Assembly (NCBI RefSeq): GCF_002845745.1
Contig: NZ_PIUM01000021.1
Span: 1-64,000, forward strand
Origin: Telmatospirillum siberiense
Lineage (GTDB): Bacteria; Pseudomonadota; Alphaproteobacteria; Rhodospirillales; Magnetospirillaceae
Reading direction: 5' to 3'
DNA: 64,000 bases
Below are positions 1 to 64,000 of this stretch, in pieces; the stretch's first letter is position 1, and each line of letters starts with the position of its first letter. Both the position numbers and the translations under genes were made by a program. A model generated the notes under the pieces. The model did not search any database. It saw only the letters and a list, made by a program, of their open reading frames with translations, and was not told the origin of the DNA.

Positions 1-164
1 CCATCGTTGGCGCGTAAGCCAAGCCGGCGGATGCCGGCGCCCGGCGCTTGAGGGACAAAATATATAACCGGAGCGGGCATCGCCCGCGACTGGGCCGTTG
101 AGGCCCCGCGCCATCGTTGGCGCGTAAGCCAAGGGGCCGGATGGCCCCGCCCGGCGTTTGAGGG
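1..164. repeat. Tandem structured repeat, 110-bp period (two partial units)
   Basis: A block starting CCATCGTTGGCGCGTAAGCC occurs at 1-54 and again at 111-164, exactly 110 bp apart. Each block holds a hairpin with loop GGAT whose arms differ between copies yet stay complementary: GCCGGC/GCCGGC at 23-38 and GGGGCC/GGCCCC at 133-148. Between them lie further short hairpins: GCGGGC/GCCCGC at 73-87, GGGCC/GGCCC at 92-106 and GCGCCA/TGGCGC at 108-123. Unit one is cut by the window edge, so the array may continue leftwards. It lies just downstream of the MATE gene on the minus strand and may also end that transcript. I do not know a name for this family. Confidence 0.75.
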
Positions 165-170
165 CTATTT

Positions 171-1586
171 CTATTTATAATCAAGCACCCCGAGCATCCG
201 CTCGGGGTGCTTGATGATCAGGCGGTCGATCTTGTGGCGGAAACGCAGGATCAGCAGGACGGCGGTGGCGGCCAGGCCGCCGGCGAAGCCCCACCACAGG
301 CCGATCGGCCCGAAATCCAGACCGAATGCCAGACCGATCCCGATCGGCATGCCCAGCACCCAATAGCCGACCAGGCCGGCGACCATCGCCGCCCGGCTAT
401 CCTTGAGGCCGCGCAACGCGCCCGAGGCGATGGCCTGGGCGCCGTCGAACAGTTGGAAGGCGGCCGCCACCAGGATCAGATGGACGCCGATGGCGAGCAC
501 GGCGTCGCGTTGGGGGTCATTCGCGTCGAGATAGAGCGAAAAGACGGCATGCGAGCAGAGGACCAGCGCGGCAGAACTGAAGACGGTGAAGGCAAGCCCC
601 ATGCCGAGCGCCATGAAACCGGCGTCGCGGGCACGGACGGGAAACCCGGCGCCGATGTGGAATCCGACACGCACCGTGGTTGCCTGGCCGATGGACAGGG
701 GCACCATGAAGGTCAGCGAGATGATGCCGAGACAGATCTGATGCGCGGCCAGGGCCACGGGGCCGAAGTGGCCCATCAGCAGGGCGGAGCCGGCGAACAG
801 CCCCACCTCGACCATCATGACTCCGGCGATCGGCCAGCCGATTCGCAAGACTGCGGAAACACCGGCCCGGATTTCCCAGCCGGTAAGCGCCGCCATCCCG
901 GGGGGAATAAGCCGGGCGCGGCCGGCATAGGCGATCAGGACCACCAGCGAGGCCCACCATACGATCGCCGTCGCATAGCCCGAGCCGGCCAGCCCAAGCG
1001 CGGGCAGACCCAAATGGCCGAAGACCAGGGCCCAGGCCAGCACGCCGTTGGCCAGGCAGGCGGCGACGGTGACGATCATGGTCGGGCGCGGCCGTTCGAT
1101 GGCCATCAGATAGTTCCGCACCACCGCCAGCAGCAGCGACGGCGGGATGGCCCAGACGAAGGCCAGCTCGTAGCGGAGCGTCAGACGGGCGATGGTTTCC
1201 GGTTCGCCCATGGCGATCAGGATGTGATCGATCTGGGTCAGCACGGCGATCAGCGGCACCGAGGCGACCAGCGAGATCAAAAGACCGGCGGCGATGACGC
1301 GCCCGGCACTGGAAACATCGCCGGAACCGCGGGCCTGTGCGACCAGCGGCTGGATGCTCATGGTCAGCCCCTGGACCATGATGATCATCATGAAGGACAA
1401 ATTGCCGCCCAGGCTGCCGGCGGCCAGCGAATCGACGTCGATCCGTCCCATCACCACCGAATCGGTGAGGTTCATAACCATCTGGGCGATCTGGGCGGCC
1501 GCGAGAGGCGCGGCCAGCGATAGAATCCTGAAGAACTCTCTCCGCCGGCCAGGCCCTCCGGCGGCCAGGCGGGAGTCCATCATCAC
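171..1586 (-). CDS. MATE family multidrug/toxin efflux transporter
   Basis: A 471-residue integral membrane protein of the MATE (NorM/DinF) type, which exports cationic drugs or metabolites in exchange for Na+ or H+. Two homologous six-helix halves are visible: about residues 20-235 (with an early stretch LAAPLAAAQIAQMVMNLTDS) and about 245-450 (IGWPIAGVMMVEVGLFAGSA). Length is normal for the family. The start is one of three consecutive ATG codons preceded by GGAA. Oddly, codons near the end are built from a perfect palindrome (181-214), so the C-terminal tail may be a recent addition. The substrate cannot be told from sequence. Family call is secure. Confidence 0.9.
   Translation of the reverse strand: MMMDSRLAAGGPGRRREFFRILSLAAPLAAAQIAQMVMNLTDSVVMGRIDVDSLAAGSLGGNLSFMMIIMVQGLTMSIQPLVAQARGSGDVSSAGRVIAAGLLISLVASVPLIAVLTQIDHILIAMGEPETIARLTLRYELAFVWAIPPSLLLAVVRNYLMAIERPRPTMIVTVAACLANGVLAWALVFGHLGLPALGLAGSGYATAIVWWASLVVLIAYAGRARLIPPGMAALTGWEIRAGVSAVLRIGWPIAGVMMVEVGLFAGSALLMGHFGPVALAAHQICLGIISLTFMVPLSIGQATTVRVGFHIGAGFPVRARDAGFMALGMGLAFTVFSSAALVLCSHAVFSLYLDANDPQRDAVLAIGVHLILVAAAFQLFDGAQAIASGALRGLKDSRAAMVAGLVGYWVLGMPIGIGLAFGLDFGPIGLWWGFAGGLAATAVLLILRFRHKIDRLIIKHPERMLGVLDYK
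181..214 (-). terminator. Perfect 15-bp palindrome inside the 3' end of the MATE gene
   Basis: Arms 181-195 and 200-214 are exactly complementary around the 4-base loop ATCC. The hairpin lies within the last codons, about 10 bases before the stop, and on the minus strand is followed by an A/T-rich stretch ending in the stop codon. It could be a terminator overlapping the coding end, or a palindromic repeat captured by the reading frame. Confidence 0.5.
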
Positions 1587-1617
1587 GTCGTTCCGATTGG
1601 GGGTGGATAAAAAACAA

Positions 1618-1647
1618 CGGCCCGCCGGGAGTTAATCCGGTGGGCCG
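1618..1647 (-). terminator. Hairpin plus T-run in the leader of the MATE gene
   Basis: On the minus strand a GC-rich stem (CGGCCCACCGG paired with CCGGCGGGCCG, one G-U pair) is followed by TTGTTTTTT, the layout of an intrinsic terminator. It lies about 30 bases upstream of the MATE start, so it is either the end of an unseen upstream transcript or an attenuator in the MATE leader. No upstream minus-strand gene is evident, which favours attenuation, but this is inference. Confidence 0.5.
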
Positions 1648-1875
1648 AAGCCGTTACGCTGACAAAATAGGGGCGTCGGCCGCCATTTGCGATGAAAAAA
1701 TTGAGGCGGCGGGAAGAACGAATGCGGTCCGTTCGGGAAAATGCCGTTACCGTAAGGGTCCGTTGATAAATCATCGAATTAACGGAGCCTGAGCCCGAGC
1801 GGCGCTTCTCGCCCGCCGTAGCGGAGCATGGGCGTCATATGGAATCTCAGGGCTAGGGTCTGTGGACATAACAAG

Positions 1876-1956
1876 CCCTCGCCCGCTTTGCGGGAGAGGG
1901 CGGCGAGCGTGAGCGAGCGGGTGAGGGATGCGCGCGTCTGCGCGGCAAATGACTCG
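1876..1956 (+). repeat. Left inverted repeat flanking the DUF559 gene
   Basis: Compound repeat read inward: hairpin CCCTC-G-CCCGC / GCGGG-A-GAGGG at 1876-1900, the octamer GGTGAGGG at 1920-1927, then a 23-bp core at 1934-1956. The right-hand copy (2406-2473) has the same three parts in inverted orientation, and the 23-bp cores match at 22 of 23 positions. The hairpin-plus-GTGAGGG part belongs to a type of intergenic repeat common in proteobacterial genomes; the shared core makes the two copies a specific pair. The rest of the intergenic stretch 1650-2010 shows nothing I can recognise. Confidence 0.7.
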
Positions 1957-2013
1957 CTTGTTCTGGAGGGGATGCGGGTAGGGAGCCCCTTCTGATCTTG
2001 GCATGTTTCCGTT

Positions 2014-2365
2014 ATGTTCTCATGCATGCCAGATGCTTTTGCCCGTGAATTACGCACCAACATGACCGATGCGCGAGAAGCGCCTTTGGTGGTTGGTGCG
2101 CAATCGGCAATTGGACGGCCACAAATTCCGTCGCCAGCATCCGATCGGTGTCTTTGTCGCCGATTTCGTCTGCATCGAGCGACGTTTGATCATTGAACTC
2201 GACGGCGGCCAACATGCCGACAGCGCTGGCGATGCGCGGCGAACGGCTTGGCTCGAAGATCACGGCTGGCTGGTCATCCGGTTCTGGAACAACGATGTTC
2301 TGACCGGTACCGAGGGTGTGTTGGAGGCGATCCTGCGAGCGCTGAAAGACTCGCCTTCTGTGTAA
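2014..2365 (+). pseudogene. DUF559 (Vsr-like) endonuclease-like gene, single-base frameshift
   Basis: DUF559 proteins are about 110-120 residues and share a Vsr/very-short-patch-type nuclease fold. The frame from 2014 gives the family's N-terminal stretch ARELRTNMTDA and then loses it. A second frame, open from 2069, gives EKRLWWLVRNRQLDGHKFRR, then VADFVC, ELDGGQH and VIRFWNNDV, which cover the rest of the domain. Removing one base within 2071-2074 (GCGC) joins the two into a continuous family-like protein of about 117 residues. So this is a one-base insertion or a sequencing error. The fragment from 2069 alone would lack the N-terminus. It is bracketed by inverted repeats (see 1876-1956 and 2406-2473). 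Confidence 0.75.
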
Positions 2366-2405
2366 ACCATTGAATCAAAACAGCTACCGCGCGTCAAGCA
2401 TTTGT

Positions 2406-2473
2406 CGAGTCATCTGCCGCGCAGACGCTAAGGCCACCCTCACCCTAACCTCTCCCGCCAGAGGCGGGAGAGG
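2406..2473 (-). repeat. Right inverted repeat flanking the DUF559 gene
   Basis: Mirror of the left repeat: 23-bp core at 2406-2428, CCCTCACC at 2437-2444, and a perfect hairpin CCTCTCCCGCC-AGA-GGCGGGAGAGG at 2449-2473. The hairpin is just downstream of the ahpF stop and may also help end the ahpCF transcript, although no T-run follows on that strand. Confidence 0.7.
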
Positions 2474-2497
2474 AGATAGCGAATGTCCACGGAGCGG

Positions 2498-4078
2498 TTA
2501 CGCCGCGTCCGCCGTTTCCACCGGAGCCAGACGGATCAGATAGTCGAAGGCGGACAAGGCGGCCTTCGAGCCCTCGCCCATGGCGATGACGATCTGCTTG
2601 TAGGGCACCGTCGTCGCGTCGCCGGCAGCGAAAACACCGGGCACCGAGGTCTGTCCGCGGCTGTCCACCTCGATCTCGCCGCGCGGCGACAGGGCCACCG
2701 TGCCCCTCAGCCATTCGGTGTTGGGGACCAGGCCGATCTGGACGAAGATGCCTTCCAGGTCGAGTTGGTGCGCCCGATCGGCAGCGCGGTCCTTGTAGGC
2801 GAGGCCGGTCACCCGGCTGCCGTCGCCCAGCACCTCGGTGGTCTGGGCGTTGGTGATCACCGTGACGTTGGGCAGGCTGGTCAGCTTGCGCTGGAGGACG
2901 GCGTCGGCGCGAAGCTTGACGTCGAATTCGATCAGCGTGACATGGGCGACGATGCCGGCCAGGTCGATGGCCGCCTCGACGCCGGAATTGCCGCCGCCGA
3001 TCACCGCCACTCTTTTTCCCTTGAACAGCGGGCCATCGCAATGCGGGCAGAAGGCCACGCCCTTGTTGCGATAGGCATCCTCGCCGGGAACGTTCATCAG
3101 GCGCCAGCGCGCGCCGGTGGACAGCACCACCGTCTTCGCCTTGAGCGCGGCGCCGTTTTCCAGATGTATCTCGATCAGGCCGCCGGGCGCCTGCGCCGGG
3201 ATCAGCCTGGTGGCGCGCTGCAGGTTCATGATGTCGACGTCATAGGTTCTGGCATGGCTTTCCAGCGCCGCGGCCAGCTTGGGGCCTTCGGTGTGGGGAA
3301 CCGAGATGAAATTCTCGATGGCCATGGTGTCCTGGACCTGGCCGCCAAACCGCTCGGCCGCGATGCCGACGCGGATGCCCTTGCGCGCTCCGTAGACGGC
3401 CGCCGATGCCCCTGCCGGTCCGCCGCCGACAACCAGCATGTCGAAGGGGGCCTTGGCCTTGATTTTTTCGGCATCCCGCAGGGCGGCGCCGGTGTCGAGC
3501 TTGGCCACGATCTGCTCCAGCGTCATGCGGCCCTGGGCGAAGGGCTCGCCGTTCAGGAAGACCGAGGGCACCGCGAGGACTTCGCGGGCTTCGACCTCCG
3601 ACTGGAACAAGGCGCCGTCGATGGCGACGTGGCGGATCTTAGGGTTGAGCACGCTCATCAGGTTGAGGGCCTGCACCACGTCGGGGCAGTTCTGGCAGGA
3701 CAGCGAGAAATAGGTCTCGAAACGGAAGTCGCCGTCGAGAGACTGGACCTGTGCGATCAGATCCTGCGCCGTCTTGGACGGGTGCCCGCCGACCTGCAGG
3801 AGGGCCAGGACCAGGGAATTGAATTCGTGACCCATCGGCAGTCCTGCGAAGCGCACGCCGATATCGGTGCCGGCGCGCCGGATGGCGAAGGACGGCTTGC
3901 GGGCGTCGTCGTCCCGGCGCGACAGCGTGATCTTGTCCGAAAGCGCCGCGATGTCTTCGAGCAGGCTCAGGAGTTCCTGCGACTTGGCGCCATCGTCGAG
4001 GGAGGCGACCAGTTCGACCGGTTGCGCGATGTTCGCCAGATAGACCTTCAACTGGTCCTTGAGAGTATTGTCCAACAT
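2498..4078 (-). CDS. ahpF: Alkyl hydroperoxide reductase subunit F
   Basis: A 526-residue FAD disulfide reductase that passes NAD(P)H electrons to AhpC for peroxide reduction. The N-terminal tandem thioredoxin-like domain (about 1-200) carries CQNC at residues 128-131. A Rossmann FAD motif [10 protein letters not shown] lies near 218, the redox pair CPHC at 344-347, and the NAD-binding [10 protein letters not shown] near 361. Length and both CxxC pairs match canonical AhpF. It follows ahpC after a 104-bp gap with a strong hairpin, so co-transcription with reduced expression is likely. An AGAGGAA ribosome site precedes the start. Confidence 0.97.
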
Positions 4079-4124
4079 GTCGAGAGGTTCCTCTTGGGTC
4101 TTGATCGAAGCGCCGGGGCGCTGG

Positions 4125-4160
4125 TCCCTGGATCCGGACGGGGGGGGCCGGATCCAGGGA
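4125..4160 (-). terminator. Intercistronic hairpin between ahpC and ahpF
   Basis: A perfect 13-bp stem (4125-4137 with 4148-4160) around a 10-base C-rich (minus strand) loop. No T-run follows on the minus strand. It is therefore more likely a partial terminator or mRNA-stabilising 3' hairpin that keeps AhpC in excess of AhpF than a full stop. Confidence 0.6.
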
Positions 4161-4182
4161 AGACCGGGTTAGACGGTGCCGA

Positions 4183-4746
4183 TCAGATCTTGCCGACCAG
4201 ATCCAGCGACGGAGCGAGGGTCTTCTCGCCTTCCTTCCACTTGGCCGGGCAGACTTCGCCCGGATGGGCGGCGACATACTGGGCGGCCTTGATCTTGCGC
4301 AGCAGCTCGCTGGCGTCGCGGCCTACACCGCCGGCATTGATCTCGACGATCTGAATCTTGCCATCGGGATCGACCACGAAGGTGCCGCGATCGGCCAGGC
4401 CGGCTTCCTCGATGAGAACCTCGAAATTGCGGCTGATCGTGCCGGTCGGATCGCCGACCATGGTGTAGCCGATCTTGCCGACGGCGTCGGAGGTGTCATG
4501 CCAGGCCTTGTGGGCGAAATGGGTGTCGGTCGACACGCTGTAGATTTCGACGCCGATCTTTTTGAACTCGGCATAGTTGTCGGCGAGATCCTCGAGCTCG
4601 GTCGGGCAGACGAACGTGAAGTCGGCCGGATAGAAGAAGAAGACTGACCACTTGCCCTTGAGGTCGGTGTCGCTGACCTTGATGAAGGCGCCGCTTTTGA
4701 AAGCGTCGGCGGTGAACGGTTTGATTTGGGTGTTGATCAAAGACAT
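4183..4746 (-). CDS. ahpC: Alkyl hydroperoxide reductase C (peroxiredoxin)
   Basis: A typical 2-Cys peroxiredoxin reducing H2O2, alkyl hydroperoxides and peroxynitrite in the cytoplasm. The peroxidatic Cys47 sits in FTFVCPTE and the resolving Cys166 in GEVCPAKW, the same positions as in E. coli AhpC. I chose the second of two in-frame ATGs (4746): it has GGAG seven bases upstream, whereas the first ATG lies only one base from that GGAG. The choice gives [11 protein letters not shown] and 187 residues, the canonical start and length. First gene of the ahpC-ahpF unit; a palindrome at 4832-4854 is a candidate control site. Confidence 0.97.
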
Positions 4747-4831
4747 AGACATGCTCCACTCGGTTGGTGATCAGAACGGAGGTCATCATACGGAGAGGAA
4801 TGAAATCGATGAAATTGAAAGTTCTATTAAT

Positions 4832-4854
4832 ATAAATCGATCCAGTCGATTTAT
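4832..4854. promoter_or_regulatory. 23-bp palindrome upstream of ahpC
   Basis: ATAAATCGA and TCGATTTAT (9-bp perfect arms, 5-base spacer) lie about 85 bp upstream of the ahpC start and overlap the stop codon of the next gene. A peroxide-responsive regulator such as OxyR (LysR family, T-N11-A type sites) is a natural candidate, but the sequence is not a clear match to a defined consensus. It could equally be a weak terminator for the DMT gene. Confidence 0.4.
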
Positions 4855-5762
4855 CGAGCGTCCGGCGCCGTTCTATCGTGGTCCTTGCGGACCTCGCGAT
4901 AGAGAATGTACAGGCCGCTGGCCACCACCACCGCCGATCCGGCGAAAACGTGGGTCTCCGGAATGTCGTTCCAAATTACCCAGCCGAACAGGGCGGCCCA
5001 TAAAAGTCCGATGTAACTGAAGGGGCTGACCACGGCCGCCTTGGCCAGTCCGAACGCCCGGGTCATGAAATATTGACCGATCCCGCCGGTCACGCCCATG
5101 ACGATCAGCAATCCCCAGTCCTGCCATGTCGGACTGACCCAGATGAAAGGCAAGGGCAGGGCGGTGAAAATCGACGAGAACAAGGTGAAGTAGAAGACGA
5201 TGGTGATCGGGTTCTCGGTCTTGTTCAGTTGACGGATGGTCACCATGACAAAGGCGGTGGCGACGGCGGCGCCGAGAGCCGTCAGGGCGCCCAGGTTCAG
5301 CATCGCGCCGCCGGGGTTGACGATCAAGAGGACGCCCAGGAAACCGACGACGACGGCGCTCCAGCGATGGATGCCGACCTTTTCGCCGAGCAGCGGCACG
5401 GAAAGCGCGGTGACCAGCAGCGGCGAGGTGAAGGACAGCGCCACGGCGTCGGCCAGCGGCATCAGATGATAGGATAGAAAGCCCATAATCATCGCCGTCA
5501 CGCCCAGGACCGACCGCCAGATATGTCCGCTCAGCCGTCTGGTGCGCAACAGGGCCAGGCCGCCGTTGGTGGCGACGATCACTCCGATCGGGATGAAAGC
5601 CAGCGCGCTGCGGAAAAAAGTCACCTCATCGATGGGATAGCGCGTGGAGAGGATCTTGACCAGCGACCACAATACCGAGAACAGCATCGTCGAGACGATC
5701 ATCATACAGATCCCAAGCTTGGGATTGTCCCGTGCGGTCAGGGAAGGCGGTGCGGCGCTCAT
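4851..5762 (-). CDS. DMT superfamily (EamA) transporter
   Basis: About 303 residues with ten predicted membrane helices in two EamA repeats (roughly residues 15-145 and 155-290), the drug/metabolite exporter type exemplified by RhaT/YdcZ relatives. The reading frame is open upstream to 5942, but that extension is low-complexity, charged and not membrane-like. The start was placed at MSAAPPSL (5762) with GATGGA upstream; MFD at 5771 is an alternative. The substrate is unknown. The gene stands alone between chvG and ahpC on the same strand. Confidence 0.85.
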   Translation of the reverse strand: MSAAPPSLTARDNPKLGICMMIVSTMLFSVLWSLVKILSTRYPIDEVTFFRSALAFIPIGVIVATNGGLALLRTRRLSGHIWRSVLGVTAMIMGFLSYHLMPLADAVALSFTSPLLVTALSVPLLGEKVGIHRWSAVVVGFLGVLLIVNPGGAMLNLGALTALGAAVATAFVMVTIRQLNKTENPITIVFYFTLFSSIFTALPLPFIWVSPTWQDWGLLIVMGVTGGIGQYFMTRAFGLAKAAVVSPFSYIGLLWAALFGWVIWNDIPETHVFAGSAVVVASGLYILYREVRKDHDRTAPDAR

Positions 5763-5966
5763 GTCAAACATCCATCGGGACGGCGTGCCGGGAGCCTTCC
5801 GCCGAATTCGCCGAGGATGTTCATAAATGCTGGCGAACGAAAGACAGCAAAAAGAAGACAAGGCGGAACAGAAAACTTTCCGGAACCTGCCAAAGATGGC
5901 ACAGAGCCGCGACGGGCACCATAGCGAAGGAAACTTTTCCAACGAAAGACGGAAAGGGGCCGTTTC

Positions 5967-7682
5967 CTATTTTTTCGCCGAGGCGCGGTCCGGATTCTTT
6001 GGCGAGGGTCGTTCCGGGGCGGCCGGCGGTTTGATTTCGGCGGCGGGCAGCCGAAGGGTGAAACTGGCCCCTTCGACGCTTCCATCGGGACCGAGGCGGT
6101 TGGCCGCCCTTAAGGCTCCGCCGTGCGCCTCGGCGATTTGCTTGGAGATGGAGAGGCCCAGGCCGGAATGGGTTCCGAACTTTTCGGCCTTGGGGCGTTC
6201 GGAATAAAAGCGGTCGAAGATCGCCTCAAGCTTATTTTCCGGGATGCCGGGACCTTGATCCTCGACGCGGATGACCACCCAGCGTCCTTCCCGTCCGGCG
6301 CGGAGTGAAAGCGTGCTTTCCGGCGGACTGAAGGACAGCGCGTTGGAGATCAGGTTGCGCAGGATCTGCACCAGGCGGCTTTCGATGCCCATCACTTCCA
6401 AGGGGTCATCGGGGGTGGCCTCGATCACGATATTGACCGATTCGGCGGCGCCGGTATCGCGATAGACCTCGGCCAGGGCCTGCAGCATGCCCAGCATTTC
6501 GACGGGCGCCGTTTCGGCGCGCGACAATTCCGCGTCGATGCGCGAGGCGTCCGAGATATCGCTGATCAGGCGGTCCAGGCGGCCGACGTCGTCCTGGATG
6601 ATGGCCATCAGTTTGCGCTGCTGCTCGGGATCGGTGACGCGCGAGACGGTTTCGACGGCGCTTCTGAGCGAGGTCAGGGGATTCTTGATTTCATGGGCGA
6701 CGTCGGCGGCGAAGGCCTCGATGGCGTCCATGCGCTGCCACAGTGCCTCGGTCATGTCCCGAAGCGCCCCCGACAGTTCGCCGATCTCGTCGTGCCGGCG
6801 CGTCAGGTCGGGGATGGAGGGATGGCGTCCGTGCCCTCGGCGGACCCGTTCGGCCGCCGCCGCAAGACGGCGGATCGGCCGGGCGATGGTCCCGGCCAGG
6901 TAAAGCGACAGGGTAATGGTGATGACCAGGGCGAAGGCGAAGGCCTGGAAGATGGTCAGGCGGACCTTGAACAGGCTTTTGGCGATATCGTCGCCGGACG
7001 AGGACACCATGACGGCGCCCAGGACCTGCTTGTAGCGCTGTACCGGAACGGCCGTCGACAAAAGCAGACGGTGATTGCGCGTGCGGATCGCCCAGGCGGG
7101 ATCACCGGCCAGTGCCTGCGTCACCTCGTTGTAGTCGCTGGCCAGCGGCCGGCTGCGCTCGTGGTAAACCGGCAAATGGTCGTCGACCAGATGGGAATCG
7201 GTGATGAAATCGTAAATGCGGCGGAAGGTCGTGGCGAACCAGCCGCGTTCGGGATCGGGCAGATCCTCGACCTGGATCATCATGCTGGCCGAAAGCAGCA
7301 GGCGGCTGTCGGCCAGCTCGACGCCCTGCTGACTGAACAGCCGGGCGCGGACCCGGGCCGGCGGGGACAGGCGGCGCACCATCTGACGGGCCATTTGCGG
7401 CGAAAGCTCGGCCAGGGCGAACCCGCTGTCGATCACCGCCCCCTCGCCCAAAGCCGCCGCGACCATTTCAGCACGGATACGTAACGATTCCAGCTCGGCG
7501 GCGATCAGCTCGTTCTTATAGCGGTCGAGATAGAACAGCCCGCCCACCAGCAGCACCGGGGCCACCATATTGACTGCCAGGATGCGCCAAGTCAGCGGCG
7601 AGGCGAACGGCAGCCAGCGTCGTCGCCGTCGCGGTAAAACGCCGGATTCTCCGGATGGGGTCGGCAGGCCGGGCGCGGTCAC
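5967..7682 (-). CDS. chvG: Sensor histidine kinase, ChvG/ExoS family
   Basis: A 571-residue inner-membrane kinase. It has a TM helix near 33-52, a periplasmic sensor region about 53-238, a second TM near 243-263, HAMP about 264-320, and the phospho-acceptor His330 in [14 protein letters not shown]-, G1- and G2-box motifs follow ([23 protein letters not shown]). In alphaproteobacteria this family senses acid/envelope stress and controls central carbon and surface genes through ChvI. Its GTG start overlaps the chvI stop by four bases (GTGA), so the pair is translationally coupled. The usual downstream hprK/PTS genes of rhizobia are absent here. Confidence 0.92.
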
Positions 7683-8380
7683 GGGTCGTCGCGGTAACGA
7701 TAGCCGACGCCGTACAGGGTCTCGATATGGCCGAATTCGTTGTCGATGTCGCGAAACTTTTTACGCAGACGCTTGATGTGGGAATCGATGGTGCGGTCAT
7801 CGACGTAGATATGTTCGCCATAGGCGGCGTCGATCAGTTGATCGCGGTTCTTCACGTGGCCGGGCCGAATCGCCAGGGATTTGAGGATCAGGAACTCCGT
7901 CACCGTGAGATCCACCGGCTGGCCTTTCCAGGTGCAGTCGTGCCGGGCGGGATCAAGGATCAGGTCGCCCCGGGTCACCGCCTGGCTGGCGCTGGCGTCG
8001 CCGGTCTCCAGAGCCAGTTCGCCGCGGCGCAACAGGGCGCGGATGCGTTCGATCAGCAGGCGCTGTGAAAAAGGCTTCTTGATATAGTCGTCGGCGCCCA
8101 TCCGAAGACCCAGGACCTCGTCCACCTCGTCATCCTTCGAGGTCAGGAAGATCACCGGCACCGCCGAATTCTTGCGCAGACGCTGCAGCAGTTCCATGCC
8201 GTCCATACGCGGCATCTTGATATCGAGGACGGCCAGGTCGACCGGCTGCGCGGTCATGCCGCGCAAGGCTTCGGCCCCGTCCGTATAGCTGCGGACGCGG
8301 AAACCCTCGGCCTCCAGGGCCATGGTGACCGAAGTCAGAATATTGCGGTCGTCATCGACCAAAGCGATGGTCTGTGCCAC
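7679..8380 (-). CDS. chvI: Response regulator ChvI (OmpR family)
   Basis: A 233-residue regulator: receiver domain (about 1-118) with the acidic pair DDD at 9-11, phospho-acceptor Asp53 in [11 protein letters not shown] and Lys near 104 (YIKKPF), followed by an OmpR-type winged helix (about 135-230) ending in a typical GVGYRY. The frame stays open far upstream, but the protein begins at GTG 8380 ([11 protein letters not shown]), with GGAGAAG seven bases ahead. It forms an operon with chvG. Partner and phosphorelay are family knowledge; targets are not visible here. Confidence 0.93.
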
Positions 8381-8584
8381 GGGATGTCTTCTCCGAAAAT
8401 CGCGCCCGGGAAGTGTGGCCGCTTCCGCGGTTCTTGCCAAGGCGTTGCGTGAGACGAGTGGACGGGATCTTTGTGGCGGAATTGTAGAGATCTTACGGCG
8501 ACTTGACGACCCCGGACCGCGAGGACCACAGTGCGCCGATGTTTTCCCGATGAATGATCCGCTTCTTGAAGGGTATCTTAGCCG

Positions 8585-9340
8585 ATGTCCGGGGATTCCG
8601 AGACTTCCTCCGCAGGATTGGCGGTTGCGGCCAGGATGATGTTGCGCCAAGCCGACAGGGCGACGCTGGCCACCGTTCTGACCGGCGAGGCCCGTCCCTA
8701 CGCCTCCCTGGTCGGTATGGCCACCGATATCGATGGAACGCCTATCCTGCTTCTGTCGCGTCTGGCCGAGCATACGCGGGCGATTCTCGAAGATCCCAGG
8801 GTTTCCCTGCTGATCGACGGGACCGCCGGTTTCGCCAATCCGCAGCAGGGCCCGCGGGTCAGTCTTGTGGGACGGGCGGTTCCCGCCGGATCGGCGCGGT
8901 TCGCCGGCCGATTCCTCGCCCGTCATCCGGCGGCGGAACTTTATGCCGGCTTCGGCGATTTTGCCTTCTACCGGATCGATATCGAACGGATGCATTGGGT
9001 CGGTGGTTTCGGCCGGGCCCGCTGGCTGGCGCCATTGCCGGCCTGCGACGCCGGGACGGCGGATCGGTTCGAGGCGGTGCTGCCGGCCTTGCGGAGCGCT
9101 GTCGAAGGGCCGGTTGGCGAAGGGCCGGCCGGTGCCGACTGTCTGCTGGGACGGCTCGCCCGGCTGCGGCTGGGCCGACGGGGCCGGAGGTGGCGTTTGG
9201 CCGGCGTCGACCCCGACGGCTGCGATCTGGGCTGCGGGAAGAAAGTCCATCGCCTGGCTTTCGAGAGCCCATTACCTTCGGCAGAAGATATTTTGGCGAC
9301 GTTGATGGACCTTGCGCGCAACATTCAACATGCTTCATAA
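8585..9340 (+). CDS. HugZ-like protein (pyridoxamine-phosphate-oxidase fold plus DUF2470)
   Basis: A 251-residue cytoplasmic protein: split-barrel FMN/heme-binding fold in about residues 10-160 ([46 protein letters not shown]) followed by a DUF2470-like C-terminal domain (PDGCDLG, LAFESPL). The architecture is that of the HugZ/HutZ heme-utilisation family and of uncharacterised PNPOx-like proteins. Heme-degrading activity is not established from sequence alone. It diverges from chvI, with about 200 bp between starts, and precedes pckG; only a weak ribosome site is seen. Confidence 0.8.
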
Positions 9341-9411
9341 AGTTTTGGCGGAAAAACTATCATCGATCAAAAGTTGCGGAGGATAATCGAGAAGGAGCGG
9401 GCCGAAGCTAT

Positions 9412-9432
9412 ACCCTTATAAAAAATAAGAGT
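9412..9432. promoter_or_regulatory. Near-palindrome upstream of pckG
   Basis: ACCCTTAT and ATAAGAGT (one mismatch) flank five A residues about 125 bp upstream of the pckG start, in an A/T-rich patch. It could be an operator or part of a promoter; no known motif is recognised. Confidence 0.25.
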
Positions 9433-9554
9433 ATATTGCATCTCTGTTCCGTCGATATCCGGCCCTCCCGTCTTTCTTCGACGCCTGTTGTCTGCAGATA
9501 ATTAAAGAAGCGATGAAAACGGGACAGACCGCTGTTAAGGGGAGGAAGGCAGGA

Positions 9555-11405
9555 ATGAACACGTTAGCCACCCGCGGAGACACCACGACCAACGGAAAAT
9601 TGCTGACCTGGGTCAGCGAGATCGTCAAGCTTTGCAAGCCGGAGACCGTGCATTGGTGCGACGGTTCCCAGGCCGAATACGACAGCCTGTGCAAATTGAT
9701 GGTCGATGCGGGGACCATGATCCGGCTGAACGACGTCAAACGCCCCAACAGTTATCTGTGCCGGTCCGATCCGTCGGACGTGGCCCGGGTCGAGGACCGC
9801 ACCTTCATCTGCTCGAAAAACAAGGCCGACGCGGGGGCGACCAACAATTGGATCGACCCGCGGGAAATGAAGGGGAAGCTCACCAAGTTGTTCGACGGCT
9901 GCATGCGGGGCCGTACCATGTATGTGGTTCCCTTCAGCATGGGTCCGCTCGGCAGTCACATCGCCCATATCGGCGTCGAGATCACCGACAGTCCCTATGT
10001 CGCCGTCAGCATGCGCATCATGACCCGCATGGGGTCGGCCGTGCTTGACGTCCTGGGGGCCGACGGCGACTTCGTGCCTTGCGTCCATTCGGTCGGCAAG
10101 CCGCTCGAACCCGGAGAGAAGGACGTCGCCTGGCCCTGCAATCCGAAGAACATCTACATCGCCCATTTCCCCGAGGAGCGCTCCATCTGGTCGTTCGGCT
10201 CTGGCTATGGTGGAAACGCCCTGCTCGGCAAAAAATGTTTCGCTCTCAGAATAGCCTCGGTGATGGCTCGCGACGAGGGATGGCTGGCCGAGCATATGCT
10301 GATCGTCGGCGTCGAGGATCCCAAGGGGCGCAAGACCTATGTCGCCGCCGCCTTCCCCTCGGCCTGCGGCAAGACGAACTTCGCCATGATGCTTCCACCC
10401 AAGGGCTTCGAGGGATGGAAGGTCTGGACGGTGGGCGATGATATCGCCTGGATCAAGCCCGGCGCCGACGGACGCCTTTACGCGATCAACCCGGAGGCCG
10501 GCTTCTTCGGGGTCGCTCCCGGCACGGGCGCCAAGACCAACTTCAACGCCATCGCCGCCTGCCGCGCCAATTCCATCTTCACCAACGTCGGTCTGACCGA
10601 TGATGGCGATATCTGGTGGGAAGGGCTGACCGACGAGAAGCCTGCCCATCTGATCGATTGGAAGGGGCGCGACTGGACACCCGATTCGGCCGAACCGGCG
10701 GCCCATGCCAACGCGCGTTTCACCGCCCCGGCGTCGCAGTGCCCCTGTATCGATCCCGATTGGGAAAACCCCAATGGCGTTCCCATCTCGGCCTTCCTGT
10801 TCGGTGGCCGCGTCTCGAAGAACATGCCGCTGGTCTTCCAGGCCTTCAATTGGGCGCACGGCGTCTATCTGGGCGCCACCATGGGCTCGGAAGCCACGGC
10901 GGCGGCGGTCGGACAGGCGGCGATGCGTCGCGACCCCATGGCGATGCTGCCCTTCTGCGGCTACAACATGGCCGATTATTTCAGCCATTGGCTCAATATC
11001 GGGCGGCAATTGTCCAATCCGCCGCCGATTTTCCGCGTCAATTGGTTCCGCAAGGACGAGAACGGCAAATTCATCTGGCCGGGTTTCGGCGAGAATATGC
11101 GTGTCCTCAAATGGATTTCGACCCGTGTGCATGGTCACGGCTTCGCGGTGGAAAGCCCCCTCGGCTTCATGCCGCGCTACGAGGATATCGAATGGACCGG
11201 TCTCGATTTCCCGGCAGCCAAGTTCTATGAGCTGATGACGGTCGACCGGGCCGCCGGAACCGCCGAGGCGCGCGCTCATGAGGAGCAATTCGATAAATTC
11301 TTCGATCGCCTGCCCAAGGAGTTCATTTACGAGCGGGAACTCCTGAAATCCCGGCTTTGGCGCTCGCCCGAGGTTTGGGGCCTGGCCAAGGAGGTGGCGG
11401 AGTAA
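9555..11405 (+). CDS. pckG: Phosphoenolpyruvate carboxykinase, GTP-dependent
   Basis: A 616-residue enzyme that converts oxaloacetate and GTP to phosphoenolpyruvate, GDP and CO2 (first committed gluconeogenic step). The family marks are the P-loop with reactive cysteine, FPSACGKTN (Cys about 271), VGDDIAWI, and [19 protein letters not shown]. The start at 9555 was chosen over 9513 because GGAGGAAGG precedes it. Most alphaproteobacteria use the unrelated ATP-type PckA, often next to chvI; here the GTP-type enzyme is near chvI instead. It is monocistronic; regulation by ChvI is possible but not shown. Confidence 0.96.
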
Positions 11406-11552
11406 TAAACGGGATGGGGTGATCCAGGGCGCCTTCCGATGCCGGCGAACCCTTGATCCGACCTGTTTGCCGGTATGGCGTGAAAAGAGTTTGACGCGGC
11501 GGTCCTTCCCGGAGCATGAGAAGGGCCGCCAATCATTTCGGCAAGGCAGGTG

Positions 11553-12842
11553 ATGAGCGCTTGGCGTCAGGCTGTGGAGAGTTATCGGGATCGCCGGGTG
11601 ATGACGGTCCTGCTTCTCGGGTTTTCCAGCGGGTTGCCCCTGCTGCTGACCTATTCGACGTTGTCGGCCTGGCTGGCCAAGGAAGGGATCAGCCGTTCGG
11701 CCATCGGACTATTCGCCCTGGTCGGGCTCCCCTACGCGCTTAAATTCATTTGGTCCCCGTTGATCGATCGGCTGCCGGCCCCGTTGCCGCTGGGCCGCCG
11801 CCGCGGCTGGGCGGTGGCGATCCAACTTGCCCTGATGGCGGCGATCCTGACGATGGGCTTTCTCGATCCCAAGACCCAGATCGGCGCCATGGCGGTCGTG
11901 GCGGTGCTGGTCGCCTTTCTGTCGGCCAGTCAGGACATCGTCATCGATGCCTACCGGATCGAGCTTCTCGACGAGCGGCGGCAAGGCCCAGGTGCCGGTG
12001 CCGTGCAGGTCGGATACCGCCTGGCCATGCTGGTCGCCGGCGCCGGCGCGTTGTTTCTCGCCGATGCTTTCGGCTGGGCCGTCGCCTATGGCGTCATGGC
12101 CGCGCTTCTCAGCCTGGGCATCGTCGTCCTGCTGCTGTCCCCCGAGCCGGTGGTCGATCTTTCCGATAAGGCGCCGGCCAGCGCGCCACGCGGCTGGGGC
12201 TGGCTGCGCGGTGAATTGCATCAGGCGGTGGTGCGGCCGTTCGGAGACCTGATGCAAAGGCCCGGCTGGCCGGCCGTTCTGATCTTTATCGTCACCTACA
12301 AGCTGGGGGAGGCGATGGCCGGGGTGATGGCGACGCCGCTTTATGTCTCGCTGGGCTTTTCCCTGAGCGAAATCGCCCAGGTCAGCAAGATTTTCGGCTT
12401 CTTCGCCACCATCATCGGCTGTCTGGCCGGTGGCGCCGTGGTGACCCGCTTTGGCTGCCGGAAGGCCCTGCTGATGTGCGGCGTCCTGCAATCGCTCGGC
12501 AATCTGTTCTACATCCTGCAGGCGCAGGGCGGTCATCACCTGGAATATCTGGCCTTGTGCGTCGCCGCCGAGAATTTGACCGGCGGCATGGCGGGAACCG
12601 CCCTGGTCGCCTATATCTCGACCTTGTGCAATGCCTCCTTCACCGCCACCCAATACGCCCTGTTGTCGTCCCTGGCCGTTCTCGGGCGGACGCTTTTCGC
12701 CTCCAGCGGCGGATTTCTCGCCGACGATCTGGGATGGAGCCTGTTCTTTCTGTTGACCACCATGATCACCGTTCCCTCGCTGCTGCTGCTGCTCTGGATG
12801 ATGGTTCGCTGGCCGCAAGCGCAGGCGGCGGCCGACGGGTGA
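11553..12842 (+). CDS. AmpG-like MFS permease
   Basis: A 429-residue, twelve-helix MFS protein with the AmpG-type N-terminus (GFSSGLPLLLTYSTLSAWL), the LPYALKFIWSPLIDRL and SASQDIVIDAYRIELL segments. AmpG imports anhydro-muropeptides from the periplasm for cell-wall recycling. The start is ATG 11553 with AAGGCAGG upstream; GTG 11550 is also in frame. No beta-lactamase or amidase gene is adjacent, so a recycling role is inferred from family only. Confidence 0.85.
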   Translation: MSAWRQAVESYRDRRVMTVLLLGFSSGLPLLLTYSTLSAWLAKEGISRSAIGLFALVGLPYALKFIWSPLIDRLPAPLPLGRRRGWAVAIQLALMAAILTMGFLDPKTQIGAMAVVAVLVAFLSASQDIVIDAYRIELLDERRQGPGAGAVQVGYRLAMLVAGAGALFLADAFGWAVAYGVMAALLSLGIVVLLLSPEPVVDLSDKAPASAPRGWGWLRGELHQAVVRPFGDLMQRPGWPAVLIFIVTYKLGEAMAGVMATPLYVSLGFSLSEIAQVSKIFGFFATIIGCLAGGAVVTRFGCRKALLMCGVLQSLGNLFYILQAQGGHHLEYLALCVAAENLTGGMAGTALVAYISTLCNASFTATQYALLSSLAVLGRTLFASSGGFLADDLGWSLFFLLTTMITVPSLLLLLWMMVRWPQAQAAADG

Positions 12843-12966
12843 TCCCGGTTTTTCCGCCACCCCCGACCATCGTCATGGTTGCACCGGCGGGGATGGTTCC
12901 TCTCCGGGCGATGCGGTATTCTCGCCTCACCACCGTTCGTTATCACTCGACCGAGAAAGAAAACTC

Positions 12967-13512
12967 ATGGAACTGAAGAAGATCCCGATCGGAATCAAGC
13001 CGCCACTCGACGTCAATGTGGTCATCGAGATCCCTTTGAACAGTGATCCGGTGAAATACGAGGTCGACAAGGATTCGGGCGCGATGTTCGTCGATCGCTT
13101 CCTGCACACCGCCATGTATTACCCGTGCAATTACGGGTTCATCCCCAACACCCTGGCCGATGACGGGGATCCGGTCGATGTGATGGTGGTCGGCCGCCAT
13201 GCGGTGTCGGTCGGCTGCGTCATGCGCTCGCGGCCGATCGGCGTGCTGCTGATGGAAGACGAAGCCGGCCGCGACGAGAAGATCCTGGCGGTGCCCCATC
13301 CGAAGCTGCATCCGTTCTACAACGACGTGGCCTCCTACAAGGATCTGCCGGACACGCTGATTCAGCAGATCGAGCATTTCTTCGCCCATTACAAGGATCT
13401 GGAACCCGGCAAGTGGGTCAAGGTTTCGGGTTGGGGCGACGTGGACGAAGCCGCCCGGCTGATCGACGAGGCGATCGAGCGCGGCAAGGGCAAGCCGAAG
13501 AAGAAGAAGTAA
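12967..13512 (+). CDS. ppa: Inorganic pyrophosphatase (family I)
   Basis: A 181-residue soluble family I pyrophosphatase hydrolysing PPi to two phosphates. The active-site region YPCNYGFIPNTLADDGDPVD carries the metal-binding aspartates (DGDPVDVMV), and the EIPLNSDPVKYEVDKDSG start is canonical. Length is normal. It is convergent with phoU, so its proximity to the pho genes is not operonic, although both concern phosphate. A weak GAGAAAG ribosome site precedes the start. Confidence 0.97.
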   Translation: MELKKIPIGIKPPLDVNVVIEIPLNSDPVKYEVDKDSGAMFVDRFLHTAMYYPCNYGFIPNTLADDGDPVDVMVVGRHAVSVGCVMRSRPIGVLLMEDEAGRDEKILAVPHPKLHPFYNDVASYKDLPDTLIQQIEHFFAHYKDLEPGKWVKVSGWGDVDEAARLIDEAIERGKGKPKKKK

Positions 13513-13598
13513 TTCAGGCCGTCATTGCCGGGCTTCGGCGCGGCACGGATTTTTCCTCAATACTTGGAAAATTCATACGTGCCCGCTCAATTATAAGT

Positions 13599-13701
13599 CG
13601 TCATGCCCGGCCTTGAGCCGGGCATCCACGTGCCCGCTTCAAATGAAGTCGGCCGATCTATGCAATGATGGATTGCCGGATCAAGTCCGGCAATGACGGT
13701 T
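13599..13701. repeat. Two palindromic intergenic repeats between convergent ppa and phoU
   Basis: Hairpin one is GCCCGGC-CTTGA-GCCGGGC at 13605-13623, within the common alphaproteobacterial GTCATGCCC...GGGCATCC motif. Hairpin two is TTGCCGGA-TCAAG-TCCGGCAA at 13673-13693, followed by TGACGGTTTTTGG. The two lie head to head. They fill the 271-bp gap and probably serve as terminators for the two converging transcripts. Confidence 0.7.
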
Positions 13702-13783
13702 TTTGGTTGCAGTCACCCCTCAAATACGGGCGACGCACAAACCGTGCCGGATAGCCGTGGGCCAAGCACGGGGGTGACGGACG

Positions 13784-14479
13784 TCAGGCCACGACCGAAC
13801 TGGAGCTGTCGTTTTTCGGCCGTTCGCCTTCGATCCGCCGGCCGGTGATGATGAAATAGACCATTTCGCCGATGTTGGTGGCGTGATCGCCGATCCGCTC
13901 GATGTTCTTCGCGATGAACAGCAGATGGCTGGCGGCTCCGATGTTCTTCGGATCTTCCATCATATAAGTGAGCAATTCCCGGAACAGTCCGGAATACATC
14001 TCGTCGACCTCCTGGTCGCTGTTCCAGACAGCCAGGGCCTTGTCGGCGTCCCGCTGGACATAGGCGTCCAGCACGTCGCGCAGTTGGCGCTTGACCAGGG
14101 TGCCGATGCGCCCGACGGTGCGGACCGACGGAAGGGCCGGTCCCTCCCCCAGATTGAGGGTGCGGCGGGCGATGTTGGCGGCGTAGTCGGCGACGCGTTC
14201 CAGATCGCTGGCGACCTTCAGCGCGGTTACCACCATCCGCAGATCGTCGGCCATCGGCGCCCGCAGGGCGAGAACGCGGACGACCAGTTCGTTGATCGCC
14301 TGTTCCATCTGGTCGACTTCCTGATCCCCCCCGCCGACCTTTCGGGCCAGGGCCTCGTCGCGCTCGGTCAGCGCCTCCAAGGCATTTTCGAATTGCGACG
14401 CCGAGAGTGATCCCATCCGCGCCAATGTATCGCGGAGCCGGGTCAGTTCTTCGTCGAAGGATTTGACGATGTGCTCCAT
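13784..14479 (-). CDS. phoU: Phosphate signalling regulator PhoU
   Basis: A 231-residue protein of two PhoU three-helix bundles (about 10-105 and 115-210), with the metal-binding motifs of each half (DLERVADYAANIARR and NIERIGDHATNIGEMV). PhoU links the Pst transporter to the PhoR kinase and keeps the regulon off when phosphate is plentiful. It follows pstB by 13 bases, so they share a transcript. PhoB, often next in this order, is absent. Confidence 0.95.
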   Translation of the reverse strand: MEHIVKSFDEELTRLRDTLARMGSLSASQFENALEALTERDEALARKVGGGDQEVDQMEQAINELVVRVLALRAPMADDLRMVVTALKVASDLERVADYAANIARRTLNLGEGPALPSVRTVGRIGTLVKRQLRDVLDAYVQRDADKALAVWNSDQEVDEMYSGLFRELLTYMMEDPKNIGAASHLLFIAKNIERIGDHATNIGEMVYFIITGRRIEGERPKNDSSSSVVA

Positions 14480-14492
14480 GAGGCAGTCCTGC

Positions 14493-15305
14493 TCAACCGA
14501 AACGTCCGGTGATATAACCCTGTGTCAGGGCTTCACGCGGGCTGGTGAAGATATCTTCCGTATTTCCCACTTCGATCAGGTCGCCCAAATGGAAAAAGGC
14601 GGTTCGTTGAGAAACGCGCGCCGCCTGCTGCATCGAATGGGTGACGATGACGATGGTATAGTCGTTGCGCAATTCCTCGATCAATTCCTCGACGCGGGCG
14701 GTGGCGATGGGATCGAGGGCGGAACAGGGTTCGTCCATCAGGATGACTTCGGGATCGATCGCGATGGCGCGCGCAATGCACAGGCGCTGCTGCTGCCCGC
14801 CGGACAGGCCGGTGCCCGGCTCGCGCAGGCGATCCTTCACCTCCTCATAGAGGCCGGCCCGTGTCAGGGAGCGCTGCACAATTCCGTCGAGATCGTCGGG
14901 ATGATCGATCAGGCCGTGGATACGCGGCCCGAAGGCGACATTGTCATAGATCGATTTGGGGAAGGGGTTGGGTTTCTGGAAAACCATGCCGACCCGGGCC
15001 CGCAATTGAACAGGGTCGAGATCGGCATAGATGTCTTCCCCGTCGAGCCGCACCGAACCGGTGATCCGACAGCCGGGAATGGTATCGTTCATGCGGTTTA
15101 GGCATCTGAGGAAGGTCGACTTCCCGCATCCCGACGGACCGATCAGGGCGGTCACCTCGTTTTCATTGATCGTCAGGCTGATGTTGTTGATCGCCCGTTT
15201 GTCGCCGTAAAAGACCTCGATATCCTTGGCGACGACTTTTGTCCGCGACGCAACGGTTTCCGACAAGGGCGCGGACTCGGGCGGCAATATCAATCTCCGT
15301 GACAT
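14493..15305 (-). CDS. pstB: Phosphate ABC transporter ATP-binding protein PstB
   Basis: A 270-residue ATPase that powers high-affinity phosphate import. Walker [10 protein letters not shown], signature LSGGQQQRL, Walker [14 protein letters not shown] and the switch His in [11 protein letters not shown] are all present. The Pst-specific opening [16 protein letters not shown] is seen after a 30-residue leader. The start at MSRRLIL (15305) was chosen over an earlier one at 15359; the ribosome site is weak. Its partners pstS, pstC and pstA are missing from this locus, so PstB must work with permeases encoded elsewhere. Confidence 0.93.
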
Positions 15306-15434
15306 GTAAATATCGTCCGTAGCGCTATGCTGGTATAACGTTCGCCATGTGACTGGCAACAGGATTCGGTCCGGGCGGGATGGATTTCACATTCCCGGCA
15401 TCGCGTCTTATTCGCGTCGAAGGCGTGAGGGGCA

Positions 15435-16841
15435 TCATTTCGCGACGGGCTCGGAAACATCCTCGACGGGCAGATAAACGGTAAAGACGCTGCCTTTGCC
15501 GAGTTCGCTGTCGATGGTCAGCAGCCCGCGGTGACGGTTGACCAGATGCTTGACGATGGCCAGGCCCAGGCCGGTCCCACCCAGCCGGCGGGAGCGGGCG
15601 GTATCGACACGAAAAAATCGTTCGGTCAGCCGGGGCAGATGTTCGCGGGCGATGCCCTCGCCCCGGTCGCGGACGGCCACCGCGATGGCGCGTCGCGTCC
15701 GGACGGCCAGACTGGCGGGCATGGTCTCGCTCAAAGCGGCCGAGACGCTGACGGCGCTGCCTTCCCGACCGTATTTCAAGGCGTTGTCCATCAGATTCTG
15801 GAAAATCTGTTCAAGTTCGTCCGCCCGGCCGATGACCGGCGGCAGGGACTCCGACAGCGTCAATTCAATTCGCATGTCGCGCTGCCGTGCCTGGAGTTCG
15901 AGGCCGTCGGCGACACGCTGGACGATGGTCGCCACGTCGGTTTGCCCGTCGGGAAGGGTATGCTCGTTCAATTCGATCCGTGACAGATTGAGCAGATCGG
16001 CGACCAGGCGGGACATGCGCGAGGCCTGGTCGAACATGATGGCCAGGAACCGCTCATGCGCCTCCGGGTCGTCACGCGCCGGTCCCCGCAGCGTTTCGAT
16101 GAAGCCGAGCAGGGCGGAGAGCGGCGTGCGCAGCTCGTGGCTGGCGTTGGCCACGAAATCGGCGCGCATCTGCTCCATCCGTTTCAGGGCGGTGACGTCG
16201 TGAAGCGACAGGATGGCCACCGTGCCGTCGATGCCCGCTTCGGGAAAGGGCTCCAGCATGGCGCGGAATTCCCGGTCGATCGGTCCGGGCAGGGCGAATT
16301 CGACGTCGCCGCCGGGTTGGCCTTTCAAGACCTCGTCGATGGCGTCGAGAAGCGCCGGATGGCGTAACATCGCGGCCAGATCGCGTCCCTGCAATTCCCG
16401 TCCGAAAATCTTGCGGGCGGCGAAGTTGGCGCGGACGATCCGCCGCTGCCGATTAAGCAGAAACAAGGGACTGGGCAGGCTTTCGAACAGGGCGTCATGA
16501 AAGCGCACCAGGGCTCCCAGTTCATCGGCCCGGGCCCGCCAGCCACGGCGTAACTGGCCGAGCGCGGTCAGGACGTCGGCCGCCAGTCCGGTATCGAGGA
16601 TCGGCGGCTTGACCTCGGCGCCGCGCTCCAGGTCGCGGACGTAGCCGGCGATGTTGGCCAGGTCGTTGCCGTAGGGGCGGAGCAGCAGGCCGGTCAGCAG
16701 GACGATGGCCAGGGCGCCCAACGCCGCCGATCCGAAATCGATGGCGCCGGAGGCGACGAGGACGATGAACACGCAAAGAGGCGGGGTCGACAACGCCGCG
16801 ACCAACGGCATCAGCCGTGGATTGAACTTCGACGTGGCCAT
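15435..16841 (-). CDS. phoR: Phosphate regulon sensor histidine kinase PhoR
   Basis: A 468-residue kinase with two N-terminal TM helices (about 12-53), a PAS domain (about 112-220), phospho-acceptor His235 in NASHELRTPLSALLGF, and an HATPase domain (NLMDNALKYG, DRGEGIAREHL, GLGLAIVKHL). This architecture and the neighbours pstB-phoU fit PhoR, which phosphorylates PhoB under phosphate limitation. A 129-bp gap separates it from pstB. The cognate phoB is not in the window. Confidence 0.88.
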   Translation of the reverse strand: MATSKFNPRLMPLVAALSTPPLCVFIVLVASGAIDFGSAALGALAIVLLTGLLLRPYGNDLANIAGYVRDLERGAEVKPPILDTGLAADVLTALGQLRRGWRARADELGALVRFHDALFESLPSPLFLLNRQRRIVRANFAARKIFGRELQGRDLAAMLRHPALLDAIDEVLKGQPGGDVEFALPGPIDREFRAMLEPFPEAGIDGTVAILSLHDVTALKRMEQMRADFVANASHELRTPLSALLGFIETLRGPARDDPEAHERFLAIMFDQASRMSRLVADLLNLSRIELNEHTLPDGQTDVATIVQRVADGLELQARQRDMRIELTLSESLPPVIGRADELEQIFQNLMDNALKYGREGSAVSVSAALSETMPASLAVRTRRAIAVAVRDRGEGIAREHLPRLTERFFRVDTARSRRLGGTGLGLAIVKHLVNRHRGLLTIDSELGKGSVFTVYLPVEDVSEPVAK

Positions 16842-16925
16842 CCGTCCGCTTCTCCTTCTGGCTGTTCCAGCGAGCTTTCGAACAATCCGCCAGTCCCGTC
16901 AACCGTTCAAACCGTCAGGGCGGCG

Positions 16926-16943
16926 TTTTCATTATTCTGACAT
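16926..16943. promoter_or_regulatory. Possible Pho box upstream of phoR
   Basis: TTTTCAT-TATT-CTGACAT resembles the PhoB consensus (two 7-mers CTGTCAT with a 4-base spacer) and lies about 90 bp upstream of phoR. It reads on the plus strand, opposite to phoR, which weakens the call. Confidence 0.3.
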
Positions 16944-16993
16944 ATTCCGTCCTTCGCCTCGCCAGGCGGTCCGATTGCCCTGGTCCGAGCCCG

Positions 16994-19282
16994 CTATTTG
17001 AACCCTTCCTGCCGCAGCGCGTCGTGGCTGGCCAGAACCGCCATATTGACGATGTCGCTTGCCGAGGCGTCCATCGAGGTGATCTGCACCGGTTTCGACA
17101 GGCCCATCAGCACCGGTCCGATGATCGAGCCGCCGCCCAGCTTCTGTAAAAGCTTCCAGGCGATATGAGCGGAATAGAGTCCCGGCATGACCAGCACATT
17201 GGCCGGACCCGACAGCCGACAGAACGGGTAGAGCTTCATCAGATCGGGATCGAGGGCGACGTCGGCCGCCATTTCCCCGTCATATTCGAAATCCACCCGC
17301 CGCTGGTCGAGGATGGCTACCGCTTCGTGGACCCGTTCGGAATTCAGGTTCGGCGGATTGCCGAAATTGGCGTAGGACAGCAGCGCGACACGCGGCACAT
17401 ATCCCATTTGCCGGGCCTTGGCGGCGGTTTGACAGGCGATGTCGGCAAGCTCGTCGGGGGTTGGGGTCTCGATCACCACGCTGTCGGAAATGAAGACGGT
17501 CTTGCCGTGGCTGATCAGAATGGTGGTGCCGAACACCAGTTCGTCCTTCTTCGGATCGATGACCCGGGTCACCTCCTCGAACGCCTGGTAATAATTGCGG
17601 GTCAATCCGGTGACCATGGCATCGGCGTCGCCCAAGGCCACCATGGCGGCGGCGAAGATATTGCGATCCTGGTTGACCGTTCGCTGGGCGTCGCGAAACA
17701 GCATGCCCTTGCGCTGCATGCGGGCATAGAACATGTCGGCATAGGCCTTGGTCCGTTCCGACAGCCGGGCGTTGACGATCTCGATGCCCTCCAGCGCGCC
17801 GGCCAAGCCGGCCGCCTTCATCGTCTGTTGGATGCGGTCTTCGCGGCCGAGCAGGATCGGGGAGCCATAACCGGCGTGGTGGAACGCCAGGGCGGCCCGG
17901 ATCGTCTTCTCCTCCTCGCCTTCGGCGAACACCACCCGGCGCGGGTTGGCGCGAACCTCTTCCGAGATCATCTGCATCGAGGCGGCGGTTGGATCGAGGC
18001 GGGCCGAGAGCACCTTGCGATAGTTGTCCATGTCGACGATCGGCCGGCGGGCCACGCCGGAATCCATGGCGGCCTTGGCCACGGCCGGCGAAATCGCCGC
18101 GATCAGGCGAGGATCGAAGGGGACGGGAATGATGTAGTCGGGGCCGTAGCGCAGGCGCCGGCCGGAATAGGCGGCATCGACCTCGTCGGGCACGTCCTCG
18201 CGGGCCAGGGCGGCGATGGCCTCGGCCGCGGCGATCTTCATGAAATCGTTGATGGTGCTGGCGCGCACATCGAGGGCGCCCCGGAAAATATAGGGAAAGC
18301 CCAGGACATTGTTGATCTGGTTGGCATAGTCCGAACGGCCGGTGGCGATGATGGCGTCCTGGCGGATGGCGCGGACCTCTTCCGGAGTGATTTCCGGATC
18401 GGGGTTGGCCATGGCGAAGATGATCGGCTTGGCGGCCATGCGGCTTACCATGTCGCTGGTCACCGCGCCTTTCGCCGACAACCCGAGGAAAACGTCGGCT
18501 CCCTCCATCGCCTCGGCCAGGGTGCGTGCCCGGGTCTCCACCGCATGGGCGGATTTCCACTGGTTCATTCCCTCGGTCCGGCCCTTGTAGATGACCCCCT
18601 TGGTGTCGCACATGATGGCGTTGGAGTGCGGCAGCCCCATGGATTTGACCAGTTCGATGCAGGCCACGGCGGCGGCTCCGGCGCCGTTGACCACCAGTTT
18701 GACGTCCTTGAGGGTGCGCCCCGTGAGATGCAGCGCGTTGATCAATCCGGCCGCGGCGATGATCGCGGTACCGTGCTGATCGTCGTGGAACACCGGAATC
18801 GACATCAACTCGCGCAGACGCTGCTCGATGATGAAACATTCGGGCGCCTTGATGTCCTCGAGATTGATGCCGCCGAAACTCGGACCCAGATAGCGGACGC
18901 AATTGACGAATTCATCGACGTCGCGGGTGTCGACCTCAAGATCGACCGCATCGACGTCGGCGAAGCGCTTGAACAGGACCGCCTTGCCCTCCATCACCGG
19001 TTTGCCGGCCAGCGCGCCCAGGTCGCCCAGCCCCAGAACCGCCGTGCCGTTGGAGATGACCGCCACCAGATTGCCCTTGGCGGTGTAGTCGTAGGCGAGC
19101 GACGGATCGGCGGCGATGCGCAGACAGGGAAAGGCGACCCCCGGCGAATAGGCGAGCGACAGGTCGCGTTGGGTGGTCAGCGGTTTGGTGGGGGTGATTT
19201 CGATCTTGCCGGGCCGCCCCGAAGCGTGAAACAGCAAAGTGTCCCGTTCGAGGTCGCTCATCGGCTGGGAGATTTCATCCAT
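16994..19282 (-). CDS. maeB: NADP-dependent malic enzyme with C-terminal phosphotransacetylase-like domain
   Basis: A 762-residue enzyme decarboxylating malate to pyruvate with NADP+. The malic N domain (about 15-150) includes [12 protein letters not shown] and [19 protein letters not shown]. The NAD-binding domain (about 160-400) has [10 protein letters not shown] and [11 protein letters not shown] long phosphotransacetylase-like domain follows (about 430-760), a regulatory part in MaeB-type enzymes that is not known to be a transacetylase. The start at [10 protein letters not shown] (19282) was preferred to a further upstream one, with AGGGA ahead. Single gene; supplies NADPH and pyruvate, complementary to PckG. 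Confidence 0.94.
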
Positions 19283-19463
19283 GGTGACGACGTCCCTGTG
19301 AGATGTTCGAAATGCGCGTCTTCCTGCGGGCAAGAAGCGCCGCTCGGGCTAATGGACCCGTTGATCGACAATTTATCAACAGGCCTTAGGCGTGTGGACA
19401 TTCGGCAATCGGCCGGATTCTCTTCGTCCTCTTGATGGTTCCGGTGCGCTCCGGCTTTTGATT

Positions 19464-19606
19464 AACCACCAAGGCACCAAGACACCAAGGGGACGGAGCA
19501 TACCATCGGCATTTTCCCGTCCCGTCATCGGCTGTCGGCCGAATGCCTGCGGCGCAGGTTGGCCGCCGCCGATTGATCCGAAAGACGCCTTGGTGCCTTG
19601 GTGGTT
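19464..19606. repeat. Perfect 18-bp inverted repeats (CACCAAGG type) around 107 bp
   Basis: AACCACCAAGGCACCAAG at 19464-19481 and its exact reverse complement at 19589-19606. The left arm continues with another CACCAAGG. Repeats built on CACCAAGGCACCAAG are seen in intergenic DNA of many proteobacteria. The intervening 107 bp has no convincing gene. The whole gap 19283-19705 contains nothing else I recognise. Confidence 0.75.
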
Positions 19607-19705
19607 CAAAATATCCGGGGTTTCCTTTCATGCCATCGGGGGACCAGAGGCAACGTTAAAGCGCTCCCATCAAGAGGGCATGGCCGTCTGAATATCCATA
19701 GCGCC

Positions 19706-20209
19706 CTAGACCGACCGTTCGTTGGTGTGGATGTTGGTCCCTCCGGCGGCCGTCAGCAGAGCCGTGGCCCTGCTTTCGCCTTCGGCATCGGGGACTTCCA
19801 CCCACAACAGGATGCTGCCTTCGGCCAGGGCGGCGGCGAATTCCGCCGCATGCGGCTGGGCGGTCACCTCATCCAACAGTTCCTTGAGCGCCGCCCCGCC
19901 GACCCCGGCGGCGATCAGTCCGGCCAGAACCACGCCGACCTCTCCGGCGGCGATGGCGATCAGTCCGGCGGTGACCAGCGGGCCTTCGTATTTCAACTCG
20001 CCCAGCAGTCCGACCAGACGGCTTTTCCACGATTTGGCGTCGGCCGAGGCGGCTTCAAGGCTGTCGTGGGAGGCGAGAACGGAAAGATCGGCGCGAGAGA
20101 AGCCCGCCGTCAGCAGGGCGGAAACGGCTTGATCGAAATCCGACCGTTGGGCGAAGGCGCCGACCACTTCGCGGCGCATGGTTTTGGCTGGAGTGTTCAC
20201 GGAGACCAT
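19706..20209 (-). CDS. Hypothetical protein with Gly/Ala-rich hydrophobic centre
   Basis: A 167-residue protein. Residues 14-50 (VVGAFAQRSDFDQAVSALL...ADLSVLASHD) resemble the flanking-domain pattern of general-stress (YflT-like) proteins, in which a flavin- or ligand-free alpha/beta unit precedes a glycine-zipper segment. Here a hydrophobic Ala/Gly-rich stretch (about 78-112, LVTAGLIAIAAGEVGVVLAG) is followed by a second alpha/beta unit (ILLWVEVPD). A good AGGTGAGGA ribosome site is present. It is divergent from mutS. The function is unknown; a stress-associated membrane-interacting protein is a guess. Confidence 0.7.
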   Translation of the reverse strand: MVSVNTPAKTMRREVVGAFAQRSDFDQAVSALLTAGFSRADLSVLASHDSLEAASADAKSWKSRLVGLLGELKYEGPLVTAGLIAIAAGEVGVVLAGLIAAGVGGAALKELLDEVTAQPHAAEFAAALAEGSILLWVEVPDAEGESRATALLTAAGGTNIHTNERSV

Positions 20210-20332
20210 TCCTCACCTTATCGTTGTTATGTCTTCAGTGTGACGCATCCGGAACGCGATTCCTAGAGCGCGATGCGATGACGTGTTAAGGTGCCCCGCC
20301 TTTCCCCATGACCACGAGCCCCCGATCATAAC

Positions 20333-22990
20333 GTGAACGAAACAATTCCTCTCGAGACCCCGAGTCCCTTGGCCGACGACGCCGTGACGCCGATGATGGC
20401 CCAGTATCTCTCCATCAAGCGCGCGCATCCCGATTGCCTGCTGTTTTATCGCATGGGCGACTTCTACGAGATGTTCTTCGACGACGCGGTGAAGGCGTCC
20501 GAGGCGCTGGACATCACGCTGACCAAGCGCGGCCGCCACGCCGGCGAGGACATCCCCATGTGCGGGGTGCCGGTGCATTCCCACGAGGGTTATCTGTCGC
20601 GGCTGATCCGCAAGGGATTCAAGGTCGCCGTCTGTGAGCAGATGGAGGATCCGGCCGAAGCCAAGAAGCGCGGCGCCAAGTCGGTGGTCGAGCGCGGCGT
20701 GATCCGCCTGGTGACGCCGGGCACCATTACCGAGGACGCGCTCCTCGACGCGCGTTCCCATAATTACCTGGCGGCGCTGGCCGAAGCGCAGGGAGGGCTG
20801 GGCCTCGCCTGGCTCGACATGTCGACCGGCGATTTCCAGGTGCAGGCGGTGGCGGCCAAGACGCTGGGGGCGGCCATCGCCCGGCTGGCCCCCGGCGAGC
20901 TTCTGGTTTCCGAACGGATCCTGCAGCAGGCCGATCTGTTCGAGTTGTTCCGCGACTGGCGGGACATCCTGACGCCGCTGCCGGCGGCCCGCTTCGATTC
21001 GACCAACGCCAAAAAGCGCCTGGAGACCCTTTACGGCGTCCGCGCGCTGGACGGCTTCGGCGCCTTCAGCCGGGCGGAACTGGCCGCCGGCGGTGTCCTG
21101 GTCGATTACGTCGAACTGACCCAGAAGGGAAAACTGCCCCGGTTGGGCGCGCCGCGCCGGCTGGCCGAGGGCGCGGTGATGGAAATCGACGCGGCGACCC
21201 GGCGGAATCTCGAACTGAGCGAGACGCTGGGCGGCGAGCGGAAGGGCAGCCTGCTTTCGGTGATCGACCGTACGGTGACGGGCGCCGGAGCCCGCCTGCT
21301 GGCCCAGCATTTGTCGGCGCCGCTCACCGATCCGGCGGCCATCGGCCGGCGTCTCGACATGGTGCAGTTCTTCGCCGACCAGCATTCCCTGCGCGCCGAT
21401 CTTCGTGACCGGCTGCGCCGCTGTCCGGATGTCGAGCGGGCCCTTTCGCGACTCACCCTGGGCCGTGGCGGGCCGCGCGATCTCGCCTCGGTAAGGGACG
21501 CGCTGGGCGTGATCCCGGGGCTCAAGGCCGTCCTGCGGGGCGGCGATCTCGGCGTGCCGCCCGATGGGATCGAAGACGCGCTCGGCCAATTGGGCGAACA
21601 TGGCGTGCTGGTCGACCGGCTGGCCCGGGCGCTCGACGCCGATTTGCCCATCCTGACCCGCGACGGCGGGTTCATCGCCCCCGGCTATCACGCGGGCCTG
21701 GACGAGTTGCGCGGGCTGAGGGACGAAAGCCGCCGGCTGATCGCCGCCCTGCAAAGCCGTTATGCCGAGATGAGCGGCGTGGCCGCCCTGAAGATCAAGC
21801 ACAACAATGTGCTGGGCTATTACATCGAGGTGCCGCCCAAGCAGGCCGAGCGGATGGGCGAGCCCTTCATCCATCGCCAGACCATCGCCTCCTCGGTCCG
21901 CTATGCGACGGTCGAGCTGGGCGAGCTGGAGGACAAGATCCGCAGCGCCGGCGACAAGGCGCTGGCCCTCGAACTGGAGCTGTTCGCCGATCTGCTGGGC
22001 GAGGTGACGCTCCGTTCCGAGGAGATCGCCGCCGCCGCCCGGGCACTGGCCGCCCTCGACGCCGCCTCCTCGCTGGCCGAACTGGCGGTCGACCGGCGCT
22101 ATGTGCGGCCCCAGGTCGAGGAGGGCACGGCCTTCCGCATCGAGGGCGGTCGCCATCCGGTGGTCGAGGCCGGCCTGTCCGGCGCCTTCGTCGCCAACGA
22201 ATGCGATCTCGCCGACACGCAGCGCCTGTGGCTGATCACCGGCCCCAACATGGCGGGTAAATCGACCTTCCTGCGGCAGAACGCCCTGATCGCCATCCTG
22301 GCCCAGATGGGCAGCTTCGTGCCGGCCGACGCCGCCCGCATCGGTGTCGTCGACCGCCTGTTCAGCCGCGTCGGCGCCGCCGACGACCTGGCGCGCGGCC
22401 GCTCGACCTTCATGGTGGAGATGGTCGAGACGGCGGCCATCCTCAACCAGGCGGGGCCGCGCGCCCTGGTCATCCTGGACGAGATCGGCCGTGGCACCGC
22501 CACCTTCGACGGCCTGTCCATCGCCTGGGCGGTGGTCGAGCATCTGCACGAGGTCAACCGCTGCCGCGCCCTGTTCGCCACCCACTATCATGAATTGACG
22601 GCGCTGGCCGCCAAGCTGCCGGCGCTGTCCTGCCATTGCATGCGGGTCAAGGAATGGCAAGGCGACGTGGTCTTCCTGCATGAGGTGGGGGCCGGCACCG
22701 CCGACCGCTCCTACGGCATCCACGTGGCCCGTCTGGCCGGCCTGCCGTCGGCGGTCATCGGCCGGGCCGAGACAATCCTGCACAGCCTGGAAAAGGGCGA
22801 GCAGTCCTCGGCGGTGTCCAAGCTGGCCGACGATCTGCCCCTGTTCGCCGCCGCCGTCCGCCAGACGCACACCCCATCGGCCCCGCCGGCGCCGTCGGCC
22901 GTCGAGACCGCGCTGGCCGAGGTCGATCCGGACGCGATGACCCCGCGCGAGGCGCTGGAGGCGCTCTATCGGCTGAAGGGGCTGGTTTGA
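20333..22990 (+). CDS. mutS: DNA mismatch repair protein MutS
   Basis: An 885-residue mismatch-recognition ATPase. The mismatch-binding motif [15 protein letters not shown] (Phe and Glu of the FxE element) is near residues 38-52. Connector, lever and clamp domains follow, then the ATPase with Walker [15 protein letters not shown] (about 633), [12 protein letters not shown] and FATHYHEL. The start is GTG 20333, because an ATG just upstream runs into a stop. Length is normal. No mutL is nearby, as is usual in alphaproteobacteria. A very large open frame on the opposite strand is a GC artefact. Confidence 0.97.
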
Positions 22991-23051
22991 CACCGCCCAA
23001 GCAACACCGGCGCCGCCTCGCGTTCCGCGGTAGGACGCGATATGGACAACG

Positions 23052-23507
23052 TTAGACCGTCCCGAACTCGGCGTCGTCCGGCGAGGCGATGCGAATGTCG
23101 AATGGTCGGAAATGCTTTACATTGCGGGTGATGACAGTGAGATCGTGCGCTTCGGCAATGCCGGCGATTATTGCGTCCGCCATGCCAGGATTGTGGCCAG
23201 CGGCAACCGCATTGGCTTCCGCCTTCCCGGAAAAGGAGGCGGCGGGAACCTCAAGACCGAGAATCTTGTCGTCATAGGTGGTGAGGAGGCCGGAAAGCCA
23301 AACCTTCAGGCCCGCCGCTTTCGCGGTCGCGCCCTTGCTGTCCAGCAGCGCTATGCCTTTTTCGATTTCGTGGATGGTCACGACCGACAAAAATACCCGG
23401 CCTTCGCCATCGGCACGTTCCAGCCAGTCGAGGAACCGGTCGGAGGCTTCCGCCCTAGATGGCGACAGCATCGAGATGACATTGGTGTCGAGGAGAAAGC
23501 CGCTCAC
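23052..23507 (-). CDS. VapC-like PIN-domain toxin
   Basis: A 151-residue PIN-domain ribonuclease of the type II toxin family. The acidic catalytic set is visible: Asp7 (LLDTNVIS), Glu47 (TIHEIEKGI), Asp111 (GMADAIIAG), with Thr/Asn near 127-129 (VITRNVKHF). It starts within the last four bases of the antitoxin gene (ATGA overlap), typical of such modules. VapC toxins usually cut tRNA or rRNA; the target here is unknown. Convergent with mutS. Confidence 0.9.
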   Translation of the reverse strand: MSGFLLDTNVISMLSPSRAEASDRFLDWLERADGEGRVFLSVVTIHEIEKGIALLDSKGATAKAAGLKVWLSGLLTTYDDKILGLEVPAASFSGKAEANAVAAGHNPGMADAIIAGIAEAHDLTVITRNVKHFRPFDIRIASPDDAEFGTV

Positions 23508-23752
23508 AGATCGACGTCACGCGAAGGTGCGGGGTTCCGCTCGAACTCCCCGTCTGGAAACGTCCTGAGATAGGAAACGAGACCGGATCGCTTCTTTCCG
23601 AGCGCTTTTCGCGCGATATCCGCTGCGGCGACCGAGACGAGCGCGGCGACAGGTTTTCCGTGACGTGTGATGGTCACAAACTCGCCCCTGATGGCGTCGT
23701 CGACCAGGCTCGAAAAACCTGCCTTGGCGTCCTTAAGGCTGACGGTGGACAT
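23504..23752 (-). CDS. Phd/YefM-type antitoxin
   Basis: An 82-residue antitoxin. Its N-terminal half (STVSLKDAKAGFSSLVDDAI...VTITRHGKPVAALVS) is the Phd/YefM DNA-binding fold. The C-terminal tail (SYLRTFPDGEFERNPAPSRD) should wrap the toxin, and its charged, disordered look fits. It precedes and overlaps the PIN toxin and has a GGAG ribosome site. Autoregulation through the palindrome at 23776-23787 is expected. Confidence 0.9.
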   Translation of the reverse strand: MSTVSLKDAKAGFSSLVDDAIRGEFVTITRHGKPVAALVSVAAADIARKALGKKRSGLVSYLRTFPDGEFERNPAPSRDVDL

Positions 23753-23775
23753 CGGGTTGCTCCGGAAAAGAAGTG

Positions 23776-23787
23776 GTCATTCATGAC
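23776..23787. promoter_or_regulatory. Candidate operator of the Phd/VapC module
   Basis: GTCAT-TC-ATGAC, perfect 5-bp arms, lies about 25 bp upstream of the antitoxin start, in an A/T-rich patch where the promoter should be. Phd/YefM antitoxins bind such short palindromes. The rest of the 315-bp gap (23753-24067) shows no gene I can support. Confidence 0.5.
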
Positions 23788-24067
23788 TAAATTATCGCGG
23801 CCGGAAGAAAATTCAACCGGCCCATGAATCCGGGTGGCTGCGATGGCCGTTTCTTGCCTGATCAGGGGCCATCGTCTTCATGTCGTCCTCATTGTGCCGG
23901 GGCCGATGTCGAAGTGCCATTTCCGCCAGTATGACTGAACGTTTCGTCTCGACGGCCTGGCGCCGATGGCGGACGTTCCCGTCTCTTGGGACTGCACCTT
24001 GAAACCGGACATTTGCGATCGGATAACCGCCACCCAATTCCAAGGGTCCGGAGTCGATTTCATAGCC

Positions 24068-24403
24068 CTATTGTTGTGTTATGGCTGCTGACTCGTCGCT
24101 GCTCCCGCGGAGCGGCAGGACATCGGAGGAGATTTTCGCACCGGACTCGGCCTTGGCCTTCTTGATGTCGTAGGTCGTTTGCAACCGCAGCCAGAAGTCC
24201 TCGCTCATGCCGAAGAACCGCCCCAATCGAAGTGATGTGTCGGCGCTGACAGCGCGCTTGCCCGCCAAAATGCTGGAAATCCGGTTGTGGGGCACCTTGA
24301 GCTTATCGGCGAGGGCGCGCGCGCTCAGGCCGAGTTCGTTCAATTCGTCGGCCAGCATTTCGCCGGGATGGATCGGGGGTAAACCGTTGACCGGGGAAGC
24401 CAT
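24068..24403 (-). CDS. higA: HigA-type antitoxin (XRE helix-turn-helix)
   Basis: A 111-residue antitoxin of the HigA/VapI family: opening LPPIHPGEMLADELNELGLS, then an HTH (about 20-70, ALADKLKVPHNRISSILAGKR) and the family tail FFGMSEDFWLRLQTTYDI. GAGGAG eight bases upstream marks ATG 24403 as a good start. The same frame is also open upstream to 24610, where it encodes a remnant of the toxin, so a 180-residue fusion is possible. The toxin is damaged (see next entry), so the antitoxin is probably solitary. Confidence 0.88.
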   Translation of the reverse strand: MASPVNGLPPIHPGEMLADELNELGLSARALADKLKVPHNRISSILAGKRAVSADTSLRLGRFFGMSEDFWLRLQTTYDIKKAKAESGAKISSDVLPLRGSSDESAAITQQ

Positions 24404-24610
24404 GGCAATCTCCTCAATGATCGTCGATGATTTCAACATCCTGATCGCGTCACCCTCGGCGATCAGGATGTTGATGCCTTCGACCAGGGGCTGGCGCAGT
24501 TCCCAGCGGAAGCATACCCGCCATTGGTCGTTGATCCGAATGCTGTACTGGCCGGCCCGGTCACCACCAAGCGCTTCGAAGCGGTTGGACGGCAGCGCCC
24601 ATCTCGACAT
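24404..24610 (-). pseudogene. HigB toxin remnant, fused in frame to higA
   Basis: The frame from 24610 encodes LPSNRFEALGGDRAG and QYSIRINDQWRVCFRWE, the C-terminal half of a HigB/RelE-fold toxin; the N-terminal half (about 45-50 residues) is missing. After the conserved CFRWE comes a foreign stretch holding a perfect 15-bp inverted repeat (24434-24448 and 24459-24473). The family's usual ending (VEIIDDH then a stop) is still readable but in another frame. The loss of that stop has joined the remnant to the antitoxin. Toxicity is unlikely, since the N-terminal strand and helices are gone. Confidence 0.8.
24434..24473. repeat. Perfect 15-bp inverted repeat inside the higB remnant
   Basis: CAACATCCTGATCGC at 24434-24448 and its exact reverse complement at 24459-24473 enclose GTCACCCTCG. 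One arm appears to be original higB sequence and the other a copied inversion, the pattern left by template switching. Confidence 0.8.
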
Positions 24611-24782
24611 TTAGGCGCGGTCTAGCCTCACCGCGAAAGCGGTCATACGACGCAGGTTCAAGTCGGGGCGGCCCCCGCAACGAAATTTCACAAATACGCC
24701 GCAGCCGAATAAGCTACGGCGTAGGCGTTCGTGCCGAACCTGTAGCACCAGCATCTCTGCCGGTAACGGCCGCGAAATGGAC

Positions 24783-25361
24783 TCAGGATGCCAGGGTGGC
24801 GCCGATCGCTTTTAGTCGCGCGTGCAAGGCGTCCTGCTCCTGGACCAGGGCGCTTCGCGTGCCGGCGACTACCACGCTCTCCCGCACGTCAAATTCCAGC
24901 GTCCGGAACGTTTGGCAAGTGTAGTTAACGTAGATCCGGAATAGCTCGGGATCGGGATTACCCTGGACGAAAGCCAGAACCAGCGCCTTGCCGGCGTTCC
25001 TCTTCTGGAACGTGGGGGAGAAGCGGGGCGCGAAGAGGGGGTGGAGGCGATCGACGAAGATCTTGGCCTGGGCGCTCATCTGGCTCATGAAGATCGGTAC
25101 GCCTAGGACGAGGGCCTGAGCCTCGAGGAGCGAGGCGTGGACGCGGGGCATGTCGTCTTGGATGACGCAGCGGCGGTCCTTCGTCCGACAGGCGAAACAA
25201 GCGCGGCAGGGCTGGAGGTCAAGTCCGGCCGCGCTCCAGGATCGCACCTTCGCCCCATGCTCCCAGGCGCCTTCAAGGATGGCGTCGACCGCCCAGGCGG
25301 TGCTGCCCTCCGGACGGGGGCTAGCGGAAAATCCAATGATGTTGATAGGTTCTTGTCGCAT
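24783..25361 (-). CDS. NAD(P)H-dependent FMN reductase, iron-sulfur flavoprotein-like
   Basis: A 192-residue flavodoxin-fold protein: N-terminal FMN phosphate loop FSASPRPEGST, and a compact cysteine motif at residues 52, 55, 58 and 65 (C-x2-C-x2-C-x6-C). This spacing matches the C-x2-C-x2-C-x4-7-C [4Fe-4S] motif described for Methanosarcina Isf-type flavoproteins. A redox role with a flavin and a cluster is inferred; substrate unknown. It stands alone on the minus strand, and no redox partner is adjacent. The region looks less conserved than its surroundings. Confidence 0.8.
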   Translation of the reverse strand: MRQEPINIIGFSASPRPEGSTAWAVDAILEGAWEHGAKVRSWSAAGLDLQPCRACFACRTKDRRCVIQDDMPRVHASLLEAQALVLGVPIFMSQMSAQAKIFVDRLHPLFAPRFSPTFQKRNAGKALVLAFVQGNPDPELFRIYVNYTCQTFRTLEFDVRESVVVAGTRSALVQEQDALHARLKAIGATLAS

Positions 25362-26051
25362 TGTTGCGCTCCTCTCGTCGCAAGCATGCAGCGCGTGTAG
25401 ACGCTGGTGACTGCGAGGGCCTGATGTTCGTCAGGCAGTTGCTTTCGGAGACGCTGGTCCAACCAAGCCATTGGCATGGCTGACGTGTACTCGACCGCCC
25501 GCGGACGGCCGTTTTTCGCGACGCACGTGAAATTATAGCAGTTGGTCCAGTGGATCAAGCCCCACAGCCCGTTGGTACACCGGTATCGTCGGTGGGCGAT
25601 CATCGCAGACCGGGTGGTCTTCAGATCTCGCCGAACGGCATGCGGTCGGCAGAATTGGCAAGCGTGGGTGCGACATTCCCATGGTCCTTACGGTCCGCGT
25701 TTGCTCCTGTTGAGGATTTACCGAAGCCCGTACCGACGCAACGTCGGCTATTGTCCGCTCCGTTTCCGATACCCGCCAGTCCCTTCACGGCCCATCGCGG
25801 TCGCAGGTTTGGCCGGATAGAGACATGCCCAAACCGTCAAAATCACTGTGACGTGGTCCGAGTATCCATGATCGCCAATCGACGATTGGACGAAAACGCT
25901 TTTTGCTCACTGTCGCAATGGTGCGCTTTCCCGGCCAACGGTTTTGCCCACCAGGGCGGGATCCGGTAGGGCCGCGCGGACGCCGGATCCCAGGAGGAGC
26001 GGACGAACTGCGCCCGCCACAATTGCCGCCCGGCCAAGGTGAGGCTGCGCA
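25362..26051. other. Long non-coding or decayed stretch
   Basis: About 690 bp without a supportable gene. Open frames exist in several phases, but none shows recognisable domains, good ribosome sites or consistent codon use. The composition is less GC3-biased than the flanking genes. It may be decayed accessory DNA between the flavoprotein and the DUF1127 gene. Confidence 0.5.
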
Positions 26052-26243
26052 TCAATGCCATCCCTTGCCCGCCTCCCGGTGGGCGTCGCAGCGGCTGAGG
26101 CCGATGTCCTTCAGCAGATGGTCGTCGAGGCCGAGCAGGCGGCGGCGTTCCCGCCGGCGGGCCAGGGCGGCCTCCACCCGCGCCCAGGTCCGCAGAAGGA
26201 GCCGGTCTCCGCTTTTCATCCAGGAAAGAAGCTGTTTCGGCAT
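26052..26243 (-). CDS. DUF1127 small protein (YjiS-like)
   Basis: A 63-residue basic protein. The C-terminal half RRRLLGLDDHLLKDIGLSRCDAHREA matches the DUF1127 consensus (R-x-L-x2-L-D-D-x-L-L-x-D-I-G-L-S-R). Such short arginine-rich proteins in alphaproteobacteria include RNA-binding regulators of phosphate and carbon metabolism (for example CcaF1-like) and others of unknown role. It is divergent from the MocR-type gene with a 116-bp shared control region that holds a perfect palindrome, suggesting joint regulation. Confidence 0.8.
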   Translation of the reverse strand: MPKQLLSWMKSGDRLLLRTWARVEAALARRRERRRLLGLDDHLLKDIGLSRCDAHREAGKGWH

Positions 26244-26331
26244 GGCGTGGCGTCCCGACCGTCGGCAATGGATGAAGTTTAGGCGGAAGGGACCGAACGG
26301 ACAGAGACAGATCGCCGATTCATGGGTAATC

Positions 26332-26343
26332 TGTACCGGTACA
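26332..26343. promoter_or_regulatory. Perfect 12-bp palindrome between DUF1127 gene and MocR gene
   Basis: TGTACCGGTACA is fully self-complementary and lies 17 bp upstream of the MocR-type gene. It is a good operator candidate for that regulator or for a LacI/GntR-like protein. Copies of ACAGATC lie on both sides. Confidence 0.5.
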
Positions 26344-26359
26344 AAATGCAGGACAGATC

Positions 26360-27760
26360 ATGAAAATCGATCTTGCCACCCAGGCGGGGCGGACCATCGT
26401 CGATCAGGTGGTGGCGGCCATCGCCGAGGGTGTCGAAAGCCGGAACCTGCCGCCGGGGCGCAAGCTCCCCTCGATCCGCGCCTTCGCCGAAGCCAACGAC
26501 ATTTCCAAATCGACGGTGGTCGAGGCCTATGACCGGCTGGTCGCCCGCGGACTTCTGGAGTCCCGGCACAAGGTCGGGTTTTTCGTCGCCGGCCAGCGGC
26601 CGCCCTTCGACCTGTCCGAACCGGATCCGGCCCGGGATCGCGACATCGATCCGATGTGGATGGTCCGCCAGTCGGTGGAAGTCGATTCGCACTGCCTGAA
26701 GCCCGGTTGCGGATGGCTTCCGGCGGAATGGCTGGGTGGCGACGGACTGCGGCGGGGCTTTCGCGCCCTCGCCCGGGCTCCGCAGAGCCAGATCATCGAT
26801 TACGGACGCCCGTTGGGCTATGCCCCCTTGCGCACGCAGCTTCAGCGGATCTTCGCCGAACGCAGCATCGAGGCCGGCCTGGGGCAGATCATGCTGACCG
26901 ACAGCGGAACCCAGGCGATCGATCTGATCAACCGCCTGCTGATCCAGCCGGGGGACACGGTTTTCGTCGACGATCCCTGCTATTTCAATTACTTATGTAA
27001 TTTGAGGGCGCACCGCGCCAAGGTGGTGGGCATCCCCTTCCGTCCCAACGGACCGGATCCCGACATTTTCGCGGCGGAGGCGGCGCGCCACCATCCGCGC
27101 CTTTATCTCAGCAACGCGACCCTGCACAATCCGACGGGGGCGACCATGTCGCCGGCGGTGGCGCACCGGCTTTTGAAACATGCCGAGGATTTCGACATCA
27201 CCATCGTCGAGGACGACATCTTCGCCGATTTCGAGGAACATCCGACGCCGCGCCTGGCCTCGCTCGACCAGTTGAAGCGGGTCATCTATGTCGGCAGTTT
27301 TTCGAAGACCATGTCGTCGGCCATGCGCTGCGGCCACATCGCGGCGCGCGCCGACCTCATCGAGGGGCTGACCGATCTCAAGCTCGCCACGATGATTTCG
27401 AACAACGAGATCTCGGCCCAGGTGATGCACGAGCTGCTGACCGACGGCAGCTATAGAAAGCATGTCGAGGCCCTGCGCGGCCGGTTGCGCAAGGCCGGGG
27501 CCGAGGTCCGCCGCTCTCTCGCCGACATTGGATTGGGCCTGTGGACGGATCCGCGGGGCGGCGCCTTTCTCTGGGCCGTTCTGCCGGAGGGGCGGGATTC
27601 CTCGGTCATCGCCAAGCGGGCCCTGGCCGAAGGGATCAGTCTGGCCCCGGGCAACGCCTTCAGCGTCTCGCAGACCGCCGGCCGCTATCTGCGATTCAAT
27701 GTGGCGCAGTCGGGTCATCAGCGGATCTATGAGGTGCTGCGCCGGATATTGGGAACGTGA
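26360..27760 (+). CDS. MocR-type (GntR HTH plus aminotransferase fold) regulator
   Basis: A 466-residue PLP-binding transcription factor: GntR winged helix at about 5-75 (LPSIRAFAEANDISKSTVVEAYDRL), then a class I aminotransferase-like domain at about 110-466 with the PLP lysine about 316 in VGSFSKTMSSAM. Members (PdxR, TauR, GabR, DdlR) sense an amino compound or PLP and control neighbouring genes. The divergent DUF1127 gene is the only obvious neighbour, so that gene or a distant target is likely. The effector cannot be told. Confidence 0.9.
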   Translation: MKIDLATQAGRTIVDQVVAAIAEGVESRNLPPGRKLPSIRAFAEANDISKSTVVEAYDRLVARGLLESRHKVGFFVAGQRPPFDLSEPDPARDRDIDPMWMVRQSVEVDSHCLKPGCGWLPAEWLGGDGLRRGFRALARAPQSQIIDYGRPLGYAPLRTQLQRIFAERSIEAGLGQIMLTDSGTQAIDLINRLLIQPGDTVFVDDPCYFNYLCNLRAHRAKVVGIPFRPNGPDPDIFAAEAARHHPRLYLSNATLHNPTGATMSPAVAHRLLKHAEDFDITIVEDDIFADFEEHPTPRLASLDQLKRVIYVGSFSKTMSSAMRCGHIAARADLIEGLTDLKLATMISNNEISAQVMHELLTDGSYRKHVEALRGRLRKAGAEVRRSLADIGLGLWTDPRGGAFLWAVLPEGRDSSVIAKRALAEGISLAPGNAFSVSQTAGRYLRFNVAQSGHQRIYEVLRRILGT

Positions 27761-27862
27761 CGGCCCGCAAATTTCCTTGCCCCGTCGCTCCTGAAAAATC
27801 CACGCATCCACGGGATTTCCTCGCTATAGTCTGCGACGATCATTTTTCAGCGGCCGGACCCG

Positions 27863-30652
27863 ATGACTTCGAAAATCAAGAATCAGCGCGCCATCATTGA
27901 TCGTCAGGAGGTCATCGGCCAATTGGAGGCGCTGATCGCCTCGGCGCCGCCCAAGACGCAACGGCGCGGGCTTACTCTCGATATCTTCAAGCAGGCGTTC
28001 CAGACCGGCTTCGACGAGGTGCGCCGCCGCTTCGAGGCCCATGGCCAGGGCAGCGAAACGGTGCGGGAAAACTGCTTTCTGATCGATCAGCTCGTCCGGC
28101 TGGTTCACGATTTCGCCGCCCAATACGAATATCCGGCCGGGGCCGCGACCACCGGCCAGGTGATGAGCGTGGTGGCGGTGGGCGGCTACGGCCGTGGCGA
28201 GCTGGCGCCCAAATCCGACATCGATCTCTTGTTTCTGCTGCCCTACAAGCGGACGTCGCATTGCGAGCAGATCGTCGAATATATGCTCTATATGCTATGG
28301 GACCTGGGGTTGAAGGTCGGGCATTCGACCCGTTCGGTCGATGAATGCATCCGGCAGGCCAAGGCCGACCTGACCATCAGGACCGCCCTTCTGGAGACCC
28401 GCTGGCTGTGGGGAGACCAGGCGTTGTTCGCCGAATTGAAGCGCCGCTACCGCTCCGACGTGGCGGCCGGCAGCGGCGAGGAATTCGTTGAATCCAAGCT
28501 GTCCGAACGCAACGAACGCCATGCCAAGCTGGGCGAGGCGCGCTACGTCCTCGAACCCAACATCAAGGAGGGCAAGGGCGGCCTGCGCGATCTTCATACC
28601 CTTTATTGGATCGCCAAATATCTCTATGCCGTCACCGAGGTCGGCGAACTGGTCGAGCGCGGCCTGTTGTCGGGGGATGCCGCCAACCGTTTCGCCAAGG
28701 CCCAGTCCTTCCTGTGGACCGTCCGCTGTCATTTGCATTACCTGACGGGGCGCGAGGAGGACCGGCTGACCTTCGATATCCAGCAGGAGATCTCGCGGCG
28801 CATGGGCTATACCGACCACGGCGGGACGCTGGGGGTCGAGCGCTTCATGAAGCACTATTTTCTCATCGCCAAGGACGTCGGCGACCTGACCCGCATCCTT
28901 TGCGCGCTGCTGGAATCGCAGAACAAGCGCAAGCCCAAGCTGCGCTTCCCGCTGATGCACCGCGCCAAGAAGATCGACGGCTTCCGGCTCGAGGGAAACC
29001 GCCTCGACGTCACCGAGGATCAGGACTTCGAGCAAGAGCCGATCAAGATGATCCGCCTGTTCCACTCGGCGCTGGAGCACGATCTCGACATTCATCCGCG
29101 CGCCATGTCGCTGGTCACGGAAAACCTGAAGCGCATCGACAACAAATTGCGCCACGACGCCGAGGCCAATCGTCTGTTCGTCGAGATGCTGACCTCGCGC
29201 AAGGATCCCGAAGTGGCGCTGCGCCATATGAACGAGGCGGGCGTGCTCGGCCGCTTCGTGCCCGACTTCGGCCGGGTGGTGGCGCAGATGCAGTACGACA
29301 TGTACCACGTCTATACGGTCGATGAGCATACCATCCAGGCCTTGGGGCTGCTGCATCGCGTCGAGCAGGGGGTGCTGGCCGAGGAACTGCCGATCGCCTC
29401 CGAGGTGGTGGGCACGCTCTATTCGCGGCGCGCGCTTTATCTGGCCGTCTTCCTGCACGACATCGCCAAGGGCCGCAACGGCGACCATTCGCTGCTGGGC
29501 GCCGACATCACCTTGAAGCTGGGTCCACGCCTCGGCCTGAGCGACGAGGAGACCGAGACCGCCAGTTGGCTGGTCCGCCATCATCTGCTGATGACCCGTA
29601 CCGCCTTCAAGCGCGACGTCGACGATCCTAAGACCATCGCCGATTTCGTCTCCGTCGTGCAAAGCCCGGAGCGCCTGAAGCTGTTGATGGTGTTGACGGT
29701 GGCCGACGTCCGCGCCGTCGGACCGGGGGTGTGGAACAATTGGAAGGCCGGGCTGCTGACCGACCTGTTCCATCGCGCGCTCGACCTGATGTCGGGCGGC
29801 ATCGGGGTCGAGCGCCGCGAAGCCCGCGTCGAGGCCGCCCAGAACAGCTTGCGGGCGAAACTGGTGGCGCACTGGTCGCCGGAAGAGATCGAGGCCCATC
29901 TGGCCCGCGGCTATCCGTCCTACTGGGTGTCGTTCGACGCGGCGAGCCATTTGCGGCACGCCTCGCTGATCCGCGAGGCCGAGGCGACGAAGGCGCCGCT
30001 GACCATCGATTCGCGGGTCATCACGGCGCATGCCGTCACCGAGATCACCATCTACACCGGAGATCATCCGGGTTTGTTCGCCCAGATCGCCGGCGCCATG
30101 GCGCTCTCCGGCGCCTCGATCGTCGATGCGAAGATCATCACCATGACCAACGGCATGGCGCTCGACACCTTCGTCATCCAGGACGCCAGCGGGGCCGCCT
30201 TCGACAGCTCCAGCCGCCTGGCCAAGTTGACCTCCAACATCGAGCAGGCCCTGTCGGGCCGCCTGCGCTTCGACCGCGAGCTGGCCAAGCGGCGTGCTTC
30301 GGCGCAGAGCCGGACACGGGTCTTCAAGGTGCCGCCGCGCGTTCTCATCGACAACAAGGCGAGCGCCGGGCATACCGTGATCGAGGTGAACGGGCGCGAC
30401 CGCATCGGGTTGCTCTATGACATCACCTCGGCGATGACGAGGCTCAACCTGCAAATCGCCTCGGCCCATATCTCCACCTACGGCGAACGGGTGGTCGACG
30501 TCTTCTACGTCAAGGACGTCTTCGGCCTGAAAGTCGAGCATGAGCGCAAGATCGGGGAAATTCGGGACATGCTGGTCACCGCCCTGAAGGAGCGGGGCCT
30601 TGCCGATCCCGCCGGCGAGGCCAAGGCGCCGCGCGTTTCGGCCGCCCAATAG
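27863..30652 (+). CDS. glnD: Bifunctional uridylyltransferase / uridylyl-removing enzyme GlnD
   Basis: A 929-residue nitrogen sensor that adds UMP to PII proteins when glutamine is low and removes it when glutamine is high. The nucleotidyltransferase motif GGYGRGELAPKSDIDLLFL lies near residues 110-130, the HD domain (LHDIAKGRNGDHS) near 530, and two ACT domains are at the C-terminus (EITIYTGDHPGLFAQIAG and VIEVNGRDRIGLLYDITS). Length is normal. The order glnD-murJ-trpS is typical for alphaproteobacteria; murJ starts 13 bp after its stop. Confidence 0.97.
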   Translation: MTSKIKNQRAIIDRQEVIGQLEALIASAPPKTQRRGLTLDIFKQAFQTGFDEVRRRFEAHGQGSETVRENCFLIDQLVRLVHDFAAQYEYPAGAATTGQVMSVVAVGGYGRGELAPKSDIDLLFLLPYKRTSHCEQIVEYMLYMLWDLGLKVGHSTRSVDECIRQAKADLTIRTALLETRWLWGDQALFAELKRRYRSDVAAGSGEEFVESKLSERNERHAKLGEARYVLEPNIKEGKGGLRDLHTLYWIAKYLYAVTEVGELVERGLLSGDAANRFAKAQSFLWTVRCHLHYLTGREEDRLTFDIQQEISRRMGYTDHGGTLGVERFMKHYFLIAKDVGDLTRILCALLESQNKRKPKLRFPLMHRAKKIDGFRLEGNRLDVTEDQDFEQEPIKMIRLFHSALEHDLDIHPRAMSLVTENLKRIDNKLRHDAEANRLFVEMLTSRKDPEVALRHMNEAGVLGRFVPDFGRVVAQMQYDMYHVYTVDEHTIQALGLLHRVEQGVLAEELPIASEVVGTLYSRRALYLAVFLHDIAKGRNGDHSLLGADITLKLGPRLGLSDEETETASWLVRHHLLMTRTAFKRDVDDPKTIADFVSVVQSPERLKLLMVLTVADVRAVGPGVWNNWKAGLLTDLFHRALDLMSGGIGVERREARVEAAQNSLRAKLVAHWSPEEIEAHLARGYPSYWVSFDAASHLRHASLIREAEATKAPLTIDSRVITAHAVTEITIYTGDHPGLFAQIAGAMALSGASIVDAKIITMTNGMALDTFVIQDASGAAFDSSSRLAKLTSNIEQALSGRLRFDRELAKRRASAQSRTRVFKVPPRVLIDNKASAGHTVIEVNGRDRIGLLYDITSAMTRLNLQIASAHISTYGERVVDVFYVKDVFGLKVEHERKIGEIRDMLVTALKERGLADPAGEAKAPRVSAAQ

Positions 30653-30665
30653 CCGGCCGGTCCAG

Positions 30666-32210
30666 ATGAACCTCACCAAGGCCATCGCCACCATCGGCGG
30701 CTGGACGGTGCTTTCGCGCATCACCGGCTTGATGCGCGAAATGCTGGTGGCGCGCTATCTGGGTGCCGGCACCGTCGCCGACGCCTTCTTCGTCGCCTTC
30801 CGCTTTCCCAACATGTTTCGCGCCCTGTTCGCCGAGGGCGCCTTCAACGCCGCCTTCGTCCCCCTGTTCTCCGGCAAGCTGGAAGGCGAAGGCGCGGCGG
30901 CGGCGCGCCGGTTCGCCGAGCAATGCTTCGCCGTTCTGGCCGCGGCCCTGCTGGGATTCGTGATCGTCATCGAGATCGGCATGCCCTGGGCGATCCACAT
31001 CCTGGCCTCGGGGTTCGACGATACTCCGGGCAAGATCGCCCTGGCCGTCGAACTCTCGCGCATCACCTTTCCCTATCTTCTGTTCATTTCGATGGTTTCG
31101 CTGCAAAGCGGCGTGTTGAACGCCATGGGCCGTTTCGCGGCGGCGGCGGGCACTCCGGTGCTGCTCAATCTGACATCGATGGCCGTCCTGGTGGCCCTGG
31201 TTCCCTATGTCGAGACGGCGGGTCACGCCATGGCCTGGGGCGTTTTCGCCTCCGGCATCGTCCAGTTCCTCTGGTTGGTTTTTTCCGTGCGCCGGGTCGG
31301 GATGGGCATCCGGTTGGTCAAGCCCAGCCTGTCGCCGGAGGTCCGGCTGATGCTGAAACGGGTGGTGCCGGGTGCCGTCGGGGCCGGCGTCTATCAGGTC
31401 AATCTGCTGATCAATACGATGATCGCCTCGCAGGTGGCCGACGGCGCGGTCAGCTATCTGAATTACGCCGACCGGGTCAACCAGCTTCCCCTGGGGGTCG
31501 TCGGCATCGCCATCGGCACCGCCTTGCTTCCCCTGCTGTCCCGCCAGCTTCGCGCCGGCGAGACGGCCGCCGCCCTGGAGTCGCAGAATCGCGCCATGGA
31601 AGTGGGCATGCTGCTGACACTGCCGGCCGCCACCGCCTTTCTCGTCATCGCCGCTCCGATCATCGCCGTCCTGTTCGAGCGCGGCTCCTTCACTCCGGCC
31701 GATACCCGGGCGGTGGCGCCGGCTTTGATGGCCTTCGCCCTGGGCCTGCCGGCCTATGTTCTGGTCAAGGTGCTGACCCCCGGCTTCTTCGCCCGTCACG
31801 ACACCCGAACTCCCGTCAAGATGGCCCTGGCCACCCTGCTGATCAACGTCGGCCTCAATCTGGCGTTGATGGGCCCGCTCGCCCATGTCGGCATGGCCCT
31901 TTCGACGGCCGTCGCCGCCTGGCTCAATGTCGCCCTGCTGGCTTGGACCTTGAAACGGCGGGGCTATTTCGCCGTCGATCGCCGGTTGCTCGATCGCCTG
32001 TGGCGCATTGTCGCGGCCTGCCTCGTCATGGCCGCCGTTCTCGCCGCCGGCCGCTGGCTGCTGGATTCCATGCTGGCCGCCCGTGGCCTGCGCCTGCCGG
32101 CGCTTTGTCTGCTGGTGGCGGCGGGTGGCCTGTCCTTCGCCGTGGCCGCCGTTCTCACCGGTGCCGCCCGTCTCGGCGAATTCAAAACCATGTTGCGCCG
32201 CCGCCGTTGA
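30666..32210 (+). CDS. murJ: Lipid II flippase MurJ (MviN)
   Basis: A 514-residue, 14-helix MOP-superfamily protein that flips lipid II to the periplasmic side for peptidoglycan synthesis. Opening TVLSRITGLMREMLVARYLG and the arginine-rich first loops with VADAFFVAFRFPNMFRALFAEG are diagnostic. The start at 30666 (MNLTKAIATIGG) was chosen; the upstream extension of the frame overlaps glnD and is proline/arginine-rich. Co-transcription with glnD is likely. Confidence 0.96.
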   Translation: MNLTKAIATIGGWTVLSRITGLMREMLVARYLGAGTVADAFFVAFRFPNMFRALFAEGAFNAAFVPLFSGKLEGEGAAAARRFAEQCFAVLAAALLGFVIVIEIGMPWAIHILASGFDDTPGKIALAVELSRITFPYLLFISMVSLQSGVLNAMGRFAAAAGTPVLLNLTSMAVLVALVPYVETAGHAMAWGVFASGIVQFLWLVFSVRRVGMGIRLVKPSLSPEVRLMLKRVVPGAVGAGVYQVNLLINTMIASQVADGAVSYLNYADRVNQLPLGVVGIAIGTALLPLLSRQLRAGETAAALESQNRAMEVGMLLTLPAATAFLVIAAPIIAVLFERGSFTPADTRAVAPALMAFALGLPAYVLVKVLTPGFFARHDTRTPVKMALATLLINVGLNLALMGPLAHVGMALSTAVAAWLNVALLAWTLKRRGYFAVDRRLLDRLWRIVAACLVMAAVLAAGRWLLDSMLAARGLRLPALCLLVAAGGLSFAVAAVLTGAARLGEFKTMLRRRR

Positions 32211-32270
32211 CCCGCCCGTCGCTTTGGAGTACCTCCCAAGCGCCCACACCGACCCAGGAGCGTTGAAGTC

Positions 32271-33269
32271 ATGAACCGCATTTTCTCCGGCGTTCAACCC
32301 ACCGGAAACCTTCATCTCGGCAACTATCTGGGGGCCGTGCGCAACTGGGTCACGCTGCAGAACGACTATGAATGCGTCTTCTGCATCGTCGACATGCACG
32401 CCATCACCCTGTGGCAGGATCCGGCGGCGCTCAAGGCCCATACCCGCGAAGTGGCGGCGGCCATGCTGGCGGCCGGGGTCGATGCGAAGAAGCATATCCT
32501 GTTCAATCAGAGCCAGAATCCGGACCATGCGCAACTGGCCTGGATCTTCAACTGCGTGGCCCGCATCGGTTGGCTGAACCGGATGACCCAGTTCAAGGAC
32601 AAGGCCGGCAAGAACCGCGAAAACGCCAGCGTCGGCCTCTATGCCTATCCCAATTTGATGAGCGCCGACATTCTCGTCTACAAGGCCACCCATGTGCCGG
32701 TCGGCGAGGATCAGAAGCAGCATCTGGAACTGGCCCGGGACACCGCGCAGAAATTCAACAGCGACTATGGCGTCGAGTTCTTCCCGCTGCCCGAGCCGTT
32801 GATCCTGGGTTCGGCGACCCGTGTGATGAGTTTGCGCGACGGCGCCAAGAAGATGAGCAAATCCGACGAGTCGGATTATTCCCGCATCAACATGACCGAT
32901 GACGCCGATACCATCAGCCTGAAGCTGAAAAAGGCCAAGACCGATCCCCTGCCGTTGCCGGACAGCGTGGAGGGACTGGAGGGACGGCCCGAGGCCGCCA
33001 ATCTTCTCGATATCTGGGCGGCTCTTTCGGATGGGACCCGCGCCGCCGCCATCGAGCGCTTCGCCGGTCGTCAATTCTCCGAATTCAAGAAGGAGCTGAC
33101 CGATCTGGCCGTCGCGGTGCTGGGCCCGATCAACAGCGAGATGAAACGCTATCTGGCCGATCCGGCGGCCATCGACGCGGTGCTGAAGAGCGGGGCCGAA
33201 CGTGCCCGCGCCCTGTCGGCGCCGATCCTGGCCGAAGCCGAGAATCTGGTCGGTTTCCTGCGGCCTTAA
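32271..33269 (+). CDS. trpS: Tryptophanyl-tRNA synthetase
   Basis: A 332-residue class I synthetase charging tRNA-Trp. The HIGH-type motif is [10 protein letters not shown] near residue 12-21 and KMSKS is in [12 protein letters not shown] near 195. The opening [18 protein letters not shown] is canonical. It follows murJ by 60 bp, with CCAGGAG ahead of the start, so it is probably the third gene of the glnD-murJ-trpS unit. Confidence 0.98.
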
Positions 33270-33337
33270 AGCCGCTTCCCTTGATCGCCGGCGGGACAGG
33301 GCGTAGGAAGGAGAGAGCCAACAGGGGAGCTCCTTCC

Positions 33338-34324
33338 ATGACCGTTTTGCCGGGCGAAGAACAGGCCAAGGCCCCCGAGGCCAAGGATCGTTCGTTCGCC
33401 GCAGCGCTTTTTCGCGGATGGTCCAAGCGACGTCTGCTCGCACTGTGCGGAATCGGCGTTTTGCTGGCTTTCCTGCTCTATTACCCGGTCGGTGCCTGGC
33501 GGGTTCACGCCATCGATGACGATCCCGGATTCGCCGCCGGCGAAACCGTCACCGGGCAGAGCAAAGCCGTGGCGATTGCCGCGAGATTGATCCGCCGCGA
33601 GGTCGATCAGCATGGCTGGACTCCGAACAAGCCGTTTTTCCTGCCCGTCTCGATTCTGGTCGACATGCCCAATTTCCAAAAGGGCATCACCGCCATGGTC
33701 GGTCGTTTTGCTATCGAAATGGACCAGCAGATCGGCCGGTCTGGAGCCTCCGCCGACGCTGATCTCGAGCGGGCGGCGGGGCTTTTGCAGTATCCGCCCA
33801 ATGTTTGGATGATCGATCCGGCGGCCCCTTGGGCCCGGACGCTTTCGACCGAGAAGCAATATCGCAACGCCGCCCGGTCCTTCGAAGCCTACAATCAGCG
33901 TTTGGCCGCCGGCCAGGCCGCTTTCGACCGGCGGCCCGAGGTTCTTCGGGAGGTTCTGGTCCGCTTCGCCAAGGAACTGGAGGCGACGGCGGGACGCCTC
34001 GATGCTCCGATCGGTGCGGCGTCCGGTTGGTTCAGCCGCGCCGCCGGCGAAGCCTATTACGGCGGCAAGGGGCGTGCCTATGCCGCCCTGCTGTTGCTGG
34101 GCAGTCTGGGCGAGGACGATGCCGAGCTGTTGACCGCCCGCGGCCTGACCGACGCCTGGCGGGCGATGCTGGCGTCTCTCGCGGCGGCGGCGACCCCCCG
34201 ACCCTGGCTGGTTCTCGATGGGGCGGCCGATTCGACCTTCGTGCCCAACCATCTGACGGCGCAGGGCTATCATCTGTTGCGCGCCACGGCGCGGTTGAAC
34301 GAACTGGCCGAGGCCTTGCGCTGA
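33338..34324 (+). CDS. DUF2333 family membrane-anchored protein
   Basis: A 328-residue protein with a single TM helix near residues 33-53 (LALCGIGVLLAFLLYYPVGAW) and a large periplasmic part rich in hydrophobic helices (LLRATARLNEL at the end). The pattern fits the DUF2333 family of proteobacterial proteins of unknown function. The start was set at MTVLPGEE (33338) with AGGGGAG upstream. It sits between trpS and another unknown membrane protein, with no clear functional link. Confidence 0.7.
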   Translation: MTVLPGEEQAKAPEAKDRSFAAALFRGWSKRRLLALCGIGVLLAFLLYYPVGAWRVHAIDDDPGFAAGETVTGQSKAVAIAARLIRREVDQHGWTPNKPFFLPVSILVDMPNFQKGITAMVGRFAIEMDQQIGRSGASADADLERAAGLLQYPPNVWMIDPAAPWARTLSTEKQYRNAARSFEAYNQRLAAGQAAFDRRPEVLREVLVRFAKELEATAGRLDAPIGAASGWFSRAAGEAYYGGKGRAYAALLLLGSLGEDDAELLTARGLTDAWRAMLASLAAAATPRPWLVLDGAADSTFVPNHLTAQGYHLLRATARLNELAEALR

Positions 34325-34362
34325 AGCGGGGCCCGGCTTTCTACCCCTTGGGGGCGGACTTT

Positions 34363-35136
34363 ATGACCCTTGGCGCCGGGCGGCTGTTTTTCTGGGTGCG
34401 GTTGTTGCTGGCCGCCTGGATATGGCCGGTCTTTTCCGGGCCGGCGGCGGCGCAAGGCGTCGATCCGCTGGTGGTCGATCTGTCCGATCATCTGGTCGCC
34501 ATCACCACCGGCTTCGCCGGCACCAGCGTCTTGCTGTTCGGTGCCGTCGAGGACGACGGCGACGTGGTGGTGGTGGTCCGTGGCCCTTCGCAAAGCGAAC
34601 TGGTGCGCCGCAAGGAGCGGATGCTGGGACTCTGGGTGAATCACGCCCAGGCGGTGATCGGCGATGCGCCCGCCTATTACCGGATCGCCACCAGCCGGTC
34701 CCTGGAACGTGTCGCCGGCGCCACCGTGCTGGCCCGCCATCAGATCGGGCTCGATCATCTGGCGATGAACGTGCGCCGCAAGGACGTCCGGGCGAGCGAC
34801 GACGACTATCGGAAGGCCCTCTTGCGTCTGAAGGAGGGGGCGGGCCTTTATCTGCGGGCACCGGGAAGCGTCAGTTTCATCGGGCGCCGGCTGTTCCGTA
34901 CGGAAATCGATCTTCCGGCCAACGTTCCGACCGGTGTTTACAGCGTCGAGGTCTATCTGATGAAGAATGGGGAGGTGGCAAGCGCGCAGACAACCCCGCT
35001 GATCATCAGCAAGATCGGCCTGGGCGCGCAAGTTTTTGACTTCGCCATTCATCGCGCGGCACTCTATGGGCTGTTCGCCGTGTTGCTCGCCGCCGCCGCC
35101 GGTTGGCTGGCGGCGGCGGCCTTCAGAAAAGGCTGA
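34363..35136 (+). CDS. TIGR02186 family putative exported membrane protein
   Basis: About 257 residues: signal peptide (about 1-27, LFFWVRLLLAAWIWPVFSGPAAA), a periplasmic domain starting VDLSDHLVAITTGFAGTSVLLFGAV, and a C-terminal TM helix (LYGLFAVLLAAAAGWLAAA). This layout matches the TIGR02186 family common in alphaproteobacteria, function unknown. The start at 34363 follows GGGGGCGGA. A longer open frame from 33805 overlaps DUF2333 and was rejected. The Usp gene follows after 5 bp. Confidence 0.78.
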   Translation: MTLGAGRLFFWVRLLLAAWIWPVFSGPAAAQGVDPLVVDLSDHLVAITTGFAGTSVLLFGAVEDDGDVVVVVRGPSQSELVRRKERMLGLWVNHAQAVIGDAPAYYRIATSRSLERVAGATVLARHQIGLDHLAMNVRRKDVRASDDDYRKALLRLKEGAGLYLRAPGSVSFIGRRLFRTEIDLPANVPTGVYSVEVYLMKNGEVASAQTTPLIISKIGLGAQVFDFAIHRAALYGLFAVLLAAAAGWLAAAAFRKG

Positions 35137-35141
35137 TCGTC

Positions 35142-35633
35142 ATGGTGGAAAGACGCAAGCCCCCGGCGAAAACCGGCCGGACCTTTCTGATTGTGGTCGA
35201 TGACAGCGATGAAATGCGCTCGGCCCTCCGTTATGCCTGCCGCCGTGCCCGCAACACCGGCGGACGGGTCGCCTTGCTGCGGGTGCTCGAACCCCCCGAA
35301 TTCCAACATTTCGCCGCCATCGGCAATTTGATGCAGGCCGAGGCCCGGCAGGCCGCCGAGGCGCTTTTGCAGCGCTTGGCCGAAACGGTCAACGAAACCT
35401 CGGGCGAGGTGCCCATGCTCTATGTCCGCGAGGGCGATCCGCGCGATCAGCTATTGAAATTGATCGATGAGGAACCGTCGATTTCCATCCTGGTCCTCGC
35501 GGCGGGCACCGGGCCGGATGGACCCGGTCCGCTGTGCCAGGCCCTGACCGGACGCTATCTCGATCGGCTGCATATTCCACTGACCATCGTGCCCGGCAGT
35601 CTGTCCGATGACGCGATCGACGCTTTGACGTGA
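35142..35633 (+). CDS. Universal stress protein (UspA family)
   Basis: A 163-residue cytoplasmic protein of the Usp fold: FLIVVDDSDEMRSALRYACRRA at the start, and a C-terminal half with ISILVLAAGTGPDGPGPL. A full ATP-binding G-x2-G-x9-G-S/T motif is not evident. The start at MVERRKPPAK (35142) is 5 bp after the TIGR02186 gene, so the two are co-transcribed. It often neighbours nfu in this order; its exact role is unknown. Confidence 0.85.
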   Translation: MVERRKPPAKTGRTFLIVVDDSDEMRSALRYACRRARNTGGRVALLRVLEPPEFQHFAAIGNLMQAEARQAAEALLQRLAETVNETSGEVPMLYVREGDPRDQLLKLIDEEPSISILVLAAGTGPDGPGPLCQALTGRYLDRLHIPLTIVPGSLSDDAIDALT

Positions 35634-35683
35634 GCCGGGAGGGTTCCGGAAGAGCCAATAAGTTGAAAAATATCAGTTCGAAT

Positions 35684-35723
35684 AATGTTAAAAAATACTA
35701 TCCATTGCATTTTAACATTTTTT
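35684..35723 (+). terminator. A/T-rich hairpin with T-run after the Usp gene
   Basis: AATGTTAAAA (35684-35693) pairs with TTTTAACATT (35710-35719), followed directly by TTTT. It lies about 50 bp after the Usp stop. The A/T-rich stem is unlike the surrounding GC-rich DNA. The rest of the 299-bp gap up to nfu shows only a possible -35 TTGACG at 35844. Confidence 0.6.
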
Positions 35724-35932
35724 GCGCGGCGGCACCCCTGCTGTTGGATAACGCATTGGTATAGAAAGATTGTTTCGATTCCGATGACCTGCCGTTCCGG
35801 CCATTTCCACCCTGTCGGCGATCTTCCGTCTGGCCGATTAGCCTTGACGAACAGGTTCGATTGCCCCATGTACCGGCCGAAGCATTTGCGCGCTCAGCCT
35901 TTGAGCGGGACCCGCGAATCACGAGGTAGACC

Positions 35933-36481
35933 ATGTTCATTCAGACCGAGAATACGCCCAATCCCAACACGCTGAAGTTCCTTCCCGGCCGCGACGTCAT
36001 GGGTCAGGGGACCGCCGATTTCGCCGATGGGGCCGCAGCCCAGCGGTCGCCGCTGGCGACCCGGCTGTTCGCCATCGAGGGTGTCGGCCGGGTGTTTTTC
36101 GGTGCCGACTTCGTGACCGTCGGCAAGACCGAGGGCGGCGACTGGGCGGTCCTGAAGCCTCAGGTGCTGGCCGCCATCATGGACCATTACACCTCGGGCG
36201 CCGCTCTGTTGAGCGAGGAAGCCCGCGCCGCGGCGGTGAGCGAGGACGACAGCGACGTGGTCGCCCAGATCAAGGAATTGATCGATACGCGCGTTCGTCC
36301 GGCCGTGGCCAACGACGGTGGCGACATCATCTTCCGCAACTTCGAAGACGGCGTGGTCTATCTGCATATGCAGGGATCCTGCTCGGGTTGCCCCAGTTCG
36401 ACGGCGACGCTCAAGCACGGTATCGAGAACATGCTGCGCTATTACGTGCCGGAAGTTCAGGCCGTCGAGGCCGTGGACTAA
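35933..36481 (+). CDS. NifU family Fe-S scaffold protein (Nfu)
   Basis: A 182-residue protein: Nfu N-terminal domain (1-90, [20 protein letters not shown]) and C-terminal NifU domain (about 110-180) with the cluster-binding pair Cys150-Cys153 (GSCSGCPSS). Such proteins carry or deliver [4Fe-4S] clusters to target enzymes. Length and both domains are canonical for alphaproteobacterial and mitochondrial-type Nfu. Single gene after the Usp gene. Confidence 0.95.
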
Positions 36482-36629
36482 GCGAAGAGCCCCTATATCT
36501 AATAGTTGATTACCGTGGTGTAGAATTGCAATCACACCGCGAAGGGGATACCATTTTCATCGAGTAACCGAAGGATCCGGAGTGCGGGGCCGGTGAACTG
36601 GGAGCGGTAGGAAAAGAGAAAGAGGAAGA

Positions 36630-37580
36630 ATGCATCATAAAACTCGGACCTCGCTGTGCAACGGGGTATTGCTGGCTATGCTGGCGATGTTCGTTGTCGG
36701 CCTGTTTGCCCTGGTTTGGAGCGGCCTTCCTTCGCCGCGTTTGCCTGGCGAGCACCAAACGGTCGCCGTGGCACACGGTTCCTTGCCGCCGGTAACCTAT
36801 ACCATTCGTCAGTCGGAAACCCGCAACGCCCAGATGTTGCAGGCTGCCTTCGACCGCATCGGGTTCGACCTCGATGCCGTTTCCCAGGGCTATATCTCCG
36901 TGCCCAGGGTGTTGCTGGCCAGCCTCCCCCCGGATCTCGACCGTCTGGACGCCATGGACGCCCGTCGGGTGCTGTTCCTGCGCACCCTGCTGCCGGTGAT
37001 TCTTCACATCAACGATCAGATCGGCGTGGATCGTCAGAAGCTTCTCATGATCAAGGCGGCGATGACCCGCGGCGAGACATTGTCGGCGACCGACGTGCAG
37101 TGGATTTTGGCTCTGGCCGACAATTACGATCAGCCCGACGCCGACGTCGATGTTCTGCTGAAAAAGGTCGACGTCATTCCACCCTCCCTCGCCCTGGCCC
37201 AGGCCATTGAGGAAAGCGGGTGGGGGACGTCGCGCATCGCCCGCGAGCAAAACGCCATTTTTGGTCAATTCGGGCAAGGCGCCTCGGGCGACTGGGATTA
37301 CCGCAACTTCGCCAGCCTGACCGAAGCCGTCGCTTCCTACGCCCATAATCTCAACACCCATCGGGCCTATCGGGAGTTTCGCCAGATGCGCGCCCGCATG
37401 CGTGCGACCCGCGGCGGGATCGATTCGCTCGAACTGTCCGCCACGCTCCATCGTTATTCTGAGCGCGGCGATGACTATGTGACGACCTTGCGTGCGATCA
37501 TCCGCGGCAACGCGCTGGAGGATTTCGACGCCGCCCGACTGAACCTGCGTAGCGTGGCAACCATTTTAGCGAGCAATTGA
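36630..37580 (+). CDS. Bax-like glucosaminidase-domain protein
   Basis: A 316-residue protein with one N-terminal TM segment (about 11-31) and a periplasmic glucosaminidase (Bax, PF01832-type) domain at about 175-290: [18 protein letters not shown] with the catalytic Glu, then [10 protein letters not shown] and Y-rich [12 protein letters not shown]. It likely cuts beta-N-acetylglucosaminidic bonds in peptidoglycan. Its stop overlaps the next gene's ATG by one base (TGATG). An A/G-rich site GAAAGAGGAAGA precedes the start. Confidence 0.85.
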
Positions 37581-38170
37581 TGACCAATCTCGTCTCTTCG
37601 GCCGATCTTGATCTTCTGTTCAGGCGCGCGAGAACTCATAACAAATGGATGGATAAGCCGGTCGGTCCCGATCTGCTGAGGGCCGTCTACGATCTGGCTC
37701 GCATGGGTCCGACCGCCGCCAACGCCCAGCCGGCGCGTTTCGTCTTCGTGACCTCTCCGGCGGGTAAGGAAAAACTGAAGCCGGCTTTGGCCGCCGGCAA
37801 TCTCGAGAAGACCATGTCGGCACCGGTCACGGTGATCGTCGGCCAGGATTTGGCCTTCTATGAAAATCTGCCGCGGACCTTCCCGCATGTGGATGCCAAG
37901 GCGTGGTTCGTCGGAAATGACGCCATGATCGAATCGACCGCATTCCGCAACAGCAGCCTGTCCGGCGCCTATCTGATCCTGGCGGCGCGCTCTCTCGGCC
38001 TCGACGCCGGACCGATGAGCGGCTTCGACAACGCCAAGGTCGATCAGGCGTTTTTCGCCGGAACCCAAATCCGCTCCAATTTCCTGGTCAATCTGGGCTA
38101 CGGCGACGATACCGCCATGATGCCCCGCCTGCCGCGCCTCGAATTCGACGAAGCCTGCCGGATCGCTTGA
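37580..38170 (+). CDS. RutE/HadB-type nitroreductase (malonic semialdehyde reductase)
   Basis: A 196-residue FMN-dependent nitroreductase-fold enzyme. The segments [32 protein letters not shown] and [17 protein letters not shown] match the RutE family that reduces malonic semialdehyde to 3-hydroxypropionate in pyrimidine catabolism. No other rut gene is here, so that role is uncertain. ATG 37580 shares a base with the preceding stop, implying translational coupling with the glucosaminidase, an odd pairing. Confidence 0.85.
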
Positions 38171-38193
38171 ACGGCTTTGAAATGACTCCGGCA

Positions 38194-38216
38194 AGCGTGG
38201 GCGTGAAGCCCGCGCT
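38194..38216. terminator. Bidirectional hairpin between rutE-like and vanX-like genes
   Basis: AGCGTGGGC-GTGAA-GCCCGCGCT: nine pairs including one G-T, in the 52-bp gap between convergent genes. No long T-run on either side. Confidence 0.45.
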
Positions 38217-38222
38217 CGGCCC

Positions 38223-38780
38223 CTATCCCAACATCGGTCGAGGCAGGATGCTGTCGCTCAGCAGCGGGAAACGGCCATGGGCGTTGAAAAGCTGGTAGTG
38301 CCACCATTCGCTGGCGTAGAACGCCCATCCCGCCGTCGTCATGATTCCCTGCAGCAGAAAGCGATTTTTCTGCGCTTCCGTCGAAATCGTCTGGTTGCCG
38401 TGATGCGACAAGGGCGTGAAGGCGTCGAAGCCGGTTCCCATGTCGAGGGCTTGGCCGTTGCCGTCGATCAGCGTCAAATCGACGGCGACACCCCGCGAAT
38501 GGGTCGATCCGCTCTTGGGATCGGCGAGGAATTCCGGATCCGGCGTGTGGTTCCACAAAAGCCGTTGAGCCTCCTGCGGACGGAAAGCGTCGAAGATGCG
38601 CAGGCGCAGGCCCAGCGCGGCCGCCAGGGAAATGGCGCGGCTGAGATGTGCCGCCGCTTCGCCGTGCAGCCAGCAGTCGGCCCGGGCATAGACGGGCTGA
38701 CCGGTGAAATTGTCCGCCGTCGCATAGGCGAGCGCCACGTCGACGTCGAAGGCGGGGGGAAGGATGGCGACCAGACTCAT
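38223..38780 (-). CDS. D-alanyl-D-alanine dipeptidase (VanX/DdpX type)
   Basis: A 185-residue zinc dipeptidase. The ligands and catalytic groups are visible: DAFRP, S-x-H-x6-D in GSTHSRGVAVDLTL, and E-x2-H in SEWWHYQ. Such enzymes hydrolyse D-Ala-D-Ala; in Gram-negative bacteria without van genes they usually serve peptidoglycan recycling. The frame is open upstream to 38975, but the start at MSLVAILPP (38780) fits the family. No signal peptide, so it is probably cytoplasmic. Confidence 0.88.
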   Translation of the reverse strand: MSLVAILPPAFDVDVALAYATADNFTGQPVYARADCWLHGEAAAHLSRAISLAAALGLRLRIFDAFRPQEAQRLLWNHTPDPEFLADPKSGSTHSRGVAVDLTLIDGNGQALDMGTGFDAFTPLSHHGNQTISTEAQKNRFLLQGIMTTAGWAFYASEWWHYQLFNAHGRFPLLSDSILPRPMLG

Positions 38781-38860
38781 ATACGGACAACCTATGCAGA
38801 AGGCGAAGGACGCGGCAGTATAGCCGCCACTTCGTGGGTTTCCGCGGGATTTTCCGGATT

Positions 38861-39547
38861 TTGACCATACTCGCTTTCGATTGTAGTACGCAAAGTTGCT
38901 CGGCGGCCGTCCTTCGCAATCAGGACGTTCTGGCCTGTCGTTCGCGGGCCATGACGCGCGGCCAATCCGAGGCATTGATGCCGATGATCGCGGCGGTGCT
39001 GGATGAGGCCGGGCTGGGCTGGCCCGAAATCTCGCTCATCGGCGTGACCGTCGGGCCCGGCACTTTCACCGGCATTCGCATCGGCCTGGCGGCGGCGCGG
39101 GGTCTCGCCCTGGCCGCCCACCTTCCTATCGCCGGGATCGGTACCTGCGAGGCGCTTGCCCATGGGGTCGCCGCCGAAGAGCGCCGGGGGCGCACCCTGC
39201 TGGTGGTGGTGGACAGCAAAAGAGCGGATCTTTTCGTGCAGGCCTTCGATGAGCGGCTCGTGCCCCTGGGACCGCCGGCCGGAATGGCCCCGGTCAAGGC
39301 TCTCGACCTGGCTCCCGGTCCCCTGTTGCTGGCCGGTGACGCGGCGGAACGTCTGGTCGCGCTGAGGCCCGACGCCGTGCTGTCGTCGGCACCGGTCCAT
39401 CCCGACGCGAGGATCGTCGCCCGGCTCGCGGCCGTCCGCCATGCCGCGGGCACCGCCTTGCCGGCCGAGCCGATCTATTTGCGACCGCCGGACGTCACCC
39501 TGCCCGCGCGTCGGGAACCTGGCCAAAGCGAGCCTGTCTGCCGATGA
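38861..39547 (+). CDS. tsaB: tRNA threonylcarbamoyladenosine biosynthesis protein TsaB
   Basis: About 228 residues of the ASKHA-fold subunit that partners TsaD (and TsaE) in making t6A37 on ANN-decoding tRNAs. The opening TILAFDCSTQSCSAAVL and the segment GVTVGPGTFTGIRIGLAAARGLA are diagnostic. The start is uncertain: TTG 38861 gives the family-like MTILAFD; GTG 38834 would add nine residues. It overlaps rimI by four bases, the usual partner in this order. Confidence 0.92.
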   Translation: MTILAFDCSTQSCSAAVLRNQDVLACRSRAMTRGQSEALMPMIAAVLDEAGLGWPEISLIGVTVGPGTFTGIRIGLAAARGLALAAHLPIAGIGTCEALAHGVAAEERRGRTLLVVVDSKRADLFVQAFDERLVPLGPPAGMAPVKALDLAPGPLLLAGDAAERLVALRPDAVLSSAPVHPDARIVARLAAVRHAAGTALPAEPIYLRPPDVTLPARREPGQSEPVCR

Positions 39548-39999
39548 TGAGCGTCGATTTTCTGCCGATCGAGGCGGCGCACGCCGCCTTGCTGGCCGGC
39601 ATGCATCGGATCTGCTTCACCGAACCCTGGGACGAAAAGGCCATGCGGGAGCTTCTCGCCATGCCCGGAACCTATGGCTTTCTGGCGGCCGAGGCGGGAA
39701 AACTTCCACGGGGATTCATCATGTGCAGGACGGCCGGCGACGAGGCCGAGGTCTTGACCCTCATGGTGCTGCCGACCCATCGCCGGAAAGGGCTGGCGCA
39801 AGGTCTGCTCGACCATGGGATGACCGAGGCGGCGGCAGGCGGCGCGGCCGTCATATTTTTGGAAGTGGCCGCGGATAATGAGGCGGGGCGGGCTCTTTAT
39901 TCAGCGATGGGGTTCGAACAAGTCGGTTGCCGCCCTCATTACTATGGGAATGTCATCGACGCATTGGTGATGCGGCGTCCTCTGGCGACCATCGCATAG
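39544..39999 (+). CDS. rimI: Ribosomal protein S18 alanine N-acetyltransferase RimI
   Basis: A 151-residue GNAT acetyltransferase modifying the N-terminal alanine of S18 (and possibly other proteins). The acetyl-CoA loop is PTHRRKGLAQGLLDHGM, and the C-terminal part has LEVAADNEAGRALYSAMGF and the family YYGNVIDALVM. Starts in an ATGATG overlapping the tsaB stop, so co-translated with it. Length is normal. Confidence 0.93.
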   Translation: MMSVDFLPIEAAHAALLAGMHRICFTEPWDEKAMRELLAMPGTYGFLAAEAGKLPRGFIMCRTAGDEAEVLTLMVLPTHRRKGLAQGLLDHGMTEAAAGGAAVIFLEVAADNEAGRALYSAMGFEQVGCRPHYYGNVIDALVMRRPLATIA

Positions 40000-40004
40000 A
40001 TCAA

Positions 40005-40253
40005 TCAGCTCTTCTGAATATACAATTTATGGATGCCATCGACAGGTTCGCCCGGTTCCGGTTCCAGAGATAAAACGAGATGCCCCAGTTCTCGTACGGA
40101 GCGGGGGACATTACGAATGGGTTCCCCTCCCCGCAAACGGACCTCCAGTCTGTCTCCCGACTGCATTTTTTCAATCACCAACTTGGTCTTGACGAAGGTC
40201 ATTGGACATAGCTCGTTGATGATGTCCAGGTAGTAGTTAACGATCTCAGTCAC
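40005..40253 (-). CDS. TusA-like sulfur-carrier protein
   Basis: An 82-residue protein of the TusA/SirA fold. Cys16 in NELCPMTFVKTKLVIEKM corresponds to the sulfur-carrying cysteine; the usual CPxP is CPMT here. Possible roles are sulfur relay for tRNA thiolation or cofactors. It is convergent with rimI and divergent from mucR. The family call is good; the partner is unknown. Confidence 0.85.
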   Translation of the reverse strand: MTEIVNYYLDIINELCPMTFVKTKLVIEKMQSGDRLEVRLRGGEPIRNVPRSVRELGHLVLSLEPEPGEPVDGIHKLYIQKS

Positions 40254-40291
40254 GGGATATTCCGAAGTTTTGTCTGGGTAACATTGTATAT

Positions 40292-40320
40292 TGCCATGGC
40301 TTCTAAAACAAACTATATAA
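40292..40320 (+). promoter_or_regulatory. Sigma70-type promoter of mucR
   Basis: TTGCCA at 40292-40297, a 17-base spacer and TATATA at 40315-40320, about 35 bp upstream of the mucR start, in an A/T-rich patch of the kind MucR itself binds. Autoregulation is therefore possible. Confidence 0.6.
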
Positions 40321-40355
40321 GCTGCCAGCTTTTGTAATTAGAAGGCCGCCTTACA

Positions 40356-40778
40356 ATGTCTGATCAATCCAACCAAAACGAACTGCTGGCTCTTACCACG
40401 CAGATCGTGGCGGCCCATGTGGCCAATAACACCGTGGCCGTGACTGATTTGCCTCAGCTCATTCACGAAGTATTCCGTACGCTGTCGTCAGTGGGCACCG
40501 TTCCGGTTGCTCTTGAGCGTCCGCAACCTGCGGTTCCGGTGAAGAAGTCGGTGACGCCCGACTACATTATTTGTCTGGAAGATGGCAAGAAGCTCAAGAT
40601 GCTGAAGCGTCATCTGAAGACAGCCTACAATATGTCGCCCGAAGAATACCGCGATCGCTGGGGACTGGCCGCCGACTATCCGATGGTCGCGCCCAATTAC
40701 GCCCAGCATCGCAGTTCCCTGGCCAAGAAGATCGGTCTGGGGACCAAGCCGCGCAAGCGTCGCCGCGCTGCTCAGTAA
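40356..40778 (+). CDS. mucR: MucR/Ros family transcriptional regulator
   Basis: A 140-residue regulator of the Ros/MucR family, which controls exopolysaccharide, motility and cell-cycle genes and acts as an H-NS-like silencer in some alphaproteobacteria. The N-terminal oligomerisation part is about 1-45. The finger region IICLEDGKKLKMLKRHLKTAYN (here split: IICLEDGKKLK, MLKRHLKTAYN) keeps Cys73 and His86 but has Asp76 and no second histidine. Zinc binding is probably lost, as in several zinc-less homologues. A strong terminator follows. Confidence 0.93.
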   Translation: MSDQSNQNELLALTTQIVAAHVANNTVAVTDLPQLIHEVFRTLSSVGTVPVALERPQPAVPVKKSVTPDYIICLEDGKKLKMLKRHLKTAYNMSPEEYRDRWGLAADYPMVAPNYAQHRSSLAKKIGLGTKPRKRRRAAQ

Positions 40779-40793
40779 GCGTTGAATCCGAAC

Positions 40794-40840
40794 CGGAGCC
40801 GCCGAGAGACCCCCTCACGGCGGCTCCGCGTTTGTCGTTG
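40794..40840 (+). terminator. Terminator of mucR
   Basis: A perfect 11-bp stem CGGAGCCGCCG / CGGCGGCTCCG (40794-40804 with 40818-40828), 13-base loop, followed by a T-rich stretch CGTTTGTCGTTG. Confidence 0.7.
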
Positions 40841-40873
40841 CAAATTCTTTGATATATCGGTTACAACCCGGTC

Positions 40874-41305
40874 ATGATCTCGCGAATCGAACAGCGATGC
40901 ATCGAGAGAGGGATGAAAATGACCGAGCAGCGTCGGGTGATTGCCCGTGTGCTGTCCGATGCGGTCGATCATCCTGATGTCGAAGAAGTCTACCGACGGG
41001 CAACGGCGATCGATCCGAACATCAGCATTGCGACCGTCTATCGGACGGTCCGCCTGTTCGAGGAGGCCAATATCCTCGAGCGTCATGATTTCGGTGATGG
41101 ACGGGCCCGTTACGAAGAGGCACCCGAGGCGCATCACGATCATCTGATCGATGTGCAAAGCGGTCGCGTCATCGAGTTTCAGAATCCCGAAATCGAGGCT
41201 TTACAGCGCGAAATCGCACGCCGGTTCGGCTATCGGTTGGTCGGGCATCGGCTCGAACTCTATGCCGTGCCGTTGACGGCCGGCGAGGACGGCGAGACTC
41301 AATGA
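40874..41305 (+). CDS. fur: Fur family metalloregulator
   Basis: A 143-residue Fur-type repressor: HTH region GMKMTEQRRVIARVLSDA and PNISIATVYRTVRLFEEANI, metal-site histidines in PEAHHDHLID, and C-terminal dimer part. The lack of the Irr-type HHH motif favours Fur (or the manganese-responding Mur of alphaproteobacteria) over Irr. It precedes olsB, the usual order in this lineage. The metal specificity cannot be read from sequence. Confidence 0.88.
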   Translation: MISRIEQRCIERGMKMTEQRRVIARVLSDAVDHPDVEEVYRRATAIDPNISIATVYRTVRLFEEANILERHDFGDGRARYEEAPEAHHDHLIDVQSGRVIEFQNPEIEALQREIARRFGYRLVGHRLELYAVPLTAGEDGETQ

Positions 41306-41348
41306 TTCCGGCCGGCGGTCATCGGCGCCGAATGTCGAACGAGGGATA

Positions 41349-42152
41349 ATGATAGCCGAGGTGTCCGACGTGGGTGAAGCGGGAGCGGCTAGCCTCGAGG
41401 TGCGTCTGGCCTCGTCTTCCGACGAAGTCGAAGCGGCGCAGCGTTTGCGCTATCGCGTCTTTTACGACGAGATGGGGGCGCTGCCGACGCCCGAGATGGC
41501 TGCCCAGGGGCGCGACTTTGACGAGTTCGACCTCGTTTGCGACCATCTCCTGGTGATCGACCGCAAGAGGGGGGCCGGTGCCGAGGGCGTGGTCGGCACC
41601 TACCGCCTGCAACGGCGCGACACACCGAAATTCCAGCGATTCTATACCGCCAGCGAATACGACATCAGCAAGATCGCGGCCTTCCCCGGACATGTCCTGG
41701 AGCTTGGGCGCTCCTGCGTCGATCCGGCTTACCGGACCCGCATGACCATGCAATGCCTGTGGCGGGGCATCGCCGGATATGTCTTTTCCCACAACATCGA
41801 TCTGATGTTCGGTTGCGCCAGTCTCCACGGGACCGATCCGCAGGCGCTGGCCGTGCCGCTCAGTTTCCTCTATCACAATCATCTGGCTCCCGAATCGATC
41901 CGGCCGCGTGCCTTGCCGGGACTGTTCGCCGAGATGAATTTGCTGCCGGCCGACTCGCTCAGCGCGCGCCGCGCGGTGGTCGAGCTGCCCCCCCTGATCA
42001 AGGGTTATCTTCGGTTGGGAGGATTCGTCGGTGACGGGGCGGTGATCGACCGCCAGTTCAACACCACGGATGTCTGCGTGATCGTCAAGACGGATCTGAT
42101 CACCGACAAATATTTCCGTCATTACGACCGTACCGCCACGCGCAATCTATGA
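41349..42152 (+). CDS. olsB: L-ornithine N-alpha-acyltransferase OlsB
   Basis: A 267-residue GNAT-fold acyltransferase that transfers 3-hydroxyacyl groups from acyl carrier protein to ornithine, giving lyso-ornithine lipid. The segments EAAQRLRYRVFYDEMGA, VVGTYRLQR, LELGRSCVDPAYRT and GYLRLGGFVGDGAVIDRQFN are characteristic. GAGGGA precedes the ATG. It is followed by olsA in the same unit, so the phosphorus-free ornithine lipid pathway is complete here. Confidence 0.92.
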   Translation: MIAEVSDVGEAGAASLEVRLASSSDEVEAAQRLRYRVFYDEMGALPTPEMAAQGRDFDEFDLVCDHLLVIDRKRGAGAEGVVGTYRLQRRDTPKFQRFYTASEYDISKIAAFPGHVLELGRSCVDPAYRTRMTMQCLWRGIAGYVFSHNIDLMFGCASLHGTDPQALAVPLSFLYHNHLAPESIRPRALPGLFAEMNLLPADSLSARRAVVELPPLIKGYLRLGGFVGDGAVIDRQFNTTDVCVIVKTDLITDKYFRHYDRTATRNL

Positions 42153-42189
42153 TTTCGTCGCGCACGGTTGCCGGGTCCGGGGGCACGCC

Positions 42190-43071
42190 ATGACGGACCG
42201 GCCATCAACGGAAACGGAGGCCGACGGCCTCAGTCAGACCAAGGCCATGCACAGGCCCGTCACCGCCGTCCTGCGGTTGTGCGCGTTTGTACTCTGGATG
42301 CTGGCTCTCGTGCCGGCCGTCGCTCTTTTGGGGGCGAGCGGTCTGGTCGGGCCCTGCCGGAGCGTCGCCCTGTTTTTTTGGCGCGGCGCCGTCCACATCC
42401 TCGGCATTCGCCTGATCGTCCGGGGAACGCCTTGCCCGGATCGGCCTTTGCTGTTCGTCGCCAATCATGCCTCCTACCTCGATATCGCGGTGATCGGCGC
42501 CCTGGTGCCGGCCGCTTTCGTCGCCAAGCAGGAGGTGGGCCAGTGGCCAGGCATCGGTTTTCTGGCGAAATTGGGCCGAACGGTCTTCATCGAGCGGCGG
42601 GCGCGGCGCAGCAAGGTCCAGAAGGATCTGATGATCGGCCGTCTGTTGGAATTGGGCGAATCGCTGGTTTTGTTTCCCGAAGGCACCAGCAACGACGGAA
42701 ACCGGGTCCTGCCGTTCAAGAGCGCCCTGCTCTCGGTGGCGGAGGCCCGCCTGCCGGATGGCCGGCCGCTTCCCGTGCAGCCCCTTTCGCTCGCCTATAC
42801 GCATCTCGGCGGCTTGCCGATGGGGCGGGGTTGGCGGCCTTACTACGCTTGGTACGGTGACATGGAACTGGCGCCCCACTTATGGACGATGCTGGGCCTG
42901 GGCCGCGTGACGGTCGAGGTCGATTTTTATCCGGCGGTGACACTCGACCAGTTCGGCTCCAGGAAGGCGCTGGCCGATCACTGCCACGACGTCATAAGAC
43001 GGGGGGTCGTCGATGCTCTTGCCGGTCGCGGCGGCCAGGCTCCGCTGACGGGCTCCGTTACGGTTGGGTAA
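42190..43071 (+). CDS. olsA: Lyso-ornithine lipid O-acyltransferase OlsA (PlsC family)
   Basis: A 293-residue membrane-associated acyltransferase: a hydrophobic N-terminal segment (about 20-45), motif I NHASYLD near residue 93, motif III VLFPEGTSNDGNRVLPFK. Downstream of olsB by 37 bp, so OlsA (acylating the hydroxyl of lyso-ornithine lipid) is more likely than a housekeeping PlsC. Acyltransferases of this family can also make phosphatidic acid. Confidence 0.88.
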   Translation: MTDRPSTETEADGLSQTKAMHRPVTAVLRLCAFVLWMLALVPAVALLGASGLVGPCRSVALFFWRGAVHILGIRLIVRGTPCPDRPLLFVANHASYLDIAVIGALVPAAFVAKQEVGQWPGIGFLAKLGRTVFIERRARRSKVQKDLMIGRLLELGESLVLFPEGTSNDGNRVLPFKSALLSVAEARLPDGRPLPVQPLSLAYTHLGGLPMGRGWRPYYAWYGDMELAPHLWTMLGLGRVTVEVDFYPAVTLDQFGSRKALADHCHDVIRRGVVDALAGRGGQAPLTGSVTVG

Positions 43072-43152
43072 CTTGACTTCCCCCCAGCCGATGTTAGTTA
43101 TCAACAGGTGGGGGGCTTGTCTCTCCCTTCTCCATACTTGAGTATTTGATCT

Positions 43153-44496
43153 TTGGCGAAGAAACTTTTCATCAGAACCTATGGCTGCCAGATGAATGTT
43201 TATGATTCCGCCCGGATGGCGGACGTTCTGGCGCCTTTGGGCTATGGGGCCACCGAACGGGTCGAGGAGGCCGATATGGTCATCCTCAATACCTGTCACA
43301 TCCGTGAGCACGCCGAAGACAAAGTCTTCTCGGAGCTGGGACGTCTGCGCCTGCTGAAGGAGGACCGGTCCGGCCGGGGCGGGCTGATCATCGCCGTCGC
43401 CGGCTGCGTCGCCCAGGCCGAGGGCGAGGAGATTCTGACCCGCGCGCCTTACGTCGATATCGTTCTCGGCCCGCAGACCTATCATCGGCTGCCCGAAATG
43501 GTCGCCCAGGCCAGCCGTGCCGGGAGCCGGGTTCTGGAAACCGATTTTCCCGCCGAGCCGAAGTTCGATCATCTGCCGGCGCCGTCGGCGCAGGGACCGG
43601 CGGCCTTCCTGTCGGTGCAGGAGGGATGCGACAAATTCTGCAGTTTCTGCGTCGTGCCCTACACCCGTGGCGCCGAATATTCCCGTTCGGTTTCGGCCGT
43701 ACTGGCCGAAGCCAAGGGTCTGGCCGATCAGGGCGTGCGCGAGATCACCCTTTTGGGACAGAACGTCAACGGCTATCACGGCGAGGGGCCCGGCGGCGAA
43801 GGTTGGGGATTGGGCCGTCTGATCGGCGCTCTCGCCGAGGTGCCGGGGATCGAGCGGATCCGTTACACCACATCGCATCCGCGCGACATGAGCGACGATC
43901 TGATCGCCGCCCATCGCGACATTCCTCAATTGATGCCGTTCCTGCATCTGCCCGTGCAGTCGGGTTCGGATCGCGTCCTGGCCCGGATGAACCGGCAGCA
44001 TACCGCCGACGATTACCGTCGCCTGATCGGTCGCCTGCGCGACGCGCAGCCGGATATCGCCTTGTCGTCCGATTTCATCGTCGGCTTTCCGGGCGAAAGC
44101 GACGCCGATTTTGCCGCGACGCTGGCGTTGATCAGCGATATCGGTTTCGCCCAGGCCTATTCCTTCAAATACAGTCCACGGCCGGGAACGCCGGCGGCGG
44201 CGATGGACGATCAGGTCGACGAAACCCGCAAGGAGGAGCGTCTGGCCGCCGTCCAGGACTTGATCGGACGCCAGGCCGTCGCTTTCAACCAGGCTTGCGT
44301 CGGACGGAGTTTCGACGTGCTTCTCGACCGCCCGGGCCGCCATCCCGGCCAGCTCATCGGCCGCAGCCCTTACATGCAATCGGTCTTTGTCACCGCTCCG
44401 GAGACCATGTTGAACACGGTCCAGCGCCTGCAAGTGATCGGCGCGCATCCCAATTCCCTGGCGGCAACCCTTTTGGAGCGTCGAGCCTGCGCGTGA
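43153..44496 (+). CDS. miaB: tRNA-2-methylthio-N6-dimethylallyladenosine synthase MiaB
   Basis: A 447-residue radical-SAM methylthiotransferase for A37 of tRNAs. N-terminal domain cysteines in [15 protein letters not shown] and AGCVAQ hold one cluster; the radical-SAM triad is [10 protein letters not shown]; a TRAM domain ends the protein. The start is TTG 43153 with the canonical [14 protein letters not shown]; no ATG is nearby. The phoH GTG overlaps its stop by four bases (GTGA). Confidence 0.97.
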
Positions 44497-45479
44497 CCGA
44501 TTCTTTGTCCGATAACGCCCGAATCATCCGGGAATTCGACGACAATGCCTTGTTGCAGATGTTGTTCGGTCCCACCAACGCTCATCTCGAACGGATCGAG
44601 CGGCAACTCGGCGTCCGCGTGACCTCCCGTGGCAATACGGTGGCCATCGACGGTCCGGCCGGCCGGGTCGAAGAGGCCCTGACCGTTCTCGATGAGCTTT
44701 ATCGCAGATTGAGGGATGGCCAGCCAGTGGGGCCGGCCGACATCGATGCCGCGCTGCGCATGGTCGCGCAAGGGCTGCCCGGCGGCGATCGGCCCGTCTA
44801 TATCACGCGCAAGCGCCACATCGCGGCGCGCTCTCCCGTCCAGGCGGATTACATGCGCGCCATGGACGAGCGGGAACTGGTGTTCGGCCTGGGGCCGGCC
44901 GGTACCGGCAAGACTTATCTGGCGGTCGCCAAGGCCGTTTCCATGATGGTCAAGGGCGAGGTCGACCGCATCATCCTGTCGCGCCCCGCCGTCGAGGCCG
45001 GTGAGCGCCTCGGTTTTCTGCCGGGCGACATGCGCGACAAGGTTGATCCCTATCTGCGTCCGCTCTACGACGCCCTGCATGACATGCTGCCGGGCGATCA
45101 GGTGGCGAAAAGGCTGGCCGCCGGCGACATCGAGGTGGCGCCGCTGGCTTTCATGCGCGGCCGCACCCTGGCCAGTTCCTTCGTCATTCTCGACGAGGCG
45201 CAAAATACCACGCCGGTGCAAATGAAGATGTTCCTGACCCGTTTGGGCGAGCATTCGCGCATGGTGGTCACGGGTGATCTGTCGCAGATCGATCTGCCTG
45301 CCGGTTCGCGCTCGGGGCTCAAGGATGCCCTGGATATTCTGGAGGGGGTGCCTTCGATCGGCGTCGTCCGGTTCACCGACCGCGATGTGGTTCGGCACGG
45401 CCTGGTCGCCGAGATCGTCCGCGCTTATGACAATCATGATCGCCACCGCGAGGGGCGAAACGGAGGAGGGGCATCGTGA
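44493..45479 (+). CDS. PhoH-like ATPase
   Basis: A 328-residue P-loop protein: N-terminal part with a KH-like fold (about 1-110), Walker [14 protein letters not shown] near 134, [16 protein letters not shown], Walker [19 protein letters not shown]. It is the PhoH/YbeZ type that works with YbeY in RNA metabolism. The longer open frame from 43626 is a shadow of miaB and was rejected. It overlaps ybeY by four bases. Confidence 0.95.
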
Positions 45480-46021
45480 GCGAGGCCGAGATCGATCTGG
45501 CCATGCCCTGCGAGCACTGGAGCGAGGCCCTTGCGGACGTCGAGGGCCTGTGCCGGCGCGTCGTCCTGGCGGCCCTGGACGGCAGCGGTGAGGTTCTGTC
45601 CCGCGGCACGCCCGAGCAGGTCGAGGTCAGTCTGGTCCTGGCCGACGATGCCATGGTCCAGGAGTTGAACCGGCAATATCGCGGGCAGGACAAGCCGACC
45701 AACGTGCTGTCCTTCGCCGCGCTGGACGGCGATGATGAAATAGCGGTGCCGGACGGCCCCCTGATGCTGGGGGACGTGGTGCTGGCCTTCGAGACGACGA
45801 CGCGCGAGGCGCTGGCCGAGGGCAAGCCGCTGGCCGATCATTTATCGCATCTGTTGGTACATGGGATTTTGCATCTGCTGGGCTACGACCATCTGGAGGA
45901 GGCCGAGGCCGAGGAAATGGAGGGTCGGGAAAGGGTCATATTGGCCGGTCTCGGCATTGCCGATCCTTACGCCCTGCCGCCAGGTTCCGAAGCGGGAGAG
46001 GAGCGGATTGAACGGACATGA
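45476..46021 (+). CDS. ybeY: Endoribonuclease YbeY
   Basis: A 181-residue UPF0054 metalloprotein for 16S rRNA 3'-end maturation and ribosome quality control. Zinc motif H-x3-H-x5-H-x3-H-type HLLVHGILHLLGYDHLEE and YRGQDKPTNVLSF are canonical. GTG start overlapping phoH and ATG overlap with the next gene indicate translational coupling along the cluster. Confidence 0.96.
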   Translation: MSEAEIDLAMPCEHWSEALADVEGLCRRVVLAALDGSGEVLSRGTPEQVEVSLVLADDAMVQELNRQYRGQDKPTNVLSFAALDGDDEIAVPDGPLMLGDVVLAFETTTREALAEGKPLADHLSHLLVHGILHLLGYDHLEEAEAEEMEGRERVILAGLGIADPYALPPGSEAGEERIERT

Positions 46022-46923
46022 ACGACCCTTCTGGCAGTAGATCGCCCCGTGAAAACGGGGCCAACGACGAATCCCTGGTCCGATCGCTGCGCGCATGGCT
46101 GAAGAGCCTGCGCCGCGGCAAATCGGGCGAATCGGTCCGCGAAACCCTTGAGGAACTGTTCGAGGAGCGCGAAGAGGCGTCGATTCCCATCGACGAACAT
46201 GAGCGCCGACTGCTCGGCAATATCCTGCAACTGCGCGATGTCACCGCCTACAATGTGATGGTGCCCCGGGCCGATATCGTGGCGGTGGATACCCGGGTCA
46301 CCCTGCAAGGCCTGATCGAGGTGATCAACACCCACGGGCACTCCCGCTATCCGGTTTTTCGCGGCACGCTCGACGATGCCATCGGCCTGGTCCACATCAA
46401 GGACGTGCTGATGCTGGTGGCCTCCGGCAAGCCCTTCAGCCTCCAGCGGATCGTTCGGAAAGTGCTGTTCGTTTCGCCGTCGATCCGCCTGCTCGATCTT
46501 TTGCTGGAGATGCGCTTGAAGCGCACCCACATGGCCCTGGTTGTCGACGAATATGGCGGTATCGATGGCCTGATGACCATCGAGGACGTGGTCGAGCAGA
46601 TCGTCGGAGAAATCGAGGACGAGCACGACCACGATGTCGAGCCGGATTATATCGAGCGCCCCGACGGCGTGATCGAAGCCGATGCCCGTCTGCCGATCGA
46701 GGATTTGGAGGCGCGCGTCGGGCCGCTGCTCGACGACGAGGACCGCGAGGACGTCGATACCCTGGGCGGTCTGGTTTTCTTCCTGGCCGGACGGGTTCCG
46801 TCGCGCGGCGAGTTGATCAATCATCCCTCGGGACTGGAATTCGAAGTGGTCGACGCCGACCCCAGGCGGATCAAGCGTCTTAGGGTCCGCAATGTGCCGA
46901 AGCCGGAGGATCGCGCCGCTTGA
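46018..46923 (+). CDS. CorC/HlyC family CBS-domain protein
   Basis: A 301-residue cytoplasmic protein with two CBS domains (about 75-195: NVMVPRADIVAVD, HSRYPVFRGTLDDAIGLVHIKD, MALVVDEYGGIDGLMTIED) and a CorC_HlyC C-terminal domain. No membrane DUF21 domain is present, so it is the CorC/YbeX type. Usually linked with magnesium/cobalt efflux and recently with ribosome assembly; the position beside ybeY favours the latter. Confidence 0.92.
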   Translation: MNDPSGSRSPRENGANDESLVRSLRAWLKSLRRGKSGESVRETLEELFEEREEASIPIDEHERRLLGNILQLRDVTAYNVMVPRADIVAVDTRVTLQGLIEVINTHGHSRYPVFRGTLDDAIGLVHIKDVLMLVASGKPFSLQRIVRKVLFVSPSIRLLDLLLEMRLKRTHMALVVDEYGGIDGLMTIEDVVEQIVGEIEDEHDHDVEPDYIERPDGVIEADARLPIEDLEARVGPLLDDEDREDVDTLGGLVFFLAGRVPSRGELINHPSGLEFEVVDADPRRIKRLRVRNVPKPEDRAA

Positions 46924-48482
46924 ACGCCCTTTTTTCGCGCCTTGCGGGCGCCGCTCTCCGCCTCGCCCACCAGCATGGCTGGCGGCGGCGCGGTCTGGCC
47001 GTTTTGCTTGGTGTCCTGGCCGCCCTGGCCTTGCCGCCCATCCATGCGCTTCCCCTCCTGTGGATTGCCTTTCCGGGCCTGATTCTCCTGCTCGACGGCG
47101 GATCGGGGGGCCGCCAGGCGTTCACCGACGGCTGCTGGTTCGGCTTCGGACATTTTTCCCTGGGACTCTACTGGATTTCCTACGCCCTGCTCGTCGACCC
47201 GGTTCGCTTCGGCTGGCTGGTCCCCGTCGCCGTCTTCGGCCTGGGCGGCCTGCTCGGCCTCTTCGTCGGCGCCGCCACCTTCTTCGCCCGTCGTCTGGCG
47301 CCGCCCGGGGTGCCCCGGGTCCTGGCGCTGGCGTTGGCCTGGGTGTTGTTCGAATGGGTGCGCAGTTGGATCTTCACCGGCTTCTCCTGGAATTTGATCG
47401 GTTCGGTCTGGATGCCGGTCCTGCCCGTCGTGCAGTTCGCCGCCGTCGCCGGAACCTATGGCCTGGGGCTGCTGACCGTCGCCGCCGCCGCCATGCCCGC
47501 CCTGCTGGTCCGTCCCAGCCGGTCCCATCGGAGCGCGGTGGTGGCCAGCCTGCTGGTGCTGGCTATGGTCGCCGTCTGGGGAAGCGTGCGTTTGGCCGAT
47601 GGCGGCGTGCCCACCGTGACGGGTGTCCGTTTGCGTCTGGTGCAGCCCAACATCGAACAGACGCTGAAATGGAAGCCGGAGATGCGCATGGCTCATCTCC
47701 AGGAGCATCTCGACCTCACCTTGTCGCCGGGCTGGGACAAGGTGACCGACGTCATCTGGTCGGAGACGGCGGCTCCGTCCTTCCTTGAGCGCGACGGCGT
47801 GGCACGGAGCCTGATCGCCGCGGTCACGCCGCCGGGGGGATTGCTGATCACCGGCGCGGTCCGCGGCACGCCGCCGGGCGTTGAACCGTTTCGCGTGTGG
47901 AACAGCATGCTCGCCCTGACGCGGCAAGGTGATATCGCGGCGACCTACGACAAGGCCCATCTGGTGCCCTTCGGGGAATATGTGCCGCTGCATAGCCTGC
48001 TGCCCCTCGACAAGATTACCGCCGGCAGCGTCGATTTCACGCCCGGTCCGGGCGTGTCGACCCTGCTGCTGCCCGGTTTGCCCCCGGCCGGCCCCTTGAT
48101 CTGTTACGAGGTGATCTTTCCCGGCGAGGTGGTGGACCGGACCCATCGTCCGGGGTGGCTGCTCAATCTGACCAACGACGGCTGGTACGGCATCAGCGCC
48201 GGTCCCTATCAGCATTTCGCCGCGGCCCGCCTGCGTGCCGTCGAGGAAGGCCTGCCTCTCGTCCGGGCGGCCAATACGGGCATTTCCGGAGTGATCGATC
48301 CTTACGGTCGGGTTCTCGCCCGGTTGCCGCTGGGCACCCGGGGCATTCTCGATGCCGACTTGCCCACACCGCTGCCGGCGGAAATGCCGTTCGCGCGATT
48401 CGGCCTGTTCGCCCCATTGGTTTTATGGGTATTGACTATGTTTTGCCTCGTTTTTTGGCTGCGGGTGTTTAGGGCTGGTTGA
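46920..48482 (+). CDS. lnt: Apolipoprotein N-acyltransferase
   Basis: A 520-residue inner-membrane enzyme adding the third acyl chain to lipoproteins. Six to eight N-terminal helices (1-230), then a nitrilase-like domain with the Glu of IWSETAAPSFL, Lys of YDKAHLVPFGEYVP and Cys of GPLICYEVIFP, and a final TM. TTG start overlapping the previous stop. Completes the miaB-phoH-ybeY-corC-lnt run that is shared by most proteobacteria. Confidence 0.96.
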   Translation: MNALFSRLAGAALRLAHQHGWRRRGLAVLLGVLAALALPPIHALPLLWIAFPGLILLLDGGSGGRQAFTDGCWFGFGHFSLGLYWISYALLVDPVRFGWLVPVAVFGLGGLLGLFVGAATFFARRLAPPGVPRVLALALAWVLFEWVRSWIFTGFSWNLIGSVWMPVLPVVQFAAVAGTYGLGLLTVAAAAMPALLVRPSRSHRSAVVASLLVLAMVAVWGSVRLADGGVPTVTGVRLRLVQPNIEQTLKWKPEMRMAHLQEHLDLTLSPGWDKVTDVIWSETAAPSFLERDGVARSLIAAVTPPGGLLITGAVRGTPPGVEPFRVWNSMLALTRQGDIAATYDKAHLVPFGEYVPLHSLLPLDKITAGSVDFTPGPGVSTLLLPGLPPAGPLICYEVIFPGEVVDRTHRPGWLLNLTNDGWYGISAGPYQHFAAARLRAVEEGLPLVRAANTGISGVIDPYGRVLARLPLGTRGILDADLPTPLPAEMPFARFGLFAPLVLWVLTMFCLVFWLRVFRAG

Positions 48483-48523
48483 ATTCCTGGAGGGGTGGAG
48501 CGACTTTCAGTAACTGATGTATG

Positions 48524-48553
48524 TTGACTGGTATAGAGTAGTATGCCTAAAGT
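48524..48553 (+). promoter_or_regulatory. Possible promoter of the XRE regulator gene
   Basis: TTGACT at 48524-48529, an 18-base spacer and TAAAGT at 48548-48553, in the gap after lnt, about 90 bp before the XRE gene. Moderate match to sigma70. Confidence 0.4.
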
Positions 48554-48640
48554 GATAGCGCGTGACAGCCAATCCGATCAGGCTCGTCTGTCCGCGATCA
48601 CCGACCTTCGATGTCAACATCCTTCTCTCATGGAATCGCC

Positions 48641-49150
48641 ATGGCCCGTGCCGCTAGCAATACCAAACCTTTGAAAACCGACGTCCCCGTTCGCCGATCC
48701 GGTCGCGGGCGGACGGCTTCGGGAAAACCCAATCCGATCGACGTGCATGTTGGTGCGCGCGTTCGCCTCCGTCGTACTCTCCTCGGCATGAGCCAGGAAA
48801 AGCTGGGCGAGGCCATTGGCCTGACCTTCCAGCAGGTGCAGAAGTATGAGCGCGGCGCCAACCGGATCGGCGCGTCGCGTCTGTTCGATCTGTCGCGGGT
48901 GCTCGACGTTCCCGTCTCCTTCTTCTTCGACGACATGTCCGACGACACCTCTTTGCAAAGCCCGCGGATGATCGTCGCCGGTCTCGTCGAGGAATTGCCG
49001 GTGTCGCTCGAAGCCGATCCGATGACCAAGCGCGAGACCCTGGAACTGGTGCGCGCCTATTACCGCATCACCGATCCGCAGATCCGCAAGCGGGTTTTCG
49101 AGCTGGCCAAGGCCCTGGCCAACGCGAGCGACGCGATCGAGACGAAGTAG
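48641..49150 (+). CDS. XRE-family transcriptional regulator
   Basis: A 169-residue protein with a basic N-terminal arm (1-35) and an HTH (about 42-95: VRLRRTLLGMSQEKLGEAIGL, FQQVQKYERGANRIGASRLF). The C-terminal part, ending in helical VRAYYRITDPQIRKRVFELAKA, is typical of an alphaproteobacterial group often placed just upstream of metK. ATG 48641 was chosen with GGAA upstream; 48611 is possible. Targets unknown; in relatives (SinR/Cro-like) it affects membrane or cell-cycle genes. Confidence 0.85.
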   Translation: MARAASNTKPLKTDVPVRRSGRGRTASGKPNPIDVHVGARVRLRRTLLGMSQEKLGEAIGLTFQQVQKYERGANRIGASRLFDLSRVLDVPVSFFFDDMSDDTSLQSPRMIVAGLVEELPVSLEADPMTKRETLELVRAYYRITDPQIRKRVFELAKALANASDAIETK

Positions 49151-49161
49151 GATGGGGGAAG

Positions 49162-49192
49162 CGCCGGTCGTCGGGGCCGGCGTTTTCTTTCC
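49162..49192 (+). terminator. Intrinsic terminator after the XRE gene
   Basis: Stem CGCCGG (49162-49167) with CCGGCG (49177-49182), followed by TTTTCTTTCC. It separates the regulator gene from the metK transcript. Confidence 0.75.
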
Positions 49193-49261
49193 TGTTCGAC
49201 GTCTTCACGCTTGAACCGAAGCGCGAAATTCTGTAACTAACAACACCTCGGTTTTGCCGGG

Positions 49262-49313
49262 GCGTGGAGATTTGACCGCTTGCTGCCACGTAAAATCCAA
49301 GGCTAAGTGGGTG
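49262..49313 (+). ncRNA. SAM-II-type riboswitch upstream of metK
   Basis: Stem P1 CGTGG (49263-49267) pairs with CCACG (49286-49290). The internal sequence has GATTTGACCG (49269-49278) and TTGC (49280-49283); after P1 come GTAAAA and GGCTAA (49301-49306) and GTGGGT. These elements and their spacing match the compact pseudoknotted SAM-II riboswitch of alphaproteobacteria as I recall it. It lies 63 bp before the metK start. The segment TTCCTTCG (49325-49332) can pair with the ribosome site CGGAGGAA (49362-49369), giving a plausible expression switch. Confidence 0.8.
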
Positions 49314-49375
49314 CACCGATGGCCTTCCTTCGATGCCCCAGGTCCTGTCGCAACCGGATTTCGGAGGAATCGACT

Positions 49376-50545
49376 GTGTCGAAGTCCAATTTCCTTTTTA
49401 CAAGTGAGTCTGTTTCAGAGGGGCATCCCGACAAGGTGTGCGACCGTATTTCGGACGCCATCGTCGATACCTTTCTGACCGCCGATCCCAGCGCCCGCGT
49501 CGCCGTCGAGACGCTGTGCACCACCAATCAGATCGTTCTGGCCGGCGAAGTGCGCGGCCCGGACGGCATCACCAGCAAGACCCTGGAAGAGGTAGCCCGG
49601 TCCGCGGTCCGCGACATCGGCTACGAGCAGGACGGCTTCCATTGGAAGAACGCCCGCGTCGACGTGTTCGTCCATAAGCAGTCCGCAGACATCGCCATCG
49701 GCGTGGACGCGGCCGGCAACAAGGATGAGGGAGCCGGCGACCAGGGCATCATGTTCGGCTATGCCTGCGACGAGACCGCCGTCTTGATGCCGGCGCCCAT
49801 CTATTATTCCCACGCCATCTTGAAGTCGCTCGCCGAGGCCCGCCATTCCGGGGCCGAGCCTCTGCTCGGGCCCGACGCCAAGAGCCAGGTGACCTTGCAA
49901 TATGTGAACGGCAAGCCGGTGCGCGCCACCTCGGTGGTGGTCTCGACCCAGCACAGCGGCACGATCGATCAGGACGCCGTCCGCGAGATCGTCCGTCCGC
50001 ATGTGCTGAACGTGTTGCCCGACGGATGGATGTGCCCGGAAGACCATTTCTACGTCAATCCGACGGGGCGCTTCGTTATCGGCGGCCCCGACGGCGATGC
50101 CGGCCTCACTGGCCGCAAAATCATTGTCGACACTTACGGCGGCGCCGCTCCGCACGGCGGCGGGGCCTTCTCGGGCAAGGATCCGACCAAGGTCGATCGG
50201 TCGGCCGCCTATGCCGCCCGTTATCTGGCCAAGAACGTCGTCGGCGCCAAATTGGCCGACAAATGCGTCATCCAGTTGAGCTACGCCATCGGCGTCTCCA
50301 AGCCGTTGTCGGTCTATGTCGATACTTTCGGAACCGCCAAGGTTGACGAGGACAAACTTTCGGACGTCCTGCAGCAGCTGGTCGATCTGAGCCCGCGCGG
50401 CATCCGCACCCATCTGGGCCTCAACCGCCCGATCTATGCGCGGACTGCCGCTTACGGCCACTTCGGCCGCGAGCCCGAGAGCGACGGCGGCTTCTCCTGG
50501 GAGCGCCTGGATCTGGTCGATCAACTGAAGACGGCTTTGGCCTGA
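49376..50545 (+). CDS. metK: S-adenosylmethionine synthetase
   Basis: A 389-residue enzyme forming SAM from methionine and ATP. Motifs [30 protein letters not shown] and the P-loop-like [19 protein letters not shown] are present. GTG 49376 was chosen over the open frame from 49307 because GGAGGAA precedes it and the protein then begins [18 protein letters not shown] as expected. Feedback control by the SAM-II-type riboswitch just upstream is likely. Confidence 0.97.
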
Positions 50546-50596
50546 GGGTCTGAGCAGCCTCCATGCCGGAAACGGCGCGGAGGCGTCTAATCCATG

Positions 50597-50640
50597 CTTT
50601 AGGGCTTGGCGCGGTCATCGCGTCGAGCCCTAAAGTGTTT
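50597..50640 (+). terminator. Hairpin after metK
   Basis: A perfect 10-bp inverted repeat CTTTAGGGCT (50597-50606) / AGCCCTAAAG (50626-50635) with a 19-base loop that can itself pair, followed by TGTTTCTAT. It lies 51 bp after the metK stop and is the probable terminator. Confidence 0.6.
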
Positions 50641-50747
50641 CTATATGAGGCATCTTGGGGTGCTTCGGGAGCCGCTCGGGCTGAAGCGTTCGCCAGTCAA
50701 AACGCCAACACGCCGGAACGCGGACGTCATGCGAGGAATCTAAGGGA

Positions 50748-51431
50748 ATGATCCACGAGGGTCCGCGTTTTTTTGGCCGGCGCCGCGGCAAGGCTCTGCG
50801 AGCCACCGGCCGATCCCTCGTTGAAACCCTGTTGCCCCGGCTGACCATCGGGGAGCCGCGGCCGGGCGATAGCCTGGATCCGGGAGGCCTGTTCGACGTT
50901 CCGCCGAAGGAGTTGTGGCTGGAAGTCGGATTCGGCGGCGGCGAGCATCTGGCCTGGCAGGCGGCCAGCCATCCGGACGTCGGCCTGATCGGGGGCGAGG
51001 TCTTTCTCAACGGTATCGCCTCGCTGCTCGGCCATATCGACCGCCAGGCCATCGAAAATGTCCGCATCTTCGCCGAGGACGTCCGCCGTCTGTTTCCCGC
51101 TTTGCCCGATGCCTGCCTGCGGCGCGTCTTCGTGCTGTTTCCCGACCCCTGGCCGAAGAAACGCCACGCCGAACGCCGCTTCATCGGCGGCGACAATCTC
51201 GATCAACTGTCCCGTCTGATGGCCGACGGCGCCGAACTTCGCATCGCCACCGACGATGAGACCTACAAGGCTTGGGCGCAAAGCCAGATGGCGGCGCGGG
51301 CCGATTTTGAAAATGTCACCGTCGACCCTCTCGTCAAGGTCGAGGACTGGCCGGCCACCCGCTATGAGGCAAAAGCCCGCGAACAGGGGCGACAGCCGAT
51401 TTTCTTGCGCTATCTGCGAAAGCCCCGCTGA
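50748..51431 (+). CDS. trmB: tRNA (guanine-N7)-methyltransferase TrmB
   Basis: A 227-residue SAM-dependent enzyme making m7G46 in tRNA variable loops. The SAM loop is LWLEVGFGGGEHLAWQA, and VFVLFPDPWPKKRHAERRF is the family signature. Length is normal. Just downstream of metK, the source of its cofactor. Its stop lies in a hairpin shared with the convergent DUF3617 gene. Confidence 0.96.
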   Translation: MIHEGPRFFGRRRGKALRATGRSLVETLLPRLTIGEPRPGDSLDPGGLFDVPPKELWLEVGFGGGEHLAWQAASHPDVGLIGGEVFLNGIASLLGHIDRQAIENVRIFAEDVRRLFPALPDACLRRVFVLFPDPWPKKRHAERRFIGGDNLDQLSRLMADGAELRIATDDETYKAWAQSQMAARADFENVTVDPLVKVEDWPATRYEAKAREQGRQPIFLRYLRKPR

Positions 51432-51448
51432 CGACGTTGGTCAGCGGG
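51424..51448. terminator. Shared hairpin overlapping both convergent stop codons
   Basis: CCCGCTGAC (51424-51432) and GTCAGCGGG (51440-51448), perfect 9-bp arms with a 7-base loop. The trmB stop is in the left arm and the DUF3617 stop in the right arm, so one palindrome encodes both protein ends and likely ends both transcripts. Confidence 0.6.
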
Positions 51449-51983
51449 CGCTGTTGGCGCCGCCCACGGACCCGCAGTCGGAACCGACATACCGCATTTC
51501 GGTTTCGTGGATCGTGCCGTGGGAGGCGCCGGTGGGATCGGTGGATTGTGTTTCGACGTGGCTGAATACCCTGTCGCCTTCATCCACCCTCTCGCCCTTG
51601 CCGCTGCTCCTGGTGCCTTGGATCGTGCAATCCCAGGAGTAAGACACCTTGTTGCCCGACTTCGAGGTGATGGTCGGCTTGCAGCCTGTGGGCTGCAAAG
51701 CCTTCGCCGCCGCGGAAAAATCACTGGAGGAGAGGCAGATGCGGCCGGTTCCCGAGGTCAGTTCCTCCATGCGCTTGCGCTTCTCCGGCGGCATCGCTTG
51801 CAAGGATTTTTCGAGCGCGGCATGCGCCGCCGCCCTTTGGGCCAGCACGTCCTGGCCGTCGCGGATCATCTTGAGGGGGCGCACCTCCCACAGGCCGGGC
51901 TTCAGCGGCAAGTCGCCGATATCGGAAGCCAGGGCGGAGCCGGCGGTGAAAAGGAGTAACAGAAGGGAACTGAACCTGCGCAT
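51441..51983 (-). CDS. DUF3617 family periplasmic protein
   Basis: A 180-residue exported protein: signal peptide MRRFSSLLLLLFTAGSALAS, then LKPGLWEVRPLKM and late cysteines (GRICLSS, GCKPT, WDCTIQG) as in DUF3617 proteins. The function is unknown. Start at 51983 with GAGGTGGGG upstream; the earlier in-frame start at 52037 would bury the signal peptide. The gap from here to rimP (52376) holds the rimP promoter and leader. Confidence 0.85.
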   Translation of the reverse strand: MRRFSSLLLLLFTAGSALASDIGDLPLKPGLWEVRPLKMIRDGQDVLAQRAAAHAALEKSLQAMPPEKRKRMEELTSGTGRICLSSSDFSAAAKALQPTGCKPTITSKSGNKVSYSWDCTIQGTRSSGKGERVDEGDRVFSHVETQSTDPTGASHGTIHETEMRYVGSDCGSVGGANSAR

Positions 51984-52164
51984 CACCCCACCTCGTGCGA
52001 TAGATAAAAATACAAGTAATTTCAATGTATTGCCCACGATGATGAGTGGTAGCGCGATTCTCGCGCCGGTTCAAAAGACAAGTTCGTGACGCCCGGCTGG
52101 CCCCGTCGGCGCCGGGCATCGGGAAGCAAGGCCTATGCCGGCCGATAGGATCGAGACAAAAGGC

Positions 52165-52192
52165 TTGCAGGCGGAGCGTTGATGGCTATAGT
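52165..52192 (+). promoter_or_regulatory. Promoter of the rimP-nusA-infB operon
   Basis: TTGCAG (52165-52170), 16-base spacer, TATAGT (52187-52192). Transcription would start near 52199 and give a leader of about 175 bases before rimP. Confidence 0.65.
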
Positions 52193-52210
52193 GGCGCCTG
52201 ACACATTCTT

Positions 52211-52272
52211 GTGGTCCCGCCCCAGAGGCGGGGTTGTAAGGGTGGGCCGCTGGCCCACTTTTTTGCTTTTTT
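52211..52272 (+). terminator. rimP leader attenuator
   Basis: Two hairpins: CCCGCC-CCAGA-GGCGGG (52216-52232) and GTGGGCC-GCT-GGCCCAC (52242-52258), the second followed by TTTTTTGCTTTTTTT. The second is a textbook intrinsic terminator placed between promoter and first gene, so transcription must read through it. A rimP leader of this kind is known as an attenuator in proteobacteria; the trigger here is unknown. Confidence 0.75.
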
Positions 52273-52375
52273 TAGGGGCCTTGCTTTCCATTTTCATATG
52301 GGATTGAAAGCGGGGTCAGGGTTTGGCAAGCGCCGCATCGCGCGGTGTGGGTAAGTCGTCGGAAGGCCGCTGGAT

Positions 52376-52870
52376 TTGGAGATCGAGAATCGCATCTCGG
52401 CCATGGTCGCGCCGTCGCTGGATGCCATGGGTTACGAATTGGTTCGCGTGCTCCTGCAGGGGCGACAGAACCTGACCTTGCAGGTCATGGCCGAGCGTCG
52501 CGACCGTCAGCCGATGACCGTTGATGATTGCGCCGAGATCAGCCGATCGATATCGGCTATTCTCGACGTCGAGGACCCGATTGCCGAAGCCTATACCTTG
52601 GAAGTGAGTTCGCCTGGGATCGATCGGCCGCTCACTCGTCCGCAGGATTTTGATCGTTTCGCCGGCTTCGAAGCCAAAGTTGAAACGGTGCAGCCGGTGG
52701 AAGGGCGCAAGCGCTTCCGCGGTCAGGTAATGGGTATGAACGACGACAGCCAGGTTCGTCTGGTTGTGGAAACCGGTGAAATCGCCATCCCGCTGGCGAG
52801 CATCAAGTCTGCCAAGCTCGTCTTGACGGATGCCTTGATTGCCGCAGCGACGAAGGCTCAAGAACAGTAG
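52376..52870 (+). CDS. rimP: Ribosome maturation factor RimP
   Basis: A 164-residue factor for 30S assembly. The N-terminal alpha/beta domain (EIENRISAMVAPSLDAMGYELVRV, EVSSPGIDRPL) and the C-terminal SH3-like domain are typical. The start is TTG 52376 with GGAAGG nine bases upstream; an in-frame stop at 52352 rules out longer forms. First gene of the rimP-nusA-ylxR-infB-rbfA-truB operon. Confidence 0.93.
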   Translation: MEIENRISAMVAPSLDAMGYELVRVLLQGRQNLTLQVMAERRDRQPMTVDDCAEISRSISAILDVEDPIAEAYTLEVSSPGIDRPLTRPQDFDRFAGFEAKVETVQPVEGRKRFRGQVMGMNDDSQVRLVVETGEIAIPLASIKSAKLVLTDALIAAATKAQEQ

Positions 52871-52887
52871 GCCCGAGAACGGACCCC

Positions 52888-54408
52888 ATGGAACGCACAG
52901 CAGCACTCCCCCGCCCCGAACTCCTTCAGGTCGCCGACGCGGTCGCCCGTGATAAAGGGATCGACCGTGACGAAGTCCTGGAGGCTATGGAACAGGCCAT
53001 TCAGAAGGCCGGACGCTCCAAATATGGCCATGAGCACGATATTCGTGCCCATATCGATCGCAAAAACGGCGAAATCCAGCTCTCCCGCTTCATGGAAGTG
53101 GTGGAAACGGTAGAGAACGAGGCCACGCAACTGACCGTGGCCCAGGCTCGCCGCAAGAAGGCGGATGTTGCGGTCGGCGAGTTCATCGTCGATTCCCTGC
53201 CGCCGATCGATTTCGGTCGAATCGCCGCCCAGACCGCCAAGCAGGTCATCGTGCAGAAGGTCCGCGACGCCGAGCGTCAGCGCCAATATGCCGAATTCAA
53301 GGACCGCACCGGCGAAATCGTCAACGGCCTCGTCAAACGTGTCGAGTTCGGCAATGTGGTGGTCGATCTCGGTCGAGCCGAGGCGTTGCTTCGCCGCGAC
53401 GAACTGATCCCCCGCGAGACCTTCCGGACCGGCGACCGGGTGCGGGCTTATATCTACGACGTTCGCCAGGAACCCCGTGGGCCGCAGATCTTTCTTTCGC
53501 GCACCCATCCGCAGTTCATGGCCAAGCTGTTCGCCCAGGAAGTGCCCGAGATCTATGACGGTATCATCGAGATCAAGTCGGTTGCCCGCGATCCGGGCTC
53601 TCGCGCCAAGATCGCCGTGATCAGCCGCGATTCGGGCATCGATCCGGTGGGCGCCTGCGTCGGTATGCGGGGTAGCCGCGTGCAGGCCGTGGTGGCGGAG
53701 CTGCAGGGCGAGAAGATCGACATCATCCAGTGGTCGGCCGATCCGGCCACCTTCATCGTTAACGGCCTGGCGCCCGCCGAGGTGGCCAAGGTGGTTCTCG
53801 ACGAGGAGGCGAACCGCATCGAGGTGGTGGTTCCCGACGATCAGCTCAGCCTGGCCATCGGCCGGCGCGGCCAGAACGTCCGCTTGGCCTCGCAGCTTAC
53901 CGGCTGGGACATCGACATCCTGACCGAGGCCGAGGAATCCGAACGGCGCACCGAGGAATTCAAGTCGCGCTCCCGGATGTTCATCGAGGCCCTCGACGTC
54001 GACGACGTGATCGCCCATCTTCTGGTGACCGAAGGTTTCTCCTCGGTGGAGGAGGTGACCTTCGTGCCGCTTGAGGATCTGACCGACATCGAAGGGTTCG
54101 ATGAGGCGATCGCCGGCGAATTGCAGCAGCGTGGCCGCGTCTTCCTGGAAGAGCAGGACGCGCGCAATGAGACGCGGCGCAAGGATCTGGGCGTCACCGA
54201 CGAAGTGGCGGCTATTGCCGGTCTGACCACCAGCATGCTGGTGACTCTGGGTGAGAAGGGGGTGAAGACCCTTGACGATCTGGCCGATCTGGCCGGCGAT
54301 GAACTGATCGAGATGTTGGGCAAGGACAAGCTCTCCCTCGATGACGCCAATGCCGCGATCATGGCCGCCCGGGCTCATTGGTTCGATGGCGAGGGCGGTC
54401 AGGCCTGA
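52888..54408 (+). CDS. nusA: Transcription termination/antitermination factor NusA
   Basis: A 506-residue RNA polymerase-binding factor: N-terminal domain (1-130), S1 (about 135-200), KH1 and KH2 (about 230-350, with ACVGMRGSRVQAVVAELQGE and AIGRRGQNVRLASQLTGWD), and two acidic C-terminal repeats containing HhH-like motifs as in many proteobacteria. Position 17 bp after rimP is canonical. NusA itself may influence the rimP leader terminator. Confidence 0.97.
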   Translation: MERTAALPRPELLQVADAVARDKGIDRDEVLEAMEQAIQKAGRSKYGHEHDIRAHIDRKNGEIQLSRFMEVVETVENEATQLTVAQARRKKADVAVGEFIVDSLPPIDFGRIAAQTAKQVIVQKVRDAERQRQYAEFKDRTGEIVNGLVKRVEFGNVVVDLGRAEALLRRDELIPRETFRTGDRVRAYIYDVRQEPRGPQIFLSRTHPQFMAKLFAQEVPEIYDGIIEIKSVARDPGSRAKIAVISRDSGIDPVGACVGMRGSRVQAVVAELQGEKIDIIQWSADPATFIVNGLAPAEVAKVVLDEEANRIEVVVPDDQLSLAIGRRGQNVRLASQLTGWDIDILTEAEESERRTEEFKSRSRMFIEALDVDDVIAHLLVTEGFSSVEEVTFVPLEDLTDIEGFDEAIAGELQQRGRVFLEEQDARNETRRKDLGVTDEVAAIAGLTTSMLVTLGEKGVKTLDDLADLAGDELIEMLGKDKLSLDDANAAIMAARAHWFDGEGGQA

Positions 54409-54431
54409 CGGGTTCGGCGCGAGGACCCCGC

Positions 54432-55094
54432 ATGGCGGAAGAGCGTCCACCCGAGACTTTGACGGAAGGGCCGGTCGAAAGCGGGGCGGACAGCCCCGAC
54501 TTCGAGGAAAAGGGCCCGAACCGGCGCTGTATCGTCACCGGCCGGGTCTTGCCGGTGGAGCAGATGATCCGCTTCGTCGTGGGGCCGGACGGGGTGGTGG
54601 TTCCCGACATCGAGGCGCGGCTCCCCGGTCGCGGGTTATGGTTGAGCGCCGGATGGAATATGGTAAATACGGCTGTGGCGAAAAATCTTTTCGCCAAGTC
54701 GTTCCGTCGGAAGGTCGTCGCGCCGGCCGATCTTGCCGAGACGATCGCCGGACTGCTTCTGCGCCGTTGCCTGGAGAGGATAGGCCTGGCACGGCGCGCG
54801 GGCCAGGCGATTACGGGATTTGAAAAGGTCCGCGGCGAGTTGAAGGCCGGGCGTGGCGCGGTTCTGCTGGCCGCCGCCGACGGCGCGGCCGATGGACGTG
54901 ATAAGATTAGGGCGCTGGCTCCCGCCCTGCCGCTGGTTGCGGTATTGAGCAGTGAGGAGCTGGGTGCCGCTTTCGGCCGCAGTCATGCCGTGCACGCTTT
55001 GCTAACGGCGGGACGGTTGGCGGATGGCTTGAAAATCGATGCTACGCGCCTGGCGGGTATGCGCCGGATTGAACCCGGATGTAATGATGTCTGA
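54432..55094 (+). CDS. YlxR (DUF448) domain protein with L7Ae-like C-terminus
   Basis: A 220-residue protein: YlxR domain at about 30-105 (RRCIVTGRVLPVEQMIRFVV, LPGRGLWLSA) followed by an L7Ae-like domain (about 120-200, RIGLARRAGQAITGFEKV). Putative RNA-binding protein found between nusA and infB in most bacteria; the fusion with an L7Ae-like part is usual in alphaproteobacteria. Start at 54432 with GAGGA; an earlier frame start at 54378 overlaps nusA. Confidence 0.9.
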   Translation: MAEERPPETLTEGPVESGADSPDFEEKGPNRRCIVTGRVLPVEQMIRFVVGPDGVVVPDIEARLPGRGLWLSAGWNMVNTAVAKNLFAKSFRRKVVAPADLAETIAGLLLRRCLERIGLARRAGQAITGFEKVRGELKAGRGAVLLAAADGAADGRDKIRALAPALPLVAVLSSEELGAAFGRSHAVHALLTAGRLADGLKIDATRLAGMRRIEPGCNDV

Positions 55095-55140
55095 GATGCG
55101 AGGACCTGCGTCCCCGCGGAAACGAGAGTAAATCGAACCG

Positions 55141-57747
55141 ATGACCGAGTCCAATGACCCCGACCGGAAAGCACCGTTGAAGCTGTCACCGGGCAAGCTT
55201 GAATTGAAGAAGACCGTGGAGACCGGCCAGGTGCGGCAGAGCTTTTCGCATGGCCGCTCCAAGGTTGTCACCGTCGAGGTGCGCAAAAAGCGGACTTTCG
55301 CGACGGGAGCCGGCGGCGTTCTGCACGAAGTCAAGGAGGGCCCTCGTCCTCCCGAGTTCGAGCAGATGGTGGCTCCGGCCGTCGTCGAGGTTGGCGAAAC
55401 GCCGGCGGTGCATCCGCTGCATGATCTGACCTCCGGCGAAAAGGCCACCCGTGCCCGTGCCCTGCAGGATGCCCGCCGCGCCGAGGACGAGGCGCGCCGT
55501 CGCGCCGCCGACGAGGAGCTGCGCCGCAGCCTGGAAGAGGAAGCCCGCCGGCTCGCCGCCGAGGAGGCCGCCCTTAACGCTCCGCCGGTGGTCGAACCCG
55601 CACCGGAACCGGAGCCCGTGGCCCCCGCGCCGTCCGCGGCTCCGGCTTCCGCCGAAACCACGGCCGCCGCCGCCGCGCCCGCGTCCACTGCCCCGTCGGC
55701 TTCGCCTGCGGCGACTACTGCGACCGCCACCACGCCCGCCGCTCCGGCAGCCAAGGCGGCGACCGAGGAAGAGGAAGAGGAAGACCGCGGCAAGCGTCCG
55801 GGTCGGCCCGCGCCTCATAAGCCGGTGCCGGTGGTCAAGAGGACCGAGCCCCGCCGCCGTGAAGGCAAGCTGACCATTACCGCCGCCCTGGACGACGACG
55901 ATCGCGGTCAGCGCGGTCGCTCGCTGGCCGCCGTGAAGCGCGCCCGTGAACGCGAGCGGCTTAAGCAATTGCAGAAGGCGAGCGAGAAGGTTATTCGCGA
56001 AGTCGTCATTCCCGAAACCATCGCGGTCCAGGAATTGGCCAACCGTATGGCCGAACGCGGCGCCGACGTGATCAAGTGCCTGATGCGCAATGGCATCATG
56101 GCGACGATCAATCAGGTGATCGACGCCGACACCGCCGAGCTGGTGGTTTCCGAATTCGGTCATACGCCCAAGCGCGTCGCCGATTCGGACGTCGAGATCG
56201 GCTTGTCCGGCGTGAGCGACGCCGATTCCAACCTGATCCAGCGTCCGCCCGTGGTGACGGTCATGGGCCATGTCGATCATGGCAAGACCTCGCTTCTGGA
56301 TGCGCTCCGCGCCACCGACGTGGTGTCGGGGGAAGCCGGCGGCATTACCCAGCATATCGGCGCCTACCAGGTCGCGGTGCATGGCGGCCAGCGGATCACC
56401 TTCATCGATACGCCCGGCCACGAAGCCTTCACCGCCATGCGCGCCCGTGGCGCCAACATGACCGACATCGTCGTTCTGGTGGTGGCGGCCGACGACGGCA
56501 TCATGCCGCAGACGGTCGAGGCCATCCGCCACGCCAAGGCGGCCAAGGTGCCGATCATCGTCGCCATCAACAAGATCGACAAGCCGGACGCCAATGTCGA
56601 GCGCGTCCGCCAGGAACTGTTGCAGCACGAACTGGTGACCGAGGAACTGGGCGGCGACGTTCTGGCCGTCGAGGTTTCGGCGAAGAAGCGGATCAATCTC
56701 GACAAGCTCGAGGAGGCCATCCTTCTCCAGGCCGAAATCCTCGATCTCAAGGCCAATCCCGATCGTGCCGCGCAAGGCGTGGTGATCGAGGCGAAGATCG
56801 AACGCGGCCGGGGTTCCGTGGCCACGGTCCTGGTGCAGAAGGGCACCCTGCATGTCGGCGACGTATTCGTCGCCGGGGCGGAGTGGGGGCGTGTGCGCGC
56901 GCTGATCGATGATCGCGGCAACAAGGTCGAGCAGGCCGGCCCCTCGGCGCCGGTCGAGGTTCTGGGACTGGCCGGCACGCCGTCCGCCGGCGACGATTTC
57001 GTCACCGTCGAGACCGAGGTCCGGGCCCGCGAGGTCGCCGGCTATCGTCAGCGCAAGGAACGTGACGCCAAGGCTGCCGCCGGGGCGCGCGGAACTCTCG
57101 AAGAGATGTTCTCCAAGATCGCCGCGGGCGAAGCCAAGGAGCTTCCCGTGGTCATCAAGGGCGACGTCCAAGGCTCGGTGGAAGCCATCGTTTCGACCTT
57201 GGAAAGAATGGGAACCGACGAGGTCAAGGTCCGCGTTCTTCATTCGGCCGTCGGCGGCATCAACGAATCCGACATTACCCTGGCCAAGGCGTCCAACGCC
57301 CTGATCATCGGCTTCAATGTGCGCGCCAATCCGCAGGCCCGCGATATGGCGCGGCGCGACACCGTCGACATCCGCTACTATTCGATCATCTATGACGTGG
57401 CTGACGATCTGCGCCAGGCGCTGACCGGCATGCTGGCTCCGACCCTGAAGGAGCGTTTCCTCGGCAATGCCGAGATCCGCGAGGTGTTCTCCATCAGCAA
57501 GATCGGCAAGGTGGCCGGCTGCCTGATCACCGAGGGCATGGTCAAGCGGGGCGCGAAGGTGCGCCTGTTGCGCGACGATGTGGTCATTCACGAGGGTGCG
57601 CTGGGTCAGCTCAAGCGTTTCAAGGACGATGTCCGCGAAGTGCGCGAGGGCTACGAGTGCGGCATGTCGTTCGAGAACTACAACGACATCCAGGTCGGTG
57701 ATGTGATCGAATGCTTTGAGATCGAGGAGATCGCCGGCACCCTCTGA
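55141..57747 (+). CDS. infB: Translation initiation factor IF-2
   Basis: An 868-residue GTPase that brings fMet-tRNA to the 30S subunit. A long, low-complexity Ala/Glu/Pro N-terminal region (about 60-260), an IF2_N domain (about 285-340), the G domain with [15 protein letters not shown] near 377 and INKIDKPDA, and C-terminal IF2 domains. Length is typical of alphaproteobacteria. The repetitive segment near 55,640-55,760 is codon-biased coding DNA, not a separate repeat. Confidence 0.98.
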
Positions 57748-57797
57748 TCCTTTCGGGTCAGCCAAGTGGTGAGCGGTCTTTCGGTGGAGGATGTGCC

Positions 57798-58241
57798 ATG
57801 AGCCGAGGGCAACGGGCACCCAGTCAGCGCCAGCTTCGCGTCGGCGAGGAATTGCGCCACGCTATCGCCAACATTCTGGAACGCGGCGACATCCGTGACG
57901 TGGATGTCGCCGGGCGTCCGGTCACGGTAACCGAGGTGTCGGTCAGCCCCGATCTTCGGAATGCGACGGTGTTCGTCATTCCGTTGGGCGGGGGTGAAAA
58001 CGCCTCCCTGCTGGCCGGGCTGAAAAGGGTCCGGCCATATCTGCGCCACGAAGTGGCGCGGATGGTGCAGATGCGGATGGTTCCCGACCTTTCTTTCGTT
58101 GCCGATACGACATTCGACAATGCCAGCCGCATCGAGGCGCTGCTGCATAGTCCCGAGGTGCGGCGCGATCTGGGCGAGGAACCGGCCGAAGACGGGGAGA
58201 CCCGGACGGAGTCCGACGAAGGCCAGGACGATGGGGCGTAG
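57798..58241 (+). CDS. rbfA: Ribosome-binding factor A
   Basis: A 147-residue KH-type 30S maturation factor: SQRQLRVGEELRHAIANILERG, VTEVSVSPDLRNATVFVIP and LRHEVARMVQMRMVPDLSFVAD are the family segments. Its 3' end overlaps truB by 11 bases. Follows infB by 50 bp. Confidence 0.95.
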   Translation: MSRGQRAPSQRQLRVGEELRHAIANILERGDIRDVDVAGRPVTVTEVSVSPDLRNATVFVIPLGGGENASLLAGLKRVRPYLRHEVARMVQMRMVPDLSFVADTTFDNASRIEALLHSPEVRRDLGEEPAEDGETRTESDEGQDDGA

Positions 58242-59154
58242 GAAAGGCGGGCAGCCCATCAACGGCTGGATCGCCATCGATAAGCCGCTCGGCATGACGT
58301 CGACCGCCGTGGTGACCAAGGTGCGCCGGATGACCGACGCGGCCAAGGTCGGGCATGGCGGAACGCTCGATCCACTGGCCAGCGGCATTCTGCCCATCGC
58401 CCTTGGCGAAGCCACCAAGACCGTCGCCTATGTCATGGACGGAGCGAAAAGCTATCGCTGGCAGGTAACCTGGGGCGAAGCGCGGAGCACCGACGACGGC
58501 GAGGGCGAGGTCGTGGCGACCAGCGAGAATCGCCCGAGCCTGGCCGACATCGAGGCGGTCCTGCCGCGCTTTCTGGGCGAGATCGAACAGGTGCCGCCCG
58601 CCTATTCGGCGGTGAAGATCGGAGGTCAGCGCGCCTATGCTTTGGCGCGCGCCGAACAGAGCGTCGAATTGCGGCCGCGCATTGTGCGCATCGACAGTTT
58701 CACCATGATCGAATCGACGCCCGAGAGCGCCACCTTCGAGGTTGGCTGCGGAAAAGGGGCCTATATCCGCTCGCTGGCGCGCGACTTGGCCTTGGCCCTG
58801 GACACCGTCGGCTATGTGTCTTCGCTACGGCGGACTCGCTGCGGGCCGTTTGACGAAATCAACGCGATTTCCCTGGATATGCTCGAAGAGTTTGGGCATA
58901 GTGCCGCGTCTGCGAATTTAGTGCTTCCCGTTGAGACCGTGCTGGACGACATCCCGGCTCTGGCCTTGACGGAAGATGAGGCCCGTCGCCTGCAGAATGG
59001 GCAGTCCCTGTCGGTCCTCCGGCTGGCTGCCTTGAATCCTCACACGTCCATATCCGCCGGTGTAACCGTGCGAGCCATGGCCGAAGAGCGATTGGTGGCG
59101 TTGGCCCGTATCGATGGCGCCGAGTTGCGTCCGATACGTGTGTTGAACCTTTGA
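58231..59154 (+). CDS. truB: tRNA pseudouridine(55) synthase TruB
   Basis: A 307-residue enzyme for Psi55 in the T-loop. The catalytic Asp is in GGTLDPLASGILPIALG; GWIAIDKPLGMTS and the YAYALARAEQ-like RAYALARAEQ segments agree. ATG 58231 overlaps rbfA; an upstream frame opening at 58099 is a shadow of rbfA. A PUA-like C-terminal part is present. Confidence 0.96.
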   Translation: MGRRKGGQPINGWIAIDKPLGMTSTAVVTKVRRMTDAAKVGHGGTLDPLASGILPIALGEATKTVAYVMDGAKSYRWQVTWGEARSTDDGEGEVVATSENRPSLADIEAVLPRFLGEIEQVPPAYSAVKIGGQRAYALARAEQSVELRPRIVRIDSFTMIESTPESATFEVGCGKGAYIRSLARDLALALDTVGYVSSLRRTRCGPFDEINAISLDMLEEFGHSAASANLVLPVETVLDDIPALALTEDEARRLQNGQSLSVLRLAALNPHTSISAGVTVRAMAEERLVALARIDGAELRPIRVLNL

Positions 59155-59168
59155 ATATGGAGTAGACG

Positions 59169-59438
59169 ATGTCGATCACCGCCGAGCGCAAGCAAGAGCT
59201 CATCAAGGAATATGCCACCACCGGATCCGACACCGGTTCGCCGGAAGTTCAAGTGGCCATTCTGTCCGAGCGTATCCGCAATCTGACGGAACATTTCAAG
59301 GACCATAAGAAGGATTTCCATTCGCGCCGCGGCCTGCTGATCATGGTCGGCCAGCGTCGCCGCCTGCTGGATTATCTGAAGGCGAAGAACGTCGCTCGTT
59401 ACGAGCAACTGATCGCCCGTCTCGGCCTGCGCAAGTAA
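59169..59438 (+). CDS. rpsO: 30S ribosomal protein S15
   Basis: An 89-residue four-helix protein binding 16S r[47 protein letters not shown] and [12 protein letters not shown] are canonical. Follows truB by 14 bp; pnp follows after a 260-bp leader with hairpins. Confidence 0.98.
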
Positions 59439-59519
59439 GCTTGTGGTGGTGCCCCGCCTCAAGGGCTCGTCCGTCATCCGGTCGAGCGGGTCTTTGGGTG
59501 GCAAGTTTTTTTTTAAAGA

Positions 59520-59594
59520 ACCCGCGCGGGGATGGCTTCGCGCGGGTAGCGTCATATCGGCAGTTCCCCTGCGCCCGCCGGGCATTCCGGCGGG
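59520..59594 (+). promoter_or_regulatory. Hairpins in the rpsO-pnp leader
   Basis: Two stems: ACCCGCGCG / CGCGCGGGT (59520-59528 with 59539-59547) and CCCGCCGG-GCATT-CCGGCGGG (59574-59594). A run of T residues at 59507-59515 lies just before the first. In enterobacteria a leader hairpin cut by RNase III lets PNPase repress its own mRNA; these stems are at the right place for a similar control, which is inference. Confidence 0.5.
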
Positions 59595-59698
59595 TCGATC
59601 CTTCAAGCCGGGAACCATGAAAGCCTTTGGTAAGGCGCGAAATTCTGCCCGGGACCTGGCAATTCGGCCACGTCCCTTGGGATAAGGAAAACAAACGT

Positions 59699-61830
<2,132 letters not shown>

Positions 61831-61834
<4 letters not shown>

Positions 61835-62574
61835 CCGGATCGATCCTGCCCAGGGTGATCGGCCATCGCGGCGCCGCCGCGCATGCGCCCGAGAACACCC
61901 TGGCCGGATTTGCCTGCGCCGTTCGCCTGGGGGTCGGCTGGATCGAATTGGATGTCCAGCTGACGGCGGATGGCGTTCCGGTGGTCTTTCATGACGATCG
62001 GCTGGATCGCACCAGCGATGGTCATGGTCTTCTTGTCGAGACATCCCTGGCGGACATCCGTCGCTTGGATGCCGGAGGATGGTTCGCCGAACGGTTTTCC
62101 GGCGAAAAGATACCGACCCTGAGCGAGGCCTTGTCCTTCCTTGTCAAACAAGGGCAGGGCCTTTGTCTTGAGGTCAAGGCCAGCGAGGCCCGCGGCGGTT
62201 CGACCGCGCGGGCCGCCCTGGCGGAAGTGGAGAGATCCTGGCCGGCGGATGGTCCGCCGCTGGTGATTTCGAGTTTCGCCAAGAGTGCCCTGGCGGTGGC
62301 GGACGAGATGGCGCCCGACCGTCCCCGGGGATTGCTGGTGGAAAAGGTGCCGTCCGATTGGCGTGACGAAGTGAGCGGATTGGGATGTACCAGTCTGCAC
62401 GTCGACCAGACGACGCTGGATGAAAAGACGGTGAGGGCCGTCAAAGAGGCTGGACTGGCTCTGTTCGCTTATACCGTCAATGATCGGTTGCGGGCGGAAC
62501 AATTGTGGGGGTGGGGTGCGGATACGCTGTTCAGCGATTGCCCGGAGCAATTGCTGAGCGGTTCGGATGGTTGA
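61831..62574 (+). CDS. Glycerophosphodiester phosphodiesterase (GDPD)
   Basis: A 247-residue TIM-barrel enzyme splitting glycerophosphodiesters to glycerol-3-phosphate and an alcohol. [17 protein letters not shown] (catalytic His and metal Glu), [26 protein letters not shown] and LCLEVKAS are the family motifs. No signal peptide, so it is the cytoplasmic UgpQ type. GTG start overlapping pnp; unusual but common placement after pnp in alphaproteobacteria. Confidence 0.92.
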
Positions 62575-62696
62575 GACAATGATCTCCGACGGCACCGATC
62601 TCCATCTTTGGCTATAGCGGCCATCTTTCAAAAAACGAATGGCCGCGTTAAATTCGCGGACCGTCGGGTTGGACCGCAAATGGAGTGGACGTCGCT

Positions 62697-64000
62697 GTGA
62701 AATCCCTGAAGCCTGTGATTATTTCTGGCCGTGAAGTTTTGCCGTTGGTTGAGGGCGGAAAAGGCATCGCCGTTTCGAATGGTGAAAGTTCCGCGGCCTG
62801 GGCGGCCGCGGGGGCGGTCGGCACATTCTCGGGCGTCAACGCGGATTTTTATGACGAAAACGGAAAGTTCGTTCCGGTCGCCTATCATGGCAAGACCCGG
62901 CGCGAACGCCACGGCGAACTGCTGGCCTATGCCATCCGCGGCGGTATCGCCCAGGCCCGCATTGCCCACGACCTGTCGGGCGGACAGGGGCGCGTCCATA
63001 TGAATGTGCTGTGGGAGATGGGCGGCGCCGAACATATCCTGCATGGCGTTCTGGAGGGAGCCAAGGGGCTGGTGCATGGGGTGACCTGTGGTGCCGGCAT
63101 GCCTTACAAGGTGGCGGAAATCGCCGCCGGCTACGGCGTCTATTATTATCCGATCGTCTCCTCGGCGCGGGCTTTCAACGCCTTGTGGAAGCGGGCCTAT
63201 CATAAGTTCCCCGAATGGCTGGGCGGCGTCGTCTATGAGGATCCCTGGTTGGCCGGCGGTCACAACGGCCTGTCCAATTCCGAGGATCCGGAACTTCCGC
63301 AGCCGCCGTTACCCAGGGTTTGCGAATTGCGGGCCACCATGCGTCAGGTTGGCGCGCCGGAAGTGCCGATTTTCGTGGCCGGTGGCGTCTGGTATTTGCG
63401 GGACTGGGTCGATTTTCTCGACAATCCGGAGGTGGGTCCGGTGGCTTTCCAGTTCGGGACGCGTCCGTTGCTGACCCGTGAAAGCCCGGTTTCCAATGCC
63501 TGGAAGCACCGTCTGCTCAATCTTCAGCCCGGCGATGTGCTCCTCCACCGTTTCAGCCCGACCGGCTTTTATTCCTCGGCGGTGAAGAACGGCTTCATCG
63601 AGGAACTGTGCCAGCGGCTGGAACATCAGATCCCCTATTCCTCCGAGGCGGTGGGCGAACATACGGCGGAATTGGCCATCGGTCTGCGCGGCCGGGTGGT
63701 TTATGTGACGCCCGGCGACAAGGCCCAGGCCGAGGGCTGGATCGCGAAAGGTTTCGGCGAGGCGCTGCGCACCCCCGATTCGACATTGGTCTTCGTGACG
63801 CCGGAGCGCGCGGAAATGATCCGCCGCGATCAGGTGGAATGCATGGGATGCCTGTCGGCCTGCAATTTCTCCAACTGGTCTCAGGGCGAGTCGGGAACCA
63901 CCGGCAAGAAGGCCGATCCCAGAAGCTTCTGTATTCAAAAGACGCTGCAAAATATCGCGCATGACGGCAATGTCGAGGACGAGTTGATGTTCGCCGGACA
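62697..64000 (+). CDS. Nitronate monooxygenase-like flavin oxidoreductase (partial)
   Basis: At least 434 residues, cut by the window end. The NMO/2-nitropropane dioxygenase barrel is seen: VIISGREVLPLVEGGKGIAVSN (split for length), GLVHGVTCGAGMPYKVAEIA, VPIFVAGGVWYLRDW, VAFQFGTRPLLTRESPVS. Past the barrel lies VECMGCLSACNFSNW, with a C-x2-C-x3-C cluster unusual for classical NMO. The start at GTG 62697 has GGAG upstream; GTG 62685 is also in frame. It may oxidise nitronates or act as an NAD(P)H-flavin reductase; the extra cysteines suggest metal or redox function. Confidence 0.8.
   Translation, partial: MKSLKPVIISGREVLPLVEGGKGIAVSNGESSAAWAAAGAVGTFSGVNADFYDENGKFVPVAYHGKTRRERHGELLAYAIRGGIAQARIAHDLSGGQGRVHMNVLWEMGGAEHILHGVLEGAKGLVHGVTCGAGMPYKVAEIAAGYGVYYYPIVSSARAFNALWKRAYHKFPEWLGGVVYEDPWLAGGHNGLSNSEDPELPQPPLPRVCELRATMRQVGAPEVPIFVAGGVWYLRDWVDFLDNPEVGPVAFQFGTRPLLTRESPVSNAWKHRLLNLQPGDVLLHRFSPTGFYSSAVKNGFIEELCQRLEHQIPYSSEAVGEHTAELAIGLRGRVVYVTPGDKAQAEGWIAKGFGEALRTPDSTLVFVTPERAEMIRRDQVECMGCLSACNFSNWSQGESGTTGKKADPRSFCIQKTLQNIAHDGNVEDELMFAG

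Follow-up and report, generated by a model that had tools for sequence, protein, structure and literature searches.

A DUF559 nuclease gene enclosed by inverted triplex-type repeats in Telmatospirillum siberiense: a recurrent unit and its possible role in spreading the repeats

Introduction

Can a small nuclease gene that lies between two inverted palindromic repeats move together with them, and could its enzyme be the agent by which such repeats are spread? The question is raised by a locus in Telmatospirillum siberiense. In the 64-kb stretch of DNA analysed here (the window), inverted compound repeats surround a DUF559 gene at 2069-2365 on the plus strand. A sequence-only reading of the window had proposed that the enzyme could mobilise the repeats, or have been carried with them, and had drawn a link to REP palindromes and RAYT.

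In PMC1189080 Vsr was detected by a YcjD profile, and PMC9403480 assigns one DUF559 gene to the EDxHD homing family. The Caulobacter DUF559 protein VsrA is a predicted mismatch-repair endonuclease, and the DNA damage response of mutants without cytosine methyltransferase depends on it (PMC12907096). In Legionella pneumophila a segment that carries a transposase together with a DUF559 nuclease occurs three times, and these places are hotspots of mutation and recombination (PMC12308824).

Results

Architecture of the locus

The element and its neighbours consist of the following features.

171-1586, minus strand: MATE-like gene, named by reading of its translation
1876-2473: whole element (triplex-type repeat, DUF559, inverted triplex-type repeat)
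1876-1927, plus strand: left triplex-type repeat, relaxed TM pattern with zero substitutions; CCCTCGCCC at 1876-1884, loop, GGGAGAGGG at 1892-1900, 18-nt spacer, tail GGGTGAGGG at 1919-1927
1934-1956, plus strand: left 23-bp core GCGTCTGCGCGGCAAATGACTCG, matching the right core in sequence
2026-2073, plus strand: first 16 DUF559 codons, in another frame than the rest (tblastn with residues 1-16 of a relative)
2069-2365, plus strand: DUF559 (PF04480) open frame of 98 aa; family-invariant residues present, N-terminal part out of frame
2406-2428, minus strand: right 23-bp core, inverted, 22/23 identical to the left core
2437-2473, minus strand: right triplex-type repeat; stem 2449-2456/2466-2473, 3-nt spacer, tail GGGTGAGGG at 2437-2445
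2498-4078, minus strand: ahpF-like gene, named by reading of its translation

The tail points toward the DUF559 gene in the left repeat (1919-1927) as well as in the right one (2437-2445). The sequence bears out the earlier statement that all three parts, hairpin, tail and core, are present on both flanks in inverted orientation. The parts are the same, but the flanks are not identical base for base, the spacer between hairpin and tail being 18 nt on the left and 3 nt on the right. The two cores had been given as matching at 22/23 and lying 450 bp apart; they were found to match at 22/23 with 449 nt between them. At up to three mismatches they are the sole matches to the core in the 64 kb, and 100 shuffles gave none. 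An inverted-pair scan of the window with an exact seed of 12 yielded four inverted pairs of at least 20 nt within 900 bp, and the core pair was the only one above 90%. The octamer GGTGAGGG is present at 1920-1927 (plus) and 2437-2444 (minus), and by itself it is not rare in the window (3 observed vs 2.8 expected).

In folding, the simple hairpins beat 200 of 200 shuffles (z -4.1 on the left and -4.6 on the right). The entire left compound was less exceptional (z -2.6, equalled by 3 of 200 shuffles), and in the centroid structure of this repeat it is the tail that pairs with the outer arm, in place of the simple hairpin. An Rfam search of window positions 1500-2700 gave no match reaching any family's own cut-off. 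The DUF559 unit is positioned between the MATE-like and the ahpF-like genes. Downstream of the MATE-like gene, window positions 1-180 contain two copies of a GC-rich unit, CATCGTTGGCGCGTAAGCCAAG.

The DUF559 gene and its family

That the gene is DUF559-like was confirmed by the PF04480 profile (E 1.3e-35, 122 bits against a curated cut-off of 20.6); DUF559 and a sub-threshold MTES_1575 were the only profile matches in it. The gene is not intact. When the protein of a relative is aligned to it, two frames are needed: residues 1-16 align at 2026-2073 and residues 17-111 at 2075-2359 (tblastn). Judged from this alignment, the window copy looks frameshifted near 2074. Structure prediction on the window protein by itself gave a pLDDT of 39 and was set aside. 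In 24 aligned DUF559 proteins E43, D45, Q48 and H49 are among the invariant residues; D32, otherwise nearly invariant, is missing from the DUF559 of locus L038. The best solved-chain match of the DUF559 profile is 3HRL, 'Endonuclease-Like Protein' (E 6.9e-41). The profile also matches weakly PDB 3R3P, 'Mobile intron protein' (E 0.0055), which we take to be I-Bth0305I, and its match to the Vsr structure 1CW0 is non-significant (E 0.54). DUF559 matches were found in 5 of 50,697 phage records, each below 60% identity.

Enclosure of DUF559 by repeats in other genomes

DUF559 is present in 126 of 387 Alphaproteobacterial genomes. From this search 110 loci were taken among the matches listed, 30 supplied with it and 80 more following in listed order, three at contig ends being skipped, and 5 loci of the window's genus made up a set of 115. 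Inverted arms were scored after 5 of the 115 had been left out for short flanks. Arms scoring at least 20 across the gene were found at 64 of 110 loci and at 0 of 211 same-size control positions, which are mostly coding DNA. The same score was reached by 28 of 550 cross-locus pairs, by 0 of 330 dinucleotide shuffles and by 0 of 29 neighbouring ORFs, a small control. The other 46 of the 110 loci score below 20, and at least one inverted-arm locus is present in 46 of 76 genomes. Direct repeats across the gene are also frequent (37/110 loci at 20 or more). Hairpins lie in the first 100 bp at 0.63 of the loci upstream and 0.72 downstream, and at 0.03-0.08 beyond 300 bp. Both-side hairpins within 250 bp were seen at 70 of 115 loci vs 27 of 1139 random positions.

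Chance, base composition or ordinary terminator hairpins round a short gene could in principle give such a picture, and the octamer alone does occur in the window at chance frequency. This explanation is ruled out by the position, hairpin, ORF, cross-locus and shuffle controls, together with the triplex-grammar control given below, and we take it as refuted. The arrangement of repeat, DUF559 and repeat is almost certainly a real and recurrent unit.

Outside the Alphaproteobacteria, 14 loci were hand-picked from 46 plasmid-collection records. A triplex-type motif was present in at least one flank of 8 of them (E. coli, Klebsiella, Neisseria, four Deinococcus and one Synechocystis). No flanking triplex motif was found in the other 6 (Photobacterium, two Bacillota, two Picosynechococcus and Pseudanabaena); the Pseudanabaena locus has inverted arms, but of different sequence. 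Two IMG/VR contigs (L252, L253) also carry DUF559 with inverted triplex-type flanks.

The repeats fit the triplex-motif family

By their sequence the repeats fit the intrastrand-triplex-motif family TM/PIT, with which they have in common a pyrimidine arm, a purine arm and a purine tail. For this motif PMC4666352, which includes CD and NMR spectroscopy, gives the consensus CCCTCNCCCN3-6GGGNGAGGGN3GGGNGAGGG; the motifs are intergenic, with 23 copies in E. coli MG1655, five as inverted pairs, and BoxC structures were detected by a triplex tool. The triplex grammar was detected at 97 of 116 loci (115 Alphaproteobacterial loci and E. coli L213, two 350-bp flanks each) vs 3 of 218 single control segments, and this generic scan finds it at the window locus too. 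The box C repeats of enterobacteria are presumably triplex motif elements. In hairpins with asymmetric arms (n=456, overlapping and not independent), the tail matches the mirror of the arm in 105 cases, compared with 49 for a direct copy and 32 when the arm is shuffled; the mirror only is matched in 72 and the direct copy only in 16.

The right arm of the window fits by eye and was missed by the relaxed pattern, in which the first loop is at most 8 nt. The window copies fail the strict TM_ECO spacers of N3-6 and N3, having 7 and 18 nt on the left and 9 and 3 nt on the right; the spacers of the TM_ECO consensus are shorter.

Association of the repeat with DUF559

The pattern CCCTCYCCC..GGGRGAGGG..GGGTGRGGG is present in 99 of 387 Alphaproteobacterial genomes. 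It was found in 71 of 95 genomes with full-length DUF559 vs 28 of 292 others (Fisher 1e-33), where 31 of the 126 DUF559 genomes are classed as without full-length DUF559 (best E > 1e-20). These genomes with weak DUF559 only are not enriched for the repeat (3/31), and 24 of the 95 genomes with full-length DUF559 are without the searched pattern. Ten or more copies are present in 39/95 genomes with full-length DUF559 vs 6/292 without, a comparison that matters because the counts include copies next to DUF559 itself. Within the 33 mixed families the repeat is found in 44 of 64 genomes with and 19 of 78 without full-length DUF559, a difference reached by 0 of 20,000 within-family permutations. Control for GC came from the family strata and a reversed-pattern control, and the co-occurrence may partly reflect shared genome properties. 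The sequence-only reading was open to the objection that the repeats might occur genome-wide with no linkage to DUF559. They do occur genome-wide, but they are linked to DUF559.

The RAYT-type link of that reading did not hold: besides fitting the triplex-motif family, the repeat is unassociated with Y1_Tnp, being present in 20 of the 81 genomes that have it and in 79 of 306 others. Among 55 genomes having Y1_Tnp but no full-length DUF559 the repeat was found in none.

The repeat variant goes with the relatedness of the protein. Among 40 same-genome DUF559 pairs, all 6 with at least 62% protein identity share flank repeats (score of at least 42.5), vs 8 of 34 pairs below 60% identity that reach a score of 20. 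Divergent pairs in which each locus has its own flanks matching at 20 or more number 16, and 14 of these stay below 20. Across genomes the relation between protein and repeat is weak (rho 0.22, Mantel p 0.002).

The co-occurrence would also fit if DUF559 were a Vsr-like repair enzyme that removes lesions at hairpins or triplexes and is retained where such repeats are common, and the mismatch-repair prediction and DNA damage role of Caulobacter VsrA (PMC12907096) speak for such a function. However, a repair enzyme acting in trans needs neither two-sided enclosure nor joint travel with the repeats, and repeat and gene co-vary by variant. We hold this explanation to be quite improbable.

Repeats in the window genome and its relatives

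The 6.2-Mb window genome (G000) has three DUF559 matches, one of them within a 2015-aa frame. The second short DUF559 gene (C75, locus L001) has hairpin repeats on both sides, mainly as direct copies. The hairpin-plus-tail is found at 48 places in this genome, the window pair included. With 48 copies in 6.2 Mb the chance of a repeat within 1 kb of a given gene is about 0.018, and both short DUF559 genes have one. The core, at up to three mismatches, is limited to the window pair and one place at C21:63270 with 3 mismatches.

Of the 48 copies, 22 form 11 inverted pairs 108-113 bp apart, each pair bounding a MITE-like element some 200 bp long. Its inner sequence, at up to three mismatches, was found at 33 places in the window genome and at 1 in the relative G002, and it was absent from G001, G003 and G004. 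One end of the element bears a diverged form of the window core (GCGTCCGCGCGACATAAAGACTTG compared with GCGTCTGCGCGGCAAATGACTCG), and we infer that the short elements are gene-less relatives of the DUF559 unit. MITE-like copies at L010, L027 and L036 adjoin another dispersed repeat, GGCACCGGCGTCCCTGCC and its variants, which suggests nested repeats.

In genome contigs of 84,980 species a 20-nt core pattern matched 7 stretches, three from Telmatospirillum, one from Magnetospirillum and three from unrelated groups; the last three may be due to chance. The sequence-only reading expected paired cores elsewhere, and they exist. In the Telmatospirillum relative G001 (L053/L170) they enclose a decayed DUF559. 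Within this decayed element, at 2036-2503 of L053, there is a remnant resembling the transposase gene of L166 (256-624; DUF4096, IS4/5 type), and in L166 that gene immediately adjoins a core. In a Magnetospirillum MAG (L169, 3440-5242) the same compound ends hold a 530-aa IS66-type transposase and no DUF559, so the compound ends can carry other cargo. Eight plasmids were examined out of 231 records with relatives of this transposase; in 3 of the 8 the inverted ends are GTAAGCGGGGC-like, and the compound repeat was the best inverted match in 0 of the 8.

These loci bear on the possibility that repeats and unit alike are MITE-like elements which a DDE or HUH transposase of RAYT or IS66 type mobilises in trans, in line with the MITE-like form of the short paired element, the transposase within the same ends in L169 and the transposase gene beside the core in L166. 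Against it, the repeat is unassociated with Y1_Tnp, and RAYT is rejected as the agent for this repeat. The window genome has a single Y1_Tnp match, which is partial (E 8e-7), and no homologue of the L169 transposase was found in a search of the loci collected. Movement by such a transposase is in our view very improbable.

The E. coli DUF559 gene is ycjD. Of 5426 E. coli genomes, 3365 have it and 5348 have a match to the repeat on its 3' side, so the repeats persist without the gene. In E. coli L213 two exact TM consensus matches begin 13 and 219 bp beyond the match to ycjD, and L284 has one at 192 bp. The loci L213, L221 and L284 belong to the sapF-fabI gap, which holds an efflux operon in the ycjD-less strain KKo003; PMC12817139 describes an efflux operon at the ycjD place in ycjD-less strains. 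As an empty-site test ycjD is not clean, the gap being filled by the efflux operon in KKo003 and in the strains of that paper.

Another explanation makes DUF559 a passenger: recombination-prone triplex motifs would spread by some other process and capture DUF559 as they capture other small genes. It agrees with the 28 of 292 genomes that have the repeat but no full-length DUF559 (six with 10 or more copies), with E. coli, with the IS66-type transposase inside the same compound ends, and with the tie of triplex motifs to genomic instability in PMC4666352. It leaves unexplained why DUF559 in particular should be captured (71/95 vs 28/292) and why the variants match by protein relatedness (6/6 vs 8/34), and we consider it unlikely.

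Evidence that the unit moves

The six most similar same-genome pairs were compared on one strand. In 5 of the 6 the likeness covers gene and repeats only (L121/L127 over 467 bp, L094/L130 over 416 bp, L098/L102, L132/L142 and L064/L087). In the pair L109/L137 the similarity extends into more than 900 bp of the surrounding sequence, and this pair may be an ordinary duplication.

The locus L113 (genome G223) lies between VOC-like and cobC-like genes, named by reading. Three congeners (G033, G390, G291) keep both neighbours without the unit of about 660 bp and have 50-140 bp of other sequence instead. Among the matches listed for the 7 genomes of this genus, the unit is present in G223; G391 and G143 have the right flank only, and G353 has a weak right-flank match. 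The flanking repeat of L113 makes up most of at least 61 match rows in G223 and at least 58 in G390, where a palindrome can count twice. When the L113 junctions were compared by eye with the three congeners, no target-site duplication was apparent.

In Telmatospirillum G004 a unit lies between leuC- and leuD-like genes. The same gap holds a lone palindrome of the same type in G002 and other sequence in G000, G001 and G003. Three Deinococcus species carry the gene within related hpa clusters, each time in another gap, and a fourth carries it in a paa cluster. Four Deinococcus plasmids (L220, L293, L296, L298) have triplex-flanked DUF559 in differing gaps of aromatic-degradation clusters. For the window locus itself a clean empty site was not obtained; in G002 the ahpF-like gene is present, but other genes follow on its far side. 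The window-locus neighbourhood gave short partial matches only in G001 and G004 and none in G003.

The best reading of these data is that repeat, DUF559 and repeat together form a small mobile unit, and the best explanation of window positions 1876-2473 is a decayed copy of it. Of the two roles that the sequence-only reading had allowed the enzyme, being carried with the repeats agrees with units at unrelated sites and with their absence from three congeners; the other, moving the repeats, is what we infer in the Discussion.

Discussion

On balance we lean towards a model in which DUF559 is the nuclease cognate to these repeats and spreads them through DNA cutting followed by repair. The enzyme, a small nuclease of Vsr/EDxHD type, would recognise its own repeat variant and would cut or nick DNA at or beside it, the repeat thus being its target. 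Repair of the break from a copy of the unit, with the repeats serving as homology, would insert the unit. Alternatively, repair could leave repeat-only copies, either single or paired and MITE-like. A wider proposal, which we put forward tentatively, as possible rather than probable, is that DUF559/YcjD could be the missing agent of the PIT/TM repeats. The unit would then be a selfish element with a nuclease only and no transposase, whose Vsr-type enzyme of about 110 aa reads the hairpin or triplex of its own variant and, through the repair of breaks, propagates both itself and copies that consist of the repeat alone. Its range would take in Proteobacteria, Deinococcota and perhaps Cyanobacteria.

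Earlier work left open how triplex repeats spread. DUF559 is a concrete candidate for the agent because this one family predicts the repeats, is flanked by them at its own loci and varies in step with their sequence. The idea is testable in laboratory E. coli, since one or two TM motifs adjoin ycjD in the two strains examined. It further points to a possible function for a gene that is widespread but of unknown role.

The data tie a nuclease gene to an already known family of triplex motifs. The available main text of PMC4666352 reports no mobility gene near TM, and the words 'endonuclease', 'DUF' and 'ycjD' are absent from it, whereas the DUF559 repeats are tied to a nuclease gene. In the open-licence PMC literature, covered mostly by title and start of abstract, we found no link of DUF559 or ycjD to palindromic or triplex repeats. 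In the available parts of the YcjD/Vsr papers (PMC1189080, PMC12907096) the Vsr-like genes are not linked to repeats. The Legionella segment is larger than the unit described here and has a transposase, and palindromic or triplex repeats are unmentioned in the accessible text of PMC12308824. A likeness to EDxHD homing endonucleases is that the DUF559 gene is present or missing between conserved neighbours at L113. The EDxHD enzymes of phages carry extra DNA-binding regions, according to the part of PMC3943268 available, whereas DUF559, roughly 110 aa long, consists of one domain and lies amid dispersed repeats.

The likeness to the REPtron, as far as described in the accessible portions of PMC3733652 and PMC8266576, is in the small enzyme gene between inverted palindromes, in the gene-less dispersed copies and in the correspondence of enzyme and repeat variants; the co-evolution of TnpA-REP with REP (PMC8266576, available in part) resembles the co-variation of DUF559 with its repeat. 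The window locus has the flanking inverted palindromes and dispersed copies of a REPtron, and no Y1 HUH transposase gene between its repeats. The enzymes differ in kind, an HUH Y1 transposase in the REPtron and a PD-(D/E)XK/Vsr-type protein in DUF559. The repeats differ too: unlike REP, the DUF559 repeat has, by reading, a mirror purine tail and no GTAG or CGTC tag. If the role proposed for DUF559 is true, it would be a second, unrelated counterpart to the role presumed for RAYT in the spread of REPs.
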